Notes under the pieces: generated by a model
Told to the model about the DNA's origin: nothing
The model's input: the letters and a program-made list of their open reading frames with translations, nothing else
The model's database searches: none
Part shown: in pieces, positions 1 through 64,000 of the stretch
Layout of the letters: each line of letters begins with the position of its first letter
How positions within the stretch are numbered: the stretch's first letter is position 1
Made by a program: the position numbers and the translations under genes
Assembly (NCBI RefSeq): GCF_032854445.1
Contig: NC_088304.1
Location: 8,631,704-8,695,703, forward strand
Length of the DNA stretch: 64,000 nucleotides
Direction of reading: 5' to 3'
From: Liolophura sinensis
Taxonomy: Eukaryota; Mollusca; Polyplacophora; Chitonida; Chitonidae

Positions 1-319
1 CTTCAATTCATCCCGAAGACCAACAAACCATGACGCTTACCGACGCCTTGCGTGATGTCCCGCATTATACACACCCGCATTATATACGTGGGTAGAAGCA
101 ATCAGGCTTAGTTCTTCACAGACGGAAAATTTATCTATGACTTATTTTTTCATTGTTGTTTAACCCTATGCTCCGGAATTTTTCACCTCCACAGTCCACC
201 TCCATAGTTTCACCTCCACAGCGGAATGCCCGGAGTAAACTACTGACCTTTGGGCAGTGACTGACCAACTTTCCCACGAGGCCTGGATCAACGTAGATAT
301 GTGAACAATTCCTTTGTGC

Positions 320-372
320 ACATGAGGATTTCTTGTGCATATGAGGATTTCTTGTGCATATGAGGATTTCTT
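320..372. repeat. short tandem repeat, 19 bp unit
   Basis: About two and a half copies of a 19 bp unit built on catatgaggatttcttgtg. The flank up to about 490 is rich in related catatgtg words. The small open frames over this stretch on both strands are repeat by-products. Confidence 0.7.
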
Positions 373-780
373 GCACGTGTGTGCAAATAAAAACATACAT
401 AAGATTTCCACATATGTGCAACAAATACGAAATCTTCAGACATGTGTGCAAATATTTGTACATATGTGGAAAAAATCGCACATATGTACAGTTCTTTTAA
501 GCATGTATATCATTAGAGAATAAATACCGAAAGAGCTTGGAATAACATCGAGTTTGATATAGATAAAGTTGTGTACATAAAGTCCAAGCATTTAGCGCAC
601 GTGTTCACTGTCAAAGTTCTCCATAGTCGATGTTACTGACATCTCTGTTTGTTAGGTAATTAACGCTAATTGGCACTTTTTTCTCCTGGCTGCAATATGT
701 TCTCGCCACGATATGCATGAATAGTGCTTATGCATGAATCATTCATTCATTCACTCTAATCAATACGAGGGAGAAACGGT

Positions 781-1004
781 GCACCGGTGGTTAGCTTGCT
801 AGGGCTGGCGAATGACCCAGAAGCCTCTCACCAATGCGGTCGCTGTAAGTTGAAGTCCACCTCATGCTGGCTTCTTCTCCCGTCGTACATGGGAAAATCT
901 GTCAGCAAAAGGTTTCTCCTTGTTTCCTCCCACCACAATGTTGACTGCTGTTGTACACGTGAAATATTCTCGACTACAGCATAAAACAGAAATCAAATAA
1001 ATGA
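781..1004 (+). repeat. SINE family S1, tRNA head to tail
   Basis: tRNA-derived SINE. The head (ggtggttagcttgct) is followed by the family core (cctctcaccaatgcggtcgc, then catgctggcttc) and by the 3' part gtgaaatattctcgactaca with an aatcaaataaatga tail. The stretch that normally reads gcggatggtcgtgggtttccc is deleted here. The same family recurs about 30 times in this window on both strands. Confidence 0.85.
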
Positions 1005-1298
1005 AGAAATCTCCCCGTGGAGTCTCACTTCATTGCCACCATCATGGCACATCCAGTAAGGGTTTTAGTACCATAACGGAAAACGTACTTTGACATTGTA
1101 TCAGATGGACATCTTTCTATATGAAGATAGGCGACTCTAACAACCATATTTATAAGCATAAGTCGAATTAGTGAATACAAACATTTCATTTTCAGTCTGG
1201 CAGAATGACGGATACAAAAAGTTATTATGACAGTATCTCCTATCATAGCAGTACTAAAATAAAGGTACATGTAGCCTAAATGTTGATCTCCTATAATG

Positions 1299-1740
1299 GT
1301 GGATCCGCTATACTGGTGGATCATTATTAATGGTGGATCTGCTATACTGGTGGATCATTATTAATGGTGGATGTGCTATACTGGTGGATCATTATTAATG
1401 TGGACCTGATATTCTGGTGGATCATTATTAATGGTGGATCTGCTATACTGGTGGATCATTATTAATGGTGGATCTGCTATACTGGTGGATCATTATTAAT
1501 GTGGACCTGGTATTCTGGTAGATCATTATTAATGGTGGATCTGCTATACTGGTGGATCATTATTAATGGTGGATCTGCTATACTGGCGGATCATTATTAG
1601 TGGTGTATCTGCTGTAAGAATTGATCTGTTATGATTGTAGTTCTGTCATAAGGATGAATCTATTGCAATGGTGGAACTGTTATAATGGTGGATCTGCTTT
1701 AATGCTGGATCTGCTTTAATGCTGGATAAAATATTAGGCC
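1299..1740. repeat. minisatellite, 34 bp unit
   Basis: Roughly nine copies of a 34 bp unit, made of ggtggatctgctatactggt followed by ggatcattattaat, run to about 1607 and decay into looser ggtggatctg words until about 1860. Some units have lost a few bases (tgtggacctg variant). No coding meaning is apparent. Confidence 0.85.
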
Positions 1741-1914
1741 TGATAATCTGCTGAATATATATAATAGTAGATCTGTTACATTTGTGGAGCTTTGGTCATT
1801 GTTTAACTGTTATAATGGTGGATCTGTGTTAACGGCGGATATGTTAAAATAGTGGATCTCTTTATGTCATTGTCGATCATATACGATGGATCTATAATAT
1901 TGGTAGACCTTGTT

Positions 1915-3130
1915 AGGTCCATGACAACGATGGAAAAACACGTGCCCATGTCAGATGCACGTCCTTCACAACAATGGACAAACACGTGCCCATGTCAGAT
2001 TCAGGTCCCTCACATAACTGGACAAACGCGCACCATATCAGATTCACGTTCCTAACAACACTGGACAAACACACGCCTATGTCATATTCAGGTACCTGAC
2101 AACGTGGGACAAACATGCGTCCATGTCAGATTCAGGTACCTGGCATCATTGGATGAACCCGCTCCCACGTCGGATTCAGGTACCTGACAGCATTGGGCAA
2201 ACACGCGCCCATGTCAGATTCAGGTATCTGACAACACTGGACACACACGCCCTCATGTCAGAAGCATGTACCTGACAACGTTGGATAAACACGCGCCTAT
2301 GTCAGAATCATGTACTTGACAACGTTGGATAAACAACCACTCATGTCAGAATCATATACCTGACAACGTTGGATAAACACGCGCCCATGTCAGATTCAGG
2401 TATCCGACAACACTGGACAAGTACGCGCCCATGTCAAATTCAGGTACCTGACAGCACTGGACAAACACGCGCCCAAGCCACATTGAGATCCTTGACATTT
2501 CTAGACAAACATACCAAATTCAGGTTTCTTACAATACTGGATAATCATGCGACCATGCCAGATTCAGGTATCAGACAATACTGGACAAACACGCGCCCCT
2601 GTCAGACTCAGGTACTTGACAACGTTGGACAAACACGTGGCCATGTCAGTTTTGCGTACCTGACAGCACTGGACAAACACGCCTCCAAGCCATATTGGGA
2701 TCCCTGACAATTCTAGACAAACATGTCAGATTCATGTACCTGACAATACTGGATAAACACCAGTCCATGTGGGATTCACGTCCCTGACAAAGTTAAAAGA
2801 TGCGCCTATCACACCACTGGAAAAACACGTGCCTCTGTCAGACTTAAGTCCCTGTCAATACTAGAGAAAAACGCCCCCAAGCCAGATTCCGATCCCAGAG
2901 ACCCTTGAGCCAACCCTCGCCCAAGCCACATTAAGGTCCCTGGCAATTCTAGACAAACATGCCAGTTTCAGGTACCTGACAATAATGGACAAACACGCCA
3001 GATTCAGGTACCTGACAATAATGGACAAACACGCCAGATTCAGGTACCTGACAATAATGGACAAACACGCCAGATTCAGGCTGCTAACAATACTGGACAA
3101 ATACGCGCACAAGCCACATTCAGGTCCCTG
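1915..3130. repeat. minisatellite, 44 bp unit
   Basis: About 27 diverged copies of a 44 bp unit that reads ctgacaacactggacaaaca, then cgcgcccatgtcagattcag and gtac. From about 2970 to 3090 a shortened 36 bp variant (acaataatggacaaacacgc) is repeated three times almost perfectly, a recent local expansion. Open frames here on both strands (for example 2369-2707) are products of the repeat. Confidence 0.9.
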
Positions 3131-3310
3131 ACAAAACTAGACTGCTCCTTTGTCCATGAGCCCGTCCTAATTTCGTACTTTATTCTGTACTTTCTTAGCT
3201 CTTTGGTAGTTTGTGTGAAACGTCGTTTGGCAATTGGCCTTGGAACGTCCATCTTGACTGACAGCTTGTATACGAATGTCTGTTTCGTCGTATAGTTTAA
3301 GTTTGACAAA
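3131..3310 (+). repeat. A/B dispersed element, B fragment inside the 44 bp array
   Basis: This segment matches the B part of a dispersed repeat also seen near 16560, 22420, 23720, 26130, 28500, 28880, 33830 and 50930. Shared words include cgtcctaatttcgtactt, ctttggtagtttgtgt and tatacgaatgtctgtttcg. The 44 bp array resumes just after it (3311-3365), so it interrupts the array. Confidence 0.7.
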
Positions 3311-3365
3311 GTTACATGAAGACAAACACGTGCTCTGTCCCGATTAAGGTCTCTTAAAAAGATTT
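3311..3365. repeat. last degenerate unit of the 44 bp minisatellite
   Basis: The words gacaaagttac, gacaaacacgtgc and cccgattaaggtc follow the 44 bp unit order and mark the right edge of the array after the B fragment. Confidence 0.5.
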
Positions 3366-3410
3366 AAACTAATCTTCTAACGTGAGAAAACCTAGATTTA
3401 TTGTTTTTAA

Positions 3411-3755
3411 TTGCTTATGGGCAGTCGTGTACTTTCACAAAACTTCGTAGATGTAGTTTCTTTCTCCTTTCTCGTGAATCAACTCGTCTTACGGCAGGTT
3501 AACCCAGACAACGCAATTTACGAAATATGTAAGGCGCAAATGGATCAGCGAAGTTTTTTCAACGGCAAACAGCTATTAGTCTCAAAAGAAGTCAAAAAAA
3601 AAAAATACCGGGTATCAACCGAGGCGAACATGAAAGTAGTTTTACAATGTGCACCAAATCTATTAAATGCTCCTCCCGAAATCGCTATCACTCAAATTCA
3701 TGGTCGAGCAGACGATACGGATGTTCAAGGGAATCTCCAGGGATATAAAATGTAA
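3411..3755 (+). CDS. unassigned open frame, 114 residues, possibly not a gene
   Basis: This frame does not overlap any repeat I can identify, which sets it apart from most open frames of the first 48 kb. The predicted protein is hydrophobic near residues 12-28, has a lysine run near residue 60, and no motif I recognise. There is no clear splice site, promoter or polyadenylation context. It may be a decayed exon, a piece of an unrecognised transposon, or chance. Confidence 0.15.
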   Translation: MLMGSRVLSQNFVDVVSFSFLVNQLVLRQVNPDNAIYEICKAQMDQRSFFNGKQLLVSKEVKKKKYRVSTEANMKVVLQCAPNLLNAPPEIAITQIHGRADDTDVQGNLQGYKM

Positions 3756-4600
3756 TTTTAAGATTGTACTCATTGTGTACATATTGTGAATTACTTTATC
3801 CTTGCTTCTGTAACGATTTACTGTGTGGGGGGTGCACAATAATTTTTACGTTGATAGGAATGATACTGGGATTCAGAAAAATCTCCTCCATGATGGAGGT
3901 AATTGTATAAAGGATTTTAGACAATGTATTCACTTTATCTGTATTTATGCCATGAATGACTTGGTAATATTTCATAATTAAAGTCTTTTTGGGGCTAATA
4001 CTCCTCCCTGGGAGATTAGCGAACGCTAGAGTTAATGAGTAACGGTGGTGACGTTACCGTGATACCTTGTATCTATCACTGCACTTCACTGTGCGCAGGC
4101 TTCTCCTCTCAGAAGGGCCTCTAATATCATTAGCCCTATGATACAGGAGCCCACGAGCACAGGGGGCCTTGAAGACTGCAGTCCGGTAGAACGAGTCCTA
4201 TGAGACAGGGATCCAAAAGCACTTGGGGCCGTGAGGGTAGTCCTTGAAAACAGGGGTTCGAAAGAACAGATGTCCAACATGACAGAAGCCTTTAATCAAG
4301 CATGGGTTAATATTTGAGGCTTGATCTTCCGCAGGTGTATGAATAAATCAACTTTAGCTACCTTCCTTTTGTCGGATCTAAAAAGATTATTAATTTTTTT
4401 TGTTAACAAGAGAGACCCATGTGTAGTCAGAAACTGCTACGCATGCTCGAATCAAAATGCGCCCCACGATCAAGAAGAGGAAGAGCACGTCCTCACCTGG
4501 AGCTACTCGTGGCAGCTCTAAAAATTACGTGTTTCACAGATCGGATTCACAGGAGAAAGGGCTCTAAGTATGACCAGAAGGAGCACGCGGTAAGTATGCA
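3756..4600. other. intergenic stretch, no gene seen
   Basis: No coding signal or recognised repeat. Around 4130-4270 short GC-richer words (tatgatacagg, tatgagacaggga, ttgaaaacaggggttcg) look like a decayed tandem repeat of about 60 bp. Confidence 0.4.
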
Positions 4601-4690
4601 TGCGCGTGGTTGTATGCGTGCGTATGTGTGCGTGGATGTGTGCGTAGGTGCGTGCGTGTGTGTGTATGTATGTAAGGATGGATGGATGTT
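4600..4690. repeat. degenerate TG-rich microsatellite
   Basis: An alternating gtgtgcgtg / tgtatg / gatgga tract on the + strand. The threonine/histidine-rich and valine/cysteine-rich frames over it are artefacts. Confidence 0.8.
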
Positions 4691-4960
4691 CGCTTGGGTT
4701 TTTACGTCGTTCTTAACAATTTGCATATGATGACGAGGACTCATTAGGTGTGAGAATGCATATTGTGTCCTCTTGCGGCAGGGCGAGTGCATTTCGCCGA
4801 TGTGCTATAGCCACTGAAATATCATCCCGGAGACAGAAGATATAACACCCTGTCTAGACACATTATATAGACACCAGGCCAACCGGTCTTGTTTCCTTGC
4901 TTTAACCTCTGTGTGCTGAGTGTTTGTTTACGACCTTGGGTTGATCCCACATCAGGAAAG
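4690..4960 (-). repeat. SINE family S2, diverged copy
   Basis: The + strand reads the S2 3' end in reverse: gggtttttacgtcgttctta, aacaatttgcatatgatgac, then the middle (gcagggcgagtgcatttcgc) and the ggccaaccggtcttgtttcc word shared with 17190-17260 read in reverse. The tRNA head has decayed. The copy ends against a Tc1-like remnant. Confidence 0.75.
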
Positions 4961-4974
4961 ACTGATCAGTCACG

Positions 4975-5429
4975 GAGACGCCGAACTGGTCATTTTCGGC
5001 GAATAACTACGGCTCGTAGACAGTTCCTCACAGCCTGATCTGAAATCCTCCGCAATCGAGGTATTGCTGTAGCTGTAGAGGTAATCTTGGTGAGTCTGTC
5101 AGGTAAGTGACGAACCCTTAGCAACCTGTCCTGAGCTGCAATTGTGACCCGGCCCTGGGTAGGTCACGTGTTGACCCACGTGTCTGATAACGCTTCCATA
5201 GTCTTTTAACGGTGCTTGGCGACACGTGGGAAAATCTGGCTACGGTCAAAGCCGAGTCACGTGCCTGCAATCGGCCAGTGGCGTTGCTACGTTGAGCTTC
5301 TATCATTCGTGGCATGTTTTCACGTTTCGTATGCTGTACAATTGTGATGACAGATAAAGGAAAACCCATCGTTTTTATAGCCCAATAGTTTTGGTTGAAT
5401 TCGGATTTCATTTTGATGCCTTTGTGCAA
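4975..5429 (-). pseudogene. Tc1-like transposase N-terminal remnant
   Basis: The - strand frame 5429 to 5118 contains a helix-turn-helix of the Tc1/mariner transposase type: the region around VSPSTVKRLWKRYQTRGS, followed by RDLPRAG, matches the usual order of the DNA-binding domain. After that the frame shifts. In the next frame the coding sense continues (VTIAAQDRLLRVRHLPDR, then QAVRNCLRAVVIRRK), the second half of the paired DNA-binding region. The catalytic DDE domain is not found. The element is frameshifted, truncated and surely inactive. Confidence 0.8.
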
Positions 5430-5487
5430 ACGTGGTTGCTTTTCTGGGCTTCAGCCTCTGATTCTTTATTTTTGGTCCGTACTTTCT

Positions 5488-5917
5488 TCTGTCCGCACAA
5501 AATCACTCCCAAGGTATACAAACATGAGAAATCCTTCTGTCCGCACAAAATCACTCCCAAGGTATACAAACATGAGAAATCCTTCTGTCCGCACAAAATC
5601 ACTCCCAAGGTATACAAACATGAGAAATTCTTCTGTCCGCACAAAATCACTCCCAAGGTATACAAACATGAGAAATTCTTCTGTCTGCACAAAATCACTC
5701 CCAAGGTATACAAACATGAGAAATTCTTCTGTCCGCACAAAATCACTCCCAAGGTATACAAACATGAGAAATTCTTCTGTCTGCACAAAATCACTCCCAA
5801 GGTATACAAACATGAGACATTCTTCTGTCCGCACAAAATCACTCCCAATGTATACAAACATGAGAAATTCTTCTGTCCGCACAAAATCACTCCCAAGGTA
5901 TACAATCATGAGAAATT
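5488..5917. repeat. minisatellite, 48 bp unit
   Basis: Nine copies of a 48 bp unit (ttctgtccgcacaaaatcac, tcccaaggtatacaaacatg, agaaattc) with very few substitutions, so a young array. Because 48 is a multiple of three, two + frames and two - frames stay open for 165-200 codons, each a 16-residue peptide repeat. I see no promoter, conserved flank or signal that would make any of these a real gene. Confidence 0.92.
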
Positions 5918-6429
5918 CATATTCGGCATTTATTTGAAATGGAATCAGAAAAACTCCAATTTCCGATTTTTCTACTTTTAATTTACGTTTCTTGTTCTGC
6001 ATAGTATATTTGCTATTGAATAGACCAAACTTTAAAATTTCTATTTTTGCAACGTGGAGCGGCTTCATTTTGGAGCCACATCATTTTTGCCAGTACAAAT
6101 TACTGCTGTATCGCGCGTACACTGTCCTAAGAAGACTCCAGTATCTCCCGTTAAACTAAAACATTTCGTTAACATTGCTAAAACAGCCAGTACACCCCGG
6201 TAATGGAACCAGTACACTCCTGTACCTCTCTTGGTACAGGCTATTCTTACCTAGGACCGTCAATCCAGTAGGAAGGACCTTACCGACTTGATAGTTTGAA
6301 AGTAGGAAGCAGGCACCTATTTTCGAAATGTAACCAACACTGACTCAATACTCAATATGCGGCTGACGACGCTCATGGGATAGTTTGTGCAATCTGACGT
6401 TCGATGAAGGCCATTAGTGTTGCGCCAAT

Positions 6430-6525
6430 ATGTTGTGCATACATGTACGTCACATGTGGGGAACTCGTCAGTATTGTAACAAAGGCTGATGGCTTACCAA
6501 GGGCACTCCGGTTTCCTCCAACTAT
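6430..6525 (+). repeat. third SINE-like family (S3), fragment
   Basis: The order cacatgtggggaactcgtca, gtattgtaacaaaggctgat, gggcactccggtttcctcca parallels 44635-44700 (catgtgggaaggttcgtcag, taacctatcaaaagtcggtg) and 54590-54625. Only the middle of the element is present. Confidence 0.45.
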
Positions 6526-6589
6526 ACAAACTATAGCATGGCATTACATAACAATCAAATAAAGTTGCACACAAAAGTGACGTCACGTA

Positions 6590-6865
6590 ACTACTGATGC
6601 CATTGTAGGTTAAATATGTTGACAACACAGCATTTTAGTAGTTCTAGATCAATGATGTCTAACAAATTGTAATGAACATCACTGCATTTTTTTCTTAATT
6701 CAGCTTACGCCATGGTGCTAGAGGGCAACTAATTTGCTACTTTTTATGCATTTACCTAAACAGTTAGAATAAAACCTCGACAGGTAAATTGATAACAAGC
6801 CCTATTATAACATTGTCGACGTCGATGCTTTGGTTTTACTTTCTGGGCTGTACTTCCTTAATTAT
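6590..6865 (+). repeat. A/B dispersed element, A arm (+)
   Basis: A arm in + orientation: gatcaatgatgtcta, ggtgctagagggcaac, catttacctaaacagttaga, ataaaacctcgacaggtaaa, then ggttttactttctgggctgt. Copies in the same orientation lie at 16080, 23230, 32060 and 32600; copies in the opposite orientation at 22570, 34030 and 55400. Confidence 0.7.
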
Positions 6866-6889
6866 ATTTTGTTTATGTAACAATTAAAG

Positions 6890-7935
6890 GTCATTACACT
6901 TCCAGGTTAGCAACTAAAATAGAAAACTGTAAGATTGGTCTATTGGACAATAATATGTTTGACACTGACGTTGCGGTGATAAATCTATCACTTTCCTTAT
7001 CTAAAAGGATATTAGACGGCAGAAATATAACTGCTACATACACATACAAACTTCGAAACAAGGACAATGTTCGAGTTTTTAAAACTCGCATTCAGTTATT
7101 TTCCTCCTCATTCTTCCCCAAAACTGTCAAAAATTGGAACATTTTACGGTCTCATATCCGCAATACCTCAGTTGGGAGAATAAAGCAATTTCTGTTTTTC
7201 AAGAAAAATAAAGAGGTCACTCAACTGTACAACATGTTCGATTCCTACCACTCTGTTATTTAATGCCGAATGAGAATGGGACTTAGCGCTCTGAATGCCG
7301 ATCTTTTAAGTACAATTTAAGCAATGTTCGCGCGTGTCCGAATTGTAATCATTTATGTGAAAATGTACTTCATTATTTCTTTGAATGCCACAAATATGCC
7401 ACACAAAGAAAGCATATGCTCGAACAAATTACATCAACAATATCTCCAGGCGTAAACTACACAATATTTATTCCTTCATGTTCAAAATGTATTTGTAATA
7501 TAGTATTATTTGGATCCGATGAACTAAAACCTGATGAAAACAAAATTGTCTTAAAAAGTGTGCATAAATTTATTGCAGAATCAAAGAGATTTTAAATCGA
7601 TGGGTAGCATTGAAATTTCTTCTTATATTAAATGATTATGGTAAATATTATTTCAGTAAGTAGTCATTATATCCTCGCATTATAGCCTCATTTTATTACA
7701 TATGATGTGATTCATTCTTTTGTAGTGTAAATACTTTTGTTGTTGCATATATTATATAAATAAGTGTATAGTTTATTCGGTCTGTTATCTATCTGTATCA
7801 TTTCTTTTATTTATGTTTGTAACCAATTCCTTGTTTTGTCCTGTACATATGTTATATGTTGTCGAGGAGACCCCCCGAGTGGCCATTGGGCTGTGCGGAA
7901 TCCTCGTTAAACAAATAAAGCTTTACGTTACATTG
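6890..7935 (+). mobile_element. 3' end of a non-LTR retrotransposon (decayed)
   Basis: The frame 6943-7263 ends with a region typical of the segment after the reverse transcriptase in Jockey-superfamily LINEs: the RIQLFSSSFFPKTVKNWN word is of the SFFPRTIRDWN type. After a stop, coding sense continues from 7268 (RMRMGLSALNADL) and, after one more frameshift near 7310, into a C-terminal zinc-knuckle-like stretch: CPNC at about 7338, then HYFFEC near 7375. A 3' UTR follows and ends about 7930 with aataaagctttacgtta. Upstream RT and endonuclease are missing, so the copy is 5' truncated and dead. Confidence 0.75.
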
Positions 7936-7939
7936 CCTT

Positions 7940-10080
7940 CCACAGAGTGAAGGTTAAACACCAGGACCTACCTAAATGATTGTTTTTCAAATAAATTTTG
8001 TATGAATAATTATCTCAAAAATGAACCAGTTAAAGAGAACCACCACAACTTCAGTATCAAATATACTAGTTTCCAGTTGACGAGTTTTACAGGTTTCTAT
8101 TTAATATTTTATGTAATTACACTCAAACCATGGTAATTTGGTGAGTGCTCAATGTTGCACTTATAGTAAGGCCATTAAAGGTCAGACTACACGAGTAAAA
8201 TGTCAAAAGGTCATATATATCTGCGCATTACGAAATGTCAGTTATCGCATTCCTTTCCCTCTTGTGTATTTACGTACTTCATGTTATTGCTTTGTCTGAA
8301 GCATTATCTTCGCTATCAGTAGGTTTGTAAATGACGTCAGCTTGGGAAATATGATAAGTAATTTACTTTATCATCAGTACCTAAACTCAGTATCTTTATA
8401 CGATACCGTATCGGATGTAAGTCTAGAGGCAGTATGTAATTCTACTAATGATTACTGTGCTCTCCATCCAAACAAAGGGAGCAAAAGTTACTATACGAAT
8501 GATGTCTTTAAGCCTTTGTTCCCAACGCGCGTTTAAAAACGTTTTATACATGTGCACTGCGACAGAAGCCTCTGATCGTCATTGAATTGTATGGCCTTAG
8601 ATCAGAGAAGAGAATTTCACTATTATTAGCTAATTATCTTTTTAGTGAAGTAAAGCCCCAGGGCGTGGAAAATGCCTTTTTTCACACACGATTGCCTCAG
8701 AGCACAACTTTTGATCCTGAACAGCCCACAACTTACGACTACATAATTTCTATTTGGCCATTTATACAGATGGTTGTCTCCATTGCGGTTTTTTGCGATC
8801 GGGGAGGGGACAGAGGATCAGTGTATTGGTAGTGGTGAACGTCACATGAAAATCTTTGAAAGCCCCTTGTCTCTCAATACGGAACACGACTGGCGTTGCA
8901 AAGCAATAAAAATGTTTTATTGTGTTTTCGTATACGAAATACCTTCATGTGTCGTTCTTTAAAAAAAAGCCTTACATGTGTGTATATTACGCGCAATAAG
9001 GTCTCTTTTGATGGACATGGTACTTAACAAGAAGTCTATTACCGGTCAAGTCAGGTTATGATGTTAGTTCCAGTACCACGATCTTCTTAATACATAACAA
9101 AGCTCTCTTTAACCCTCCTCAAAAATGTACCACATTCTTGAATCATTACACCAAATATGTATTTCTAACAAATCTACCATGCACTATGTATTTTGCCATC
9201 GGGACTAATAAGGGCATAAAAACTAGAGCATTCATTTTAGCGTGATGTAGACGTGTGGAATACATATAAATACAAGCACCCTAACCCAATGACAGACTTT
9301 GTGCTTTCAACCAATTAAAGCGAGACTACCAACCAGTGGTCCATAATACTTGCACCTACTACCGAAACACGCACGTCACAATTAAACGTCATCGGGATAT
9401 TCCACTTGGTGTAAAATATAGAGGTCACATAGGCAGTTATTGACAGTTATCTCTGCCTTACTCTCTGATACATTTGTTTAACGGAGGGATTCGTCAATTT
9501 TGTGGAGCAAAATGAAGAATAGTGAAGAGAACAAAACCACATAAAACCTATTTGATTGGTTGTCTGTGTTTTGTTTCCTTCATCTCTCTAAGTATAATAC
9601 AAATGATTTCGCCCAAGATTACCCTCCAGCGGTCAAGGAATGATCCATGTTAAACATGGGTGAAGTAGGTGTTGTCAAGATTGTTTTTTGTAGCCTGTAA
9701 AACGTGGAGAATGTTAGAACTGTTACAACAGAAAGAAACGATTTTGCGACCTTGGACAGAAATAGTGTTCGTCAACAGTGCAATGTGAACATATATATGA
9801 CATGCTCCTGTGAGATTTCATGATGACAGTGTTGTATAAAAGAAAATAGAAGAGGAAACAGAGAAAAAATCTACCAGGATATAAAACTTTTCAGTGACAC
9901 GGTTGTTATGTACAACGTGTCTGACGAGATCTTTCAGAGTCCTATGCAGTATATGCTAACAGACTAATAGGATAAATGGGCCACACGTATAGACTCTTGC
10001 ACAGTATATACTAACAAGCTAAAAGGGGCACTAGCCTACCAATGGTTTACTTGTGGGTTGATCTTGGCGTGGCTACAAAT
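7940..10080. other. intergenic stretch, no gene or repeat recognised
   Basis: AT-rich single-copy-looking sequence. Short open frames at 8342-8536, 8587-8832 and 8774-8962 have no recognisable motifs and no splice context. No tandem repeat and no SINE copy was seen. Confidence 0.5.
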
Positions 10081-10084
10081 TTCT

Positions 10085-10490
10085 TGTCTCTGTGGAATAC
10101 TTATGGCATCCGCGTGTAATGTTTGAGGCGGGCTTGTGGAATGTTCGATTCGTGCTTGTGAAACTCTTATGGCATCAGTTTGTAATGCTTGGGACGTGCT
10201 TGTGGAATGCTCGTGGTGTGCTTGTGAAACTCTTATTGCATCTGTGTTCAATGTTTGAGGCGACCCGGTGTAATGGTAGCGGCAAGTCTGTAGAATGTTC
10301 GTGGCCTGCATGTGGAATTCTTGTGTGTGCTTGTGGAATTCTTGTGTGTGCATGTGGAATTCTTGTGTGTGCTTGTGGAATTCTTGTGTGTGCTTGTGGA
10401 ATTTTTGTGTGTGCTTGTGGAATTCTTGTGTGTGCTTGTGGAATTCTTGTGTGTGCTTGTGGAATTCTTGTAGCATGTCTGTGGAATGTG
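10085..10490. repeat. minisatellite, 21 bp unit with degenerate left flank
   Basis: Eight nearly perfect copies of a 21 bp unit (cttgtggaattcttgtgtgt plus g) span about 10308-10470. To the left, diverged longer units (gcttgtggaatgctcgtggt, gcttgtgaaactcttattgc) run from about 10130. All frames of 90-200 residues here, on both strands, are simple products of a unit divisible by three. Confidence 0.9.
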
Positions 10491-11309
10491 CTGAAGAAGT
10501 GCTCCAGTTGGTTGGTTACTGTGTCCACGGACCTCACCCTTGTCTATTCCCTCGGCAGACGGAGAAAGGTTAAGCTGGTTATAATCTACAGGTTAATGCT
10601 CCAGTATCGTATGCCCGGTGGATGTTTTATATTCCCACTGGTTCATGCATGTAAACATACGTCTTATCACTCACCTTCAACGTCGTGCCTATAATAATGC
10701 TACTTCCTTTCCTGCTGCAAGTCGAGAAGAGACGAAGAAGAAATCAGCAATGCGTTTTATCTTCCTTTCCGGTACACCTACACTTCACGAAAGTAACAAA
10801 CATAGTCAGCTCTTGAATGACAGCTGTTAACGAAGGCTTAAAATATGAACCGCCACGTGGTGACCTTATAAACGTATATCATGTCAGTCCATTCTTCGAT
10901 GGCACCGCTCCAAATGTTGGTAATGCGATACTATATTCCCCAGCCAATATTTAGAAGTAGGTCGTTGCTATTCACATGCGGCGTCAATGATTCATTACTT
11001 GCTGAACTTGGTTGACGTATTGCCAACATATATAGCGTAGAGCCAATAGGGTTAGGGTGACAAAGCCTGACAGATAGTGTGGAACCACTTAGGTAGTTGT
11101 AATGAAACATACTGCAATAGTTAACAGACATTGTCTAGTTGCAAACATATCAGATGGCACAGTCTTTTAGGCATGCAGAAAAGAAAAACGGCACATACGT
11201 GTAGCGCTTATAAGTGCTAAGCACAAGACATTGAGTCAATCTTATAATGCCAAGAATATGTCGCTGACGACTATGAAATACAAAATTCGATTGTTGTCTA
11301 ACGCCATAT

Positions 11310-11461
11310 TGTATGTGGGAAGGTCTTGCAGCAACCTGTCGATGGTTGTGGGTTTGCCCCGGGCTCTGCCAGGTTTATTCCATCATAATGCTGGCTGCCG
11401 TCGTATAAGTGAAATATTCTTGAGTACGCCGTAAAACACCAATCAAATAAATAAATAAATA
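11310..11461 (+). repeat. SINE family S1, 5' truncated
   Basis: The 3' two thirds of the family: tgtgggaaggtcttgcagca, gatggttgtgggtttgcccc, gtcgtataagtgaaatattc, ccaatcaaataaataaataa. The tRNA head is missing. Confidence 0.9.
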
Positions 11462-11843
11462 ACGCCATACTCATGGACTTCTCAAGTGTACGATGGCGGT
11501 GGGAACATAGTAAGAAAATATGTGCTGATATGATGAGTGCAGATTTAATAAATGTGGGAAATATTTGTCGCTGCCCGTGTATCACAAGGTAAAATCGTAA
11601 TAAGTTATATTCAGCGAGTAATTCTAATGTATTAATGGTTGAAACTAATTCTAAGTGGGGAATTTCTTGGTGTTGTAGTTGTTCGACGCCATTTACTCCT
11701 TAATTTCTCCCTTATACGCTGGCGACCACTAAACTGTGAATAGAGGAAACCGAAGGTACCAGCGCAAACCTCGGAAGTCTGGCAAGTCACACATATATTA
11801 TAGTGAAATCTCCCTGGTATGATATGTCATTTTGGTCGGAATG

Positions 11844-12180
11844 AGTGCTTGGGGTTTAACGTCGTACTTAACAATTTTTCAGTCATATGACGACGAAGGA
11901 ATCCTTAGAGAGCATGTAATGTGCCTTCTTGATGCAGGGCGGATTTTCCATCGCTTTTATCTAGTGCTACTTCACTGAGAAGGCAAGTAAGCCGCCCCGC
12001 CCAAGCCATTGTACTGATACGGGTCGATTAAACGTTGCACTATCCCATTTATGCTGAACGCCAAGCGAGGAAGTTACAATTTCCTCTTTTAAGGTCTTAG
12101 ATGTGATTCGACCATGGATTGACCCTGGACCTACCGCTCCCTAAGCGGACGCTCTACCATCTGTGCTATCGAGGCCGGCC
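11844..12180 (-). repeat. SINE family S2, full-length copy with tRNA head
   Basis: Most complete S2 copy. Read on the - strand it starts at 12180 with a tRNA-like head: box A-like tagcacagatggtagagcg, a cloverleaf-like anticodon arm tccgcttagggagcgg, and box B-like agggtcaatccatgg. It continues through the GC-rich core (ggcttgggcggggcggctta) to the conserved 3' domain tcatatgactgaaaaattgt and taagtacgacgttaaacccc. The 3' domain resembles V-SINE-type elements reported from molluscs; that family name is from memory. It is not a functional tRNA gene. Confidence 0.88.
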
Positions 12181-12275
12181 ATATTGGTGGAAAGACAAAT
12201 GGTCTAGCATGTAAGACTACACGAGTGTTTTAAAAGGTATGGCTCTCGGCCTTTGGTATACAGTCCAGAGGACAC

Positions 12276-12402
12276 GGTATTTACATACACACACACGCAC
12301 GCACGCACACACGCAAACACAAACACACATACATACACACACACGCACGCACGCACACACGCAAACACACATAAACAAACACACATACACACACAGTTAA
12401 GT
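12276..12402. repeat. CA/CG-rich microsatellite
   Basis: acacacgcacgcacgcacac-type tract with two longer internal repeats of about 55 bp. The cysteine/valine-rich open frame across it is an artefact. Confidence 0.9.
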
Positions 12403-12964
12403 ACGATGTAAAACTCAAACATACACGCACACAGGCATACAATTGTTCTGAGGTGTGAGACGTGTCAAGACGTTATTACTTATAAATTGCGATTTTAAGT
12501 GCGGATCAACATGCATGCGCAGAACAGCCATGCGCAGAAGTACATATGGCTATATTGGTCGTTTAAAGTGCAGAGAATTTACTGAATTGCGATGGCCTAC
12601 GGAGGATTACAATGTATTAAGATAGAGAGACGTGTCGTTGTTTATCTACTCTATGAGCCCTGATGTGCCTTACACACTCGAATCTGCAAGAATCGGGCTA
12701 TAGTGACTGGAGGAAATGAGAGTGCCCGGGGTAAGATAACGACCTTTTGCAGACAAATTGTACGGGCGATCTGACATAACATAAAAATAGAACTGATTTC
12801 CTTCGGCTTCGGTTCTAAGATATACGGTACATCATTTTGTGATAATGAACTTTGCGCATTTGGCCATATAAGCTCACGTTATCGTGCGATATCAGGTCAA
12901 TTTAAGAAAATGTCTTTCAAGTCCGGATTTCAACAGTATTCATCACAAATACCAGCGATATTGC

Positions 12965-13165
12965 ATGTATGCACGCATGGGGTTTTAAATCGAACTGAAC
13001 AATTTTTAGTCATATGACGTGTGTGTATGTATACTATGTCTTTTGTGGGCAGGGCGAGTCTAAGCCGCCAAGTTTCCTGTTTCTTTGCCCTAACCCCTCA
13101 GTGATGATCGCAAAGCGAGGCAAGTACCATTTTGATACCGTTGGTATCACCCGGGTCTTGAGGGT
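12965..13165 (-). repeat. SINE family S2, decayed copy
   Basis: The + strand shows ggggttttaaatcgaactga, acaatttttagtcatatgac, then gcagggcgagtctaagccgc and tgatgatcgcaaagcgaggc in the order of the reversed S2 consensus. The tRNA head is unrecognisable. Confidence 0.75.
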
Positions 13166-13189
13166 TATTATAAGTATGGTATAAAGAAC

Positions 13190-13300
13190 AGCCGTCCCCA
13201 TCCTCTGCTCGGCTTCATCCCACCATATTGCTGGTCGTTGGCGTGTAAGCGAAGTATTTTAGTGTGGCGTAAAAAACCAAATAAATAAAGTAATAAATTT
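13190..13300 (+). repeat. SINE family S1, 3' part
   Basis: catcccaccatattgctggt, gtgtaagcgaagtattttag and an aaccaaataaataaagtaat tail. Directly follows an S2 copy on the opposite strand. Confidence 0.8.
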
Positions 13301-13454
13301 TATATTCTTACGTGTCCGAGATAATGTTCCAGTAGGTGACAGCATCTCATCAAAACGGACTACAGTCTTGAGCACGATGTATCAGGACTAACCGTCCTGG
13401 TTGAAGCAGAATAAGACCGCTCCACACCAAAATTCTGTAATTCTAAAAGCCTCA

Positions 13455-13690
13455 ATAATTTATTTATTTGCTTTTTATTTATTTGATTGGTCTTTTAAGA
13501 ATATTTAACAATCAACATTACGGTTGGTGGGAAAGCAGAACCAGGGGAAAACCGCGACCACCCGCGTGTTGCTGCCAGATCTTCCCACGTATGACTAGAA
13601 AGGAGGCTAACAAGAGCTGGACATGAACTCACAACAACCGCATTGGTGAGGCTTCTGAGTGCTTTTTCACTGAGGTATGATGCAAACAAA
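13455..13690 (-). repeat. SINE family S1
   Basis: Reversed S1: tttatttatttgattggtct tail, core gaccacccgcgtgttgctgc, aaggaggctaacaagagctg and accgcattggtgaggcttct. The most distal tRNA head is eroded. Confidence 0.85.
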
Positions 13691-13999
13691 ATGAAAGAAC
13701 TTCTAACGCGATAAACAAAACTAATCAACACGCGTACGAAAAAATGTTGACATGCATATGCCAGGCAATAGAATAGAATAGAATTTGTCGTGAATTTATT
13801 GGCCCTTTTTCTGTAGAGTCACGAAGGAACACTGTTTACGGCTCGTTTCTAGATCAGTTCTGAAGTCTCAGCTGTTTGAACTACGCTTAAGTAACTTGGG
13901 TCACGGTTCACAACGCAGTCAAGTTAATTTTAAGTGCTTGCCTACATTTATTTCCAAGCTAAAGATACTATACGGTTACACTAGAGTCGAACTGCCGGA

Positions 14000-14190
14000 A
14001 TAAAAAAGGTGGGAGGAAACCGGGCAGAGCCCTGAGTAAACCCACGACCATCCGCAGGTTGCTGAAAGACCTTCCCACTTACGGCCGGAGAGGAAGCCAG
14101 CATGAGCTGGACTCACAGCGACCACATTGGTAACAGGCTTCTGGGTCATGCTGAACTAGCGTGCTAACCAACTGAGCCACGGAGGCCGCA
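14000..14190 (-). repeat. SINE family S1 with intact tRNA head
   Basis: Reversed S1 lacking the tail: gtgggaggaaaccgggcaga, cgaccatccgcaggttgctg, aggaagccagcatgagctgg, then the tRNA head tagcgtgctaaccaactgag and ccacggaggcc. The head reads on the - strand as ggcctccgtggctcagttgg, with box A-like sequence. Confidence 0.9.
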
Positions 14191-14307
14191 ACCGCATTTA
14201 GCGTGGATAGTTTCTTTTACTCGCCAATATTCAAGCTGTATCTGTAATATGTTTTACAATGTAGAGCTTGGTTATGATATTAAATGCGTCATTACAAAAA
14301 TACTCTT

Positions 14308-14356
14308 TAATAATAATAATAATAATAATCACAATAATCATAATAATAATAATACA
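14308..14356. repeat. AAT microsatellite
   Basis: (aat)n with interspersed caataatcat units. Confidence 0.9.
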
Positions 14357-14359
14357 TGT

Positions 14360-16075
14360 AACAATGTTACAAAAAAATTGTTAGAAATTCAAACAAAAAC
14401 GGATATCCCGTTCACACACAGATGTACTAGATATGCATTCTGTTTGTGGGAGATTCTAAGGTCAACTCTATAAATGACTTCAGAATTACGTAACAAGCAG
14501 GAGAAAGACTAATTAAGTGTGTGCTCACTGGGAATAGAAATATTTTTTTTAACGCAGTTGTTTTTTCATAGAGAAAAACGCACAACGTTATTCTTTGCGA
14601 TAGCACATATTTGTCGTGTGTCATCTAATGTAATTTCAGGTTTTTTCGGCTTTCGGCTTAAAATTACAATAACAGACATAACTTTTTTTAACATGATGTC
14701 ATTTCAATTAGCTTTCGTAATTAGCTTTCAGGGTGTGATCACGTACTGAGAATTGCCATACCTGTTTACCCAACTCCCTAAATGGATTAAAACAAAATCA
14801 CTTGAGCAGTAATTTTAGCTTAAACCTGTATGCTTTTAACACATTATATATTGTAAGAAGAAAATGTAACTAAGACGAAGACGAAAAGATCTCAGTCTGA
14901 GACAAAAAGTTGTGAAAGTTGCTATGGGTTAAATTCTATAATGTTCAATAGGTTATTTTAATATATGTTTTTACAAGTGGAATGTAACATATAATATATA
15001 AATACTGTAGTATAGAGTAAAACATGGGTAGCGACAACTCAGAAATAGGTGCAACCTGGTGTGGTCTCTTGTCAAATTACGCCAGTTCGAGTTTCTAATT
15101 GTTCAAGTAAATGCTTAATTAGTAGCAAATTACACGCTCACTCGCACCCTGGCTTAACACATCATCAAGTAAAAAAAGTGTATACATTTATATTATTTTT
15201 TGCATGGAATTAAGCAGTACTTGCAAGAAAAAAAAGTCCCAAAAAATATTTAAATTCCGTTCACCATTCACGATATATCGTTTTCGACCGGAATGAATGG
15301 AATTTAATTTTGGTTATTTTCAGTTTAAATTAATACATATACAACTGTATATCTAACCGCTATAAACATGTAAACATTTTTTAATTTGGCATATATTAAG
15401 AGAGAGTATAGTGCTAGTGAGCATAGAGTGTCGAAATATTTACATTTTTTTTAACTTTCACATACAGATATCACGTTATGACAAAAATCACAATGAACCG
15501 TTATGCATCATCTGCTATATTAACGTCAGAGGCAACAAAGTCTTCTTCAGTTCCACTACATACAAGGATTAGTATTTATGGGACGTTTCGATGATCTTTG
15601 AGTTGCATGAATTGTCGTTAATAACATCTATGTGAAATTCGGGGAAACCGTATATCAACAGTGGTATAGTTATTCCGATTGTGCCCTCTGTAGGCCGACC
15701 TATACCTGTTCTCATACGAATACGACTATATGCAGAAACTATTAAGGAGTAATCCTGACCAGGCCCGATCTTTCTCATTCACTTAACGGTATATTGATGA
15801 TCTCCTGGCTTTAAACAGTTGATATATAACAAAGGCTATGAAAGATATTTATAAACCTTCGCTGGATTTAAAGGCAACCACAGACTCTCGAGATAGTACA
15901 TCTTTTGTGAACCTTTATTTGTACAAAGACCAAAACGGTTTCCTCTTTACGACATGACTTTTCGTCATGAGGGATAGTTTCAGTTTTGACATTGTAAATT
16001 ATCCTTACTTGGACAGCAATGTACCGAACGGTCCTGCATATGGCATGTATATATCTAGTCCGTTATATCCTGCGT
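14360..16075. other. AT-rich intergenic stretch
   Basis: No gene found. A short piece at about 15097-15165 (aagtaaatgcttaattagta, gcaaattacacgctcactcg) matches the inverted A arm of the A/B element (compare 55535-55600). The frame 15569-15778 on the - strand is unassigned. Confidence 0.45.
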
Positions 16076-16077
16076 GC

Positions 16078-16745
16078 TAATTTGAAACTTTTTAAGCATT
16101 TACACTAACAGTTAGAATAAAACCTTGACTGAGGTAAAAGTGACAAGAGGCCGTATTTCACCTGTTACGTGTGACCATTTGCCAGCTATTACACTGTTGT
16201 CGCTGCTCTGGTTTTTCTGTCTATGTTGTACGTCTTAACTATATTGTGTGACGATTGTGCTATTACAGCAAAAACTAGTGTGTCAAGGTTATCCCATCAA
16301 ACGCCTTCACTCCAAGTTTCTTAAGTCCTACAATGAGTATAATGTTTTTGTAAGTAAAGATGGACAGAACGTCTGCTTACCGCTGAACCCGGGACTAGGG
16401 CCTGTATATTCATCATGTTGAATGAGATCGCCACGTTGGATGCATGAACAGTTACAATCAAATCGCTGATGAGATACAAATGATATGCTAGCATGGTACA
16501 CCATTTGAATACTGATTTCACTCAGCCGCCTGGAACATACCTTGCGTCTTTCCAACCTCACTGCAAGCGGTTGACCGTTTCTCTTTGCATGTTTCCGTCG
16601 TATTTTCGTACTTTCTTAGTTCTTTGGTAGTTTGTGTTATACATCGTTTTGGGCATTGACCTGGAATCTCCTTATTGGTTGATGACTGCTATACGAATGT
16701 ATGTTTTCGAAGCATAGATTTAATCTGGATATTGATTCAACCTTA
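16078..16745 (+). repeat. A/B dispersed element, A arm then B core
   Basis: A arm at 16078-16250: aagcatttacactaacagtt, agaataaaaccttgactgag, gttacgtgtgaccatttgcc, gtcgctgctctgg. The B core starts near 16380: gaacccgggactagggcctg, tatattcatcatgttgaatg, cgcctggaacataccttgcg, then ctttcttagttctttggtag and ctatacgaatgtatgttttc. The right-hand inverted A arm is absent. Copies near 22195 and 33790 show B followed by inverted A, so the parental element was probably A-B-A'. Open frames on the - strand here are not genes. Confidence 0.7.
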
Positions 16746-16804
16746 AAGTGCATTTTGTATTATCATATTCAAGTTTTCATCCTCTAGTGTTGACTTTAGT
16801 TTTG

Positions 16805-16995
16805 CCTATTTGTGCGACAATGATACTGGTATTCAGATTTGGCAAGGAGTTTGGACCTGCAGGGCACCATTTCATTTGTACAAAAATGAGGCTGCTATTC
16901 AGATTCGGCAAGGAGACTGGATTTATAGAGTGCCATTTTATTTGTACGAAAATCAAACTGGTATTAAGATTCAGCAAGGAGTTTGGAGAAAGGCC
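16805..16995. repeat. tandem repeat, 66 bp unit, 2.8 copies
   Basis: The units carry attcagattcggcaaggaga, agtgccattttatttgtac and gaaaatcaaactggtattaa in the same order. Since 66 is divisible by three, frames on both strands stay open (85 and 66 residues), but nothing else suggests a gene. Confidence 0.7.
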
Positions 16996-17089
16996 GGCTG
17001 TGTGATAAAAAGCGATAATCTAGCACTTTATTTTGCAATGCCCCGAAGTATCTAGTCAACATGACCTCATGTTCTTCGGCGTAAGACGA

Positions 17090-17283
17090 AGTCGGCAGAC
17101 TTGGGATCAAACGGGGATCGGATGATTTCGAAGATTTAATATATGCAGTTGTTGTTGAGTAGCTTGGTACTCAACAGTGAGAGATTAGAGCAAGGAAACA
17201 GGACTGGTTGGCCCGGTGTCAGTATAATGTGACTGGGCGGGGTGTCATGTCTAGTGTCTTCGACATGATACTTCAGTGGCGGC
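17090..17283 (+). repeat. SINE family S2, left third of a copy split by two insertions
   Basis: The words agcaaggaaacaggactggt, tggcccggtgtcagtataat and gacatgatacttcagtggcg are the S2 5' half in + orientation. It stops at the CGGC target duplication (17280-17283) of the solo LTR. The SINE resumes at 18089 and again at 21161. Confidence 0.85.
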
Positions 17284-18088
17284 TGTTACGACTCAAACTG
17301 CCTGTATTATAAAGAGATGGCTTGTTCGAAATACACGACAGTTTAGCCGCACAAAAAAGTAACGAAAGCCAGCAGATTTTATTTTACAAAAATTTATTAG
17401 GTTTAACAAGAACAGATAACAAGACTTTTACAAATACTAAAGTACTTAAGTTTAACAAGAAAGGATAGCAGTATCTATACAAATACTAAAGTACTTAAGC
17501 TTAACAAGAAAGGATAGCAGTATCTATACAAATACTAAAGTACTTACATGTACAGCGGTGTCAAGTCCAAACGGACGCATATATTGCACAATATATACCA
17601 CACAGGCATAAATGCTCAGAGGCAAATTCACAAGAGAAAAAATCCACAGTATAACTGAGTGTATGACGAAATATACACAAAATTCCACAGACAGGGTCCC
17701 TGTACTAATAAGCACTGTGTACACAAGAGCACAATTTAAATATACAAGCTCAAAGGGAACAAGTGCTCGGTGGAGATATGATATAACAAAGCCAGAGGCG
17801 ATAAAGACACCAAAATTCAGCACAAAAGGCCTACACACAGCGAAAGCATCCAAAACTCTCAATAACTCTCCTTTCTCTCCGTTTGACCTGCTTTCATAGG
17901 TCTTATATAGCCTGGTGGAATTGTCTAGAATAAGAAAATTCCTGAGCACTTGATGTAAACAAACAGGCCCCGAACTGAGCGTATTCTGGAACATTCTAAG
18001 GTAGAGGCAGACAGCAGGCCCTGAACTTCAGCGTATGTAAACAGTGGCAAGCTAAATTTAGAAGCTGACGGCAGTCGTGCACATAACA
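17284..18088. mobile_element. solo-LTR-like element, 805 bp, 4 bp target duplication
   Basis: The element begins TGTTACGACTC and ends GTGCACATAACA, so it has TG...CA ends with a short imperfect inverted repeat (TGTTA / TAACA). It is flanked by direct CGGC copies at 17280-17283 and 18089-18092. Removing it and one CGGC rejoins an S2 SINE (…cttcagtggcggcagcac…), which fixes the boundaries. It contains three copies of a 49 bp repeat (17395-17550) and a TATA-like ttatatagcc near 17907. There is no internal retrotransposon sequence, so a solo LTR, probably of a Ty3/gypsy type, is the best reading. The long - strand frame 17524-17994 is not a recognised protein. Confidence 0.75.
17395..17550. repeat. 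49 bp tandem repeat inside the solo LTR
   Basis: Three copies of aagcttaacaagaaaggata, gcagtatctatacaaatact, aaagtactt. The first copy is diverged (agaacagataacaagacttt); the last two are nearly identical. Confidence 0.85.
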
Positions 18089-18203
18089 CGGCAGCACACT
18101 GAAGGCATGGAATCGCCCAGCCAAGAGAAGACAGAGTATATGTACACACACCTAATGACTCCTCGTCATCACATGATCGAAAAATTGTTAAGCACGACGT
18201 TAA
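18089..18203 (+). repeat. SINE family S2, middle third of the split copy
   Basis: Continues the S2 copy: ggcatggaatcgcccagcca, cctaatgactcctcgtcatc, acatgatcgaaaaattgtta, agcacgacgttaa. It stops at the TTAA target (18200-18203) of the next insertion. Confidence 0.85.
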
Positions 18204-18879
18204 AGGAAAACTGTCAAGAATTTCTATATTTTGTGCCTCAGTATTGTTTTAAAAGTTCATATTGATAGTATTTGGGCCTCTTTAACCATACACGGCTTGT
18301 GTGTAGTTGTTTTGCGGCAGCCGGCGAAAAAGTCTGCTTGGCTGAATATGCATATTGTGAATTTCAAAGCGAGGCTGCCGAATCCGTGACGTCACAGTAA
18401 GAAGGCGCTGAATTCTTGAATATTGTGATAAAAGAGGATTTTTCTCAGTTAATTCTTTTAACAATAACAAATGTTGAAAACTGAAAGGCTGAAAGTAAAT
18501 ACTGTGTATATAATATATAGGCCTATTGTATTTAGCCGACCCCAATTACCAGTAAATAATGTTATTTCTAATTTCTAAGAACTCTGCAGCTTGGCTGGCA
18601 AGCTATATGTATTTTTAGCATGGTGCTTTAGTCTTCGGCAGAATAACTGCAGCTGGGGATGTTAAATTTTTAAGAGTTAGTCACAACTTGGTATATAAAA
18701 TCCTTTTTATAGAGAAACAATAGTTCTCAGGCTCGCTGGGTGAAGCCCGTTCACTTCCACCTATTACCTTACTGCTGTCATATAAGGGGAATACTTTTTA
18801 ATGCGGTTCAACATGAATTAATAAGTTTTAGTTCATATTTATTTTTATTTTTATATATATAATGTATTTAAACACTTTT

Positions 18880-19095
18880 TTCACCATGTGGACAGTAGAT
18901 GAACTCGTGTAGGAATTTGTAAAAGACAAGGGGAATGCTGATCCTGAGACATCTGGAGAGAACTGTCCTTTACCTTCAGAAGCTGACATCTTTTAAGTGA
19001 TGGCAGAGAAGGTTGTTACAGTAGCACGTCACTAGATCAGTGGCAACTCAGATAGGAAAGGCTCCCCAGAAGACAATAAATGGGGGAGTGTCTTT
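18880..19095 (+). pseudogene. coding-like relic inside the DNA transposon, not identified
   Basis: From the ATG at 18885 the frame reads like protein (WTVDELV, EFVKDKGNADPETSGENC, PLPSEADIF, VMAEKVVTVARH) but is broken by stops at about 18909, 18996 and 19033. It faces the P2X7-like remnant. It may be the C-terminus of the element's transposase or a host fragment. No motif was recognised. Confidence 0.3.
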
Positions 19096-19819
19096 CATGA
19101 CTTGTATAAATTATATGTAAAGCTTATTTGTACCGTTTGGCCAAATACTTGAATAACTGTCAAACTGTCTGAACATTTCAGTAAATTACAAGTATTATTG
19201 AAGTTTATCTTTTCCTTTTGACTAATTTTGTATCTTGATCTTCCCGCACTAGATTCTACCTAAACTGTATCCCACATGAATAGCTGCAAAAATTCAAAAC
19301 AGATACATACTATATATTGCGTTCATTCTTACCTTGTATATAGAAATTCACAAATGTTTCCTTATTTATCAAAACCAGAAAATCAAGACATTGCTGATTT
19401 GAGTGAATTTACTTCCTAAGGTTAAGCCTCGTGAAAAAAAGCTTTTGTTATTACATATGTTGCAGTTTGAAGCAATTTTTGTATTGCAAATCAAGTGATA
19501 TACTTTGCATAAACAAACTTGTTGTATTTTGTATAATTGAGTATGCATGTATCAGAAGTAAGTCTGGTGATAATATTTTCCTCATTCCTCATTCTTCTTA
19601 TTTCTCTTTTCTGAAACAAAAGTTGGTAACTATATGTAAATATTGAAATGCAAATGAACTGCACCGAAGTCAAATTGTTAGTTTATTTGGATACAACCAA
19701 GTTTGATTGAATAAGTTTACCTGGAGCTCCGACATTAAATCATGCTAACTTTAATTCATTTCTAGGTGTTTGTTTTCTTGTGACACATTCGTAATTCTAT
19801 TAAATTCGAAATAAAATCC

Positions 19820-20035
19820 ATGCCACTTATTTGTGTGGTGGATCATTGTCTTGGATGAGTCCATGGCCTTCCAAAAACTCATAAATGGCGGTCATTATAG
19901 CATGTCTGTTCGTACAGTTGACAATAAAGCCTTTGTGCTCGGTGATGTAACCTATGTAATCCTCGACACTTCCTGGCAGCAAAGGCACTCTACATTAGTT
20001 GGCATAAAAACGCAGTTCTTACAATAACACCTGAA
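19820..20035 (-). pseudogene. P2X7 C-terminal-domain-like protein remnant
   Basis: On the - strand the words MPTNVECLCCQEV and, after one frameshift, YITEHKGFIVNCTNRHAI and YEFLEGHGLIQDN follow the order of the cysteine-rich C-terminal domain of P2X7-like proteins (MPT..ES.CC.E, then ITEH.GF...CLN). Such domains occur in many invertebrate multicopy proteins. The upstream start is likely at 20932. The copy has a stop and frameshift and is not functional. It belongs to the surrounding DNA transposon. Confidence 0.7.
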
Positions 20036-20294
20036 AATAAGAATATAGATTTCATGCTGAGGGAGGGCCATATATAAATCGATAGATTCCTTGATACGGT
20101 GAGACAGTTAACTCTAAGTCTGTGCTGACGTAAAATATTTGTTCTTGTAAAAATATGCATCTTGATCAATTTTCACTTGCACATTGTTGACTCAATTTGA
20201 CGTGAATCTAAAAAGACCGAATCTTTTTATTTTATCGTGATATTCTAAATCGTGGATATTAGGGCTCTTTACCCGCTTGAGGCAGCGGCAAGCG

Positions 20295-20598
20295 GACGAC
20301 AAGGTGATAGATAACATGAGAAGGAATAGGAAAATGAACAAAACTGGGCAATATTTTGAGAGCTACGGCTTACAATAACCAGAAATTACAGTATGCTTAC
20401 TACAGAACAATCTGCCTAGCATATGTAAATTATGAACGTTAAAGAAACCTAGTTTTGGACTTATGATGCCGTGATTCAGAGGTCTTTATTAACGCCCATG
20501 TTATTTTGACAATGTGTTCACCGTTGTGTCTGCGTGAGAAAAGCGTGTTGGCGCGAGTAAAACCACTAATGCCGGGATGTCCGCGGTCTCAAATAGCA
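20295..20598. repeat. repeat shared with 21570-21900
   Basis: About 300 bp of collinear similarity to 21570-21900: cgacaaggtgatagat versus cgacgaggtgaaagat, ataaccagaaattac versus ataacctgaaattac, cagaacaatctgcctagcat versus tagaacaatctgcacaaact, and cgggatgtccgcggtctc versus cggatgtacgaggtctc. One copy is inside the transposon, the other outside it. Confidence 0.6.
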
Positions 20599-20692
20599 AA
20601 GAAATTTATTTATTTGATTGGCTATTTAAGCCCTGCTCAAGAATATTTCGTTTATACAACGGCGACCAACATTATTTTGCTAGGAAATCGTA
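20599..20692 (-). repeat. SINE family S1 fragment inside the DNA transposon
   Basis: aaatttatttatttgattgg tail, then agaatatttcgtttatacaa and cggcgaccaacattattttg. Only the 3' part is present, consistent with a 5' truncated insertion. Confidence 0.8.
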
Positions 20693-20705
20693 AAATAACA
20701 AGGAA

Positions 20706-20932
20706 TTAACTGAGATAAAAGGTAGTTACCAACTCAAGTTGTGAGTCGAAAATCTTTGGTTTCTGACAGCTGTCGCCGTGGTCAGACTCGCTGTCAGATG
20801 AATGAGGAGAGCAGTTTACTGAACTGATTCCCTGAGCTCCACGCGTTGAATCGGTTCGTGTACGATCACACATGGGTCGACAGGTGATATACACATTGGA
20901 ATTTCCAGTATGTCTGTTTCACAGTCCGACAT
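20706..20932 (-). pseudogene. N-terminal region of the transposon-borne P2X7-like protein
   Basis: The ATG at 20932 opens a frame (MSDCETDILEIP...) preceded by a GC-richer promoter-like tract with tgacgtca at 21015. A second frame from about 20894 carries a serine/aspartate-rich stretch (SVNCSPHSSDSESDHGD). Acidic N-termini are common in P2X7-like multicopy proteins. A single indel would join the two frames. The domain tract at 19820-20035 lies downstream on the same strand. Confidence 0.45.
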
Positions 20933-21160
20933 GATTTTATTTTTGTATTGTCTCGTCGAAGATTTGATTTGGTATAAGTGAACAGTGTTGTTCAGTATGA
21001 GCCAGTTCTTACGGTGACGTCAGCGGGATCACGTGACGGGCAGTTCGTCGCCACGGGAAGCGTGCGAGGCGGTAAACAAACGTGTATATTCGTTATAATG
21101 GGGGCTTATGGGGTTATTATTAAATAAATACAGATATCATAAGATGTTGACAGTATTCCT

Positions 21161-21200
21161 TTAAACCCAAATCACTCATTCATTCATTCCTCAGAATAAC
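21161..21200 (+). repeat. SINE family S2, 3' end of the split copy
   Basis: ttaaacccaaatcactcatt followed by cattcattc is the S2 3' terminus. It completes the copy begun at 17090. Confidence 0.8.
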
Positions 21201-21268
21201 ACTTCTGATCTAGCCTAATATATCAGTGGATCTACAGAGCACGACAGACTCAACACCCATTAGAGGTT

Positions 21269-21400
21269 GGGGGCCTCCGTGGCTGACTTGGTTAGCGCGT
21301 CAGCTCAGCGTAATGACCCAGGAGCCTCTCACCAATCCGATCGCTGTGAGTTCAAGTCCAGCTCATGCTGGCTTCGTCAACGGCCGTACAGTTCAGAGTG
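21269..21400 (+). repeat. SINE family S1, head half
   Basis: Well-preserved tRNA head gggcctccgtggctgacttg, gttagcgcgtcagctcagcg, then taatgacccaggagcctctc and ttcaagtccagctcatgctg. The 3' half is missing. Confidence 0.9.
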
Positions 21401-21569
21401 ACATTAGCTAATGAAATCGTCCAGAATGAAAAGACCCTTTTAAATGGTAGACATAAGCTCGTTGTCTGATAGTAATATGTTTACAGAGATCTAACTGCAG
21501 TACGAGTAGATGAGAGCACCAGTACTCTGGTACACTGCAGATAAGAAGTGAGACACAACACGAGGAAAT

Positions 21570-21900
21570 AGAAGAACAGTATTGAAAAACGACGAGGTGA
21601 AAGATAGTACGGGATGAAAGAGAAAAATTATCAACAAAGGAAGATTTCCTGAAAACTAAGACTGATAATAACCTGAAATTACTATAATATAATATTATCA
21701 GTAGAACAATCTGCACAAACTTATGCAAACTTTAAACGTCAGCAAAGCTGAGTTTTGGAGTTATATCGGATTTGCCGTGAAGCAGAATTTTGTTTTAAGT
21801 TCCTTATTACTAAGGTAATATTTTCACCACCATGCTCCAGTGAAAGGGAAAATGGCCGGATGTACGAGGTCTCGAATTACAGCTGATTCCCATGGTTGAA
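21570..21900. repeat. second copy of the repeat at 20295-20598
   Basis: See the words given for 20295-20598. This copy lies outside the TTAA transposon, so the shared sequence is either a piece of a second transposon copy or an independent repeat. Confidence 0.55.
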
Positions 21901-22008
21901 AGACATATAAAGCGGCTTCGAGCGCACATCAGTAAACATACGCATGTAGGTTTGTTGTACCACAACGAGGAAACCCCGATCATGCGTATGGACAAAGCTA
22001 TCTGTCTT

Positions 22009-22028
22009 ATCCCCCCCCCCCCCCCCCA
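22009..22028. repeat. poly-C tract
   Basis: An uninterrupted run of C, 18 or more bases. Its length is probably unstable in assembly. Confidence 0.9.
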
Positions 22029-22045
22029 CGAACAATACAATGACA

Positions 22046-22180
22046 AGTGTTAAAAGGGTGCAACAAAAGTGTCAAAAGGGTGCAACAAAAGTATCAAAAG
22101 CGTGAAACAAATGTGTCAAAAGCGTGCAGCAACTGTGCCAAAAAAGTGCAACAAATGTGCCAAAAGGGTGCAACAAAAGT
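22046..22180. repeat. minisatellite, 22 bp unit
   Basis: Six copies of gtgtcaaaagggtgcaacaa plus aa, with a few substitutions. Confidence 0.9.
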
Positions 22181-22194
22181 TGGCTCTCTACATC

Positions 22195-22855
22195 ATGATG
22201 GTGTCTAATTCCGCTTAATCCGGGGCTAGGGGTTGTATATTCACCATGTTGAATTAAATCACCATGTGAGATAGATTATCAAATTGCGACCAAAGCGCAT
22301 ATGATATGTGTATTTTACATACTAGTATAGTTCGCGCTTTTAATATTGATGTCACTCGTTCGCCTAGAACACCACTTGCCTCTTTCCAACATCAATGAAA
22401 TTGTTGATTGCTTCCCTTTGCATGATTCCGTCCTAATTTCGTACTTGATATACTGTTTTTGGTGGTTTGTGTTAAGCGCCGATTTGGAAATTAGCCTTAC
22501 GATTATTGACTTGGAACGACCGTTTTGGTTGATCGCCCGTCTATGAATGTCAGTATATACATCAGCTTTGCACTAATCTTGAATACATTTAAAGACATAC
22601 AACATACAGAGTAAAACCAGAGCAAGGACAATACTTGTGATAGCTGGCAAATGGTCACACGTAACCGGTGATATAAGACCTCTACTCAGTTTACCTAAGT
22701 CAGGGTTTTATGTAACTGTTCATCTAAGTGCATCAATAGCAGCAATTTACCTATCCGCTGGCACAATGCCTTAAGCAGAATTAGGTAAAAAAAAAAGCAG
22801 TGATGTTATTTATAACACATCCGTTACGGAATCACTCCAACTAAAGAAAACATGA
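22195..22855 (+). repeat. A/B dispersed element, B core then inverted A arm
   Basis: The B core (ccggggctaggggttgtata, ttcaccatgttgaattaaat, cgcctagaacaccacttgcc, tccgtcctaatttcgtactt) is followed from about 22600 by the A arm in reverse (gatagctggcaaatggtcac, acgtaaccggtgatataaga, agtttacctaagtcaggg). It ends near agtgatgttatttataacac at 22800-22830. With 16078-16745 this gives the A-B-A' layout. Confidence 0.7.
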
Positions 22856-23214
22856 AGTCTGGGAAAACAAGAAATTAACCTTAACGATAAAAATAGCTGG
22901 AACCATGCATCCTCTCGCACGATACAAAGTACATCTAAGTATACACACTACATGTAGCTGTATACTGATGTGAGAACTTTTCCATCACAGAAGTGCACAA
23001 CGACCTTGCTTCTGACTAAATGAAAAAAATCATGAGAATTCAATTAAAACCTTCTGGCAAAAATATTAGACAAATCCGACGAGACGGCCGCGAAATACCG
23101 TAATCTATTGAAGTTACATAATATATTTATCATGTCTTCGTCTTGCTAGTTTTTACAGATGAACTAAGTATACTGATCGATTTGCATTGTTCCAATGTGA
23201 TTTTATATCGAAAG

Positions 23215-23450
23215 TGATGACAACATAGAATTTTGAGAAATTCTAGACCAGTGACGTCTTAATAAATTGTATCACAGCATTTTTCTTACCTTATTGTGCT
23301 AGGGGACGTGAAAGTTGCTAAGACCCTCACTGAGGCCGTGTACGGTTACGTGTGACCATTTACCAGATATCCCTCTGTCGTCGCTGCTCTGGTGTTACTT
23401 TCTGTGCGTTCTATCCTTAATTATAGTTTATTATTGTAAGTTGAATTTAT
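23215..23450 (+). repeat. A/B dispersed element, A arm (+) with deletion
   Basis: tctagaccagtgacgtctta, cagcatttttcttaccttat, ggttacgtgtgaccatttac and ctgtcgtcgctgctctggtg. The tract carrying cagttagaataaaacc is missing. Confidence 0.65.
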
Positions 23451-23689
23451 GTGCTTGTTAAGGCGTAAGGGTTCAACACGGCTGTACAGGTATCGTTCTC
23501 TTTCTCTTTCACACAGCTCAAAAACTTTAGACCAATCAACGTCAAACTGAGCAGTTGACCTAGATATTTCCAGCTGCGTATGGATAACTCGTGTCATATT
23601 GTTGTGCAACTTATATGCAGCAATGTAAAAGTATTGTAATAACAAAAGTGACGTCTAAAAACTGTGTGAAATAATACATTTCTCAAGCA

Positions 23690-23885
23690 CGACATAAAAG
23701 CATCATTATTCTCTTTGAGTCATTCCGTTCTAATTTCGTACTTAATATACTTTTATAGTTCTTTGGGTGGTTTGTGTCAGACATCGTTTGGGAAATTGAC
23801 TTTGTGATTGTTGACCTGAAATGTCCATACTGGTTGATGGCTCGTACACGGATGTCTGCTTTGACGAATAGAATACACTTTTGTA
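23690..23885 (+). repeat. A/B dispersed element, B core
   Basis: ttccgttctaatttcgtact, ctttgggtggtttgtgtcag, tgttgacctgaaatgtccat, actggttgatggctcg and gatgtctgctttgacgaata follow the B order. Together with 23215-23450 it forms A then B. Confidence 0.65.
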
Positions 23886-23889
23886 GATA

Positions 23890-25712
23890 ATCTACTATAG
23901 GATGTAGAATCATTACTGGTGGAGGCGGAATCATACGTGTGGGAAACACAATCTTTACTCCAGGATGCATAATCATAGCTGTTAGTACGACAGTCATGAC
24001 CCAGGAGAAAATCATACCTATAAGAGGTAAAATTATCACTTTAGGAGGCAGAATCATACGTATGGGAAACACAATCGTTATTCTAAGAGGCAGAATTATT
24101 ACTGTGGAAAACAAGAATGATAACTTTTTGAGGCAGAATCATAACAATGGGGGGGGGGGGGGGGGGGTCGAATCATCACTTCATGAGAGAGAATCATAAA
24201 CATAGAGGGTACAATCATCATTTCATGAGAGAAAATCATAAATATGGGGGGTACAATCACCACTTCATGAGGCAGAATCATAACAATGGGGGGAGGGGGG
24301 CGAATCATCACTTCATGAGAGAGAATCATAAACATAGAGGGTACAATCATCATTTCATGAGAGAAAATCATAAATATGGGGGGTACAATCACCACTTCAT
24401 GAGGCAGAATCATAACTATGGGGGGAGTCGAATCATCACTTCAGGAGGAGAATCATAACTATGGGGGAGTCGAATCATCACTTCAGGAGGAGAATCATAA
24501 CTATGGGTGGTAGAATCATCACTTCAGGAGGAGAATCATAACAATGGGGGGGGGGGGTCGAATCATCACTTCATGAGAGAGAATCATAAATATAGAGGGT
24601 ACAATCATCATTTCATGAGAGAAAATCATAAATATGGGGGGTACAATCACCACTTCATGAGGCAGAATCATAACAATGGGGGGGGTCGAATCATCACTTC
24701 ATGAGAGAGAATCATAAATATAGAGGGTACAATCATCATTTCATGAGAGAAAATCATAAATATGGGGGGTACAATCACCACTTCATGAGGCAGAATCATA
24801 ACAATGGGGGGAGTCGAATCATCACTTCAGGAGGAGAATCATAACTATGGGTGGTAGAATCATCACTTCAGGAGGAGAATCATAACTATGGGGGGGAGTC
24901 GAATCACCACTTCATGAGGCAGAATCATAACAATGGGGTGGGGAGTCGAATCATCACTTCAGGAGGAGAATCATAACTATGGGTGGTAGAATCATCACTT
25001 CAGGAGGAGAATCATAACTATGGGGGGAGTCGAATCACCACTTCATGAGGCAGAATCATAACAATGGGGTGGGGAGTCGAATCATCACTTCAGGAGGAGA
25101 ATCATAACTATGGGTGGTAGAATCATCACTTCAGGAGGAGAATCATAACTATGGGTGGGAGTCGAATCACCACTTCATGAGGCAGAATCATAACAATGGG
25201 GTGGGGAGTCGAATCATCACTTCAGGAGGAGAATCATAACTATGGGTGGTAGAATCATCACTTCAGGAGGAGAATCTTAACTATGGGGGGAGTCGAATCA
25301 TCACTTCATGAGGCAGAATCATAACAATGGGGGGAGAGTAGAATCATCACTTCAGGAGGCAGATTCATAACAATGGGGGGAGTAGAATCATCACTTCAGG
25401 AGGCAGATTCATAACAATGGGGGAGTAGAGTCATCACTTCATGAGAGAAAATCATAAATATAGGGGTACCATCAACACTTCATTAGGGAGAATTATAAAT
25501 GTGGGGGTACAATTATCACTTCATGAGGCAGAATCATGACAATGGGGGAAAGTAGAGTCATCACTTCAGGAGGAGAATCATAACTATGGGTGGTAGAATC
25601 ATCACTTCATGAGCGAAAATCATAAATATGGGGGATACCATCATCATTTCATGAGAGAAAATCATAAATATGGGGGTACAATCATCACTTCATGAGGCAG
25701 AATCATAACTAT
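23890..25712. repeat. G-rich minisatellite, about 44 bp unit, with higher-order trimers
   Basis: About 41 units built on tcgaatcatcacttcatgag, then gcagaatcataacaatgggg with a variable G run. Subtypes (gaggcagaatcataac, gaggagaatcataac, gagagaaaatcataaa) alternate. From 24901 to about 25290 a trimer of roughly 131 bp is repeated three times (phase marks at 24901, 25032, 25164). G runs reach 18 or more at 24149 and about 10 at 24545. Asparagine/histidine-rich and methionine/isoleucine-rich frames over it are artefacts. Confidence 0.93.
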
Positions 25713-26120
25713 GGCATTTAAGTACTTCAACACAGTATCGAAAGACCACAGAAGCGTGGGCGGGATTATATCTATTCTGCTTCAGGATTTATGGATAAAT
25801 TTTAATTTGATAGCGCGTCACGGTGATGTACGGCTCGGAGATCCTGGGTCAAGTAGAAGTGGGTTAGGGTATATATGTACCTGGTGAAGTGTAAGATGCA
25901 TCTCCATCGAAATAAACAAGTATGAAATTAAAAAATGCCGCTCTCGTTTTACACTATACTGCAGTTTTTTCAGTGGTGAAATGGAGAAATTTACAATGCT
26001 GCAGGTGTAAAGACTCAGTATATTTTAATCTTACTTATTTTTCAAATATGGAAGATGCTAGTTAAGTTCACACCGGCCCAATGAAAACGATCACACTCGC
26101 TGTTTACATGAGATTAACCA
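25713..26120. other. short single-copy stretch, nothing recognised
   Basis: No coding signal, tandem repeat or SINE copy between the G-rich array and the next A/B fragment. Confidence 0.4.
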
Positions 26121-26345
26121 ACCAGTCATTCTGTCTTCGCGAATCTATGCGTCGAAACAGACAATCGTACACCAGCCGTCAACCAATAAGGACGTTCCGC
26201 GTCAATAATCGCATGGCCAATTCCCCAAAACGACGTATAACACAAATCACTAAAGAACTAAGAAAATATATAAAGTACAAAAATAGGACGGGATCATGCA
26301 AAGAGAAGCAGTCAACAGTTTGCAATGAAGTTGGAAGGAACACCG
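26120..26345 (-). repeat. A/B dispersed element, B core (-)
   Basis: Reversed B: gcgtcgaaacagacaatcgt, accagccgtcaaccaataag, gcatggccaattccccaaaa, cgacgtataacacaaatcac, taaagaactaagaaaatata, ggatcatgcaaagagaagca. The 130-residue frame 26081-26473 lies on this repeat and is rejected as a gene. Confidence 0.75.
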
Positions 26346-26457
26346 TTTTTGGATTTTCTCACACAGTATGCAGTATTCAAGAAAAATCTCTCCAAAAACA
26401 CAAAATAAGACAAATGCAAATGCTTTTTCAGACATCCATTGTTTACTTTACTTTACA

Positions 26458-26522
26458 TTTCCTCTCAAAGTGAAATATTCTTCAGCACAGGGTTAAACTC
26501 AAATCAAGTAAATAAATTAATT
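26458..26522 (+). repeat. SINE family S1, tail fragment
   Basis: gtgaaatattcttcagcaca followed by caaatcaagtaaataaatta. Confidence 0.6.
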
Positions 26523-26979
26523 AGTAAGAGCTAATTTGGATGTATTACAGTGCTTTATTCTCTGTTGGCTAGACGTTTATGTAGTCTACTGCATTTCCTC
26601 ACTGAAGGTAAATAAGTGGTATTTTATCAATTTTTTTTTATCACGAAACAAAAGAAGAATCTATTTTCCCATGTTGCAGCTTAAATTGTCTACAAATGTA
26701 GTTCGAATGAACTAGTCAAAGGTCATGTAGCAAGCTATAAATCCAGGTTACTGCTCTGTTGACTTGGATTTGTTTATTGAGCAATTTAATTTTACGGCGT
26801 TTCATAACATCACCGTAACAAAAGATTTCTTGGAAATGAAAGCATGTATTATGTATGCGATGAATAATGCGAGATACCACATGCTGTTTTAACGCAAGGG
26901 TGGCGTCTTAACTTAGAAAAGGAGCACGTGAGCTCTGAGAAAGTAATCCGCGTAAAACAATCAGATGAAAAATTAAATG

Positions 26980-27428
26980 AAAGTCATCAACACGACAGTT
27001 CCAGTAATCAACACGGCAGTTCCAGTCATCAACACGGCAGCTCCAGTAATCAACACGACAGCTCCAGTAATCAACACGGCAGTTCCAGTAATCAACACGA
27101 CAGCTCCAGTAATCAACACGGCAGCTCCAGTAATCAACACGACAGCTCCAGTAATCAACACGGCAGTTCCAGTAATCAACACGGCAGCTCCAGTAATCAA
27201 CACGACAGCTCCAGTAATCAACACGGCAGTTCCAGTAATCAACACGACAGCTCCAGTAATCAACACGGCAGTTCCAGTAATCAACACGACAGCTCCAGTA
27301 ATCAACACGGCAGCTCCAGTAATCAACACGACAGCTCCAGTAATCAACACGGCAGTTCCAGTAATCAACACGGCAGCTCCAGTAATCAACACGACAGCTC
27401 CAGTAATCAACACGGCAGTTCCAGTCCC
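26980..27428. repeat. minisatellite, 21 bp unit
   Basis: About 21 copies of tccagtaatcaacacggcag plus c or t. Two subtypes alternate (cacgacagctcc and cacggcagttcc or cacggcagctcc), so part of the array expanded as dimers or longer blocks. It is nearly free of indels. One + frame reads a 7-residue repeat SSNQHGS/SSNQHDS for 168 codons from the ATG at 26928. This resembles a low-complexity repeat protein, but the other + frame and a - frame are equally open, so the DNA repeat is the simpler explanation. Confidence 0.92.
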
Positions 27429-27454
27429 CTTTGACTCAAGAGACTGGCTCTGGT

Positions 27455-28440
27455 GGGCATCAACACGATAACATCACCCGTCTTTGCCGTACAAAAGAAC
27501 ATGTGTGTTCTCTAACGGGCATCAACAGGACAACATCACCCGTCTTTGTCATAAAAGAGAACATGTGTGTTCTCTGGCGGGCATCAACACGACAACATCA
27601 CCCGTCTTTGTCATAAAAGAGAACATGTGTGTTCTCTAACGAGCATCAACAGGACAACATCACCCGTCTTTGTCATACAAGAGAACATGTGTGTTCTCTG
27701 GCGGGCATCAACAGGACAACATCACCCGTCTTTGTCATACAAGAGAACATGTGTGTTCTCTAATGGACATCAACACGCTAGCGTCAGCCGTCTTTGTCAT
27801 ACAAGAGAACATGTGTGTTCTCTAACGGGCATCAACAGGACAACATCACCCGTCTTTGTCATACAAGAGAACATGTGTGTTCTCTAACGGGCATCAACAG
27901 GACAACATCACCCGTCTTTGTCATACAAGAGAACATGTGTGTTCTCTGGCGGGCATCAACAGGACAACATCACCCGTCTTTGTCATACAAGAGAACATGT
28001 GTGTTTTCTGGCGGGCATCAACAGGACAACATCACCCGTCTTTGTCATACAAGAGAACATGTGTGTTCTCTAACGGGCATCAACACGCTAGCGTCAGCCG
28101 TCTTTGTCATACAAGAGAACATGTGTGTTTTCTGGCGGGCATCAACAGGACAACATCACCCGTCTTTGTCATACAAGAGAACATGTGTGTTTTCTGGCGG
28201 GCATCAACAGGACAACATCACCCGTCTTTGTCATACAAGAGAACATGTGTTTTCTCTAACGGGCATCAACACGCTAGCGTCAGCCGTCTTTGTCTTACAA
28301 AGGAACATGTGTGTTCTCTAACGGGAATCATCACAATAACGTCAGCCGTCTTTGTCTTACAAAGAAACATGTGTGTTCTTAAACCGGCATCAACACGATA
28401 GCCTCAGAGGACTTTGTCTTACAAAAGGGCATGTCTGCTC
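27455..28440. repeat. minisatellite, 62 bp unit
   Basis: About 16 copies of a 62 bp unit: gggcatcaacaggacaacat, cacccgtctttgtcatacaa, gagaacatgtgtgttctcta, ac. Alternating subtypes include acacgctagcgtcagccg. Because 62 is not a multiple of three and the unit has no stop in any + frame, long frames (106, 175, 181 residues) exist in all three + frames, each repeating every 186 bp. The right edge decays near 28400. Confidence 0.93.
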
Positions 28441-28489
28441 TCTGTTAGTCTCGCTGTGTTTGTGTTTTTGCTTTCAGTTTGCTTTCGCA

Positions 28490-28700
28490 ATGCCAGTTCT
28501 AAAAATGACGTATAACTCAAACTATCAAAGAACTAAGAAAGTATATGAAGTACGAAAACAGAACGGAATCATGCAAAGAGAAACAGTCATGGCATATTCT
28601 AGACGACTGAGTGAAGTCAGTATTCCAATCGCGAACCATGGTCGAATATCAGTTTTCGATAACAAAATACGTGTCTCAGTTGCGTTCAGTGGACAACCCT
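28490..28700 (-). repeat. A/B dispersed element, B core (-)
   Basis: Reversed B words: aaaaatgacgtataactcaa, actatcaaagaactaagaaa, ggaatcatgcaaagagaaac, tctagacgactgagtgaagt. It abuts the 62 bp array. Confidence 0.7.
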
Positions 28701-28704
28701 CACA

Positions 28705-28875
28705 TTGCTGTTTGGGTAGTCTAACTTTCCTTTCCAGGTTTTTCCACTCATAAAGCAGACCGCCATCGCATGTGTGAAAAACTCGTCAGTATGTTAAGCA
28801 ACAACAAAATTAATATAAATACAATTTAACCATAATGCTGTCCGCCGTCGTATAACTGAAATATTTCTGAATCTA
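28705..28875. repeat. rearranged SINE fragments
   Basis: The words accgccatcgcatgtgtgaa, aaactcgtcagtatgttaag and cataatgctgtccgccgtcg, taactgaaatatttctga are pieces of the S3 and S1 families placed out of their normal order. Confidence 0.45.
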
Positions 28876-29135
28876 TTCGTATACCAGCCGTCAACCAATA
28901 AGGACATTCAATAATCGCAAGGCCAATTCCCTAAACGACATATAACACAAACCAACAAAGAACTAAGAGGATATGTAATGCAAATAGCACGGAATCATGC
29001 AAACAGAAGGGGTCAGCAGTTTTTAATGATGTTGGAAAGGCGCAAGGTATGTTCTAGGCGACTGAGTGAAATCTGTATTCAAATCCTGTACCATGCTGGA
29101 GTATCAGTTGTCGATAAAAATATATGTCAGTGCTC
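28876..29135 (-). repeat. A/B dispersed element, B core (-)
   Basis: Reversed B: tattcgtataccagccgtca, accaataaggacattcaata, ggccaattccctaaacgaca, caaagaactaagaggatatg, gttggaaaggcgcaaggtat, ctaggcgactgagtgaaatc. The second B copy within 600 bp. Confidence 0.75.
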
Positions 29136-29144
29136 TGAGGAACA

Positions 29145-29885
29145 GGAAAAAAGGGGAACTTTTACAAAAAATTAATTTGACGAAAGAAGGTTTAGCACAG
29201 TTAAATAAAATAAAGATGGAAGGAATAATGAAAAGGGCTAAAATAGATTGGACTTTATATGGGGGAAAACCCAGAAGCTTAGTATAGAAGGGGAACTTAC
29301 CAGGGAGCAATTACTCACATCATGAAAAAAGTTAAAGGATATCAAAAGTCCCTGATGGATTTACAGTTGAATTTTACAATTTTTTTTGAAATGATTTACA
29401 TTTTTACCTTCTAAACTCATTAAATTAGGCATATACACATGGTAGACTATCCGAAACACAGCAGCAGGGCATAATCGACTGTATTCCAACAGAAGGAAAA
29501 ATAGATACATCTTATCAAACTGGCGCCCTATGACTTTGTTAAACGTGTCTTACAAAATTGCTTCTGCGGCGATGGCGAATCGTTTAAAACCACTAATGTC
29601 AACTTTAAATAATGAAAATCAGAAAGTCTTTATGGCTGTGCGCTATATAGGTGAGAGCACCTGATTAGTATATGACATCATCCATTTTGCAGAGGCTAAT
29701 AATATCCCTGGAATGTTAGTAACAATAGATTTGAAGAAGCTTGTGACACATTAGATTGGAATTATATACTGAAAGTGTTTAGGTTTTTTAATTTTGGGGA
29801 GTCCTTTATTCGGTGGATCAAAAAGTATACGTGTCTCAATAGGGCTTTGGTTGCAACTGTTCATATATCCAAAGGTTTAATTCAA
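29145..29885 (+). mobile_element. LINE fragment with L1/Tx1-like reverse transcriptase, decayed
   Basis: Coding sense is visible across three frames. First comes the linker before the RT (LNKIKMEGIMKRAKIDWTLY). Then KSPDGFTVEFYNFF at about 29345, GIIDCIP, and NWRPMTLLNVSYKIASAAMA at 29518-29580, which is RT motif 1-2 of L1/Tx1-type elements. Next is AEANNIPGMLVTIDLKK, where the first catalytic region is normally D.EKAFD, followed by DTLDWNYILKVFRFFNFGES and IRWIKKY. Several stops and frameshifts are present. The copy ends before the catalytic FADD box, so it is truncated at both ends. Confidence 0.75.
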
Positions 29886-29892
29886 CACGATG

Positions 29893-30060
29893 AGTAGACA
29901 GCCCCGATGCGATAATCAAAGAAATAAATAATAGTTTGGAACACTTCGATGTCATGCACGTGGGTCTGTTTCTCATCCACAGTGGCGATATGGGCTCCCT
30001 CAATGTCCATCAGGAACATTTCTTTCCGTTGCGTACATGGGGAGAAATTCGAATGTAATT
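29893..30060 (-). CDS. unassigned coding-like frame, about 54 codons
   Basis: Between two stops the - strand reads without interruption (KEMFLMDIEGAHIATVDEKQ, then VHDIEVFQTIIYFFDYRIG). The composition is protein-like, but I do not recognise the family and see no clear splice sites. It could be an isolated exon, a transposon remnant or chance. Confidence 0.15.
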
Positions 30061-30194
30061 AAATCTCTCCTTCATTTCGCTTGTACTCCTTTTTGTCTGT
30101 CCTTCTTTCCGGTAGATCAGTCCCCCTTGTACTTTAAATGTTCCTCCGAATCGTATGCTCTTGAATAAATATCTAACCTTAATCCGGACTCATC

Positions 30195-30345
30195 TAAAGT
30201 CGAGATTTGAACGACAACACGATAAAACTAAGAGAAATAGACGGCAAGGCGATAGTATAACGACATTTGGGCGATAACACCACAGAACGAAAGCATTTGG
30301 AGGACGACACGAAAAAACGACGATATTTGGATGGACGAGTAAATT
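30195..30345. repeat. degenerate minisatellite, about 36 bp unit
   Basis: About four loose copies of acgacatttgggcgataaca followed by ccacagaacga (also gatatttgga, gaggacgacacgaaaaaacg). Confidence 0.5.
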
Positions 30346-30892
30346 GTGCGACAATATTAAGGGACAGTTAGGTGTACACTGGAACTGTAAATGATACTTT
30401 CTTGACCAATCCTCGTACAGCCATCAGTGTGAAGACCAGTAGCTTACAGCGTCATACCTGGGTATGGAAAATTGGCAAACTTGGCATACTTACAAGATCG
30501 GTGCTCGACATAGGAGGATAGACGCCCCTTTTGTGGTCATTTCTGGTGTTATGAACATCGCATTTCAGTGATGCAGCATGGAGGCGCTATACTATACTGA
30601 CATAATGTTGGAAATCACGTAAAACCCTAAGCTAAAAAAGAAACCAACTAAATGTTTTCTTTTAAAAACAGACAGTGTACGTAAATTAGGATCTGCAGTA
30701 CAGCTATCGATGAAATATTTATTTATATATTTGATTGCTAACACCACACGCAAGAAATGGCCATTGACAAACTAGGACAGTCAGTTTTATGGGTGGGGGA
30801 AACGGGACTTCTAAGGAGCAAACCACCGACCTTTTCAGATAAGATAATTCAATTTTCACACTGTGTGTTATAACACAGAGCCCATAACATTT

Positions 30893-31050
30893 TTTCCGTA
30901 CGTAAGGATGTCTGCCAGCAACCTACGGATGGTCGTGGGTTTCCGCCGGGCTCTGCCCGGTTTCCTCTCACCATAATGCTGGCCGCCGTCGTATAGGTGA
31001 AATATTCTTGAGTACGGCAGAAAACACCAATCAAATAAGTAAATAAATCA
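30893..31050 (+). repeat. SINE family S1, 5' truncated
   Basis: cgtacgtaaggatgtctgcc, agcaacctacggatggtcgt, ctgcccggtttcctctcacc, ataatgctggccgccgtcgt, gtgaaatattcttgagtacg and an aatcaaataagtaaataaat tail. Confidence 0.92.
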
Positions 31051-32040
31051 TAAAAGTTTTTTTTATGGTTATTGTATGTATTACGTTTATGGATTGGTGA
31101 CATGTTCCATTGCCATTGATCATTGAGTATTAGAGTTCGAATCAAGCTTTCGCTCGTCGGCATGATCCTATATACCACGCGATCATTTCTAAAGCACAAC
31201 CGTAATCACCAATATAACAAATAGATGAATTAAATTGTAATATCTACAACGTCTCTTGGCCATTAGAAAAAAATTAGTATCACAGATTCATCAGCGCTTA
31301 ATTTTTCTGTTACTATTAAATTATCAGAGGCGTTAGAGGCTATGTTTTTATCACCGGTAACAGACTTTGATATGCCCCAGATAACTTATCGGGCGTTATC
31401 TCCAGGACTAAAGCTTAAACCTTGAACTGCGAGGACTGCGGGGTCAAGGAGATCTGTACAACAGTATGTAATTTGAGATAACGATATGGGTAGGAAAACT
31501 GGTTCGTGCCTTATTTGAGAGATGATATCGAAGCTGGAGAAAGATGGGAGGAAACCTCCAGCGAATCTTTTCCATACTTATTTCATAAAATGTTACAAAT
31601 AAATTTAAAAAAAATTCTTCCAATACAAAGGTATCGAGTTAAGACGTTACGACATCGTGAAGACGTTCCACTGGGACGTGACATCGATACTTTACGGCAT
31701 GGTGGGACAAATAATTGCATTCTCACACCACATCATGTGAGAGAACGCCATTTTACGGCAGGCAATGGAATATTGCACGCTTTGACCAACCAGCCACTTT
31801 TGGATGGAATTACGTATCTAGGTTAACAAACTGCGGGTCATGGGACGTTTAGGGGACTGGAGGGTGTACATTAAGGCACCAGAGTGAAGTGATCAAATAC
31901 GCTTAGCGAAAAAGTTAAATGTAACTGACGAATGTAAACCGAATTCTGATTAACAGTATGAGTCAGATTAGAATCCCAGTAACAAGCAGTCAGCTATGCA
32001 TTGCTCGTCTTTCTGCTGGTGTCTCTCTTCATTTTGTTAT
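31051..32040. other. intergenic stretch, nothing recognised
   Basis: The frame 31506-31826 (106 residues, +) has no identifiable domain and no supporting signals. Confidence 0.4.
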
Positions 32041-32044
32041 TGTA

Positions 32045-32485
32045 TATTAAATATGATGACAGCTTACTGAATAATCATAGACCAGTGACGTCTAAATTTA
32101 GTTGATCCAGTGAACAGCTTAGCATTTATTTATTTATTTATTCGATTGATGTTTTTACGTCGTACTAAAGTTTATATTTCACATAAAGGACGGCGACCAG
32201 CATTATGGTGGGAGAAGGCCGACCATACTAATTTCTTTGTGGCATCTAATTTTAATACAATTAACCAAATTGCATATTTTGTTTTACCTATTTCTCCTCC
32301 TTAAACCATGGTGTTAGACGGCGTGTAACTCGGTACTATTTAAGCAATTACATAAACATTTGGAATAAAACGCTAACTGAGGTAAACTGACAAGAAACCG
32401 TATTTCAACGGTTACGTGTGACTATTTGCCAATTACCACACTGTCGCTGCTTCTCTGGTTTTGCTGTCTATCCGGTATTCTTTTA
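32045..32485 (+). repeat. A/B dispersed element, A arm (+) interrupted by an S1 fragment
   Basis: atagaccagtgacgtctaaa near 32080 starts the arm. After the S1 piece it resumes with ttaaaccatggtgttagacg, acataaacatttggaataaa, acgctaactgaggtaaactg and ggttacgtgtgactatttgc. Confidence 0.65.
32122..32226 (-). repeat. SINE family S1 fragment
   Basis: tttatttatttatttattcg, attgatgtttttacgtcgta, cggcgaccagcattatggtg, ggagaaggcc. It sits inside the A arm. Confidence 0.85.
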
Positions 32486-32559
32486 TATCGTATTTCTGCT
32501 GCTGGGCTTAGCATCCCAGAGGCCTGCTCCCTTTGCCTTGTTTTCACGTTATTGCTTAT

Positions 32560-32820
32560 TAAATATGATGGCAACACACAATATGCAATAATTCTTGGCA
32601 AGCAACGTCTAATACACGCAGTGTTATATTGCATCAAGGACAATGTAGTCTTTTCCTGATTCCGCCATGGATCTTGAGGCAGTATAAGCTGCTACTATTT
32701 AAATTACATGAAGACTTAGAATAAAACCATATAACTGAGGCAACCTGACACGAGGCCCGATTTCACCGGTTACGTGTGACAAACTTTCACAATGCCCAGT
32801 AGAGATCAAGCTGTTAAAAT
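32560..32820 (+). repeat. A/B dispersed element, second A arm (+)
   Basis: cgccatggatcttgaggcag, taagctgctactatttaaat, agaataaaaccatataactg, aggcaacctgacacgaggcc, cggttacgtgtgac. It lies directly after another A arm in the same orientation. Confidence 0.6.
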
Positions 32821-33137
32821 GGAACTTATCTTCTTATCAATTATGTTATATGTGAGCAGCATAGTTATTACTCTTCGCATGCTTTTCCCCATACATTGCT
32901 GATATGGCGCTGGTGTGTAGTGTTTTGCGGAGCATCTTAGTTCTTTATATACCGTTGTATTTATTTATTTGAATGTTGAATAACGCAGCACTCTGGAATA
33001 TTATACGCATTGGTGGAAACTATCGGAGTTCCCAAAATAAACCAACCACCTTTGTCGAGTCACTGGTCAACTCTTTTATGTTTGACATGTAATATTGGGG
33101 CTGTCAAGCGATCTTCAGCGACAGTACCATCGACCGC

Positions 33138-33302
33138 TTATTTATTTATTTATTTGATTGGTGTTTTACACCGTACTCAATATAATATTTCACTTATACG
33201 ACGGCGGCCAGCATTATGGTGGAAGAAAACCGGTCAGAGCCCGGGTGAAACCCACGACCATCCGCAGATTGCTCACAGACTTTCCCCTTACCGCCAAGGA
33301 CC
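33138..33302 (-). repeat. SINE family S1
   Basis: tttatttatttgattggtgt, tttacaccgtactcaatata, acggcggccagcattatggt, gaaacccacgaccatccgca. The tRNA-head third is missing. A shorter decayed piece may precede it at 32960-33010. Confidence 0.9.
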
Positions 33303-33789
33303 CGGGAACACTGGAATAGGTGCAATCTAAAATAAGTCACTGTCCGAGAATAATATTCATTCACGAACTACGAGTTTGAAATTTTAATTAGATATCATAC
33401 CTGGAGTATCAAATTTTTTCCCGTGATTAACTGAACATTGATTAGCGGTACTGCTTCTCTCTTTCATGTTTCAATTTTTTATTTTTACTATTTGTATCTT
33501 AATTCATATACATTCCTGGGAACTGGGCCACTGTTATACAAGACTTAATACAAGATTTAACTTTAAATCAAGTCTTCAATTAAGTTCTTAGATCAAAAAT
33601 AAATGCGTAACAGTATAATAAATGTGGCTTAAATCTGCTGCTGTTGTACTTTGACTTTTAATAATACCATCATTAGCTAATACACTTTAGAACCAGTGGG
33701 CCCTGGTGTTTTAGGTTTCTGTAAATGTCTCTTGCGATTAGAGATCTGGAACTCACCTTCATTGTCTTGATTGCACTTAACCCTTTGGT

Positions 33790-34165
33790 TATCCACGATC
33801 TGAATATTGATTTCACTCATTCACCTGGAACATACCTGGCGCCTCCGTCCTAATTTCGTATTTTAGGCCATATACTTTTTATATTTTTTGAGCGGGGGGT
33901 GGGGGGATGTTACTCGGGAATTGGATTTGCGTGTGTTGACCTGGAACGCCCATATTAGTTAACGACTGGTATATGAATGTTTATTTCGACGCATAGACTG
34001 TAATCCAAGATAAACATTAAACATCGATATATAAAATATAACAGTCTTCATCACAGAAAATAAAACAGGAGCAGCGACGACAGTTTTATACTTAACAAAT
34101 GGTCACGAGGAACCGGTGAAATGTGGCCTCTTTTCAATTTAATTCATGCAGTTAAGAGTTTCATT
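33790..34165 (+). repeat. A/B dispersed element, B core then inverted A arm
   Basis: cattcacctggaacatacct, gcgcctccgtcctaatttcg, gttgacctggaacgcccata, then reversed A: gagcagcgacgacagtttta, acaaatggtcacgaggaacc, ggtgaaatgtggcctctttt. Same order as 22195-22855. Contains a short G run at 33890-33907. Confidence 0.7.
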
Positions 34166-34169
34166 ACGA

Positions 34170-35500
34170 TTAATTCGTAACAAATATATAGATCACCACT
34201 AAAACGCTTGATAACAGTATTAGTATCTTCACCGAAAGGTGACTCATTGAATCAACAGAAGTGTTGATCCATATGTTTGTTAGGTTTATCCGACTGACCT
34301 TCTAAATGCCAATGAAAGAACTAAATTTTTATTTCTTTGTTTATCATTTCTGGGAGGCAATGGTGGTATCTTCAGGAGATGATCATTGGAAGAAATTAGA
34401 GCATTAGATGATTTCGGAAGTCGAGAGGATTTCAGCTTCGGGGTGAAATGGGATCATCGAAAGGCGATTAGAACCTTGGGCGGGGACATGTGAGAAGATA
34501 TAAGACGCACTGGCGGTAGTTATTCGAGCTTTAGGGAACGATTGAAAGTTGTGGGAGAGGTGGAAAGCCCACGAGTGTTATACGAGCATACCATAAGAAG
34601 GTTAAAAAATAGATTGCGTGAAGTAAGGCTAATAGCGCAAGCTAATCAGTACAGTTCGTACCATCGCTTACATGGCATTGCCCTTTGTACGTTGCTTTAT
34701 CTTAATCAGCTAATGTAGTGTTCTATAGGTCTTCGGTGATCAGTTACGTAGCCTACATTGATAAGCATTGATATCTATAATATACGCAGTGGTATACTGT
34801 TTACTGATAACTAATGTTAAAATAAAGGCGATTATGTTATTAATAAACATCAATTACATTAACAAAATTAGCATCTCAAATGTAAAAATATGTATGTATG
34901 ACGGAAAATAGTTAAGCGGAAGTATAATTAGTCAACCCTTTCGAAAAGACATTTCATACGTCTGTAATATCAAAGGAAACCAGAATGTGGTCATCTTCGC
35001 CTTTATGTTTAAACATTGAAAATGTTCCACGTCAATATTGCACAAAATATCTTTTTTTTTTGCATAACTGTTCACATAAATACAGCGGTTTTATAAAAAC
35101 ATCTCCATGTTTATACAGCCCATATAAACTTGTTTTGTATAGGCGAAATTAGATACATGCGCCAAAGTATAGCGCCAAAGATCTTCCACGCCATGATTCT
35201 AAATTGCGGTTAATCCCCCTCGTGGAATATGTGTTAAAGGAAGCTTTAAATGGGAGCGCATAATGGTAAAGCCTCGACTTAGCCGGTCCAACGCGACATT
35301 ACGCCTGAATAATGGTGTCATGTGTATATAACAGCCCATTGTCATAATCAGACAGGCTTAAAATGGAAACCTCTGTGCCGATGACAAAGGCCGTACAGGG
35401 TTTTATTCTCCGCTATTTGGCAATTAACTAATAGCTTCCGCACTGTGTAAGAGAATAAATATTTTTGTTGTTCTGTGTAGTTGTTTGTCAGAGACATGTG
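34170..35500. other. intergenic stretch, nothing recognised
   Basis: No gene, SINE or tandem repeat. AT-rich, with no long frames. Confidence 0.45.
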
Positions 35501-35603
<103 letters not shown>

Positions 35604-35834
35604 CTGAAGATCTAAAGTACCTTATACAACAACCGCGTAGCTTAATGTTGTCATTCACGATTTGCACTCAAAATTAACGCAATATTGTTCATTAAAAGAT
35701 AAAGAGATATAATCTTTAATGTTTGAAATATACGGAATATAAAGCTGTAATCTGTTCAAGTCAAAACCCACCATTAAATTAAGATCGATTGCGCATGAAG
35801 AGCGCTGAAATTGCAGCTAATCTCTTTCCGCGTT

Positions 35835-36070
35835 ACAACAATCGCGTCATGATGACGTACAGCATGTGTATATGTCAAGTGACAGTCGCGTCATGATGAC
35901 ATGAAGTCAAGTGTCACAAGTATATGTCAAGTTATAATGGTGTCATGATGACGTACAACGCGTGTATCTGTCAGGTGACAATGGCTTCATGATAACATAC
36001 AACACGTGTATGTCAGGTCAGGTTATAATCGCATCATGGTGACTGACAACGCGTGTATATGTCAGGTAAC
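35835..36070. repeat. minisatellite, 44-51 bp unit
   Basis: About five copies of gcgtcatgatgacgtacaac, gcgtgtatatgtcaggtgac, agtc with small indels. Confidence 0.8.
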
Positions 36071-36499
36071 TTCCAGTGTCTGGATTATAGATATCTTTCT
36101 TGCAATCCGAACGACGCACAACTTTGCTCTTCTTGTAATTTCAAGTGTTGTAGTCAGTGATCGCAACAGTACAATCTAATTTCCATTTCCTCCATTTCAC
36201 TTCCACACGATCAAAGTCACAGCTCATATTCTTCTGAACAGACTTCCTTTTACTTGCTCTTCAGCGCCATTGATTCAATAATTCTTCACGGATGCGTCAG
36301 TTTTATGGGTTGTAAAAACTCGAGTACCTCCTACAAGTAAACGAGCTTTCCGAACAGCCTTATTGGTGAAAGCAATGTGGTCTCCCAAGAAATTCCACTC
36401 GAACAACTCGAACAACTCGAACAACGTCGACCGCTTATTAGCACCAAGACCACACAAACAGCACAGCCAAGAAAATCGCCAAGATTACCGGTATTTGTC

Positions 36500-36645
36500 T
36501 CAGAAAGCCAACAACCATCCGCATGTTGCTAGTAGACCTTCACACGTACGACCCAGAGAGGAATAGCGTCCGCATTGGTGAGAGGCTTCAGAGTCACAGC
36601 GCCGCGCTGACACCCGAACCACCTCGGCTACGGAGGCCCCTAACA
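36500..36645 (-). repeat. SINE family S1, head half
   Basis: aacaaccatccgcatgttgc, tagtagaccttcacacgtac, ccgcattggtgagaggcttc, then the tRNA head cacctcggctacggaggccc. A small tcgaacaac triplication precedes it at 36403-36427. Confidence 0.85.
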
Positions 36646-36769
36646 TTAATAGTATCCTTCAGGTAAATGGAGTCGGCTCCCAATGCATGGACATATTTCA
36701 ACAGATTTTATCACTTATGCTAGTTTCATTGATGTCGATGTTCCTGACATGTACATATAGGAGGCTAAC

Positions 36770-38540
36770 CGTGGAGAAATGCTGTGTCTATTCGTGCAAT
36801 GGTGTCTGTGCCCATTTGCGTAACCGTCTTATCATGACAAAATGTTGTGCCCATTTGTGTAACAGCATGTAATAATGACAAAATGCTGTGCCCATCTGTG
36901 TAACAGTGTCTAATCATGCCAAAATACTGTGCTCATTTGTGTAACAGTGGTTAATTATGGTAAAAGGCTGTCTCTGTTTGTGTAAAGGCGTCTAATCATG
37001 GCAAAACGCTGGTCCCGTTTGCGTAGCGGCATCTAATCATGACAAAATGCTGTGCCTATTCGTGTAAAAGCGCTTAATCATGGTAAAATGCTGTGCTTAT
37101 TCGTGTAACGCCGTCTAATCATGGTAAAAGGCTGTGCCTGTTTGTGTAACGGCGCCCAATCAGGGCAAAATACTGTGCCCATTTGTGTAACGGCAACTAA
37201 TCATGACAAAATGTTGTGCCTATTCGTGTAACGGCGCCTAATCAGGACAAAATGCTGTGCCCAGTTGTGTAACCGTCTAATCATAGTTAAACGCTGTGTT
37301 TATTCGTGTAACAGCATCTACTCATTACAAAATGCTGCTTCCATTTGTGTAACAGCGCTTAATCATGGCAAAATGCTGTGCGTATTCGTGTAACGGCAAC
37401 TAATCATGACAAAATGCTGTGCTTATTCGTGTAACAGCGCTTAATTATGGTAAAACGCTGTGTCTGTTCGTGTAACAGCGTCTAATCATGGCAAAATGCT
37501 GTGCCCATTTGTGTAACAGTGGTTAATCATGGTAAAATGCTGTGCCCATTTGTGTAACAGTGTCTAATCATGGCAAAATGCTGTGCCCATTTGTGTAACA
37601 GCGCTTAATCATGGTAAAACGTTGTCCCTCCGTATAACGGCGCTTTATTTATGGTAAAATGCTTTGCTTGTTCGTGTAACGCCGTCTAATCATGGTAAAA
37701 TGCTGTGTCTGTTTGTGTAACGGCGCCTAATCATGGCAAAATGCTGTGTCCAGTTGTGTAACAGCGCTTAATCATGGTAAAACGCTGTCCCTTTGTGTAA
37801 CGGCAACTAATCATGACAAAATGTTGTGCCCCTTTGTGTAACGGCGTCTAATCATGACAAAATGCTGTGCCCTGTTGTGTAACCGTCTAATCATGGTTAA
37901 ACCATGACAAAATGCTGTTTCCATTTGTGTAACAGCGCCTAATCATGGTTAAATGCTGTTCGTATTCGTGTAACGGCAACTAATCATGGCAAAATGCTGT
38001 GCCCATTTGTGTAACAGCGTCTAATCATGACAAAATATTGTGCTCATTTGTGCAACAGCGCTTAATCATGGTAGAAGGCTGTGTCTGTTCGTGTAACAGC
38101 GTCTAATCATAACAAAATGTTGTGCTCATTTGTGCAACAGCGCTTAATTATGGTAGAAGGCTGTGTCTGTTCCTGTAACAGCGTCTAATCATGGCAAAAT
38201 GCTGTGCCCATTTGTGTAACAGCGCTTAATCATGACAAAATGCTGTGCCCATTTGTGTAACAGTGTCTAATTATGCCAAAATGCTGTGCCCATTTGTGTA
38301 ACAGCGGTTAATAATGACAAAATGCTGTGCCCATTTATGTAACAGCGCCTAGTCATTTTAAAACGCTGTGTTTGTTCGTGTAACGGCGTCTGATTATGGC
38401 ATAATGCTGTGCCCATTTGTGTAATAGCGCTTAATCATGGTAAAATGCTGTGCCCATTTGTGTAACAGCGCTTAATCATGGTAAAATGCTGTGTCTCTTC
38501 GTGTAACGGCGTCTAATCATGACAAAATGCTGTGCCCATA
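36770..38540. repeat. minisatellite, 41 bp unit, about 43 copies
   Basis: The unit reads aatcatggcaaaatgctgtg, cccatttgtgtaacagcgtc, t, with variants (tattcgtgtaacggcaac, ggttaatcatggtaaaa). The array stops in mid-unit at about 38540, exactly where LINE coding sequence begins, and does not resume after the LINE. Stops occur in every unit, so there are no long frames. Confidence 0.95.
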
Positions 38541-38607
38541 GAAACACTCGATTATGATAATCAGTTTTCAACTTTTCATTTAAATGCCCGTAGCTTAACA
38601 AAAAATT

Positions 38608-39099
38608 TTGTCGAAATTACATGCTTTATCCATACTCCATGGATATGAGTCGTTATTTGTGGAGATCGCTGCTCCGTCAAATGTCTGTGTTGTTGGAATT
38701 ATTTATCGCCCTCCAGGCAAAAACGTGTGTCTTTTTAATGAAAAACTAAGCACAGCCCTTTGTCATTTACCCGCAAACAACAAATGTATTATCTTGGATG
38801 ACTTCAATATAGACTTATTCAAGTGTGAAAGCCATTTACCAACAAACGATTTTTTCGAACTAATGAAGTCTCATTACCTTTTCCCTTCCATTACAAAACC
38901 CACTCGAGTACGTTCTCGCCCTGCTACCCTTATAGATAACATCTTCACAAACTTACATGCTCAACGCAGTTTCTCCGGTATATTTTTAACAGATATATCT
39001 GACAATTTCCCTATATTCAATATCTTCTCGACTTATGCTTTTTCGAAAGAAAAATCAACTTACAAGTCAATCTGTTTAAAGAAAATGTTCACAATATAG
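38608..39099 (+). pseudogene. LINE endonuclease (EEP) domain fragment
   Basis: A 163-codon open frame covering the second half of an apurinic-type endonuclease. VVGIIYRPPG is the family word near residue 28. DDFNIDLF near residue 70 holds the catalytic Asp and Asn; the usual Gly is Asp. SDNFPIF near residue 135 replaces the catalytic His of the SDH box with Asn. The first half, including the SETWL region, is deleted. Even without the truncation it would lack activity. Confidence 0.8.
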
Positions 39100-39679
39100 A
39101 CTGGCATGACGTTCCGTCATCGGATAGTGTTAATGAGGCTTTATCCTGTTTTCTGGAAAATTATCCATAACATGCGACACATGCTTTCCTGTTGTGACCA
39201 TAGACAGCCCATCGAAACACACTCGCAAATCTTGGGTCACACGAGGTATTTTACGGTCTGTATTCGAGAAGAACAAACTTTATCGAAAGTATTTGAAATC
39301 TACTGATACCCCGACTCGCGTCAAATATAGGACGAACAGGAACAAACTGAACAACTTGATCCGTTTTTCGCAAAAGGATTACTTCGAAAAAAAAATAAAC
39401 GACGAAAAGGAACTTGGAAAGTATTGAATGATCTAATGGGACGTGGTAAATCCCTAAACCTTTTAATATTGATGGGTTATCTGTTTCAAATAAAAGTTTC
39501 ATTTCCAATAGATTTAATGACTTTAATTTCCAGTATTGCTTCCAGTCTTGATGCTAAGATACCCCCAAGCCCTAAACATTTTTCAGATTTTCTAGGTGAA
39601 CCGGTAGAAGAAAATTTTCAATTTTCTCCTGTCATGCCTGGTCTTGTTGAAACCACTATACACAGTCTAAAGTGATCAG

Positions 39680-40640
39680 TCATTTCGCCCAACCAATTTG
39701 GTTTTAGACCTGGGCACTCTACTACTCACGCGGAGTGCACTCTATACAACTACCTCGTAGTTGCCAAAGACGCCAAACAATACTGTGTTGTGTTTCCTTG
39801 ACCCGTCAAAAGCTTTTGACACTGTCAACCACAAAATCCTACTACGAAAACTCGAATACTATAGGTTTCGAGCTCACAGCGCTCAATGGTTGGAGAGCTA
39901 AATATATGGGCGATCCCAATCAGTTCAGGGAAATATGTCAAAAGAACGTAAGGTAAATTGCGGTGTTCCCCAGGGCTCCATTCTCGGTCCTATATAATTC
40001 TTATTGTATTTATTTATTCATTTGATTGGAGTTTTACGCCGTACTCAAGAATATTTCACTTATACGACGGCGGCCAGCATTATGGTGGGTGGAAACTGGG
40101 TAGAGCCCGGGGGAAACCCACGACCATCCGCAGGTTGCTGACAGACCTTCTCATATACGGCCAGAGAGGAAGCCAGCATGAGCTGGACTTGAACTCACAG
40201 CGACCGCATTGGTGAGAGACTCCTGGGTCATTAACCGACTGAGCCACGGAGGGCCCAATTTTTATTGTACATCAATGACATCACAGCATCATCAGACATT
40301 CTGGATGTTACATTATTTGCTGATGATGCAAATGTCTACACTTATGCGCCTACAAGCGCCGAGGCTGTATTGACTATGTCTGTAGAGTTGCATAAAATTT
40401 CCGATTGGCTGACAGCTAACCGCTTGTCCTTTAATATTTTTAATATGGCGTTGAAATAGCCAGTCTTCAAGAACACAAGTTCTTAGGAGCTTATTTTAAT
40501 TCAAATTCATCTTGGACATCTCACATAAGCTTTATTAGTAAGAAGGTATCCAGAAATATTGGCATCATCAAACATATTCGAGCAAATGTCAACAAAAAAA
40601 CACTTCTTATTTCGTTCTACTCTTATATTATAATAATTAA
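39680..40640 (+). pseudogene. LINE reverse transcriptase domain, interrupted by a SINE
   Basis: RT motifs are recognisable across frames: NQFGFRPGHSTTHA (39690), DPSKAFDTVNHKI (39800), CGVPQGSILGP (39958-39990), LLYINDI (40262) and the catalytic box FADDANVY (about 40315). After the box comes HKISDWLTANRLSFN and HKFLGAYFNSNSSWTSHI. Frames change several times, and the S1 insertion at 40008-40256 splits the domain between GP and LLYIND. Confidence 0.82.
40008..40256 (-). repeat. SINE family S1 inserted in the LINE, with 12 bp target duplication
   Basis: Nearly complete S1 copy reading tail to head on the + strand (tttatttattcatttgattg, gacggcggccagcattatgg, gcagatgagc-type core, tRNA head aaccgactgagccacggagg). 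It is flanked by aattcttattgt (39996-40007) and aatttttattgt (40257-40268), a 12 bp direct repeat with one mismatch. The target lies within the RT reading frame, giving exact insertion boundaries. About 17 bp of the tRNA head is missing. Confidence 0.93.
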
Positions 40641-41772
40641 TTATAATAATAAATAATTATATAATTATATAATCCCTTAGTAATTCTTCAGAAACCCATC
40701 ATCCGGCTCATCACTTTCTCACAAAGACTGGATCATGCGGCTCCATTATTTAAGAACCTCAAAATCTTCTCACTTGCACAAATACACAGATACTCATACT
40801 TGCCACTCGCACATAAATTCACTCACCAATCACCCTCTCTTCGTCACAAATTTCAACAGCTGTTCAAAAGACAGTTTGACGTTCACAATTACCCAACCAG
40901 ATCCTATTCTTTCAATCTCCATGTACCATTTCTAATTTCAGATCTATCCACACATTTCATCAAATCATAAGCCCCAAGGGAATAGAAAAGGCTTCCTCCA
41001 AACCTCAAAGTAAACAATGTCATGTCTTTATTCAAATCCAGGTTAAAAGATTTTTTAATTAACAATATTTGATCCACATTAGTCATACAATCTACGAGAC
41101 ACAAGGTGTCACACAAAATATTATTCACACTATTGTATAGTTAACTTAGGTTTTTGTAGTGTTACATTTCTATGTGAGTTTTTTTTCCAAGTAAATTTGT
41201 TTTTTGTTAATACAATTGTTCAATAATTATCGCTCCTCACCAAGCATGTATTATTATTATTTGATAATAATGAGTCAGAGATATAACGAGTCCCTTGGAC
41301 TTTATTCCCGCCATTTACGAGATATGTAATGATACATATATTTACGTATGGTGAATAAACATTCAATTCAATTCAATTATCCTCTGTAAGGTATGTATAA
41401 ACCATGGTCGACTTTGAGTTTGAATAAACTGTTTCATGAACAGTGTTTTATCACGATTATATTATGCAGTTCTCGTCGTCTATAGTTAACACTGTAAGCA
41501 TCGTACAACCTGCAGATATTTGTGGGCTTACTCAAGTTCTGATTGCCAACAGACTGTGTGCAGAGTGCTAACGCGCCCACGTGTTACACGTAGGCCGGGG
41601 TTATATACGTGTATCTTCGCGGCACGACCATTGTGTACACAGCGATGAGTTGGGGTACCATTTATAGATCTACCCCCGATAATTAGACTACATGTACACG
41701 CCGAACAATCACAACAACGACCACATGTTCAATTGTGACCCCCCAGTGCATGCAAACTAAGTTATATGCTTG

Positions 41773-41829
41773 GTATTTATTTATTTATTTTTTTTATTTT
41801 TTTTATCATTTAACGCCATACTCAAGAAT
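41773..41829 (-). repeat. SINE family S1 tail, left arm of a fold-back
   Basis: tttatttatttattttttttta-like tail, then aacgccatactcaagaatt, the 3' end of S1 in - orientation. Directly after it the sequence turns into poly-C and a + strand S1 end. Confidence 0.7.
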
Positions 41830-41834
41830 TCCGT

Positions 41835-41855
41835 CCCCCCCCCCCCCCCCCCCCC
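41835..41855. repeat. poly-C tract between two inverted S1 ends
   Basis: About 21 C residues, length likely uncertain. Confidence 0.9.
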
Positions 41856-41938
41856 ACCATAATGCTGACCGCAGTCGTATAAGTGAAATATATCAGTACG
41901 GTATTATACACCAATCAAATAAATAAATAAATAAATAT
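41853..41938 (+). repeat. SINE family S1 tail, right arm of a fold-back
   Basis: accataatgctgaccgcagt, cgtataagtgaaatatatca, then aatcaaataaataaataaat. Inverted relative to 41773-41829. Confidence 0.85.
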
Positions 41939-42054
41939 AGCCTGCGATGTCGGTCAGTATTATGAGTAGCGAGATTGGGAATGTCTAAGGGTAAACCACG
42001 GACAGCTGACAAGTTATTGACCGAACTTCCGCTGTGGTGAGTAGATGAGGCCGG

Positions 42055-42240
42055 TGTGCGGGCCGTGACTGAGTGATTAAAGCTCATGCATTTTAAACAC
42101 TATGGAGCACACGTTTGTGGGTTCAAGCCCGGCCTTAGACAGGACAATTATGAAATTACCTGGCTCTCACTGTTCGTGTAATCTGGGTGCGTGACAACAA
42201 TTCCCAGGCTCTCACTGTCCGTGTAATCTGTGTGCGAAAC
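42055..42240 (+). repeat. tRNA-head SINE-like sequence with a 44 bp duplication
   Basis: At 42062-42135 the sequence has a tRNA-like layout with box B-like gggttcaagcccggcc. A 44 bp piece (ggctctcactgttcgtgtaa, tctgggtgcg) follows twice, at about 42162 and 42206. This head differs from S1 and S2, so it may represent another SINE family. It is not a functional tRNA: no matched acceptor stem is visible. Confidence 0.4.
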
Positions 42241-42499
42241 AGCAAACTACAGACGACCCCATGTGACTGTGCAGTCTAACGTTTGTTGCATACAATTTGT
42301 CATCGACCAGAATATTGTGTGCGTAGGCACATGTGGGAAAGTGATGCGGAACATTTCCCGCCTACCTTTAACATATGTAGTCTGGCATTCCAGCCGTGCG
42401 ATGACGTTCTGTGGGCGGACTGGTGACTTATTGTTCATGGCAAGAGAAAACAAGTCTATTCATCTTTTCCATAGCGCAGAAAAAGCTTTGCAACTGACA

Positions 42500-42603
42500 A
42501 TCAAAGGTCGGTGGTTTTAGGTCACCACTCTGATTTCTTCCACCCATGCATCGGACCGCCATCGAATATGGCGGTAATCAACAAATCAAATAAATAAATC
42601 AAT
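42500..42603 (+). repeat. SINE tail fragment (S3/S1-like)
   Basis: aaaggtcggtggttttaggt, accgccatcgaatatggcgg and an aatcaaataaataaatcaat tail. Confidence 0.6.
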
Positions 42604-43289
42604 AAGCCGCTAGTTATTGACTAAACACGACAGTTATTGACGCTAGACGTGTTCCACGCCCCAAGCCAATGTCGATTTCGATTTTATTGCACAGAGGAAA
42701 ACACAATCATTTTTTAACAGCCCCATATCCTGTTCACTGCTGATACATTTGCCATCAAACAATTCTGCAATCCAAAAAAAAAGAAGAGCATTATGCATTC
42801 AGTAGATGTGATGTATTTATCTTGATCGACATGTACAACAGCACATTGTGCTCCTGCAGTTTCATATGCCGGTTTCACTTTGTAGATTAGAACGCCGTAG
42901 GATGGAACGAGTAGTCTCCCTTATATATTTGCAACACTTGTCCAAAAACATTAAATTGGTCAGGTTTTACACTATCTCATTACATCAAATTATGCATGTT
43001 ATCATCCAGGGTTCGTATTTATATTAAGCAATTTAAGACGTAAGTCATAAATGCAAGTTTTCAGATAAAAACCAAATGAAAAAAGAACCGGAAAGAACTC
43101 AAATTGTGGATGCTACATTGTTCTGCAGTTTGATGTACAAATTGTGCACATTTTGTCTCCTTAACTTCTTATGTCATTACATTTTAATCGTAGTTGTGTT
43201 TATATTTTTGACTGAAAAGATACATGAAAAAGTATTATAAAATGTAATATAAAATGTAATATAAAATGAGTGGGGTTTTAAAGTAAGCA

Positions 43290-43650
43290 AAGAAAGATTT
43301 GCTGAAAAATGAGAATAAAATTTCATTTTTGAGGAATGTTTTATGTTAAATATAGCCGCTCTAATTTATGCATATTTTCCGCCAATGGTCGGAAATATTC
43401 GGAAATGACGTAATCGATGAACATACTGAAGACGCAGGACCATCTTGGCGCCCACAATTCGGTCTCTCCCGCGACAAAGCTGTTTTGACAGCTATCACCG
43501 TTAACGTCACAAAAGAGGGCTACTTAATTTCTGGACTGGTTTAAAGTCCCAAGAAGTAAGCTGATAAACTTTTTGTAGTTTTATATGTTAGGCCACATCA
43601 TATGTTACGTACTAATAAATAAAAATCTAGGGTTTCATGTACCCTTTAAA
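43290..43650 (-). repeat. possible DNA transposon end (one side only)
   Basis: Read on the - strand from 43650: tttaaagggtacatgaaacc followed by a long promoter-like tract with gtgacgttaacggtgatagc and gattacgtcatttccg. This layout (ttaaagg-type end, then a CRE-like box) resembles the right end of the 18204-21160 transposon. A matching opposite end was not found. Confidence 0.3.
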
Positions 43651-44518
43651 AGAGGAAAACAAAAAATATAATCATTTCAGAAGAGGGAACCACGGGCATA
43701 GGCATATTTAGTAATTCTACAAATCAACTTTTACTCTGGAATTCTTACGACGCCATTGCATACGCCATTTTAGAGAAACCGGGAGCATGATGTTTCCTCA
43801 TCCGTATGCGCTCTTCAGTATTAGCGGCGAGACTTCATTGTTGTGCGAAGTACGGTCCCCCTTAATATTATGACTGAAGGCCACGCATTGTTGTGTCCTG
43901 GTTGAGACCTTGGGGAATAAAGCCTGACGCATTCTCGTTGAAAATGGCTTTAAAGTATATTAGAATCGTTTCGTGATCAGAAGGGAAAAAGCTGATTTAA
44001 CAGTACTTCTACATGGCAAAGTGGTGAACCAGGAACGGTTGAACAGATGCCTTCTCGAGTGGTACAAATATCTCGCCACCGCTTGTTTAAAACTGAGAGC
44101 ATGACGAGTATTAAGACGTTTGATATATATGGACCGAGAAGATGAAGCATTCTGTCACAGTAATGCACAAAGTTGTCCCCGCCCGAATTGATTTCATGAG
44201 CAGAGCAGGGTTAGTAAGCCCATATGGAGAACAATTCCCACCTGTAGAAATTCGGGCCTAAGCTTAGTAGCCTATTGCCCACCCCTGCACTTGCGATGAA
44301 ATTTTTTGATCAGGTACCGACCTGGAATTACTGAATGGATTCGAACTGAATTTTATTAGTAGTAAAGTAAAAGTATGGTATAGTAAAATAATATAGCTGA
44401 CATGTAAGTAAATGATATGTAAGGAGAAGCAGTCATTAGTTTTTGGAGGGAAGACAGTTGATCATCAGAATAGTTTTCCACTGCTTGTGTGGTTTTGATG
44501 ACAATATGAGGTCGATGA

Positions 44519-44700
44519 CACTTGTGTGGCTATTTGTACTGTCTGGCGTTCGATAAAGACCACTTGTCTTCCACCAACATGATGTGCAAATCTAAAGACA
44601 ACTTGTCTTCCACCAACATGATGTGCAAATGTTCCCATGTGGGAAGGTTCGTCAGTAACCTATCAAAAGTCGGTGGTTTTCCTCGAGCACAGTTCTTGAG
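44519..44700 (+). repeat. third SINE-like family (S3) with an internal 39 bp duplication
   Basis: cttgtgtggctatttgtact, then two copies of a 39 bp unit (acttgtcttccaccaacatg, atgtgcaaat) at 44553-44628, then catgtgggaaggttcgtcag, taacctatcaaaagtcggtg. Parallels 54524-54625. Confidence 0.6.
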
Positions 44701-46524
44701 TGTTGCGTTAGACAATAATCGACCGATCAAAATAGTTTGCAGTTCTCAGTATTTTTATGCTTTGGATGACCGAGGCCACTTCGTGGTATACATGCTGCTA
44801 TTTTAAATTTACCAGTCAATTACACGATAACATCCGATATTCGTAGTTACTTGTCAAAGCTACAGTCATCAACAGAGACCCTACTTTTCCTACGTTACTT
44901 CAGATAAAAGTTTACACAAAAGAGGGGACAACTCCCACAGCACACTAGAGGAGAAAATTATAGTAGTGAGCCTAAACTTGTCATTTATCGTATACTATTA
45001 CCACAGGCTATTATACAGAATGTTACCCAAGCCAGAGTGCAGAACAAAACCCAAGTCTATTTTACCTCATGACTTGGTTGTCTAGAGCCGCAGTTCGTTT
45101 CGGGTCAGCTCAACCAGTCACGACGCTATTTAACTTACCGACGGTGTAGCGTACTTCAAAAGCCGAGGTCAAGTGTGGTAGACTTGGCTAAGTGTGTGAT
45201 CGGATCAGCCGAATTTCGGGGCAGTCCTGTTTACAGAGAGTGTTTGTTCTGTGTTGGTCGGGCATATCATATACAAAGCGCATTCACGAGGTCACCGATC
45301 CATCGATCTACTGATTATCTATTGATTATCAAACATATTGTTGATTTATCGTCCAAAATTGTCGAATGATTATGAGGCAAAATTTAACTATTGAACATAA
45401 GATCGATTACTGTCAGACCAAACAGAATACTCCCAGAATATATTGCCTTTTATAAAAATGCTCATTGGTTCATTCGTGTACATACACCATGATCGGATAT
45501 ACTGTCATTATTTCTTATGGACAGAATAGTTAAAATTAGATGGCACTCCGAGAGCGAATGTGCAAAACACCCGCTACAGAGGGACAATACCCGGTATTGG
45601 TGTTGTGCTGTAATAAGTTTCTTTTTTTATCTTCCCATTTTTGTTTTCTTCTTATGATTTTTTTTCCTGTACAGGTTTCAACAACTTGAATTTTCCGACA
45701 CTCTTCCATATTTCTCAAAGAGCAGGTTTCAGCCACTGTCCACGTTAAATTCTACAACTGTGATATTCCAATGCACTCCTTTACTCCGCATTGTGCAGTT
45801 TACAACAAATATAACTTTCCGACACATTTACATGCTCATCATAGCGCCATCTTTAATAACAGCCCTGTCATCAACGAATGCAATTTTCGGATCCACTTCC
45901 ATACTGCTGACAGTGGAAGTTCCGTCCATATTAAGCACTGTCGAATGCCATTTCGGTCTAACCCTTCCATGCAATGTTACGTTTGTACATTTAATGCTTT
46001 AATCCTTTCTCATTTATTTTTCATTAGGGTTTGCACTAGGAGTTGTTTGGGAGAAATATCTTGACATTATAAATGTTTATGGTTCTGGAACGTAAAAACA
46101 TAGACCTAAAGGTTCAAGCCCGAACGGCATGCAAATATCAGGTTAGCATGCATAGATTATAGTAAAATCAATCCTTCCACCGTGAGGTATTGCAAACCAG
46201 ACGCAATGTTTTAAACCTTCACGTATGAGCTTCTTCACATGTGTATATACCACATGTACGGGTTTCAATAATCTCAGGGCAATATTGATTAGACAAATAA
46301 TGAAATCTATAGAATTAATTCCCTTAATAATGATCAATGGAGGTTCAATATATTGATTGTAACTGTCTGGTTGGCTGGTATTATTAATGCCTGCTCAGTT
46401 AGGCTAACGATGATGCCGAACATATTACTGCAATATTGTGCTTGCAGTTTTGATTATATGCATATTGGCATTTAGTTCCATGAACTCAGCAATCAACCTG
46501 ACTAGTTGTTACATCTAAATGAGA

Positions 46525-46807
46525 AAATGGCCCACCGTAATGGATCTTCAAGCTGTAATTGGTGACCTCCGCGACCGTGTGTTTTGCGTGCTACCGCAAC
46601 ACAATAATTGTGGAACCTCTCACTAGCTCATGGTGGCTTCCCCTCTAATCAAACGTTGGAAGGAGTGCCAGCAACGTGGGAATGGTTGTGGGTTTCCTCT
46701 GCGCTCTGCCCGGTTTCTTTTCACCATAGTGTGGTACGGCCGCCTTTGTGTAAGTGAAATATTCTACAGCACGGCGTTAAACGCAAGTCAAGGAAATAAA
46801 TGAATAA
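46525..46807 (+). repeat. SINE family S1, old full-length copy
   Basis: A diverged head (gacctccgcgaccgtgtgtt), aacctctcactagctcatgg, tggcttcccctctaatcaaa, gaatggttgtgggtttcctc, then gtaagtgaaatattctacag and ggaaataaatgaataa. All parts are present but with many substitutions. Confidence 0.8.
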
Positions 46808-47298
46808 CGGGAATAATGTCTGTCAATCAGTAAAACTTAACTGATGTACTCTCTTTAATCATGAAAAATTAACACGCGATTTTGTTGAAAACAATTGCCG
46901 AGACTTGAACTTTGGCAATGCTTTTCTCTATTGACGTACTTGTAAATTTTATTTTGTTTCATTTACTTTTATTTTGACTTTAGCTTTGTATTCTGCCTTC
47001 GGAAATGTTTTCGTTACGTCTATCTTTTTTATAAATTCTTTTTTCTAGATCAAGCTCGTCTGAAATTGGAAGACAATATAGTAAAAATTATATCTGAAAG
47101 TACAAAGTCATCTTTTTCTTAAAATCTTTTCTTGATTGAAAGCTATGCATACAAATGACCACCTTTGGATTTCAAACCGTTACAAACTATTTTCTCCCAA
47201 AGCATGAAAATGTAACTGTAACACCTCGTTGTCACTTCACTGGAATCCAACTTATCAAACTGGTCTGAAAAGCCCAAGTACTTTAGATAATTCAACCA

Positions 47299-47509
47299 CA
47301 CTCAAAAAATTAATGTGTTAATTTTAACAGAAAGTCTGTTGTCTGAGTGACGCTAGAATGCATTGTGTTATTATGGAATATTCTGTCGTATTCAACACAA
47401 TAGTCTGTTAGTCTAATAGAATCTTTATGTTGAATTAATAGAGTATGTGTGTTATATCAAACAGAACAATCTGCTGCAACAGCAAGTTAACAGATTAATT
47501 GTTTGAGTG
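47299..47509. mobile_element. 211 bp MITE-like element with terminal inverted repeats
   Basis: Left end CACTCAAAAAATTAATGTGT (47299-47318). The right end (to 47509) reads on the complement CACTCAAACAATTAATCTGT, 18 of 20 identical, and the inverted match extends to TTAA. The inside is AT-rich, rich in repeated gtctgtt and aacaca words, with no coding capacity. No clear target duplication was seen, so the superfamily is open. Confidence 0.75.
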
Positions 47510-47828
47510 CGTATAGCTTCCAATGATCTTTTTACTGATGTTCAAATTTTGACATCGAATACAATTCTGACACAACGGTCGCATCATTTTTTTAAGTAGT
47601 AGCTGACAAACAGAATTACAGATAAACGCTGACTTGCTTGGCGGAGGAAAAAAGAAAAATATTACAATCAAGTCATCAATTCTAAACTAAAGCCAACACA
47701 CCAGCATAGCTCTGAACCAACAAGCCGATTAATTAACCAAATAATTGAAGCAGACTGGAGATATCTGGAGAGAGATGACTATCTCTGTGACAAAGTGACA
47801 ATATCTGACGAGATAAATAATGTGATTC

Positions 47829-47975
47829 ATTTGTTTTTTGATTGGTCTTTTACGCCGTGCTCAAGAATATTTCACTTATACGATGGCGGCCAGTAGTATG
47901 GTGGGAGAAAACAAGGCAGAGCCCAGGGGAAACCTACGATCATGCGCAGGTTGCTGACAGACCTTCCCTACGCAC
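47829..47975 (-). repeat. SINE family S1
   Basis: ttgattggtcttttacgccg, tgctcaagaatatttcactt, atacgatggcggccagtagt, gcgcaggttgctgacagacc. The tRNA head is missing. Confidence 0.9.
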
Positions 47976-48101
47976 AAATAATGTGATAATTTTCACAATT
48001 TTCACACAAACAGCTGTAAATTATTAATGAAATAAACTAAGGTATGAGTTAACGCCGTGATAATAAATTTAACTCATAAATTTGTGATCTGTTTTGACTG
48101 T

Positions 48102-48292
48102 TTATTTATTTATTTGATCGATGTTTTACGCCGTACCCAAGAATATTTCACTTATACGACGGCGGCCAGCATTATGGTGGGTGGAAACCGGACAGAGCCC
48201 GGGGGAAACCCATGACCATCCGCAGGTTGCTGCAGACCTTCCCAAGTACGGCTGGAGAGGAAGCCAGCATGACCTAGACTTGAACTCGTGTT
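48102..48292 (-). repeat. SINE family S1
   Basis: tttatttatttgatcgatgt, cttatacgacggcggccagc, gaccatccgcaggttgctgc, ggagaggaagccagcatgac. The tRNA head is missing. Confidence 0.92.
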
Positions 48293-49066
48293 ATGACAGT
48301 GAAACTATATGTATATAGATGAAATACATCTAAAGCTAAATATTTCACTACTGTCTTGCAATTTGGCTATATATGCGTCTTTTGGGATAACTTTGACAAA
48401 ACACATAACTGACGTAAAAATATCAGAAATGACAAAATGTTGTGACACAGTCTGTTAAGTGTTGTCTTGTATTCATTTCCATACTAAATGGGCGCCCATA
48501 GAGAATCGAGGTACATTTGACATGCCTGTGCAAGGTCAGTGACTGTCTATCAACTACACACGGACGTAGTTATTGACTTCTCTCATACAATGTCACCACT
48601 GGAATGGCAATAAAAGCTACTCCGCTAGGAATGCATTAGTGTCTGTCAGCTAAAAGCCGTTTATGTAATCCATATGGTTGTGTCCGTATATATGTACAAG
48701 TCATATTCAGCCTTTTGCAATTTCTAAACCGAGCGGTGTATGTGCATATACGCCAATACGTGTATTGGCATGCAATGGCTTTTGTATACAGTTGTGAATA
48801 CAGGGCAGGGCGTTTTCAACGCACTATATACTGTCGTTATGAGTAGCTGTCTACAACCATCCGAAACCACTGACTGTTTCGAATAGTAACCGCGACCTGT
48901 CTAGTCGCTCGGATACGCGACCAGTTGGGACAGTCCTATGCCCTCACTAAACACGAAACAGGCTGTATAAAGAATGGTGTTACTGAACTCAAGTCATGAG
49001 ACTGACGGAGCAAAGGTAACCAGATCAAACTGCTATGAATTTTTTTGATCTAACGAAGCAGGCAGC

Positions 49067-52000
49067 ATGGAGAGTAATGGATACTATATGGGGCAGAGCT
49101 TTATAGTCGTTAGATATGGAGGTAAGTGGTTCTACTTATGTTCTCTACAGTCCTCTTAAAATAGCTAGATCATATTATCCTAACAATGTAGACCTGGAAT
49201 GTACATTTTTATGCCCCCAACCCCAACATATAATGCGATTCAATAGAACCATATGTATTTGTTTATTTATTTATTTGAATGGAGTTTATGCCGTACCAAA
49301 GATTATTTCACATACACGGCGGCGGCCAGCGTTATGATGGGAGGACCTTTCTGGCAGACCTTTCTACGATTGGAGAAGAAGCCAGTATGAGCTGGACTTG
49401 AACTCACATGCAACGATGACATTGGTGAAAGGCCCCCGAGTGATTGTGCTGCGTTTTTTGATTGAGTTTACATATAACCCAAGGTCTATTTACAATATAC
49501 TCGCGTGTTTTAACACTCGAGCCTTTATCATTTGTGTGATACGTGTCATACGTTTTAGTTCCATATTTTTATTCTGGTTGATATTTTAATAAAAATACTT
49601 TATATATTTATTTGATTGGTGTTCACCTAACTGACGGCGGCCAGCATTATGGTGGGAGGAAACCGGGCAGGGAAACCCACGACAATCCGCAAAAGAAATG
49701 TGTAGTTAACACAGACCGCGTTTCTTGGCCATTTTATTCCATAGCGGTGATCTATAACTATGCATTACATAGGCCTATATTTCACGACCCTGTATTTCCT
49801 ACATATGCTAAGTGAAACTGCATTCACAAAATACATACAGCAAGCTGTGGCAGAGGAAACGTTATAGCATTGAATGTGTCAATCAGTACGTATGTGTGTT
49901 CAATTTATTTTGTCCATGTGTAACATCATGTGTGAGTTAAGACTTTGTATCATTTTTTTTAATGTCGTCATTGATCGACCGTTTCCTGCAGTCATCCTGG
50001 CCATGGCATCGTGTTAGACGTTCCATGAGTCATACAAGATTCTGTATGACCGTTTTGAATATTCTTGGAAAAAACACTGATATATTCAATATTTCAACAT
50101 ACCATTCGAAAAAGATTGACTAAGAAATACATTTTTATTAAATTCTTTGAAATCCTATTTTTTTTAAACAAATAAAAAAGAAAAATGCAAGAAAAATACC
50201 TAAGAGTCATGAATTGTACTACTTGTTAGTCATAAACTGTGCATCATTTGACTCATGGATCGCACTGCATCAAAGTCATGAATTGTACTCCTTGTGAGTC
50301 ATAAACTGTGCATCATGTGACTCATGGATCGCACTGCATCAAAGTCATGTATTGTACTTTATATGTCTGTCATAAAATGAACTATGTATGTAAGCCATGC
50401 GTTAGTTATACTGTACATCAGTCATAAATTGTATCACACATGTAATTCACAGATTTTAATAAAAATGACTGATTAAGCGCCCAGTCAGGAGTTGTCTTGG
50501 AAGTGAGTCATGAATTGTACTACAAATTAGTCAGGAATTCTACTACAAGTGAGTCGTAAATTATACAGGCCTATTATTCCTCATTCCTCTTTTATACACA
50601 ATGTCATGCCATCGCTCGCTGGAGTAAGGCGACAATCTAAAATCTTCCATAAGGCTTTACCCAAAAGATAGTATTACGGCGTAAATCTCCAAATAAATAA
50701 ATAAATAAATAAATTTAAAGCTGATGTTGTTGTTGTTACAGATAATCAAGAAGCTTTGTTCAATCCCTGGTGCACTAGTACAACTCTAATCGAGTGGATT
50801 CGTAAAAAATGTGACTGCGCCGACAATGGTGAGTTTTCCTTACAAAGGCTAATAATGTTACAAATCCTTTGGTTAGTCCATGTGGCACAGAAATAACGCG
50901 TTGTAACAATACTTCGAAACAGACTTTCGTATACCAGCCGTCATCCAAAATGGACATTCCTGGTCAATAATCTCAAGGACAATCCCCAAAACGACGGTTA
51001 ACTCACACCACCAAAAGTATAGGAAGAGTAAAATTAGGGCGGAATCATGAGAAAAGAAGCAGTCAACAATTTTCAGCGATGTTGGTAAGGCGCAAGGAAT
51101 ATTGTAGGCGAATAAATGAGAGCAGTATGAATTGCAGAAGAAACCTAGCTATAGTCGATGTACATTCCGCCAATTAATGTAATTGCACAGTTAATGACGG
51201 AATGTTTAGGAATCTCTTGAATGACAATCAGAAAGGCCTGAATTCAGAGTAACTTTAGGTTTACAGACTGTTAGGAGGTCTATAGAAAATTTAAAAAAAA
51301 ACTTAATAAAAAAGATGGCCTGTGAATAATTCACAGCTGTTTGTTTAGCTCCATTTTTTGAATGAAATTTATGTTTCTGGTGGTGTCTCACTTTCCCAAA
51401 TTATATTGCCCCGATTTTCAGTGTACCTTTCAAACCTATTCACATACATAAATTCGTTGTATTCTCTCTTTTTCCGTCCAATATCTCAAAAAAATTCTTT
51501 CAATCTTAAAATGCAATCTTAAATACCTGGGCTTAATTGACCGTATCTTGAAGAAACTTTCGTTCACAGTTACCCTTTGTCTTTCACTCGAAACTGAGTA
51601 ATAATGTGCTCCACGTTTAGAAATCTTAACCTAGCGCAAAATTTACCAGAATATTAGCTGTAGACAAGAAACTGTCCATTTTGTACTCTACAGCGTAGAT
51701 AGAGTGAAATAACTGCACTATGAGTGAGTGTGCTTGGGGTTTAACGTCGTACTCAACAATTTTTCAGTCATATGTCACGACGAAGGAATCCTTAGAGTGC
51801 ATGTAATGTGCCTCCTTGTTGCAGGACGGATTTCCACCGCTCTTTTATCTAGTGCTGCTTCACTAAGACGATTTACCGAAGGCAAGTAATACGCCCCGCC
51901 CGAGCAAATTATACTAATACGGGTCAACCAGTCGTTGCACTATCTCCTTCATGATGAACGCCAAGCGAAGAAGTCACAACTTCCTTTTTGAAAGTCTTAG

Positions 52001-54026
52001 GTGTGACTCGACCCAGGATTGATCCTGGATCTACAGTTCAACTGCACTATGAAAGTATTGCCAAAAAACTTGTTTGGAGTTACGCCATATTCTCCACGTC
52101 GGGGCTTTTTTCGCAATTTTTTAATGATTATAAATTAAATTGTGAGTTTGACTTTCTTGAAATGCAATTTGTCTTTCCTTCCGTGTATTTCTAGACGTCA
52201 TAGATTTGTTGGATTTGGACGGACAAGTCAAGTTTTTGTCAGCGAAAGAGAAAGAATATGCTTGTGATGTTGTGGACGGGAGACAGACGTACATCTTGAT
52301 ACGGATAGAGAGTAAGTCGTGTATATAGCATCTGTAAATAATGGGTATTTATTAGCTAAAATAACTTAGCTAATAAGCTGCGGATGGTCGTGGGTTTCCC
52401 CCCGGGCTCTGCCCGGTTTCCACCCACCATAATGCTGACCGCCATCGTATAAGTGAAATATTCTTGAGTACAGCGTAAAACACTAATCAAAAAAAAAAAA
52501 AAAAAAAAAAAACCTGCTAAATAATGATGTAATGTATTCCATGACGTCACAGGCTGATAACAATACCACTGTTTCCCCGATCACTAAAAGACTCTCTCAA
52601 AGGCATAAGTTATTTTTGTATTTATTAATTGAGGTTTTACGATGTCGTCAAGAACATTTCATTTTCACCACGCTAATCTACCGTGTGGGCGGTGAAACTA
52701 TGAAGTCTCTAGACCGCGTAGAAAAGCACCTCCCCTCAGATATGTACGTGACAAGCCTCTTTACAGCTCTAGCAGAGAGAGCTGGATTCGAGCACACCAA
52801 CCAGTAAGCGAGAGCTTTACGTCTGCAATCCGCATCCGGCCAACCGCAGGATGCTCTCAGACTTTCACATGCAAGACCGTTTGCAAGAGAACAAATAAAA
52901 CACACGAATCAAAGTATTTTCTTGTGGAATCAAATGATCTTAAAGCATGAACACACCGAGACAAAATGCACCAGGACAAAATGATTAAACCAGTCGTTCA
53001 ATTCTGCTTTGAGGCGTTCTAATTTTGCCCTTTTTTTCTGCAGAACAAGGTGAAAACGAACCGTCAAAGTATATATCCCTGTTGAACAATTTGGACAAGT
53101 TAAATCCAGACCTGATGGGTAAGTAATATGTGGCCTATAACGTCACCAGGGCATCCGTGGCCGAGGTGGTTAGCGTGACAGCGCGGCGCATGCATGCAGT
53201 CACCCGGGAGCCTCTCACCATTGCGGTCGCTGTGAGTTCAAATCCAGTTCATGGTGCTTTTTTATCCAGTCGTAGGATCTGTCAGCAGCCTGCGGATGGT
53301 CGTGGGTGCCCGGTGAAATATTCTTGAGTACGATGTAAAGCGCCAATTAAATAAATCAAATAAATGTAACGCCCCCTATGTCCACTGATAATTCTTTTTG
53401 TAATAACTGTATGGAGGACATGATACCTAGCTATGGGTTGAAATTGTTATAATGTTATAATGCATGGACGGCGAAATTACCTTGACACTGTAATAACTCT
53501 ATGAACAAGACGCTAAGTCATACTATCCTGGTAACTTGACAGCCACCAATCCAGTCTCGTCATTCCAACATACGTATCCCTAAGTCTCATTCTAAGATAA
53601 AAAAATTTTATTCGGTACATCAGCTGTCTTCGATTCGTCTAAGAAAACAAGTTTGAATTACTTGAACTGAGAGCTATTACAGTCTGCATAATCACTTGAA
53701 AAGTCCAATCAAAAACCATAATGAAACGCTCCATAATACTATTGATAACTTATAGTAAATTTAGATAGGAAATCTTGGATTTTGATCTAGAAATCGCTGT
53801 CTCCATATCTCATGGTATATATTGTTGTTAAAGGTATAAACTTGACACTGTAATCTTGGTACGGGTAAAGTAATATCGTTTTGTTGGCATTGCAGTTAAA
53901 CTCAACGACTTGTCCAAACCTTCCAAGGGACGTAAAGACAGGCGGAAAAACATGAAGTCAAACAAAGGAAGAGACTCGCCGAGCAAGAGACCAGCCAGCA
54001 GCGACAGGAAAAATCGGACAAAATGA
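49067..54026 (+). CDS. CXorf65: CXorf65-like protein, five coding exons
   Basis: Coding exons: 49067-49121 (or from the in-frame ATG at 49088), 50742-50828, 52195-52311, 53044-53118 and 53896-54026. Each junction has AG before and GT after (donors gtaagt, gtgagt, gtaagt, gtaagt) and all introns are phase 1, giving a continuous frame of 154 (or 147) residues. The protein starts MGQSFIVVRYGDNQ, continues with LIEWIRKKCDCADNDVIDLL, then EYACDVVDGRQTYILIRIE, YISLLNNLDKLNPDLM and a basic lysine/arginine/serine-rich tail to TGA at 54024. This matches the order and spacing of human CXorf65 (about 183 residues): FI...GDNQ near the start, IDL..., the YA...TYY.C.VE block, and a basic C-terminus. The family is listed in Pfam under an Il2rg-type name, but its function is unknown. 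The shorter start aligns best. Introns hold A/B, S1 and S2 repeats. Confidence 0.85.
49258..49458 (-). repeat. SINE family S1, intron 1 of the CXorf65-like gene
   Basis: tttatttatttatttgaatg, gagtttatgccgtaccaaag, cggcggcggccagcgttatg, gaagaagccagtatgagctg. The middle (gaccatccgcagg) is deleted. Confidence 0.85.
49603..49695 (-). repeat. SINE family S1 fragment, intron 1
   Basis: tatttatttgattggtgttc, ctgacggcggccagcattat, ggtgggaggaaaccgggcag, acgacaatccgcaa. Confidence 0.88.
50205..50365. repeat. minisatellite, 69 bp unit
   Basis: Just over two nearly identical copies of gtcatgaattgtactacttg, ttagtcataaactgtgcatc, atttgactcatggatcgcac, tgcatcaaa. Looser gtcatgaattgtact words continue to about 50570. 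Confidence 0.85.
50920..51140 (-). repeat. A/B dispersed element, B core (-), intron 2
   Basis: gactttcgtataccagccgt, catccaaaatggacattcct, caatccccaaaacgacggtt, gggcggaatcatgagaaaag, gatgttggtaaggcgcaagg. Starts 92 bp after the exon 2 donor. Confidence 0.75.
51722..52036 (-). repeat. SINE family S2, intron 2
   Basis: gtgcttggggtttaacgtcg, tactcaacaatttttcagtc, cgacgaaggaatccttagag, tgcaggacggatttccaccg, gaacgccaagcgaagaagtc, then part of box B region gaccca and ggattgatcctggat. The tRNA head is cut after ctggatctac. Confidence 0.9.
52375..52515 (+). repeat. SINE family S1 with poly-A tail, intron 3
   Basis: ctgcggatggtcgtgggttt, gggctctgcccggtttccac, taatgctgaccgccatcgta, gaaatattcttgagtacagc, then about 24 A residues instead of the usual aataaat tail. 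5' truncated. Confidence 0.92.
52618..52830 (-). repeat. possible very diverged S1 copy, intron 3
   Basis: tatttattaattgaggtttt, acgatgtcgtcaagaacatt, ttcattttcacc and gagctggattcgagcacacc keep the S1 order, but the rest has diverged. Confidence 0.4.
53144..53367 (+). repeat. SINE family S1 with tRNA head, intron 4
   Basis: gcatccgtggccgaggtggt, tagcgtgacagcgcggcgca, acccgggagcctctcaccat, gcctgcggatggtcgtgggt, then gtgaaatattcttgagtacg and caattaaataaatcaaataa. The segment ctctgcccggtttcc to gccgtcgtataa is deleted. Confidence 0.92.
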
Positions 54027-54925
54027 AAGGATCGAATTTTCAGAAAAAGTTTTGAGACTCACCAACTTCAATTTGTGAACGGCAAATCCTTGTTGAAACT
54101 GAAAAGACTGATGTGCTTTGTGAATTGTGTTTATAGTCACGAGATGTATATGACCAGGGTAATGTGTAGCTAGGTGCTGCAAATGTATAGCTTTAGAATA
54201 TTAATAATACGATGTGAGGCAGATATACGAGTGATGTACACCCCAGCTGAAGTCTGCCGTTATAGTACTGTACTTCTCAGCTAAGTACAAAAGCCTTTAA
54301 TTAAAACGGAATAAATCATCTAAAGGCTGGAAAGACGCTATTGCTTGTAGCTGTATTTCGAATTTTGGTCATTTGTTTTGCTATTCCATGTATAACGTTT
54401 CTCATAATCTGACCAGGATGCGGTCGTTTACTGAGCCAGTTTGGAAAAGGGAATTTTGAGATTCCGCCGCTGTTACTGTTCCTGCGGCTTTATATGTTGA
54501 CACAAATTAAACGGTATGCTAAGCTTGTGTGGCCACTTGCCCAGTATAACTTTCGTTGAAGCCCCCTTGTCTTCCACCGTGGGCAAGTTGTGATCATCAA
54601 CTTGTCAAAGGTCGGTGGTTTAATAATATAATACAGGCATATAACTTTCCTATTTTAGCGTGACCATTGGCTCAAAACAGGATATTATTCGATGCCTGTC
54701 TGTAGGTGGTCGTCGTGTATTCTGAAACGAGATACACAACCTAATAAAAGGATTTTAAAATGCAGTGTCATCTTGTATTACGTCATTCTTGTGTACAATG
54801 TGGTAATATTACACACGAGATAACACGCTCTACATAATATAGTAATGTACAATGTAATATTTGTGTATTACAGGCCAAAGGCTTTGACTTGCATGTTGAA
54901 CAGTGTTGCATTTTGTAATAAACTT
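54027..54925 (+). other. probable 3' UTR region of the CXorf65-like gene
   Basis: It follows the stop at 54026. Possible polyadenylation signals: ggaataaatc near 54311, ctaataaaagg near 54743, gtaataaactt near 54917. Which one is used cannot be told. An S3 fragment lies inside at 54524-54625. Confidence 0.4.
54524..54625 (+). repeat. third SINE-like family (S3), fragment
   Basis: cttgtgtggccacttgccca, ccccttgtcttccaccgtgg, catcaacttgtcaaaggtcg, gtggttta follow the order of 44519-44700. Confidence 0.6.
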
Positions 54926-55031
54926 GCAATTGATATTACAACTTTGTCATCATTAATTTGATTGTCTGTTAGCTTGAGGTTTACTGTCGCACTTGATGTA
55001 TATTTCGGTGAAGTCACCACAATATCGCCAA

Positions 55032-55268
55032 AATAATTTATTTCATTTGTTTTTACGTTCTACTCAAGAATATTTCACTTATACGACGGCAGCCAGCATT
55101 ATGGTATAGGAGAAAACCGGGCACAGCCATACAGAAACTCACGACCATCCGCAAGTTGATGCAGACCTTCCCAGCATGGGATGGGCTTGGACTCACAGTG
55201 GCCCGCATTGGTGAGGGGTTCCTGAGTCATAGCTGTCACGTTAACGGCTCAGCCACGGATGCAGCGAT
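55032..55268 (-). repeat. SINE family S1
   Basis: tttatttcatttgtttttac, gttctactcaagaatatttc, cagccagcattatggtatag, acgaccatccgcaagttgat, and head ggctcagccacggatgca. Confidence 0.88.
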
Positions 55269-55394
55269 GTCCTAACTAATGTACATGTAGTTCAGTTAAG
55301 GTACGGTACTTGGCCTTTCTCCTTGCGTTATGTGCCATGGAACAAAGTATCAAGATTGTCTGTCTTAAAAGTCTTGTATTGTCCTGGCAGGAGT

Positions 55395-55650
55395 CAGAAA
55401 TGAATATAATTAAGATGTACAGCATAGAGAGAAAAACCATAGCAGCGGCGACAGTGTGATAGTTGGCAAACGGTCACGCGTAACCAGTGAAATAAGGCCT
55501 CTTGTCAGTTTACCTCTGGGTTTTATTTTAACTGTTCATGTAAATGCAGAAATAGTAGCAAATTACACGCCCCTCAGCATCATAGCTTAAGCAGAATTAG
55601 CTTAAAAAACTGAGTGATGTTAACTGCAATTTATAAGACGTCACTAGTCT
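55395..55650 (-). repeat. A/B dispersed element, A arm (-)
   Basis: ccatagcagcggcgacagtg, tgatagttggcaaacggtca, cgcgtaaccagtgaaataag, ctgttcatgtaaatgcagaa, agcaaattacacgcccctca, gcagaattagcttaaaaaac, ataagacgtcactagtctgg. A complete arm in reverse without a B core next to it. Confidence 0.7.
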
Positions 55651-56057
55651 GGTAGTCCCTCGCTGAAGAGTTTTGCATTCAGAAGACCTCTAGGTGAATA
55701 ATGGTAAATTGCCTGCGTTTTACTGAACTCGCTCTACATGCGGTTTAAATTTTTTTTATTTAATGCCTCAATCAGGTTATTATGGGTTTTGGAAAGCGCA
55801 GTGCCCGAAGAAAAATACTGACCTTTGGCAAGTTACAATGCCTTCCACGTTTAAGTGCCATATCTGTCAAAGGCAATTCGTCTGTATAGAACTTCATGTC
55901 CGATTGCACGAATGTACAGTCGTCCGCCTAATCATTGCCACCGCGACAAGGCCCCAGGAACAATGGAAGCGAAAGGAATTCCCCGGTTCGGGAAGAGTAT
56001 TGTACTAACTGCACGTGTGATCTGGCAAACACATTAAGCGATCAACTATGACCCGCT

Positions 56058-56100
56058 TTCTGAAATATTCTTTAGTACGGCGTTTAACGCCATTAAATCT
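56058..56100 (+). repeat. SINE family S1, tail fragment
   Basis: tctgaaatattctttagtac, ggcgtttaacgccattaaat. Confidence 0.5.
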
Positions 56101-56329
56101 ATGAACGGGTCTACTGCGTTTGTTGTGCATGTGTTTTAAATATTACCTTTCCTCAACGAATCAATAAACACTTAACACAACTCTGAATTCTCGAAAGAAC
56201 TGTTAACATTATTCAACAAAATTACTTACCCTTTGAGACAAAATACATTCTATATTCTAAATTAAAATATTTGAGAATATAACAGGGTTTTCTCTAAGTC
56301 ACGTATCAACAGGTAAACTGATACTGCCA

Positions 56330-57190
56330 TGTAGACAGCAAATAAGAAATGAAGCAAATGTTGACTATCTTGTCTATCGCACAAAGCTCTCATTCACATG
56401 GTACAAAAATTCAGTATCACTCATGATGCTGATTAGATTGTGTACCACTCAAAAAATTCAAGAACATGAGACAGAGTCTGTGTCACACTTCATGCTGATT
56501 AAGCTATCTATCATACAAAACCCTCATCCACATGGGACAAAAATCGTGTATCACACATGATGCTGAGTAGCTTGTGTAACACACAAAGCCCTTAACATGC
56601 GACAAAACTTCAGTATCACACATGGTGCTAATTAGCCTGTCTAACATACAAAGCCCTTAACATGGGACAATAATTCAGTATCACATATGGTGCTAATTAG
56701 CTTGTCTCACATACAAAGCCCTTAACATGGGACAAAACTTCAGTATCACACATGGTGCTAATTAGCCTGTCTAACATACAAAGCCCTTAACATGGGACAA
56801 AACTTCAGTATCACACATGGTGCTAATTAGCCTGTCTAACATACTAAGCCCTTAACATGGGACAATAATTCAGTATCACATATGGTGCTAATTAGCTTGT
56901 CTAACATACAAAGCCCTTAACATGGGACAAAACTTCAGTATCACACATGGTGCTAATTAGCTTGTCTGCCAACTAAACAAAGCGTTCAACAACATAGGAC
57001 AAAGAGTCCGTATCATACATGATGTTGATTAGCTTGTCTGCCACTCAAAGCTCTCCACAACATGGGACAAAGAGTCCGTATCATACATGATGCTGATTAG
57101 CTTGTCAAACACACGCAGCCTTAAACAATATGGCAGCCTGTATCAAACTTTTAGATTAGCTTGTCTATCACACAAAGTCCTTACAACCAT
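56330..57190. repeat. minisatellite, 65 bp unit
   Basis: About 13 copies of acaaagcccttaacatggga, caaaacttcagtatcacaca, tggtgctaattagcctgtct, aacat (phase marks 56648 and 56713). The centre (56580-56950) is homogeneous; both edges are diverged (gatgctgattagcttgtc). Homogeneous centres and decayed edges are usual for arrays made by unequal exchange. Confidence 0.93.
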
Positions 57191-57259
57191 TCACATGGAA
57201 CAAAAATTTGTAAAAAAAAAAACAACAACAACAAAAAAACGATTAGCTTGTTACGGCTA

Positions 57260-58120
57260 CTACATCACTCGGAGAAAAATATACGTTATACAATATATAT
57301 AATATAATATACCGTTAAAAACATCTGAATTAACATTCAACTTTATAAACACATAAAACATATAACTCAAACGGAAATCCTGTTGCAGATACATATGACC
57401 TTTGAACAAATATAAACCATCCACCTACTTCAACCGGAAATCCTATTACAGTTCACTGGGCTCTCAATACATTTGTGAGTACAAAAGGGAAGAAGTAAAT
57501 ATTGCACATAATCGTGAATAACCGTCAGAATTAAACAGTATATAACAATAACTATTACACATACAATAACATCAAAAATTATTATATACACAACAAATGT
57601 ATATATATATAGGAAAGCAAATGTATACCGCACTGGAAAAATTAACACCTTTAGCCATGCTTGTTGTTAAAAGATAGTTGTTCTCAAAGAGTATCTCATC
57701 TGGAAAATAACGAAAATGAATGAATATAATTATGTACATTCATCGGTCCGATTCGACCTTAAAAACAGAAACACAAAACTGTTTTAAATGTTTGGGTGAA
57801 ACAAACATATGTAGAGACGTCCAAAAGGAGTTGCGTATACTTGTACAGTAAACCATGCACATGTAACTAATGTCAGTGCAAGGTATATATGCACATTAGA
57901 TGGAACCACACCGGAATGTATCAATAATGGGAAAGTAGCAACTTTTCAACAACTCTTAACCTTTGTGTAGGCTTACATGAAACACAATCTATTCAATCTT
58001 TTGCTGTATCTAACAATGAACAAAAACAAGAGAGTTCATACTGATTAACAAATGTATAAATGTCATAGATGTTAACATTTTTGTAAAATCCTTATTAAAT
58101 TGTCAGATAAACAAAGTGCG
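57260..58120. other. AT-rich intergenic stretch
   Basis: No gene recognised. Small simple repeats at 57210-57240 (A and CAA runs) and 57595-57615 (TA). Confidence 0.4.
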
Positions 58121-58121
58121 T

Positions 58122-58614
58122 CATAAAGCCCAGCGCACACGAGCAACATTTGTTGTCAAAAACGAGATTTCTTGATCCAGACAACAAAAAAATTTTCGAA
58201 TTATACTTGTGAGCGGGTAACCACAGCAAGAATTCCTGAGCCTGGAACGCGTGATCCACGGGTTCAGCTTGTTTAATTTTGGGCAACAGAAATCCAGAAA
58301 CGAATGAGCCAGGCTTTCGCCAATTTCTCTCGCCTGCGGGCAATCTGGATCTTGTGAGATCGTTCTCGTCTACATCAACTCATCAGTGTCTATGAAAATG
58401 TCATGTGAGTGCATACGAAATGGAAGGTGTGGCAACTTTTTGGGGTCACATGACCTTGAATGTATCATGTGACCGTGCTTCGCCGATGGAATCTTCAAAA
58501 ATGGACAAGTAATGTTGCTCGTGTGGGGGTAAAACATATTCCGGATCATTTTACACCGGGATCTCAAAACCTGATTTTCGACAACAAATGTTACCCACGT
58601 GCGCTACACTTATG
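58122..58614. mobile_element. 493 bp MITE-like element with long inverted ends
   Basis: The left end (agcgcacacgagcaacattt, gttgtcaaaaacgagattt, from 58132) is repeated inverted at the right end (58566-58606; complement agcgcacgtgggtaacattt, gttgtcgaaaatcaggtttt). A third inverted copy of the outer part, aatgttgctcgtgtg (58511-58525), is a perfect 15 bp match to 58136-58150. There is no coding capacity. The outermost shared bases are cataa / ttatg. No sure target duplication, so the superfamily is not assigned. Confidence 0.75.
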
Positions 58615-59274
58615 GTGGTTAAGTCAGCGTTATATACAAGGAAACCTTTTCCCTCTATTGAGACATCACCAGCTCTTATACATGCATACACCGGCTTGGA
58701 TGGAATTACCAACCTCATCTTACCTCATGTGATCAAAAACCGAATAATTTGTTCATAACTACACCAACTCATGCAGGCCTATATCACAGCATGAATGATT
58801 TCTGGCTCCACGCCGATAATTTCTGCCATACAGCGGCTATGAATATTAAATACACCAAACAACAATATTTTTGTTCTTGCAAAACCAACAAATAAATATT
58901 TTCACAAAAATACCGATTTGAAAACTAACCTGTGCCGTGGGGGCAACACATCTGCTAACGAACTTAAAGCCAAACAAACAGGGGGGGAAATGTGGGGAGA
59001 AGTTGAAATAATCCAAAAAATACACATATATGTATGCAAATCACAATAAGGTTTCTCTGGTCACTTGGCCTGAAAGAGTTGTATAGCAGAATCACGGGAC
59101 TAATGTAATATTCCAGTATAAAATGTACACAAATATGAAATACAAACGAGCATACATTTTTTTTATAAATTCATCCCCTATGAATTTTACCTTTAATCGA
59201 TTCATTAAAAAGCAAACCTCAAGGGGGAAATTTATAAAGTCACATGTATTTTCGTAATTTTGCACTATCGTATT

Positions 59275-59695
59275 ATTGGGGTTCTTGTTGTTGTATTACG
59301 ATACTAGGAACAAGGATGCCGTTATATTACGATACCAGAGACAAGAATGCTATTATGTTACGATACTAAGAACAAGAATGCTGTTATATTACGATACTAG
59401 TGACAGGATTGCTATTATATTACAATACTAAGAACAAAAATGCAGTTATATTACGATACTAAGAACAAGAATGCTGTTATATTACGATACTACTGACAGG
59501 AATGCTGTTATATTAAGATACTATGGACAACGATGCTGTTATATTACAACAGGCCTACTAGAGATAAAATGCTGCTATATTACGATACAAGGAACAAGAC
59601 TGCTGCTATATTACGTTACTAGGGACAAGAATGCTTCTATATTACGCTACTAGGGAAAAAATGCTGTTATATTACGATACTTGGAATCAAAATAC
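59275..59695. repeat. minisatellite, 31 bp unit
   Basis: About 13 copies of gaatgctgttatattacgat, actaagaacaa with substitutions and one short irregular unit near 59545. Confidence 0.93.
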
Positions 59696-59699
59696 TGTA

Positions 59700-60660
59700 A
59701 TTCCACAGCCCAGATCTTACAGGCCAGGTGACGAGGAACTATCTAACCACTAGCTCAGTTGTAGCAGGCTTCCAGTATTCAAGGAAGAATCACCGAGCCT
59801 TCAGAACTCTAGCCTGAAGACAAACTAGCAGATACATGTAAACGGAATAGTGACATGATTACACAACGGACTCCAGAGAGTGTCCGTCACTGTATCCAAT
59901 ACATGTATTCTTAACACACTTAACACATATATGATATTAAATACTATGCCAACAACAACAAACAATTTTTCTCGTATGTTCAAAAATACACAGATAACAA
60001 GTATAGGTATCTCTAAATATAAAACATTACCAACAAGTTTTCTGATTTGTCAGTGCGAAATTTGAGACACGTGATTTGTTGCTAGAAAACAAGGAAAAGT
60101 TTTCCTAAAAACTAAATGTACATCTATCAATAATAAATTTTTTGATGTTCTCATAATTATGTAACATGTTAGAAATATAGCTGCTTTTTAACAGCTAAAC
60201 ACACTTTGGAAAGATGTCAGGATGTCAACATTTTTGCGACAACACCATGTGTTGCTATGTCGTACTTTCTGTTTTCAAACATCAAATAAACAGTGCAATT
60301 TGAAGCATTTTTCAGAACATAAAATGGTATTGAAACTCATAACATTCTTTGGTTTCATTTGTTTTTCTTTTTTAATTGGTGTTTAACACCTCAGAATTTT
60401 TGGGGCAAGCAAATGACAAACTTTGCCCCCATGTGGCATACGCATGTATGCCTCATGGACGGAAGGCAAATGAGTTTTTGATTTTCTTTTCGTTGGCGTT
60501 TTACACCATGCTCAAGAAAAGGAGGCAATGGAGTGGAAAAGAATCTGGGATCGAACGAACACCTCAAAGTTCATACAAGCAGTTTCATGTATTTGCATAA
60601 TTGCACAGTTTATTTAGATATAAATGTATGGCAAGATGTCACTGTATACGCTACTGCTCG
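59700..60660. other. intergenic stretch with small S1 scraps
   Basis: Short S1-like words on the - strand at 60366-60395 (ttaattggtgtttaacacct) and 60478-60515 (cgttggcgttttacaccatg). Nothing else was recognised. Part of this could be 3' UTR of the SLC8B1 gene on the - strand. Confidence 0.35.
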
Positions 60661-60667
60661 TTGTCAA

Positions 60668-60911
60668 ATATGTCTATTATTTATTTTTCATTTATTTATT
60701 TATCTAGTGTCTTACTCCATACTCAAGAGTGTTCCAATTATCTGACGGCGACCCTCAATACAGTGGCTGGGATCCGGGCCGAGAAAGGGGGAATCCCACG
60801 ACCATCCGCAGGTTGCTGTTCGACCAGTGTGGAAGCCAGCAAGTGAATTGCTTAGAGGTTCCTGGGTCATTGTGTTGCTTTAGCAGGCTAACCACTAAGC
60901 TATGGAGGCCT
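60668..60911 (-). repeat. SINE family S1, full-length
   Basis: tttatttatttatctagtgt, cttactccatactcaagagt, ctgacggcgaccctcaatac, cacgaccatccgcaggttgc, then head gcaggctaaccactaagcta and tggaggcctc. Both ends are present. Likely in the 3' flank of SLC8B1. Confidence 0.9.
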
Positions 60912-61615
60912 CTGTAAACTGAAAGACAATAAACTTGATCACTCTTCTAGTTTTGTCTTCAGAGTAATGCGACTCTTAAAACAAAACATATATTAGATCT
61001 GGCCATATGCACCAGGAAACCATTATTTTTCCATGGCTTTCACACATTTGTGTTACATCAGTATCATAAAAAGAAAAGAGATCTACTCGTATACAAGTTT
61101 TATGCAATATTCACAATATTGTGAAATTTACACAGTTGAAGTTACGATCACATGGAGCTACATGTATTCGTGCAATGGACTCGTGGACACAGAACATGCG
61201 CCATTTCACGCACCGCATTCACACGATATGATTTGTTCATTCGGCAAATCATACAAAAGTACATGAAAGTAAAAGACTTATCGTACTATTTTCTTTTGAC
61301 AAGTCAAATTTGACGACTCAGTTGCATCGTATGGATGTGTCTTTAACTAAACGACTTTGCCCACCCCAAATGTACATTCTCATAACCTTCAAAAATTTGC
61401 AGCTGTATCAAACGCTCATTTTAAATTCTTGGATGTCTACATAAGGTACACGCGAAATGACCTGATGTTTTTGGCCTTCAACCAACTTTACTTCAACATG
61501 ATGACTTTACCCTTTTAACCTGGAAACGACACCTACCCTTTGAAATATAAACTGCAGCATGAAAACCCTATCCCCATTGACCTTGAAATCACCTATACCC
61601 TTTGACCTTTAAACT
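60912..61615 (-). other. 3' flank, possibly 3' UTR, of SLC8B1
   Basis: It directly follows the stop codon at 61616 on the - strand. A loose two-copy repeat (accctttgaaatataaactg, acagcatg; accctttgacctttaaactt, cagcatg) lies at 61530-61625. No decisive polyadenylation site can be chosen from sequence alone. Confidence 0.3.
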
Positions 61616-63722
61616 TCAGCATGGATGAACCCGGTTTCAGTTAATATGGCAACCACCAGGAAAATGATGTACAATATCCACAGAATAATTCCATACAGTC
61701 GAGACATTCGGAATCTGGAGCACGTGACCACGATAAGGGAGATAATCAGAGAGAGGGCAAGAAATCCTGCCAATATGTACTCCTCCAAGGTGACTTGTAG
61801 CTGGAATGAAGTAAGAAAATTTGTGTACAGTGATTGAGTGACTGGTTAAATGAGTGCTCAACAAAGAGCAAGTGACACGAAATTACAGCACACAACATTC
61901 GCTTAACATTAAAATAAAACCATTCAGTACAAGCCCTACGAAGAACTAAGAAATTCTGCACGACTTCATCTGGGCAGCCAGAAATGGTATTTGCATATAT
62001 ACTGGCCGAGGGGGTTAACACACCAGCACGGCGCAATGACTCAGATGCCTCTCACCAATGTGGTAGCTGTGAGTTCAAGCCCAGTTCATGCTGGCTTCCT
62101 CACTGGCCGTAAGTGGGAAGGTCTGCAGCAACCTACGGATGGTCGTGTGTTTCCCCCCCCACACAACACGGCCAGTTCAAAATAAGCAAAGAAGATAACC
62201 AAACAGAAGAAAAATAAATACAAAACAGTACATGTCAATTTTCTCCACCTGTTCTCTTTAGTATTTATTGCCCGACATGTACAATAAATGTCACAATAAC
62301 ACTTTTCAGAAGTGCCACACGGTTTGTAATAAGAGACCATACGCTGTGCTCAAATAATGAAAACCCCATTGGTGGCCTAATGGCCCGAGTGTTCGCTTCA
62401 AAGTCGCCGATCTGGCATTAAATCCAGTACTCTAGTTGTATGTGGGAAAGTCTGCCCGGTTTTGGCCCATCATAATGCTGACCGCCATCAAATAAATGAA
62501 ATATTCTTGAGTACAACGTGAAACAACAATCAAATAAAATAAATGAGTGAATGAGGGTTGCCTTCCACGTCTGTACTCACCTTAAAACTGCCGCCATGTT
62601 CTATAATCTGAATTGTGAAAGGAATCCCTATACCAAGTAAAAGATCTGAGTTATCGCTCAGGAAAAATCCGAGATGCTGTGACGGTTCAGGTCTTTATTA
62701 TTGTTCATAGTTAATGTGGCTTTTCATGTTTTCTTTTTTTAAGAAAACACAACAGTTATTTCTGGACAAGAGCAACCATGTTGGAGCAACCGGAAACACA
62801 GTGTGCGGTCTCGGGTACTTCATACATTTATTCTTGAAAGGTAAAACAAGGTTTGAAAGAGACAAAACAAACTTTCGACTGTCTCATTGTGCGCAATTCT
62901 GCGATATCACATCCATTTGATCTAGTGTTTTTTCTTAAGTGCTACATCTATTTCTGTCATTCCACAAGGGTGCCTGACCAAATGGCAACCTGATTTTTGT
63001 CTATGACTATTCTGCTCATTTTACCAGAATCTCAGAGTTCTGTTGGTCTAAGAAAAGTGTTGTTGGAATGAAGAATGAGGACTAAACATCCAAAAGTAAT
63101 ATTTTTAATCGATTTTACTGGCCTAAAAATTCCCTTTGTTGGGCGAGTTTTAGATCACATAGAGTTTGTCCTATTTCTTCACTATCACCTAAGGCCACGA
63201 TTGACATCTAGAGTTGGACGTGACCAAATGCTTCTCCATTTTTTGTGTCAAAAGATATGTTTTCTGACAATTGCAGTAAATAAAATATCTCCCGAACAAG
63301 ATCTATACTGTGTTTTTTGTGTGTGTTCAGGTCATGATCAGTGGTATCGATAAATATTAATCTAGGCCTCCACAAAAGCATAGTCATGCTGGCTTCCTCT
63401 TGGGTCATACATGGGAAGGTCTGCCACCACTCTGAAGATGGCGGTGGGTTTCCCTAGGTTTTTTTTCCACTGTAATGCTCCATGGCATTGAATGAGTGAA
63501 ATATTCTGGAGTGCAGCATTAAAACTCCACTCAAATAAACAAATACAATCTAAATCAAACCAAAACCAAACTTTACCAAACTTTGTAAACAGATACCAAA
63601 CAGAAAGTTTCTGACAGAAACACTATAAACTGTAAGGATACTGAACATGGGTCCTCCAAAACATGCGGATATTCCCATCCGTGGGTAGCCCTGACGGGCC
63701 ATCGTTGTATCAGCAATGAAAT
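61616..63722 (-). CDS. SLC8B1: mitochondrial Na+/Ca2+ exchanger NCLX, last three coding exons (5' incomplete)
   Basis: Exons on the - strand: 63722-63642, 62645-62581 and 61800-61616, with AG before and GT after each and a continuous frame (phases 1, 0). The first carries DFIADTTMARQGYPRMGISA then CFGGPMF, the alpha-2 repeat of NCX-type cation exchangers. The ARQGYPRM..SACFGG wording is characteristic of NCLX (SLC8B1), which exports Ca2+ from mitochondria in exchange for Na+ (or Li+) at the inner membrane. The second exon reads LLLGIGIPFTIQIIEHGGSF. The last one gives EEYILAGFLALSLIISLIVV and SRLYGIILWILYIIFLVVAI, the two final membrane segments, then LTETGFIHA and TGA (61616-61618). Human NCLX ends similarly (VVALLTEFGVIH). 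The remaining exons should lie to the right of the window. Confidence 0.9.
62003..62160 (+). repeat. SINE family S1, head half, last intron of SLC8B1
   Basis: ggccgagggggttaacacac, gcctctcaccaatgtggtag, agttcaagcccagttcatgc, gcagcaacctacggatggtc. It stops at a short C run. Confidence 0.9.
62364..62552 (+). repeat. S1-like SINE with a different tRNA head, last intron of SLC8B1
   Basis: The 3' part is standard S1 (cataatgctgaccgccatca, gaaatattcttgagtacaac, caatcaaataaaataaatga). The head reads ggtggcctaatggcccgagt, gttcgcttcaaagtcgccga, tctggcattaaatccagtac, which is not the S1 head. This is probably a subfamily with another tRNA origin or a template switch. Confidence 0.8.
63380..63547 (+). 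repeat. SINE family S1, intron of SLC8B1
   Basis: catgctggcttcctcttggg, tcatacatgggaaggtctgc, gaagatggcggtgggtttcc, gagtgaaatattctggagtg, ctcaaataaacaaatac. Diverged and 5' truncated. Lies in the intron between the first two visible coding exons. Confidence 0.85.
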
Positions 63723-64000
63723 CTACAACAATCAGCAAAAAAATACATTATCGTTCACTTACAGAAATCAATCTGATGGAACATATTAAGTCTTCATACG
63801 TTTATTCAAAAATCAAGCTGAATATATCAGTAACAGTTGAATGCTATTGAAAACACTCCTTTTGAGAAAGTGGTGTTACCAAAGTCACCTGTCCTTGGTC
63901 CAGTCCTGGAGTTCTACCTTCATGGTCCAATACTGTAGAACATTTACAAAACGTTTCAAAAATGTCAGGCTTGCATAATCAAGTCACCTCCCCTCATCAC
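63723..64000. other. intron sequence of SLC8B1 to the window edge
   Basis: The acceptor for the alpha-2 exon is at 63723-63724 (ttgttgtag on the - strand). No further exon with NCLX-like sequence is visible before 64000. Confidence 0.5.

Follow-up and report, generated by a model that had tools for sequence, protein, structure and literature searches.

One S2 SINE and two later inserts, an LTR and a TTAA transposon, in the genome of the mollusc Liolophura sinensis

Transposons of the Kolobok superfamily are defined, in parts of two accounts, by TTAA target repeats, AGGRR-type termini and a THAP transposase (PMC6004289, PMC9587614). The link between Kolobok, the KolX gene and the ballast domain of P2X7 has already been published by Kojima and Bao in 2022, and sections of that paper name vertebrates, annelids, cnidarians and sponges as hosts of the Kol0 lineage (PMC9587614). 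The same sections mention a few piggyBac families that encode a KolX-like protein without most of the seven cysteines (PMC9587614). The string 'transpos' has 0 occurrences in the main text of Rump 2020. A different kind of composite is MER6, a mariner MITE with the body and tail of a V-SINE, in which, according to part of its description, a SINE part has been built into a DNA transposon and is copied along with it (PMC6887750).

How do such elements compare with those of a mollusc? Here we analyse a window of 64,000 nucleotides from L. sinensis (NC_088304.1, positions 8,631,704 to 8,695,703 of the forward strand), in which one copy of the SINE S2 is interrupted twice; coordinates below count from the first letter of the window. 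Every part of this nested locus belongs to a known kind, and the families are new members. With Kol0 elements of the Kolobok-1_XT type (the T2 MITE family in Xenopus), as described in portions of PMC6004289 and PMC9587614, the transposon family shares TTAA, AGGRR-type ends, a THAP transposase and a KolX ballast gene. Unlike known Kol0 elements, the window copy is without the THAP and DDE-region exons, and its family carries the 3' end of another SINE, S1, between KolX exons 1 and 2. MER6 likewise holds a SINE part, whereas here it is the S1 3' end only and lies inside a Kolobok element.

The divided S2 copy and the order of insertion

The preliminary description, made from the letters of the window, held that one S2 copy extends from 17090 to 21200 and is split by two independent insertions. 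The three pieces do align as a single, continuous copy once the two inserts are removed along with one of the two copies of each target repeat, but its limits read by eye are a start near 17060 and an end at about 21190. The 5' part (17060..17283, plus strand) has a tRNA-like head and ends in the CGGC target, the middle part (18089..18203, plus strand) starts with CGGC and ends with TTAA, and the 3' end (21161..21190, plus strand) holds the TTAA repeat and a CATT-type tail; head and tail were both recognised by eye. S2 and S1 may resemble Nin-SINE and other molluscan tRNA SINEs, which have such a head and a conserved tail. The SINE literature consulted, PMC11121367 included, yielded no family name for either.

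The comparison set comprised 32 other S2 copies: 30 genome loci, including the window copy at 4690, and two more copies in the window, at 11844 and 51722. The genome loci are the best matches, 40 having been scored among 1717 candidates, and this choice favours uninterrupted copies. Neither insert is present in any of the 32, and in 32/32 the copies align across the two junctions with 0 additional bases. On both flanks the match is clear for the LTR junction in 29 of these copies and for the TTAA junction in 22. The copies at 4690, 11844 and 51722 had been put forward as defining the empty sites; those at 11844 and 51722 are diverged at the LTR junction, with 7-8/20 bases alike on its right side, and are informative for the TTAA junction only.

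The boundaries first proposed for the inserts are exact. CGGC stands at 17280-17283 and 18089-18092, bracketing the 805-bp LTR (17284-18088), and TTAA stands at 18200-18203 and 21161-21164, bracketing the 2957-bp transposon (18204-21160). Exact ends, checked against empty sites, are now at hand for two repeat families of this genome.

S2 is the oldest insertion at the site, as had been claimed, and has the longest private branch (0.103). Which of the two inserts came next? Nesting gives no order between them. The private branches are 0.056 and 0.054-0.063 for Kolobok and 0.031 for the LTR, and the order of these lengths, which depends on sampling and on equal rates, suggests S2, then Kolobok, then the LTR. 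That the LTR was inserted ahead of the Kolobok element is an unlikely reading with something to be said for it, since nesting is silent, the branch difference is modest and sampling is unequal between the families; against it stands the LTR value, measured over 805 bp, beside 0.054 for Kolobok over a 1045-bp block. The branch lengths favour Kolobok first.

The history that we regard as very probable is that of an old S2 hit by two later inserts, an S1-bearing Kolobok element in TTAA and a gypsy-type LTR element at CGGC, the latter reduced to a solo LTR. The Kolobok element would already have carried the S1 3' end, and would probably already have been non-autonomous, before it jumped into S2. 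Moved by a transposase presumably supplied in trans, it would have entered the TTAA of the S2 tail and duplicated it. A gypsy-type LTR retrotransposon would have inserted separately at CGGC, probably after the Kolobok insertion, and may then have been cut to one LTR by LTR-LTR recombination. The order of events first given is corrected accordingly in the placing of S1, discussed below.

The 805-bp insert at CGGC

The insert (17284..18088, minus strand) has TG...CA ends and 43 genome matches. Read in minus orientation, it contains TATATAAG at ~17909 and AATAAA at ~17398 and ~17383, the TATA and poly(A) signals occurring in order, and three tandem 49-bp units occupy 17397..17546. Other copies stop at the same ends: at 29 other loci the match starts at 17283-17284 in 26 and stops at 18088-18090 in 28. 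Two loci, L063 and L068, start later. At a third, L045, the match overruns the ends by 7 and 15 bases, and this locus has its own TG...CA and GGTC repeats at the expected place. Perfect target repeats of 4-5 bp are found at 19 of 30 LTR loci, the window included; the other 11 are without one.

With the LTR's own interior absent here, its class is assigned through two relatives with shared flanks, L061 and L065. Both are related LTR loci running on into an interior with gypsy-type pol frames. The L065 frame beside the LTR contains RT_RNaseH (3.8e-27) and Integrase_p58_C (4.6e-9); the integrase C-terminus comes before RNase H in one 374-aa frame, with reverse transcriptase absent between them. 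This placing of the integrase C-terminus upstream of RNase H recalls the order in the Gmr1 clade of gypsy elements, as set out in parts of PMC8220671 and PMC6238403, and the TG...CA LTR with 4-5 bp target repeats is a further likeness. In contrast to that clade, the interiors seen here are partial, and reverse transcriptase is missing between the two domains. The insert is a solo LTR of gypsy type, possibly Gmr1-like.

Could the 805-bp piece be, instead of a solo LTR, a short element of another sort or a portion of some composite repeat? A PBS was not recognised in the single 166-bp piece inspected (L079), and the family interiors read are partial ones, with no complete LTR-interior-LTR copy among them. 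Such a reading is nevertheless very improbable beside the TG...CA ends, the target repeats at 19/30 loci, the ordered TATA and poly(A) signals and the pol domains adjoining the LTR in L061 and L065. By eye, a purine-rich stretch on the minus strand lies beside L061, L065 and L078.

Two loci, C11:10290273 and C11:10299214, were considered as a pair of LTRs bounding a single ordinary element. This was not borne out: in a 2-kb sample between them no frame was recognised as pol. By eye, that sample includes a stretch resembling a frizzled cysteine-rich domain, and L078, at the edge of the interval, resembles the L061 interior.

The TTAA transposon and its S1 piece

The 2957-bp element (18204..21160, plus strand) has 107 genome matches, its own copy included. 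Its ends are AGGAAAACTGTCAA and TTGACAGTATTCCT; with TTAA included they form inverted repeats matching at 17/18 positions, in agreement with the inverted ends first noted. Other copies share these ends. Among nine relatives (L069-L077) the right terminus is present in 9/9 and the left in 7/9, the exceptions being L071, whose left end lies outside the fetched piece, and L076, with no exact match. TTAA is intact on both sides in L069, L073, L074, L075 and L077, and is changed or not seen on one side in L070, L071, L072 and L076.

Inside the transposon, at 20604..20695 on the minus strand and between KolX exons 1 and 2, lies the S1 fragment that had been noted there; it covers the 3' end of S1 only. 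S1 had been placed last in the order of insertion. The stretch from 20604 does show 73-83% similarity to free S1 copies in the window (14 matches), but an S1-like piece occupies the identical internal position in 12/12 other Kolobok copies examined, and the pieces borne by Kolobok cluster in a single clade, separate from free S1 (support 0.995). Similarity of the window piece is 82-87% to the other Kolobok-borne pieces and 65-77% to 12 free S1 copies. Shared position and separate clade together place S1 in the Kolobok element before its insertion here, rule out S1 as the last insertion, and leave its entry after the landing in S2 hardly credible.

The S1 3' end is kept across two Kolobok subfamilies, one of them recent, since its copies are near-identical. 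We consider it improbable, though worth stating, that this piece is no passenger and may serve the transposon, by a part in splicing or termination or through being recognised by the LINE partner of the SINE. Were it functional, a Kol0 element would regularly spread a P2X7 ballast domain along with the tail of a SINE.

Kolobok placement and KolX

The preliminary description had left the two elements otherwise unnamed. Their exact boundaries stand, and both can be placed at superfamily level, the one as a gypsy-type LTR and the other, by its TTAA and ends and by the THAP exon and KolX gene of relatives, in Kolobok and its Kol0 lineage. The ends are AG...CT, AGGAA...TTCCT, fitting 5'-RR...YY-3' and AGGRR-type Kolobok termini. 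A piggyBac or other TTAA-targeting element is scarcely conceivable: TTAA duplications are common to piggyBac, a few of whose families have a KolX-like protein according to part of PMC9587614, but the AG...CT ends, the THAP exon and an opposite-strand KolX keeping the CDC-NC and CLCC cysteines (by eye) fit Kol0.

The window copy is non-autonomous. At 18409..18410 it is without a segment held by relatives (496 bp in L069, 441 in L070, 143 in L072 and 515 in L073), which carries the THAP exon in L069, L070 and L073 and not in L072. The THAP domain (PF05485, 5.2e-14), marked in Kolobok by C2CH, P, W and F residues and an AVPTIF box, was found on the L073 frame, in relatives only, and AVPDIP was read there by eye against the AVPTIF box. 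The THAP exon was matched in L069, L070, L073, L075 and partly L076; it was not matched in L072, L074, the window copy or L071, the left part of which was incompletely fetched. At 19310..19311 the window copy is also without 165-210 bp that L069-L073 possess; by eye, this segment represents the beginning of transposase exon 2.

A DDE-region exon was found neither in the window copy nor in the eight copies L069-L076; the mobilising transposase is for this reason inferred from three close matches elsewhere in the genome with an open 126-aa transposase-type frame. Of these, L077 alone was read and belongs to a diverged subfamily. This 7.04-kb relative combines a THAP exon and transposase-like exons with an opposite-strand KolX encoding the P2X7 ballast domain. 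Its exons include candidate residues for the DDE triad, the DxxH motif and H2CH in GGDARCDS, ITDRH, DVWH and LEVYHN, picked by eye, and the six transposase-type frames had no meaningful match in Pfam. The analysis adds what is, from these features, a Kol0 family with opposite-strand KolX and three places holding the open frame, and the family bears on the published proposal that the P2X7 intracellular domain derived from such a transposon.

The window copy retains damaged KolX exons on the minus strand: exon 1 at 20734..20932 and exon 2, encoding the ballast domain, as a shortened remnant at 19833..20029 with 28 gap positions, the same number as in L003, L069, L071 and L072. By itself exon 2 matched nothing in Pfam at E<=1, and its PDB list contained no P2X7. 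The exon-joined L077 KolX protein matched P2RX7_C (PF20478) at 2e-12 over residues 55-192 and a P2X7 structure at 0.0055. In eight comparisons of exon 2 with L077, which are not independent and from which gapped and stop codons were dropped, uncorrected synonymous differences were 0.36-0.44 and nonsynonymous differences 0.06-0.12. This excess of synonymous over nonsynonymous change points to coding constraint on KolX between the Kolobok subfamilies.

A single S2 copy with two interruptions

The S2 SINE read at 17090-17283, 18089-18203 and 21161-21200 is one copy that has been interrupted twice, as the preliminary description held, and the insertion boundaries given there were exact. The sequence CGGC at 17280-17283 and 18089-18092 flanks an 805 bp TG...CA segment, and TTAA at 18200-18203 and 21161-21164 bounds a 2957 bp segment; counting the TTAA, the two ends of this segment form inverted repeats in which 17 of 18 positions match. 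A search of the 609 Mb assembly containing the window, with the S2 copy at 4690-4960 as query, returned at least 40 matches, itself included; the best 40 of 1717 candidates were scored, a selection that favours uninterrupted copies. The joined pieces were aligned with 30 genome loci and the window copies at 11844 and 51722, and all 32 of these other copies are empty sites, with 0 extra bases at either junction. If a clear span requires a minimum of 11 identical bases in the 20 on either side (7 in 12 to the right of the second junction), the first junction is clearly spanned by 29 copies and the second by 22. The S2 tail is variable immediately beyond the second junction; at the first, the two copies starting at 11844 and 51722 have diverged. 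Both targets are native to S2: CGGC is present in 14/32 copies, and at the second junction TTAA is kept in 13/32 and TAAA is found in 10/32. By eye, the S2 head is tRNA-like, and S2 starts near 17060. Every classifiable component of the structure is of a known kind; S1 and S2 are not assigned to named families.

The inserted LTR and Kolobok

The 805 bp segment (17284-18088) is a solo LTR. It has at least 43 genome matches (best 40 of 1164 candidates scored). In 29 other loci cut out for comparison, the match starts at 17283-17284 in 26 and ends at 18088-18090 in 28; it overruns the ends by 7 and 15 bases in L045 and starts later in L063 and L068. Perfect target repeats of 4-5 bp are present at 19 of 30 loci, the window included, and 11 have none perfect. 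Loci L051 and L055 have one insertion site in common, and the target repeat of L060 may stem from a second LTR nearby. In minus orientation, TATATAAG at position 180 and AATAAA at 691 and 706 fit the expectation for U3-R-U5. At L061 and L065, which have both flanks in common, the LTR runs on into interior sequence, with open frames of 321 and 374 aa, respectively. The latter encodes an integrase C-terminus and then RNase H, an order that recalls the Gmr1 clade as portrayed in PMC8220671 and PMC6238403; it differs from Gmr1 in having no reverse transcriptase between the two. Three tandem 49 bp units lie at 17397-17546, and the range of LTR lengths (736-817 bp) is perhaps due to the number of these units. 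Between two LTR copies on C11, locus L080 contains a frizzled-type cysteine-rich stretch, seen by eye.

The 2957 bp segment (18204-21160) is a Kolobok transposon, with at least 107 genome matches, its own copy included (best 40 of 1309 candidates scored). The eight copies fetched (L069-L076) have the ends TTAA-AGGAATACTGTCAA...TTGACAGTATTCCT-TTAA in common, with minor changes in some. L069, L073, L074 and L075 keep an intact TTAA on each side, and in L070, L071, L072 and L076 one of the two is altered or unseen. Relatives carry segments missing from the window copy at points 18410 and 19310. The first contains a THAP exon in L069, L070 and L073 (PF05485, 5.2e-14 for the L073 frame); L072 has only 143 bp there, lacking this exon. 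The 7.04 kb copy L077 has the same ends, the THAP exon and further frames with transposase-like motifs, judged by eye. Eight L077 frames and one window LTR frame were searched singly against Pfam; eight of the nine had no match at E<=1, and one had a meaningless match at 0.42. On the opposite strand of L077, three exons joined at splice sites chosen by eye give a 198 aa protein that matches P2RX7_C, the P2X7 'ballast' domain, at 2e-12 and solved P2X7 at 0.0055. The family shows the marks ascribed to Kolobok and Kol0 in PMC6004289 and PMC9587614, namely TTAA, RR/YY ends, THAP and the second gene KolX, with THAP read in relatives and the exon-joined KolX in L077; the link of Kolobok and KolX to P2X7 is already published. 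The THAP exon and the first two KolX exons show more synonymous than nonsynonymous change (uncorrected) between two Kolobok subfamilies, a pattern as would be expected for genes once under constraint.

The S1 piece and the order of insertion

The preliminary description was only partly right in its interpretation, which placed S1 last. The S1-like piece (20604-20695), which represents the 3' end of an S1 element, is older than this: it occupies the identical internal position in all 12 other Kolobok copies examined (L003, L004, L006 and L069-L077), shortened in L069 and L071 and situated between KolX exons 1 and 2 in L077. In a tree with 12 of the 14 free S1 matches in the window, the 13 Kolobok-borne pieces group as one clade with support 0.995. 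Identity of the piece at 20604-20695 is 82-87% to the other Kolobok-borne pieces and 65-77% to free S1. There is a precedent for part of a SINE within a DNA transposon in MER6, as outlined in PMC6887750; here it is the S1 3' end in a Kolobok. The 3' ends of S1 (40005-40110, minus) and S2 (11840-11960, minus) have a 50 bp tail in common (78% identity; comparing the two sequences gives E 2e-10), which suggests that they have the same LINE partner.

Nesting shows that S2 predates both insertions, and nothing further. The private branch has a length of 0.103 for S2, 0.031 for the LTR and, in three Kolobok blocks, 0.054, 0.061 and 0.063 (0.056 in the tree with the S2 and LTR estimates). With about 25 estimated changes in 805 bp of LTR against about 56 in 1045 bp of Kolobok, the Kolobok probably inserted first, an order that sampling and rate differences could change.

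Kolobok relatives and neighbouring repeats

The frame of the L077 DDE region has three close and four distant genome matches, and P2RX7_C has eight. Three of the latter (C10:52267, C8:52682229 and C4:372343) are near Kolobok or DDE-frame matches; the other five have no neighbour among the listed matches of either kind. On C4, the ballast-domain match at 372343-372528 (+) and a distant transposase match at 376729-376878 (-) lie on opposite strands with about 4.2 kb between them, and the pair is probably another Kol0 family. In the second Kolobok subfamily (L073, L075 and L077, the last being the 7.04 kb copy, located on C10), the exons that were compared among these three copies show an identity of about 99% or more, and the copies are almost identical in the tree too; this near-identity points to recent activity. 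By eye, L074 contains a non-LTR reverse transcriptase fragment (1035-1496) inside its Kolobok copy, and the locus of the L004 copy contains a Tc1/mariner-like transposase (3-695).

Elsewhere in the window, an open frame at 38608-39099 resembles a LINE endonuclease by eye. Long tandem arrays are present at 24157-25714 (unit 132/42 bp), 26982-27425 (21 bp), 27455-28395 (62 bp) and 36806-38539 (41 bp).
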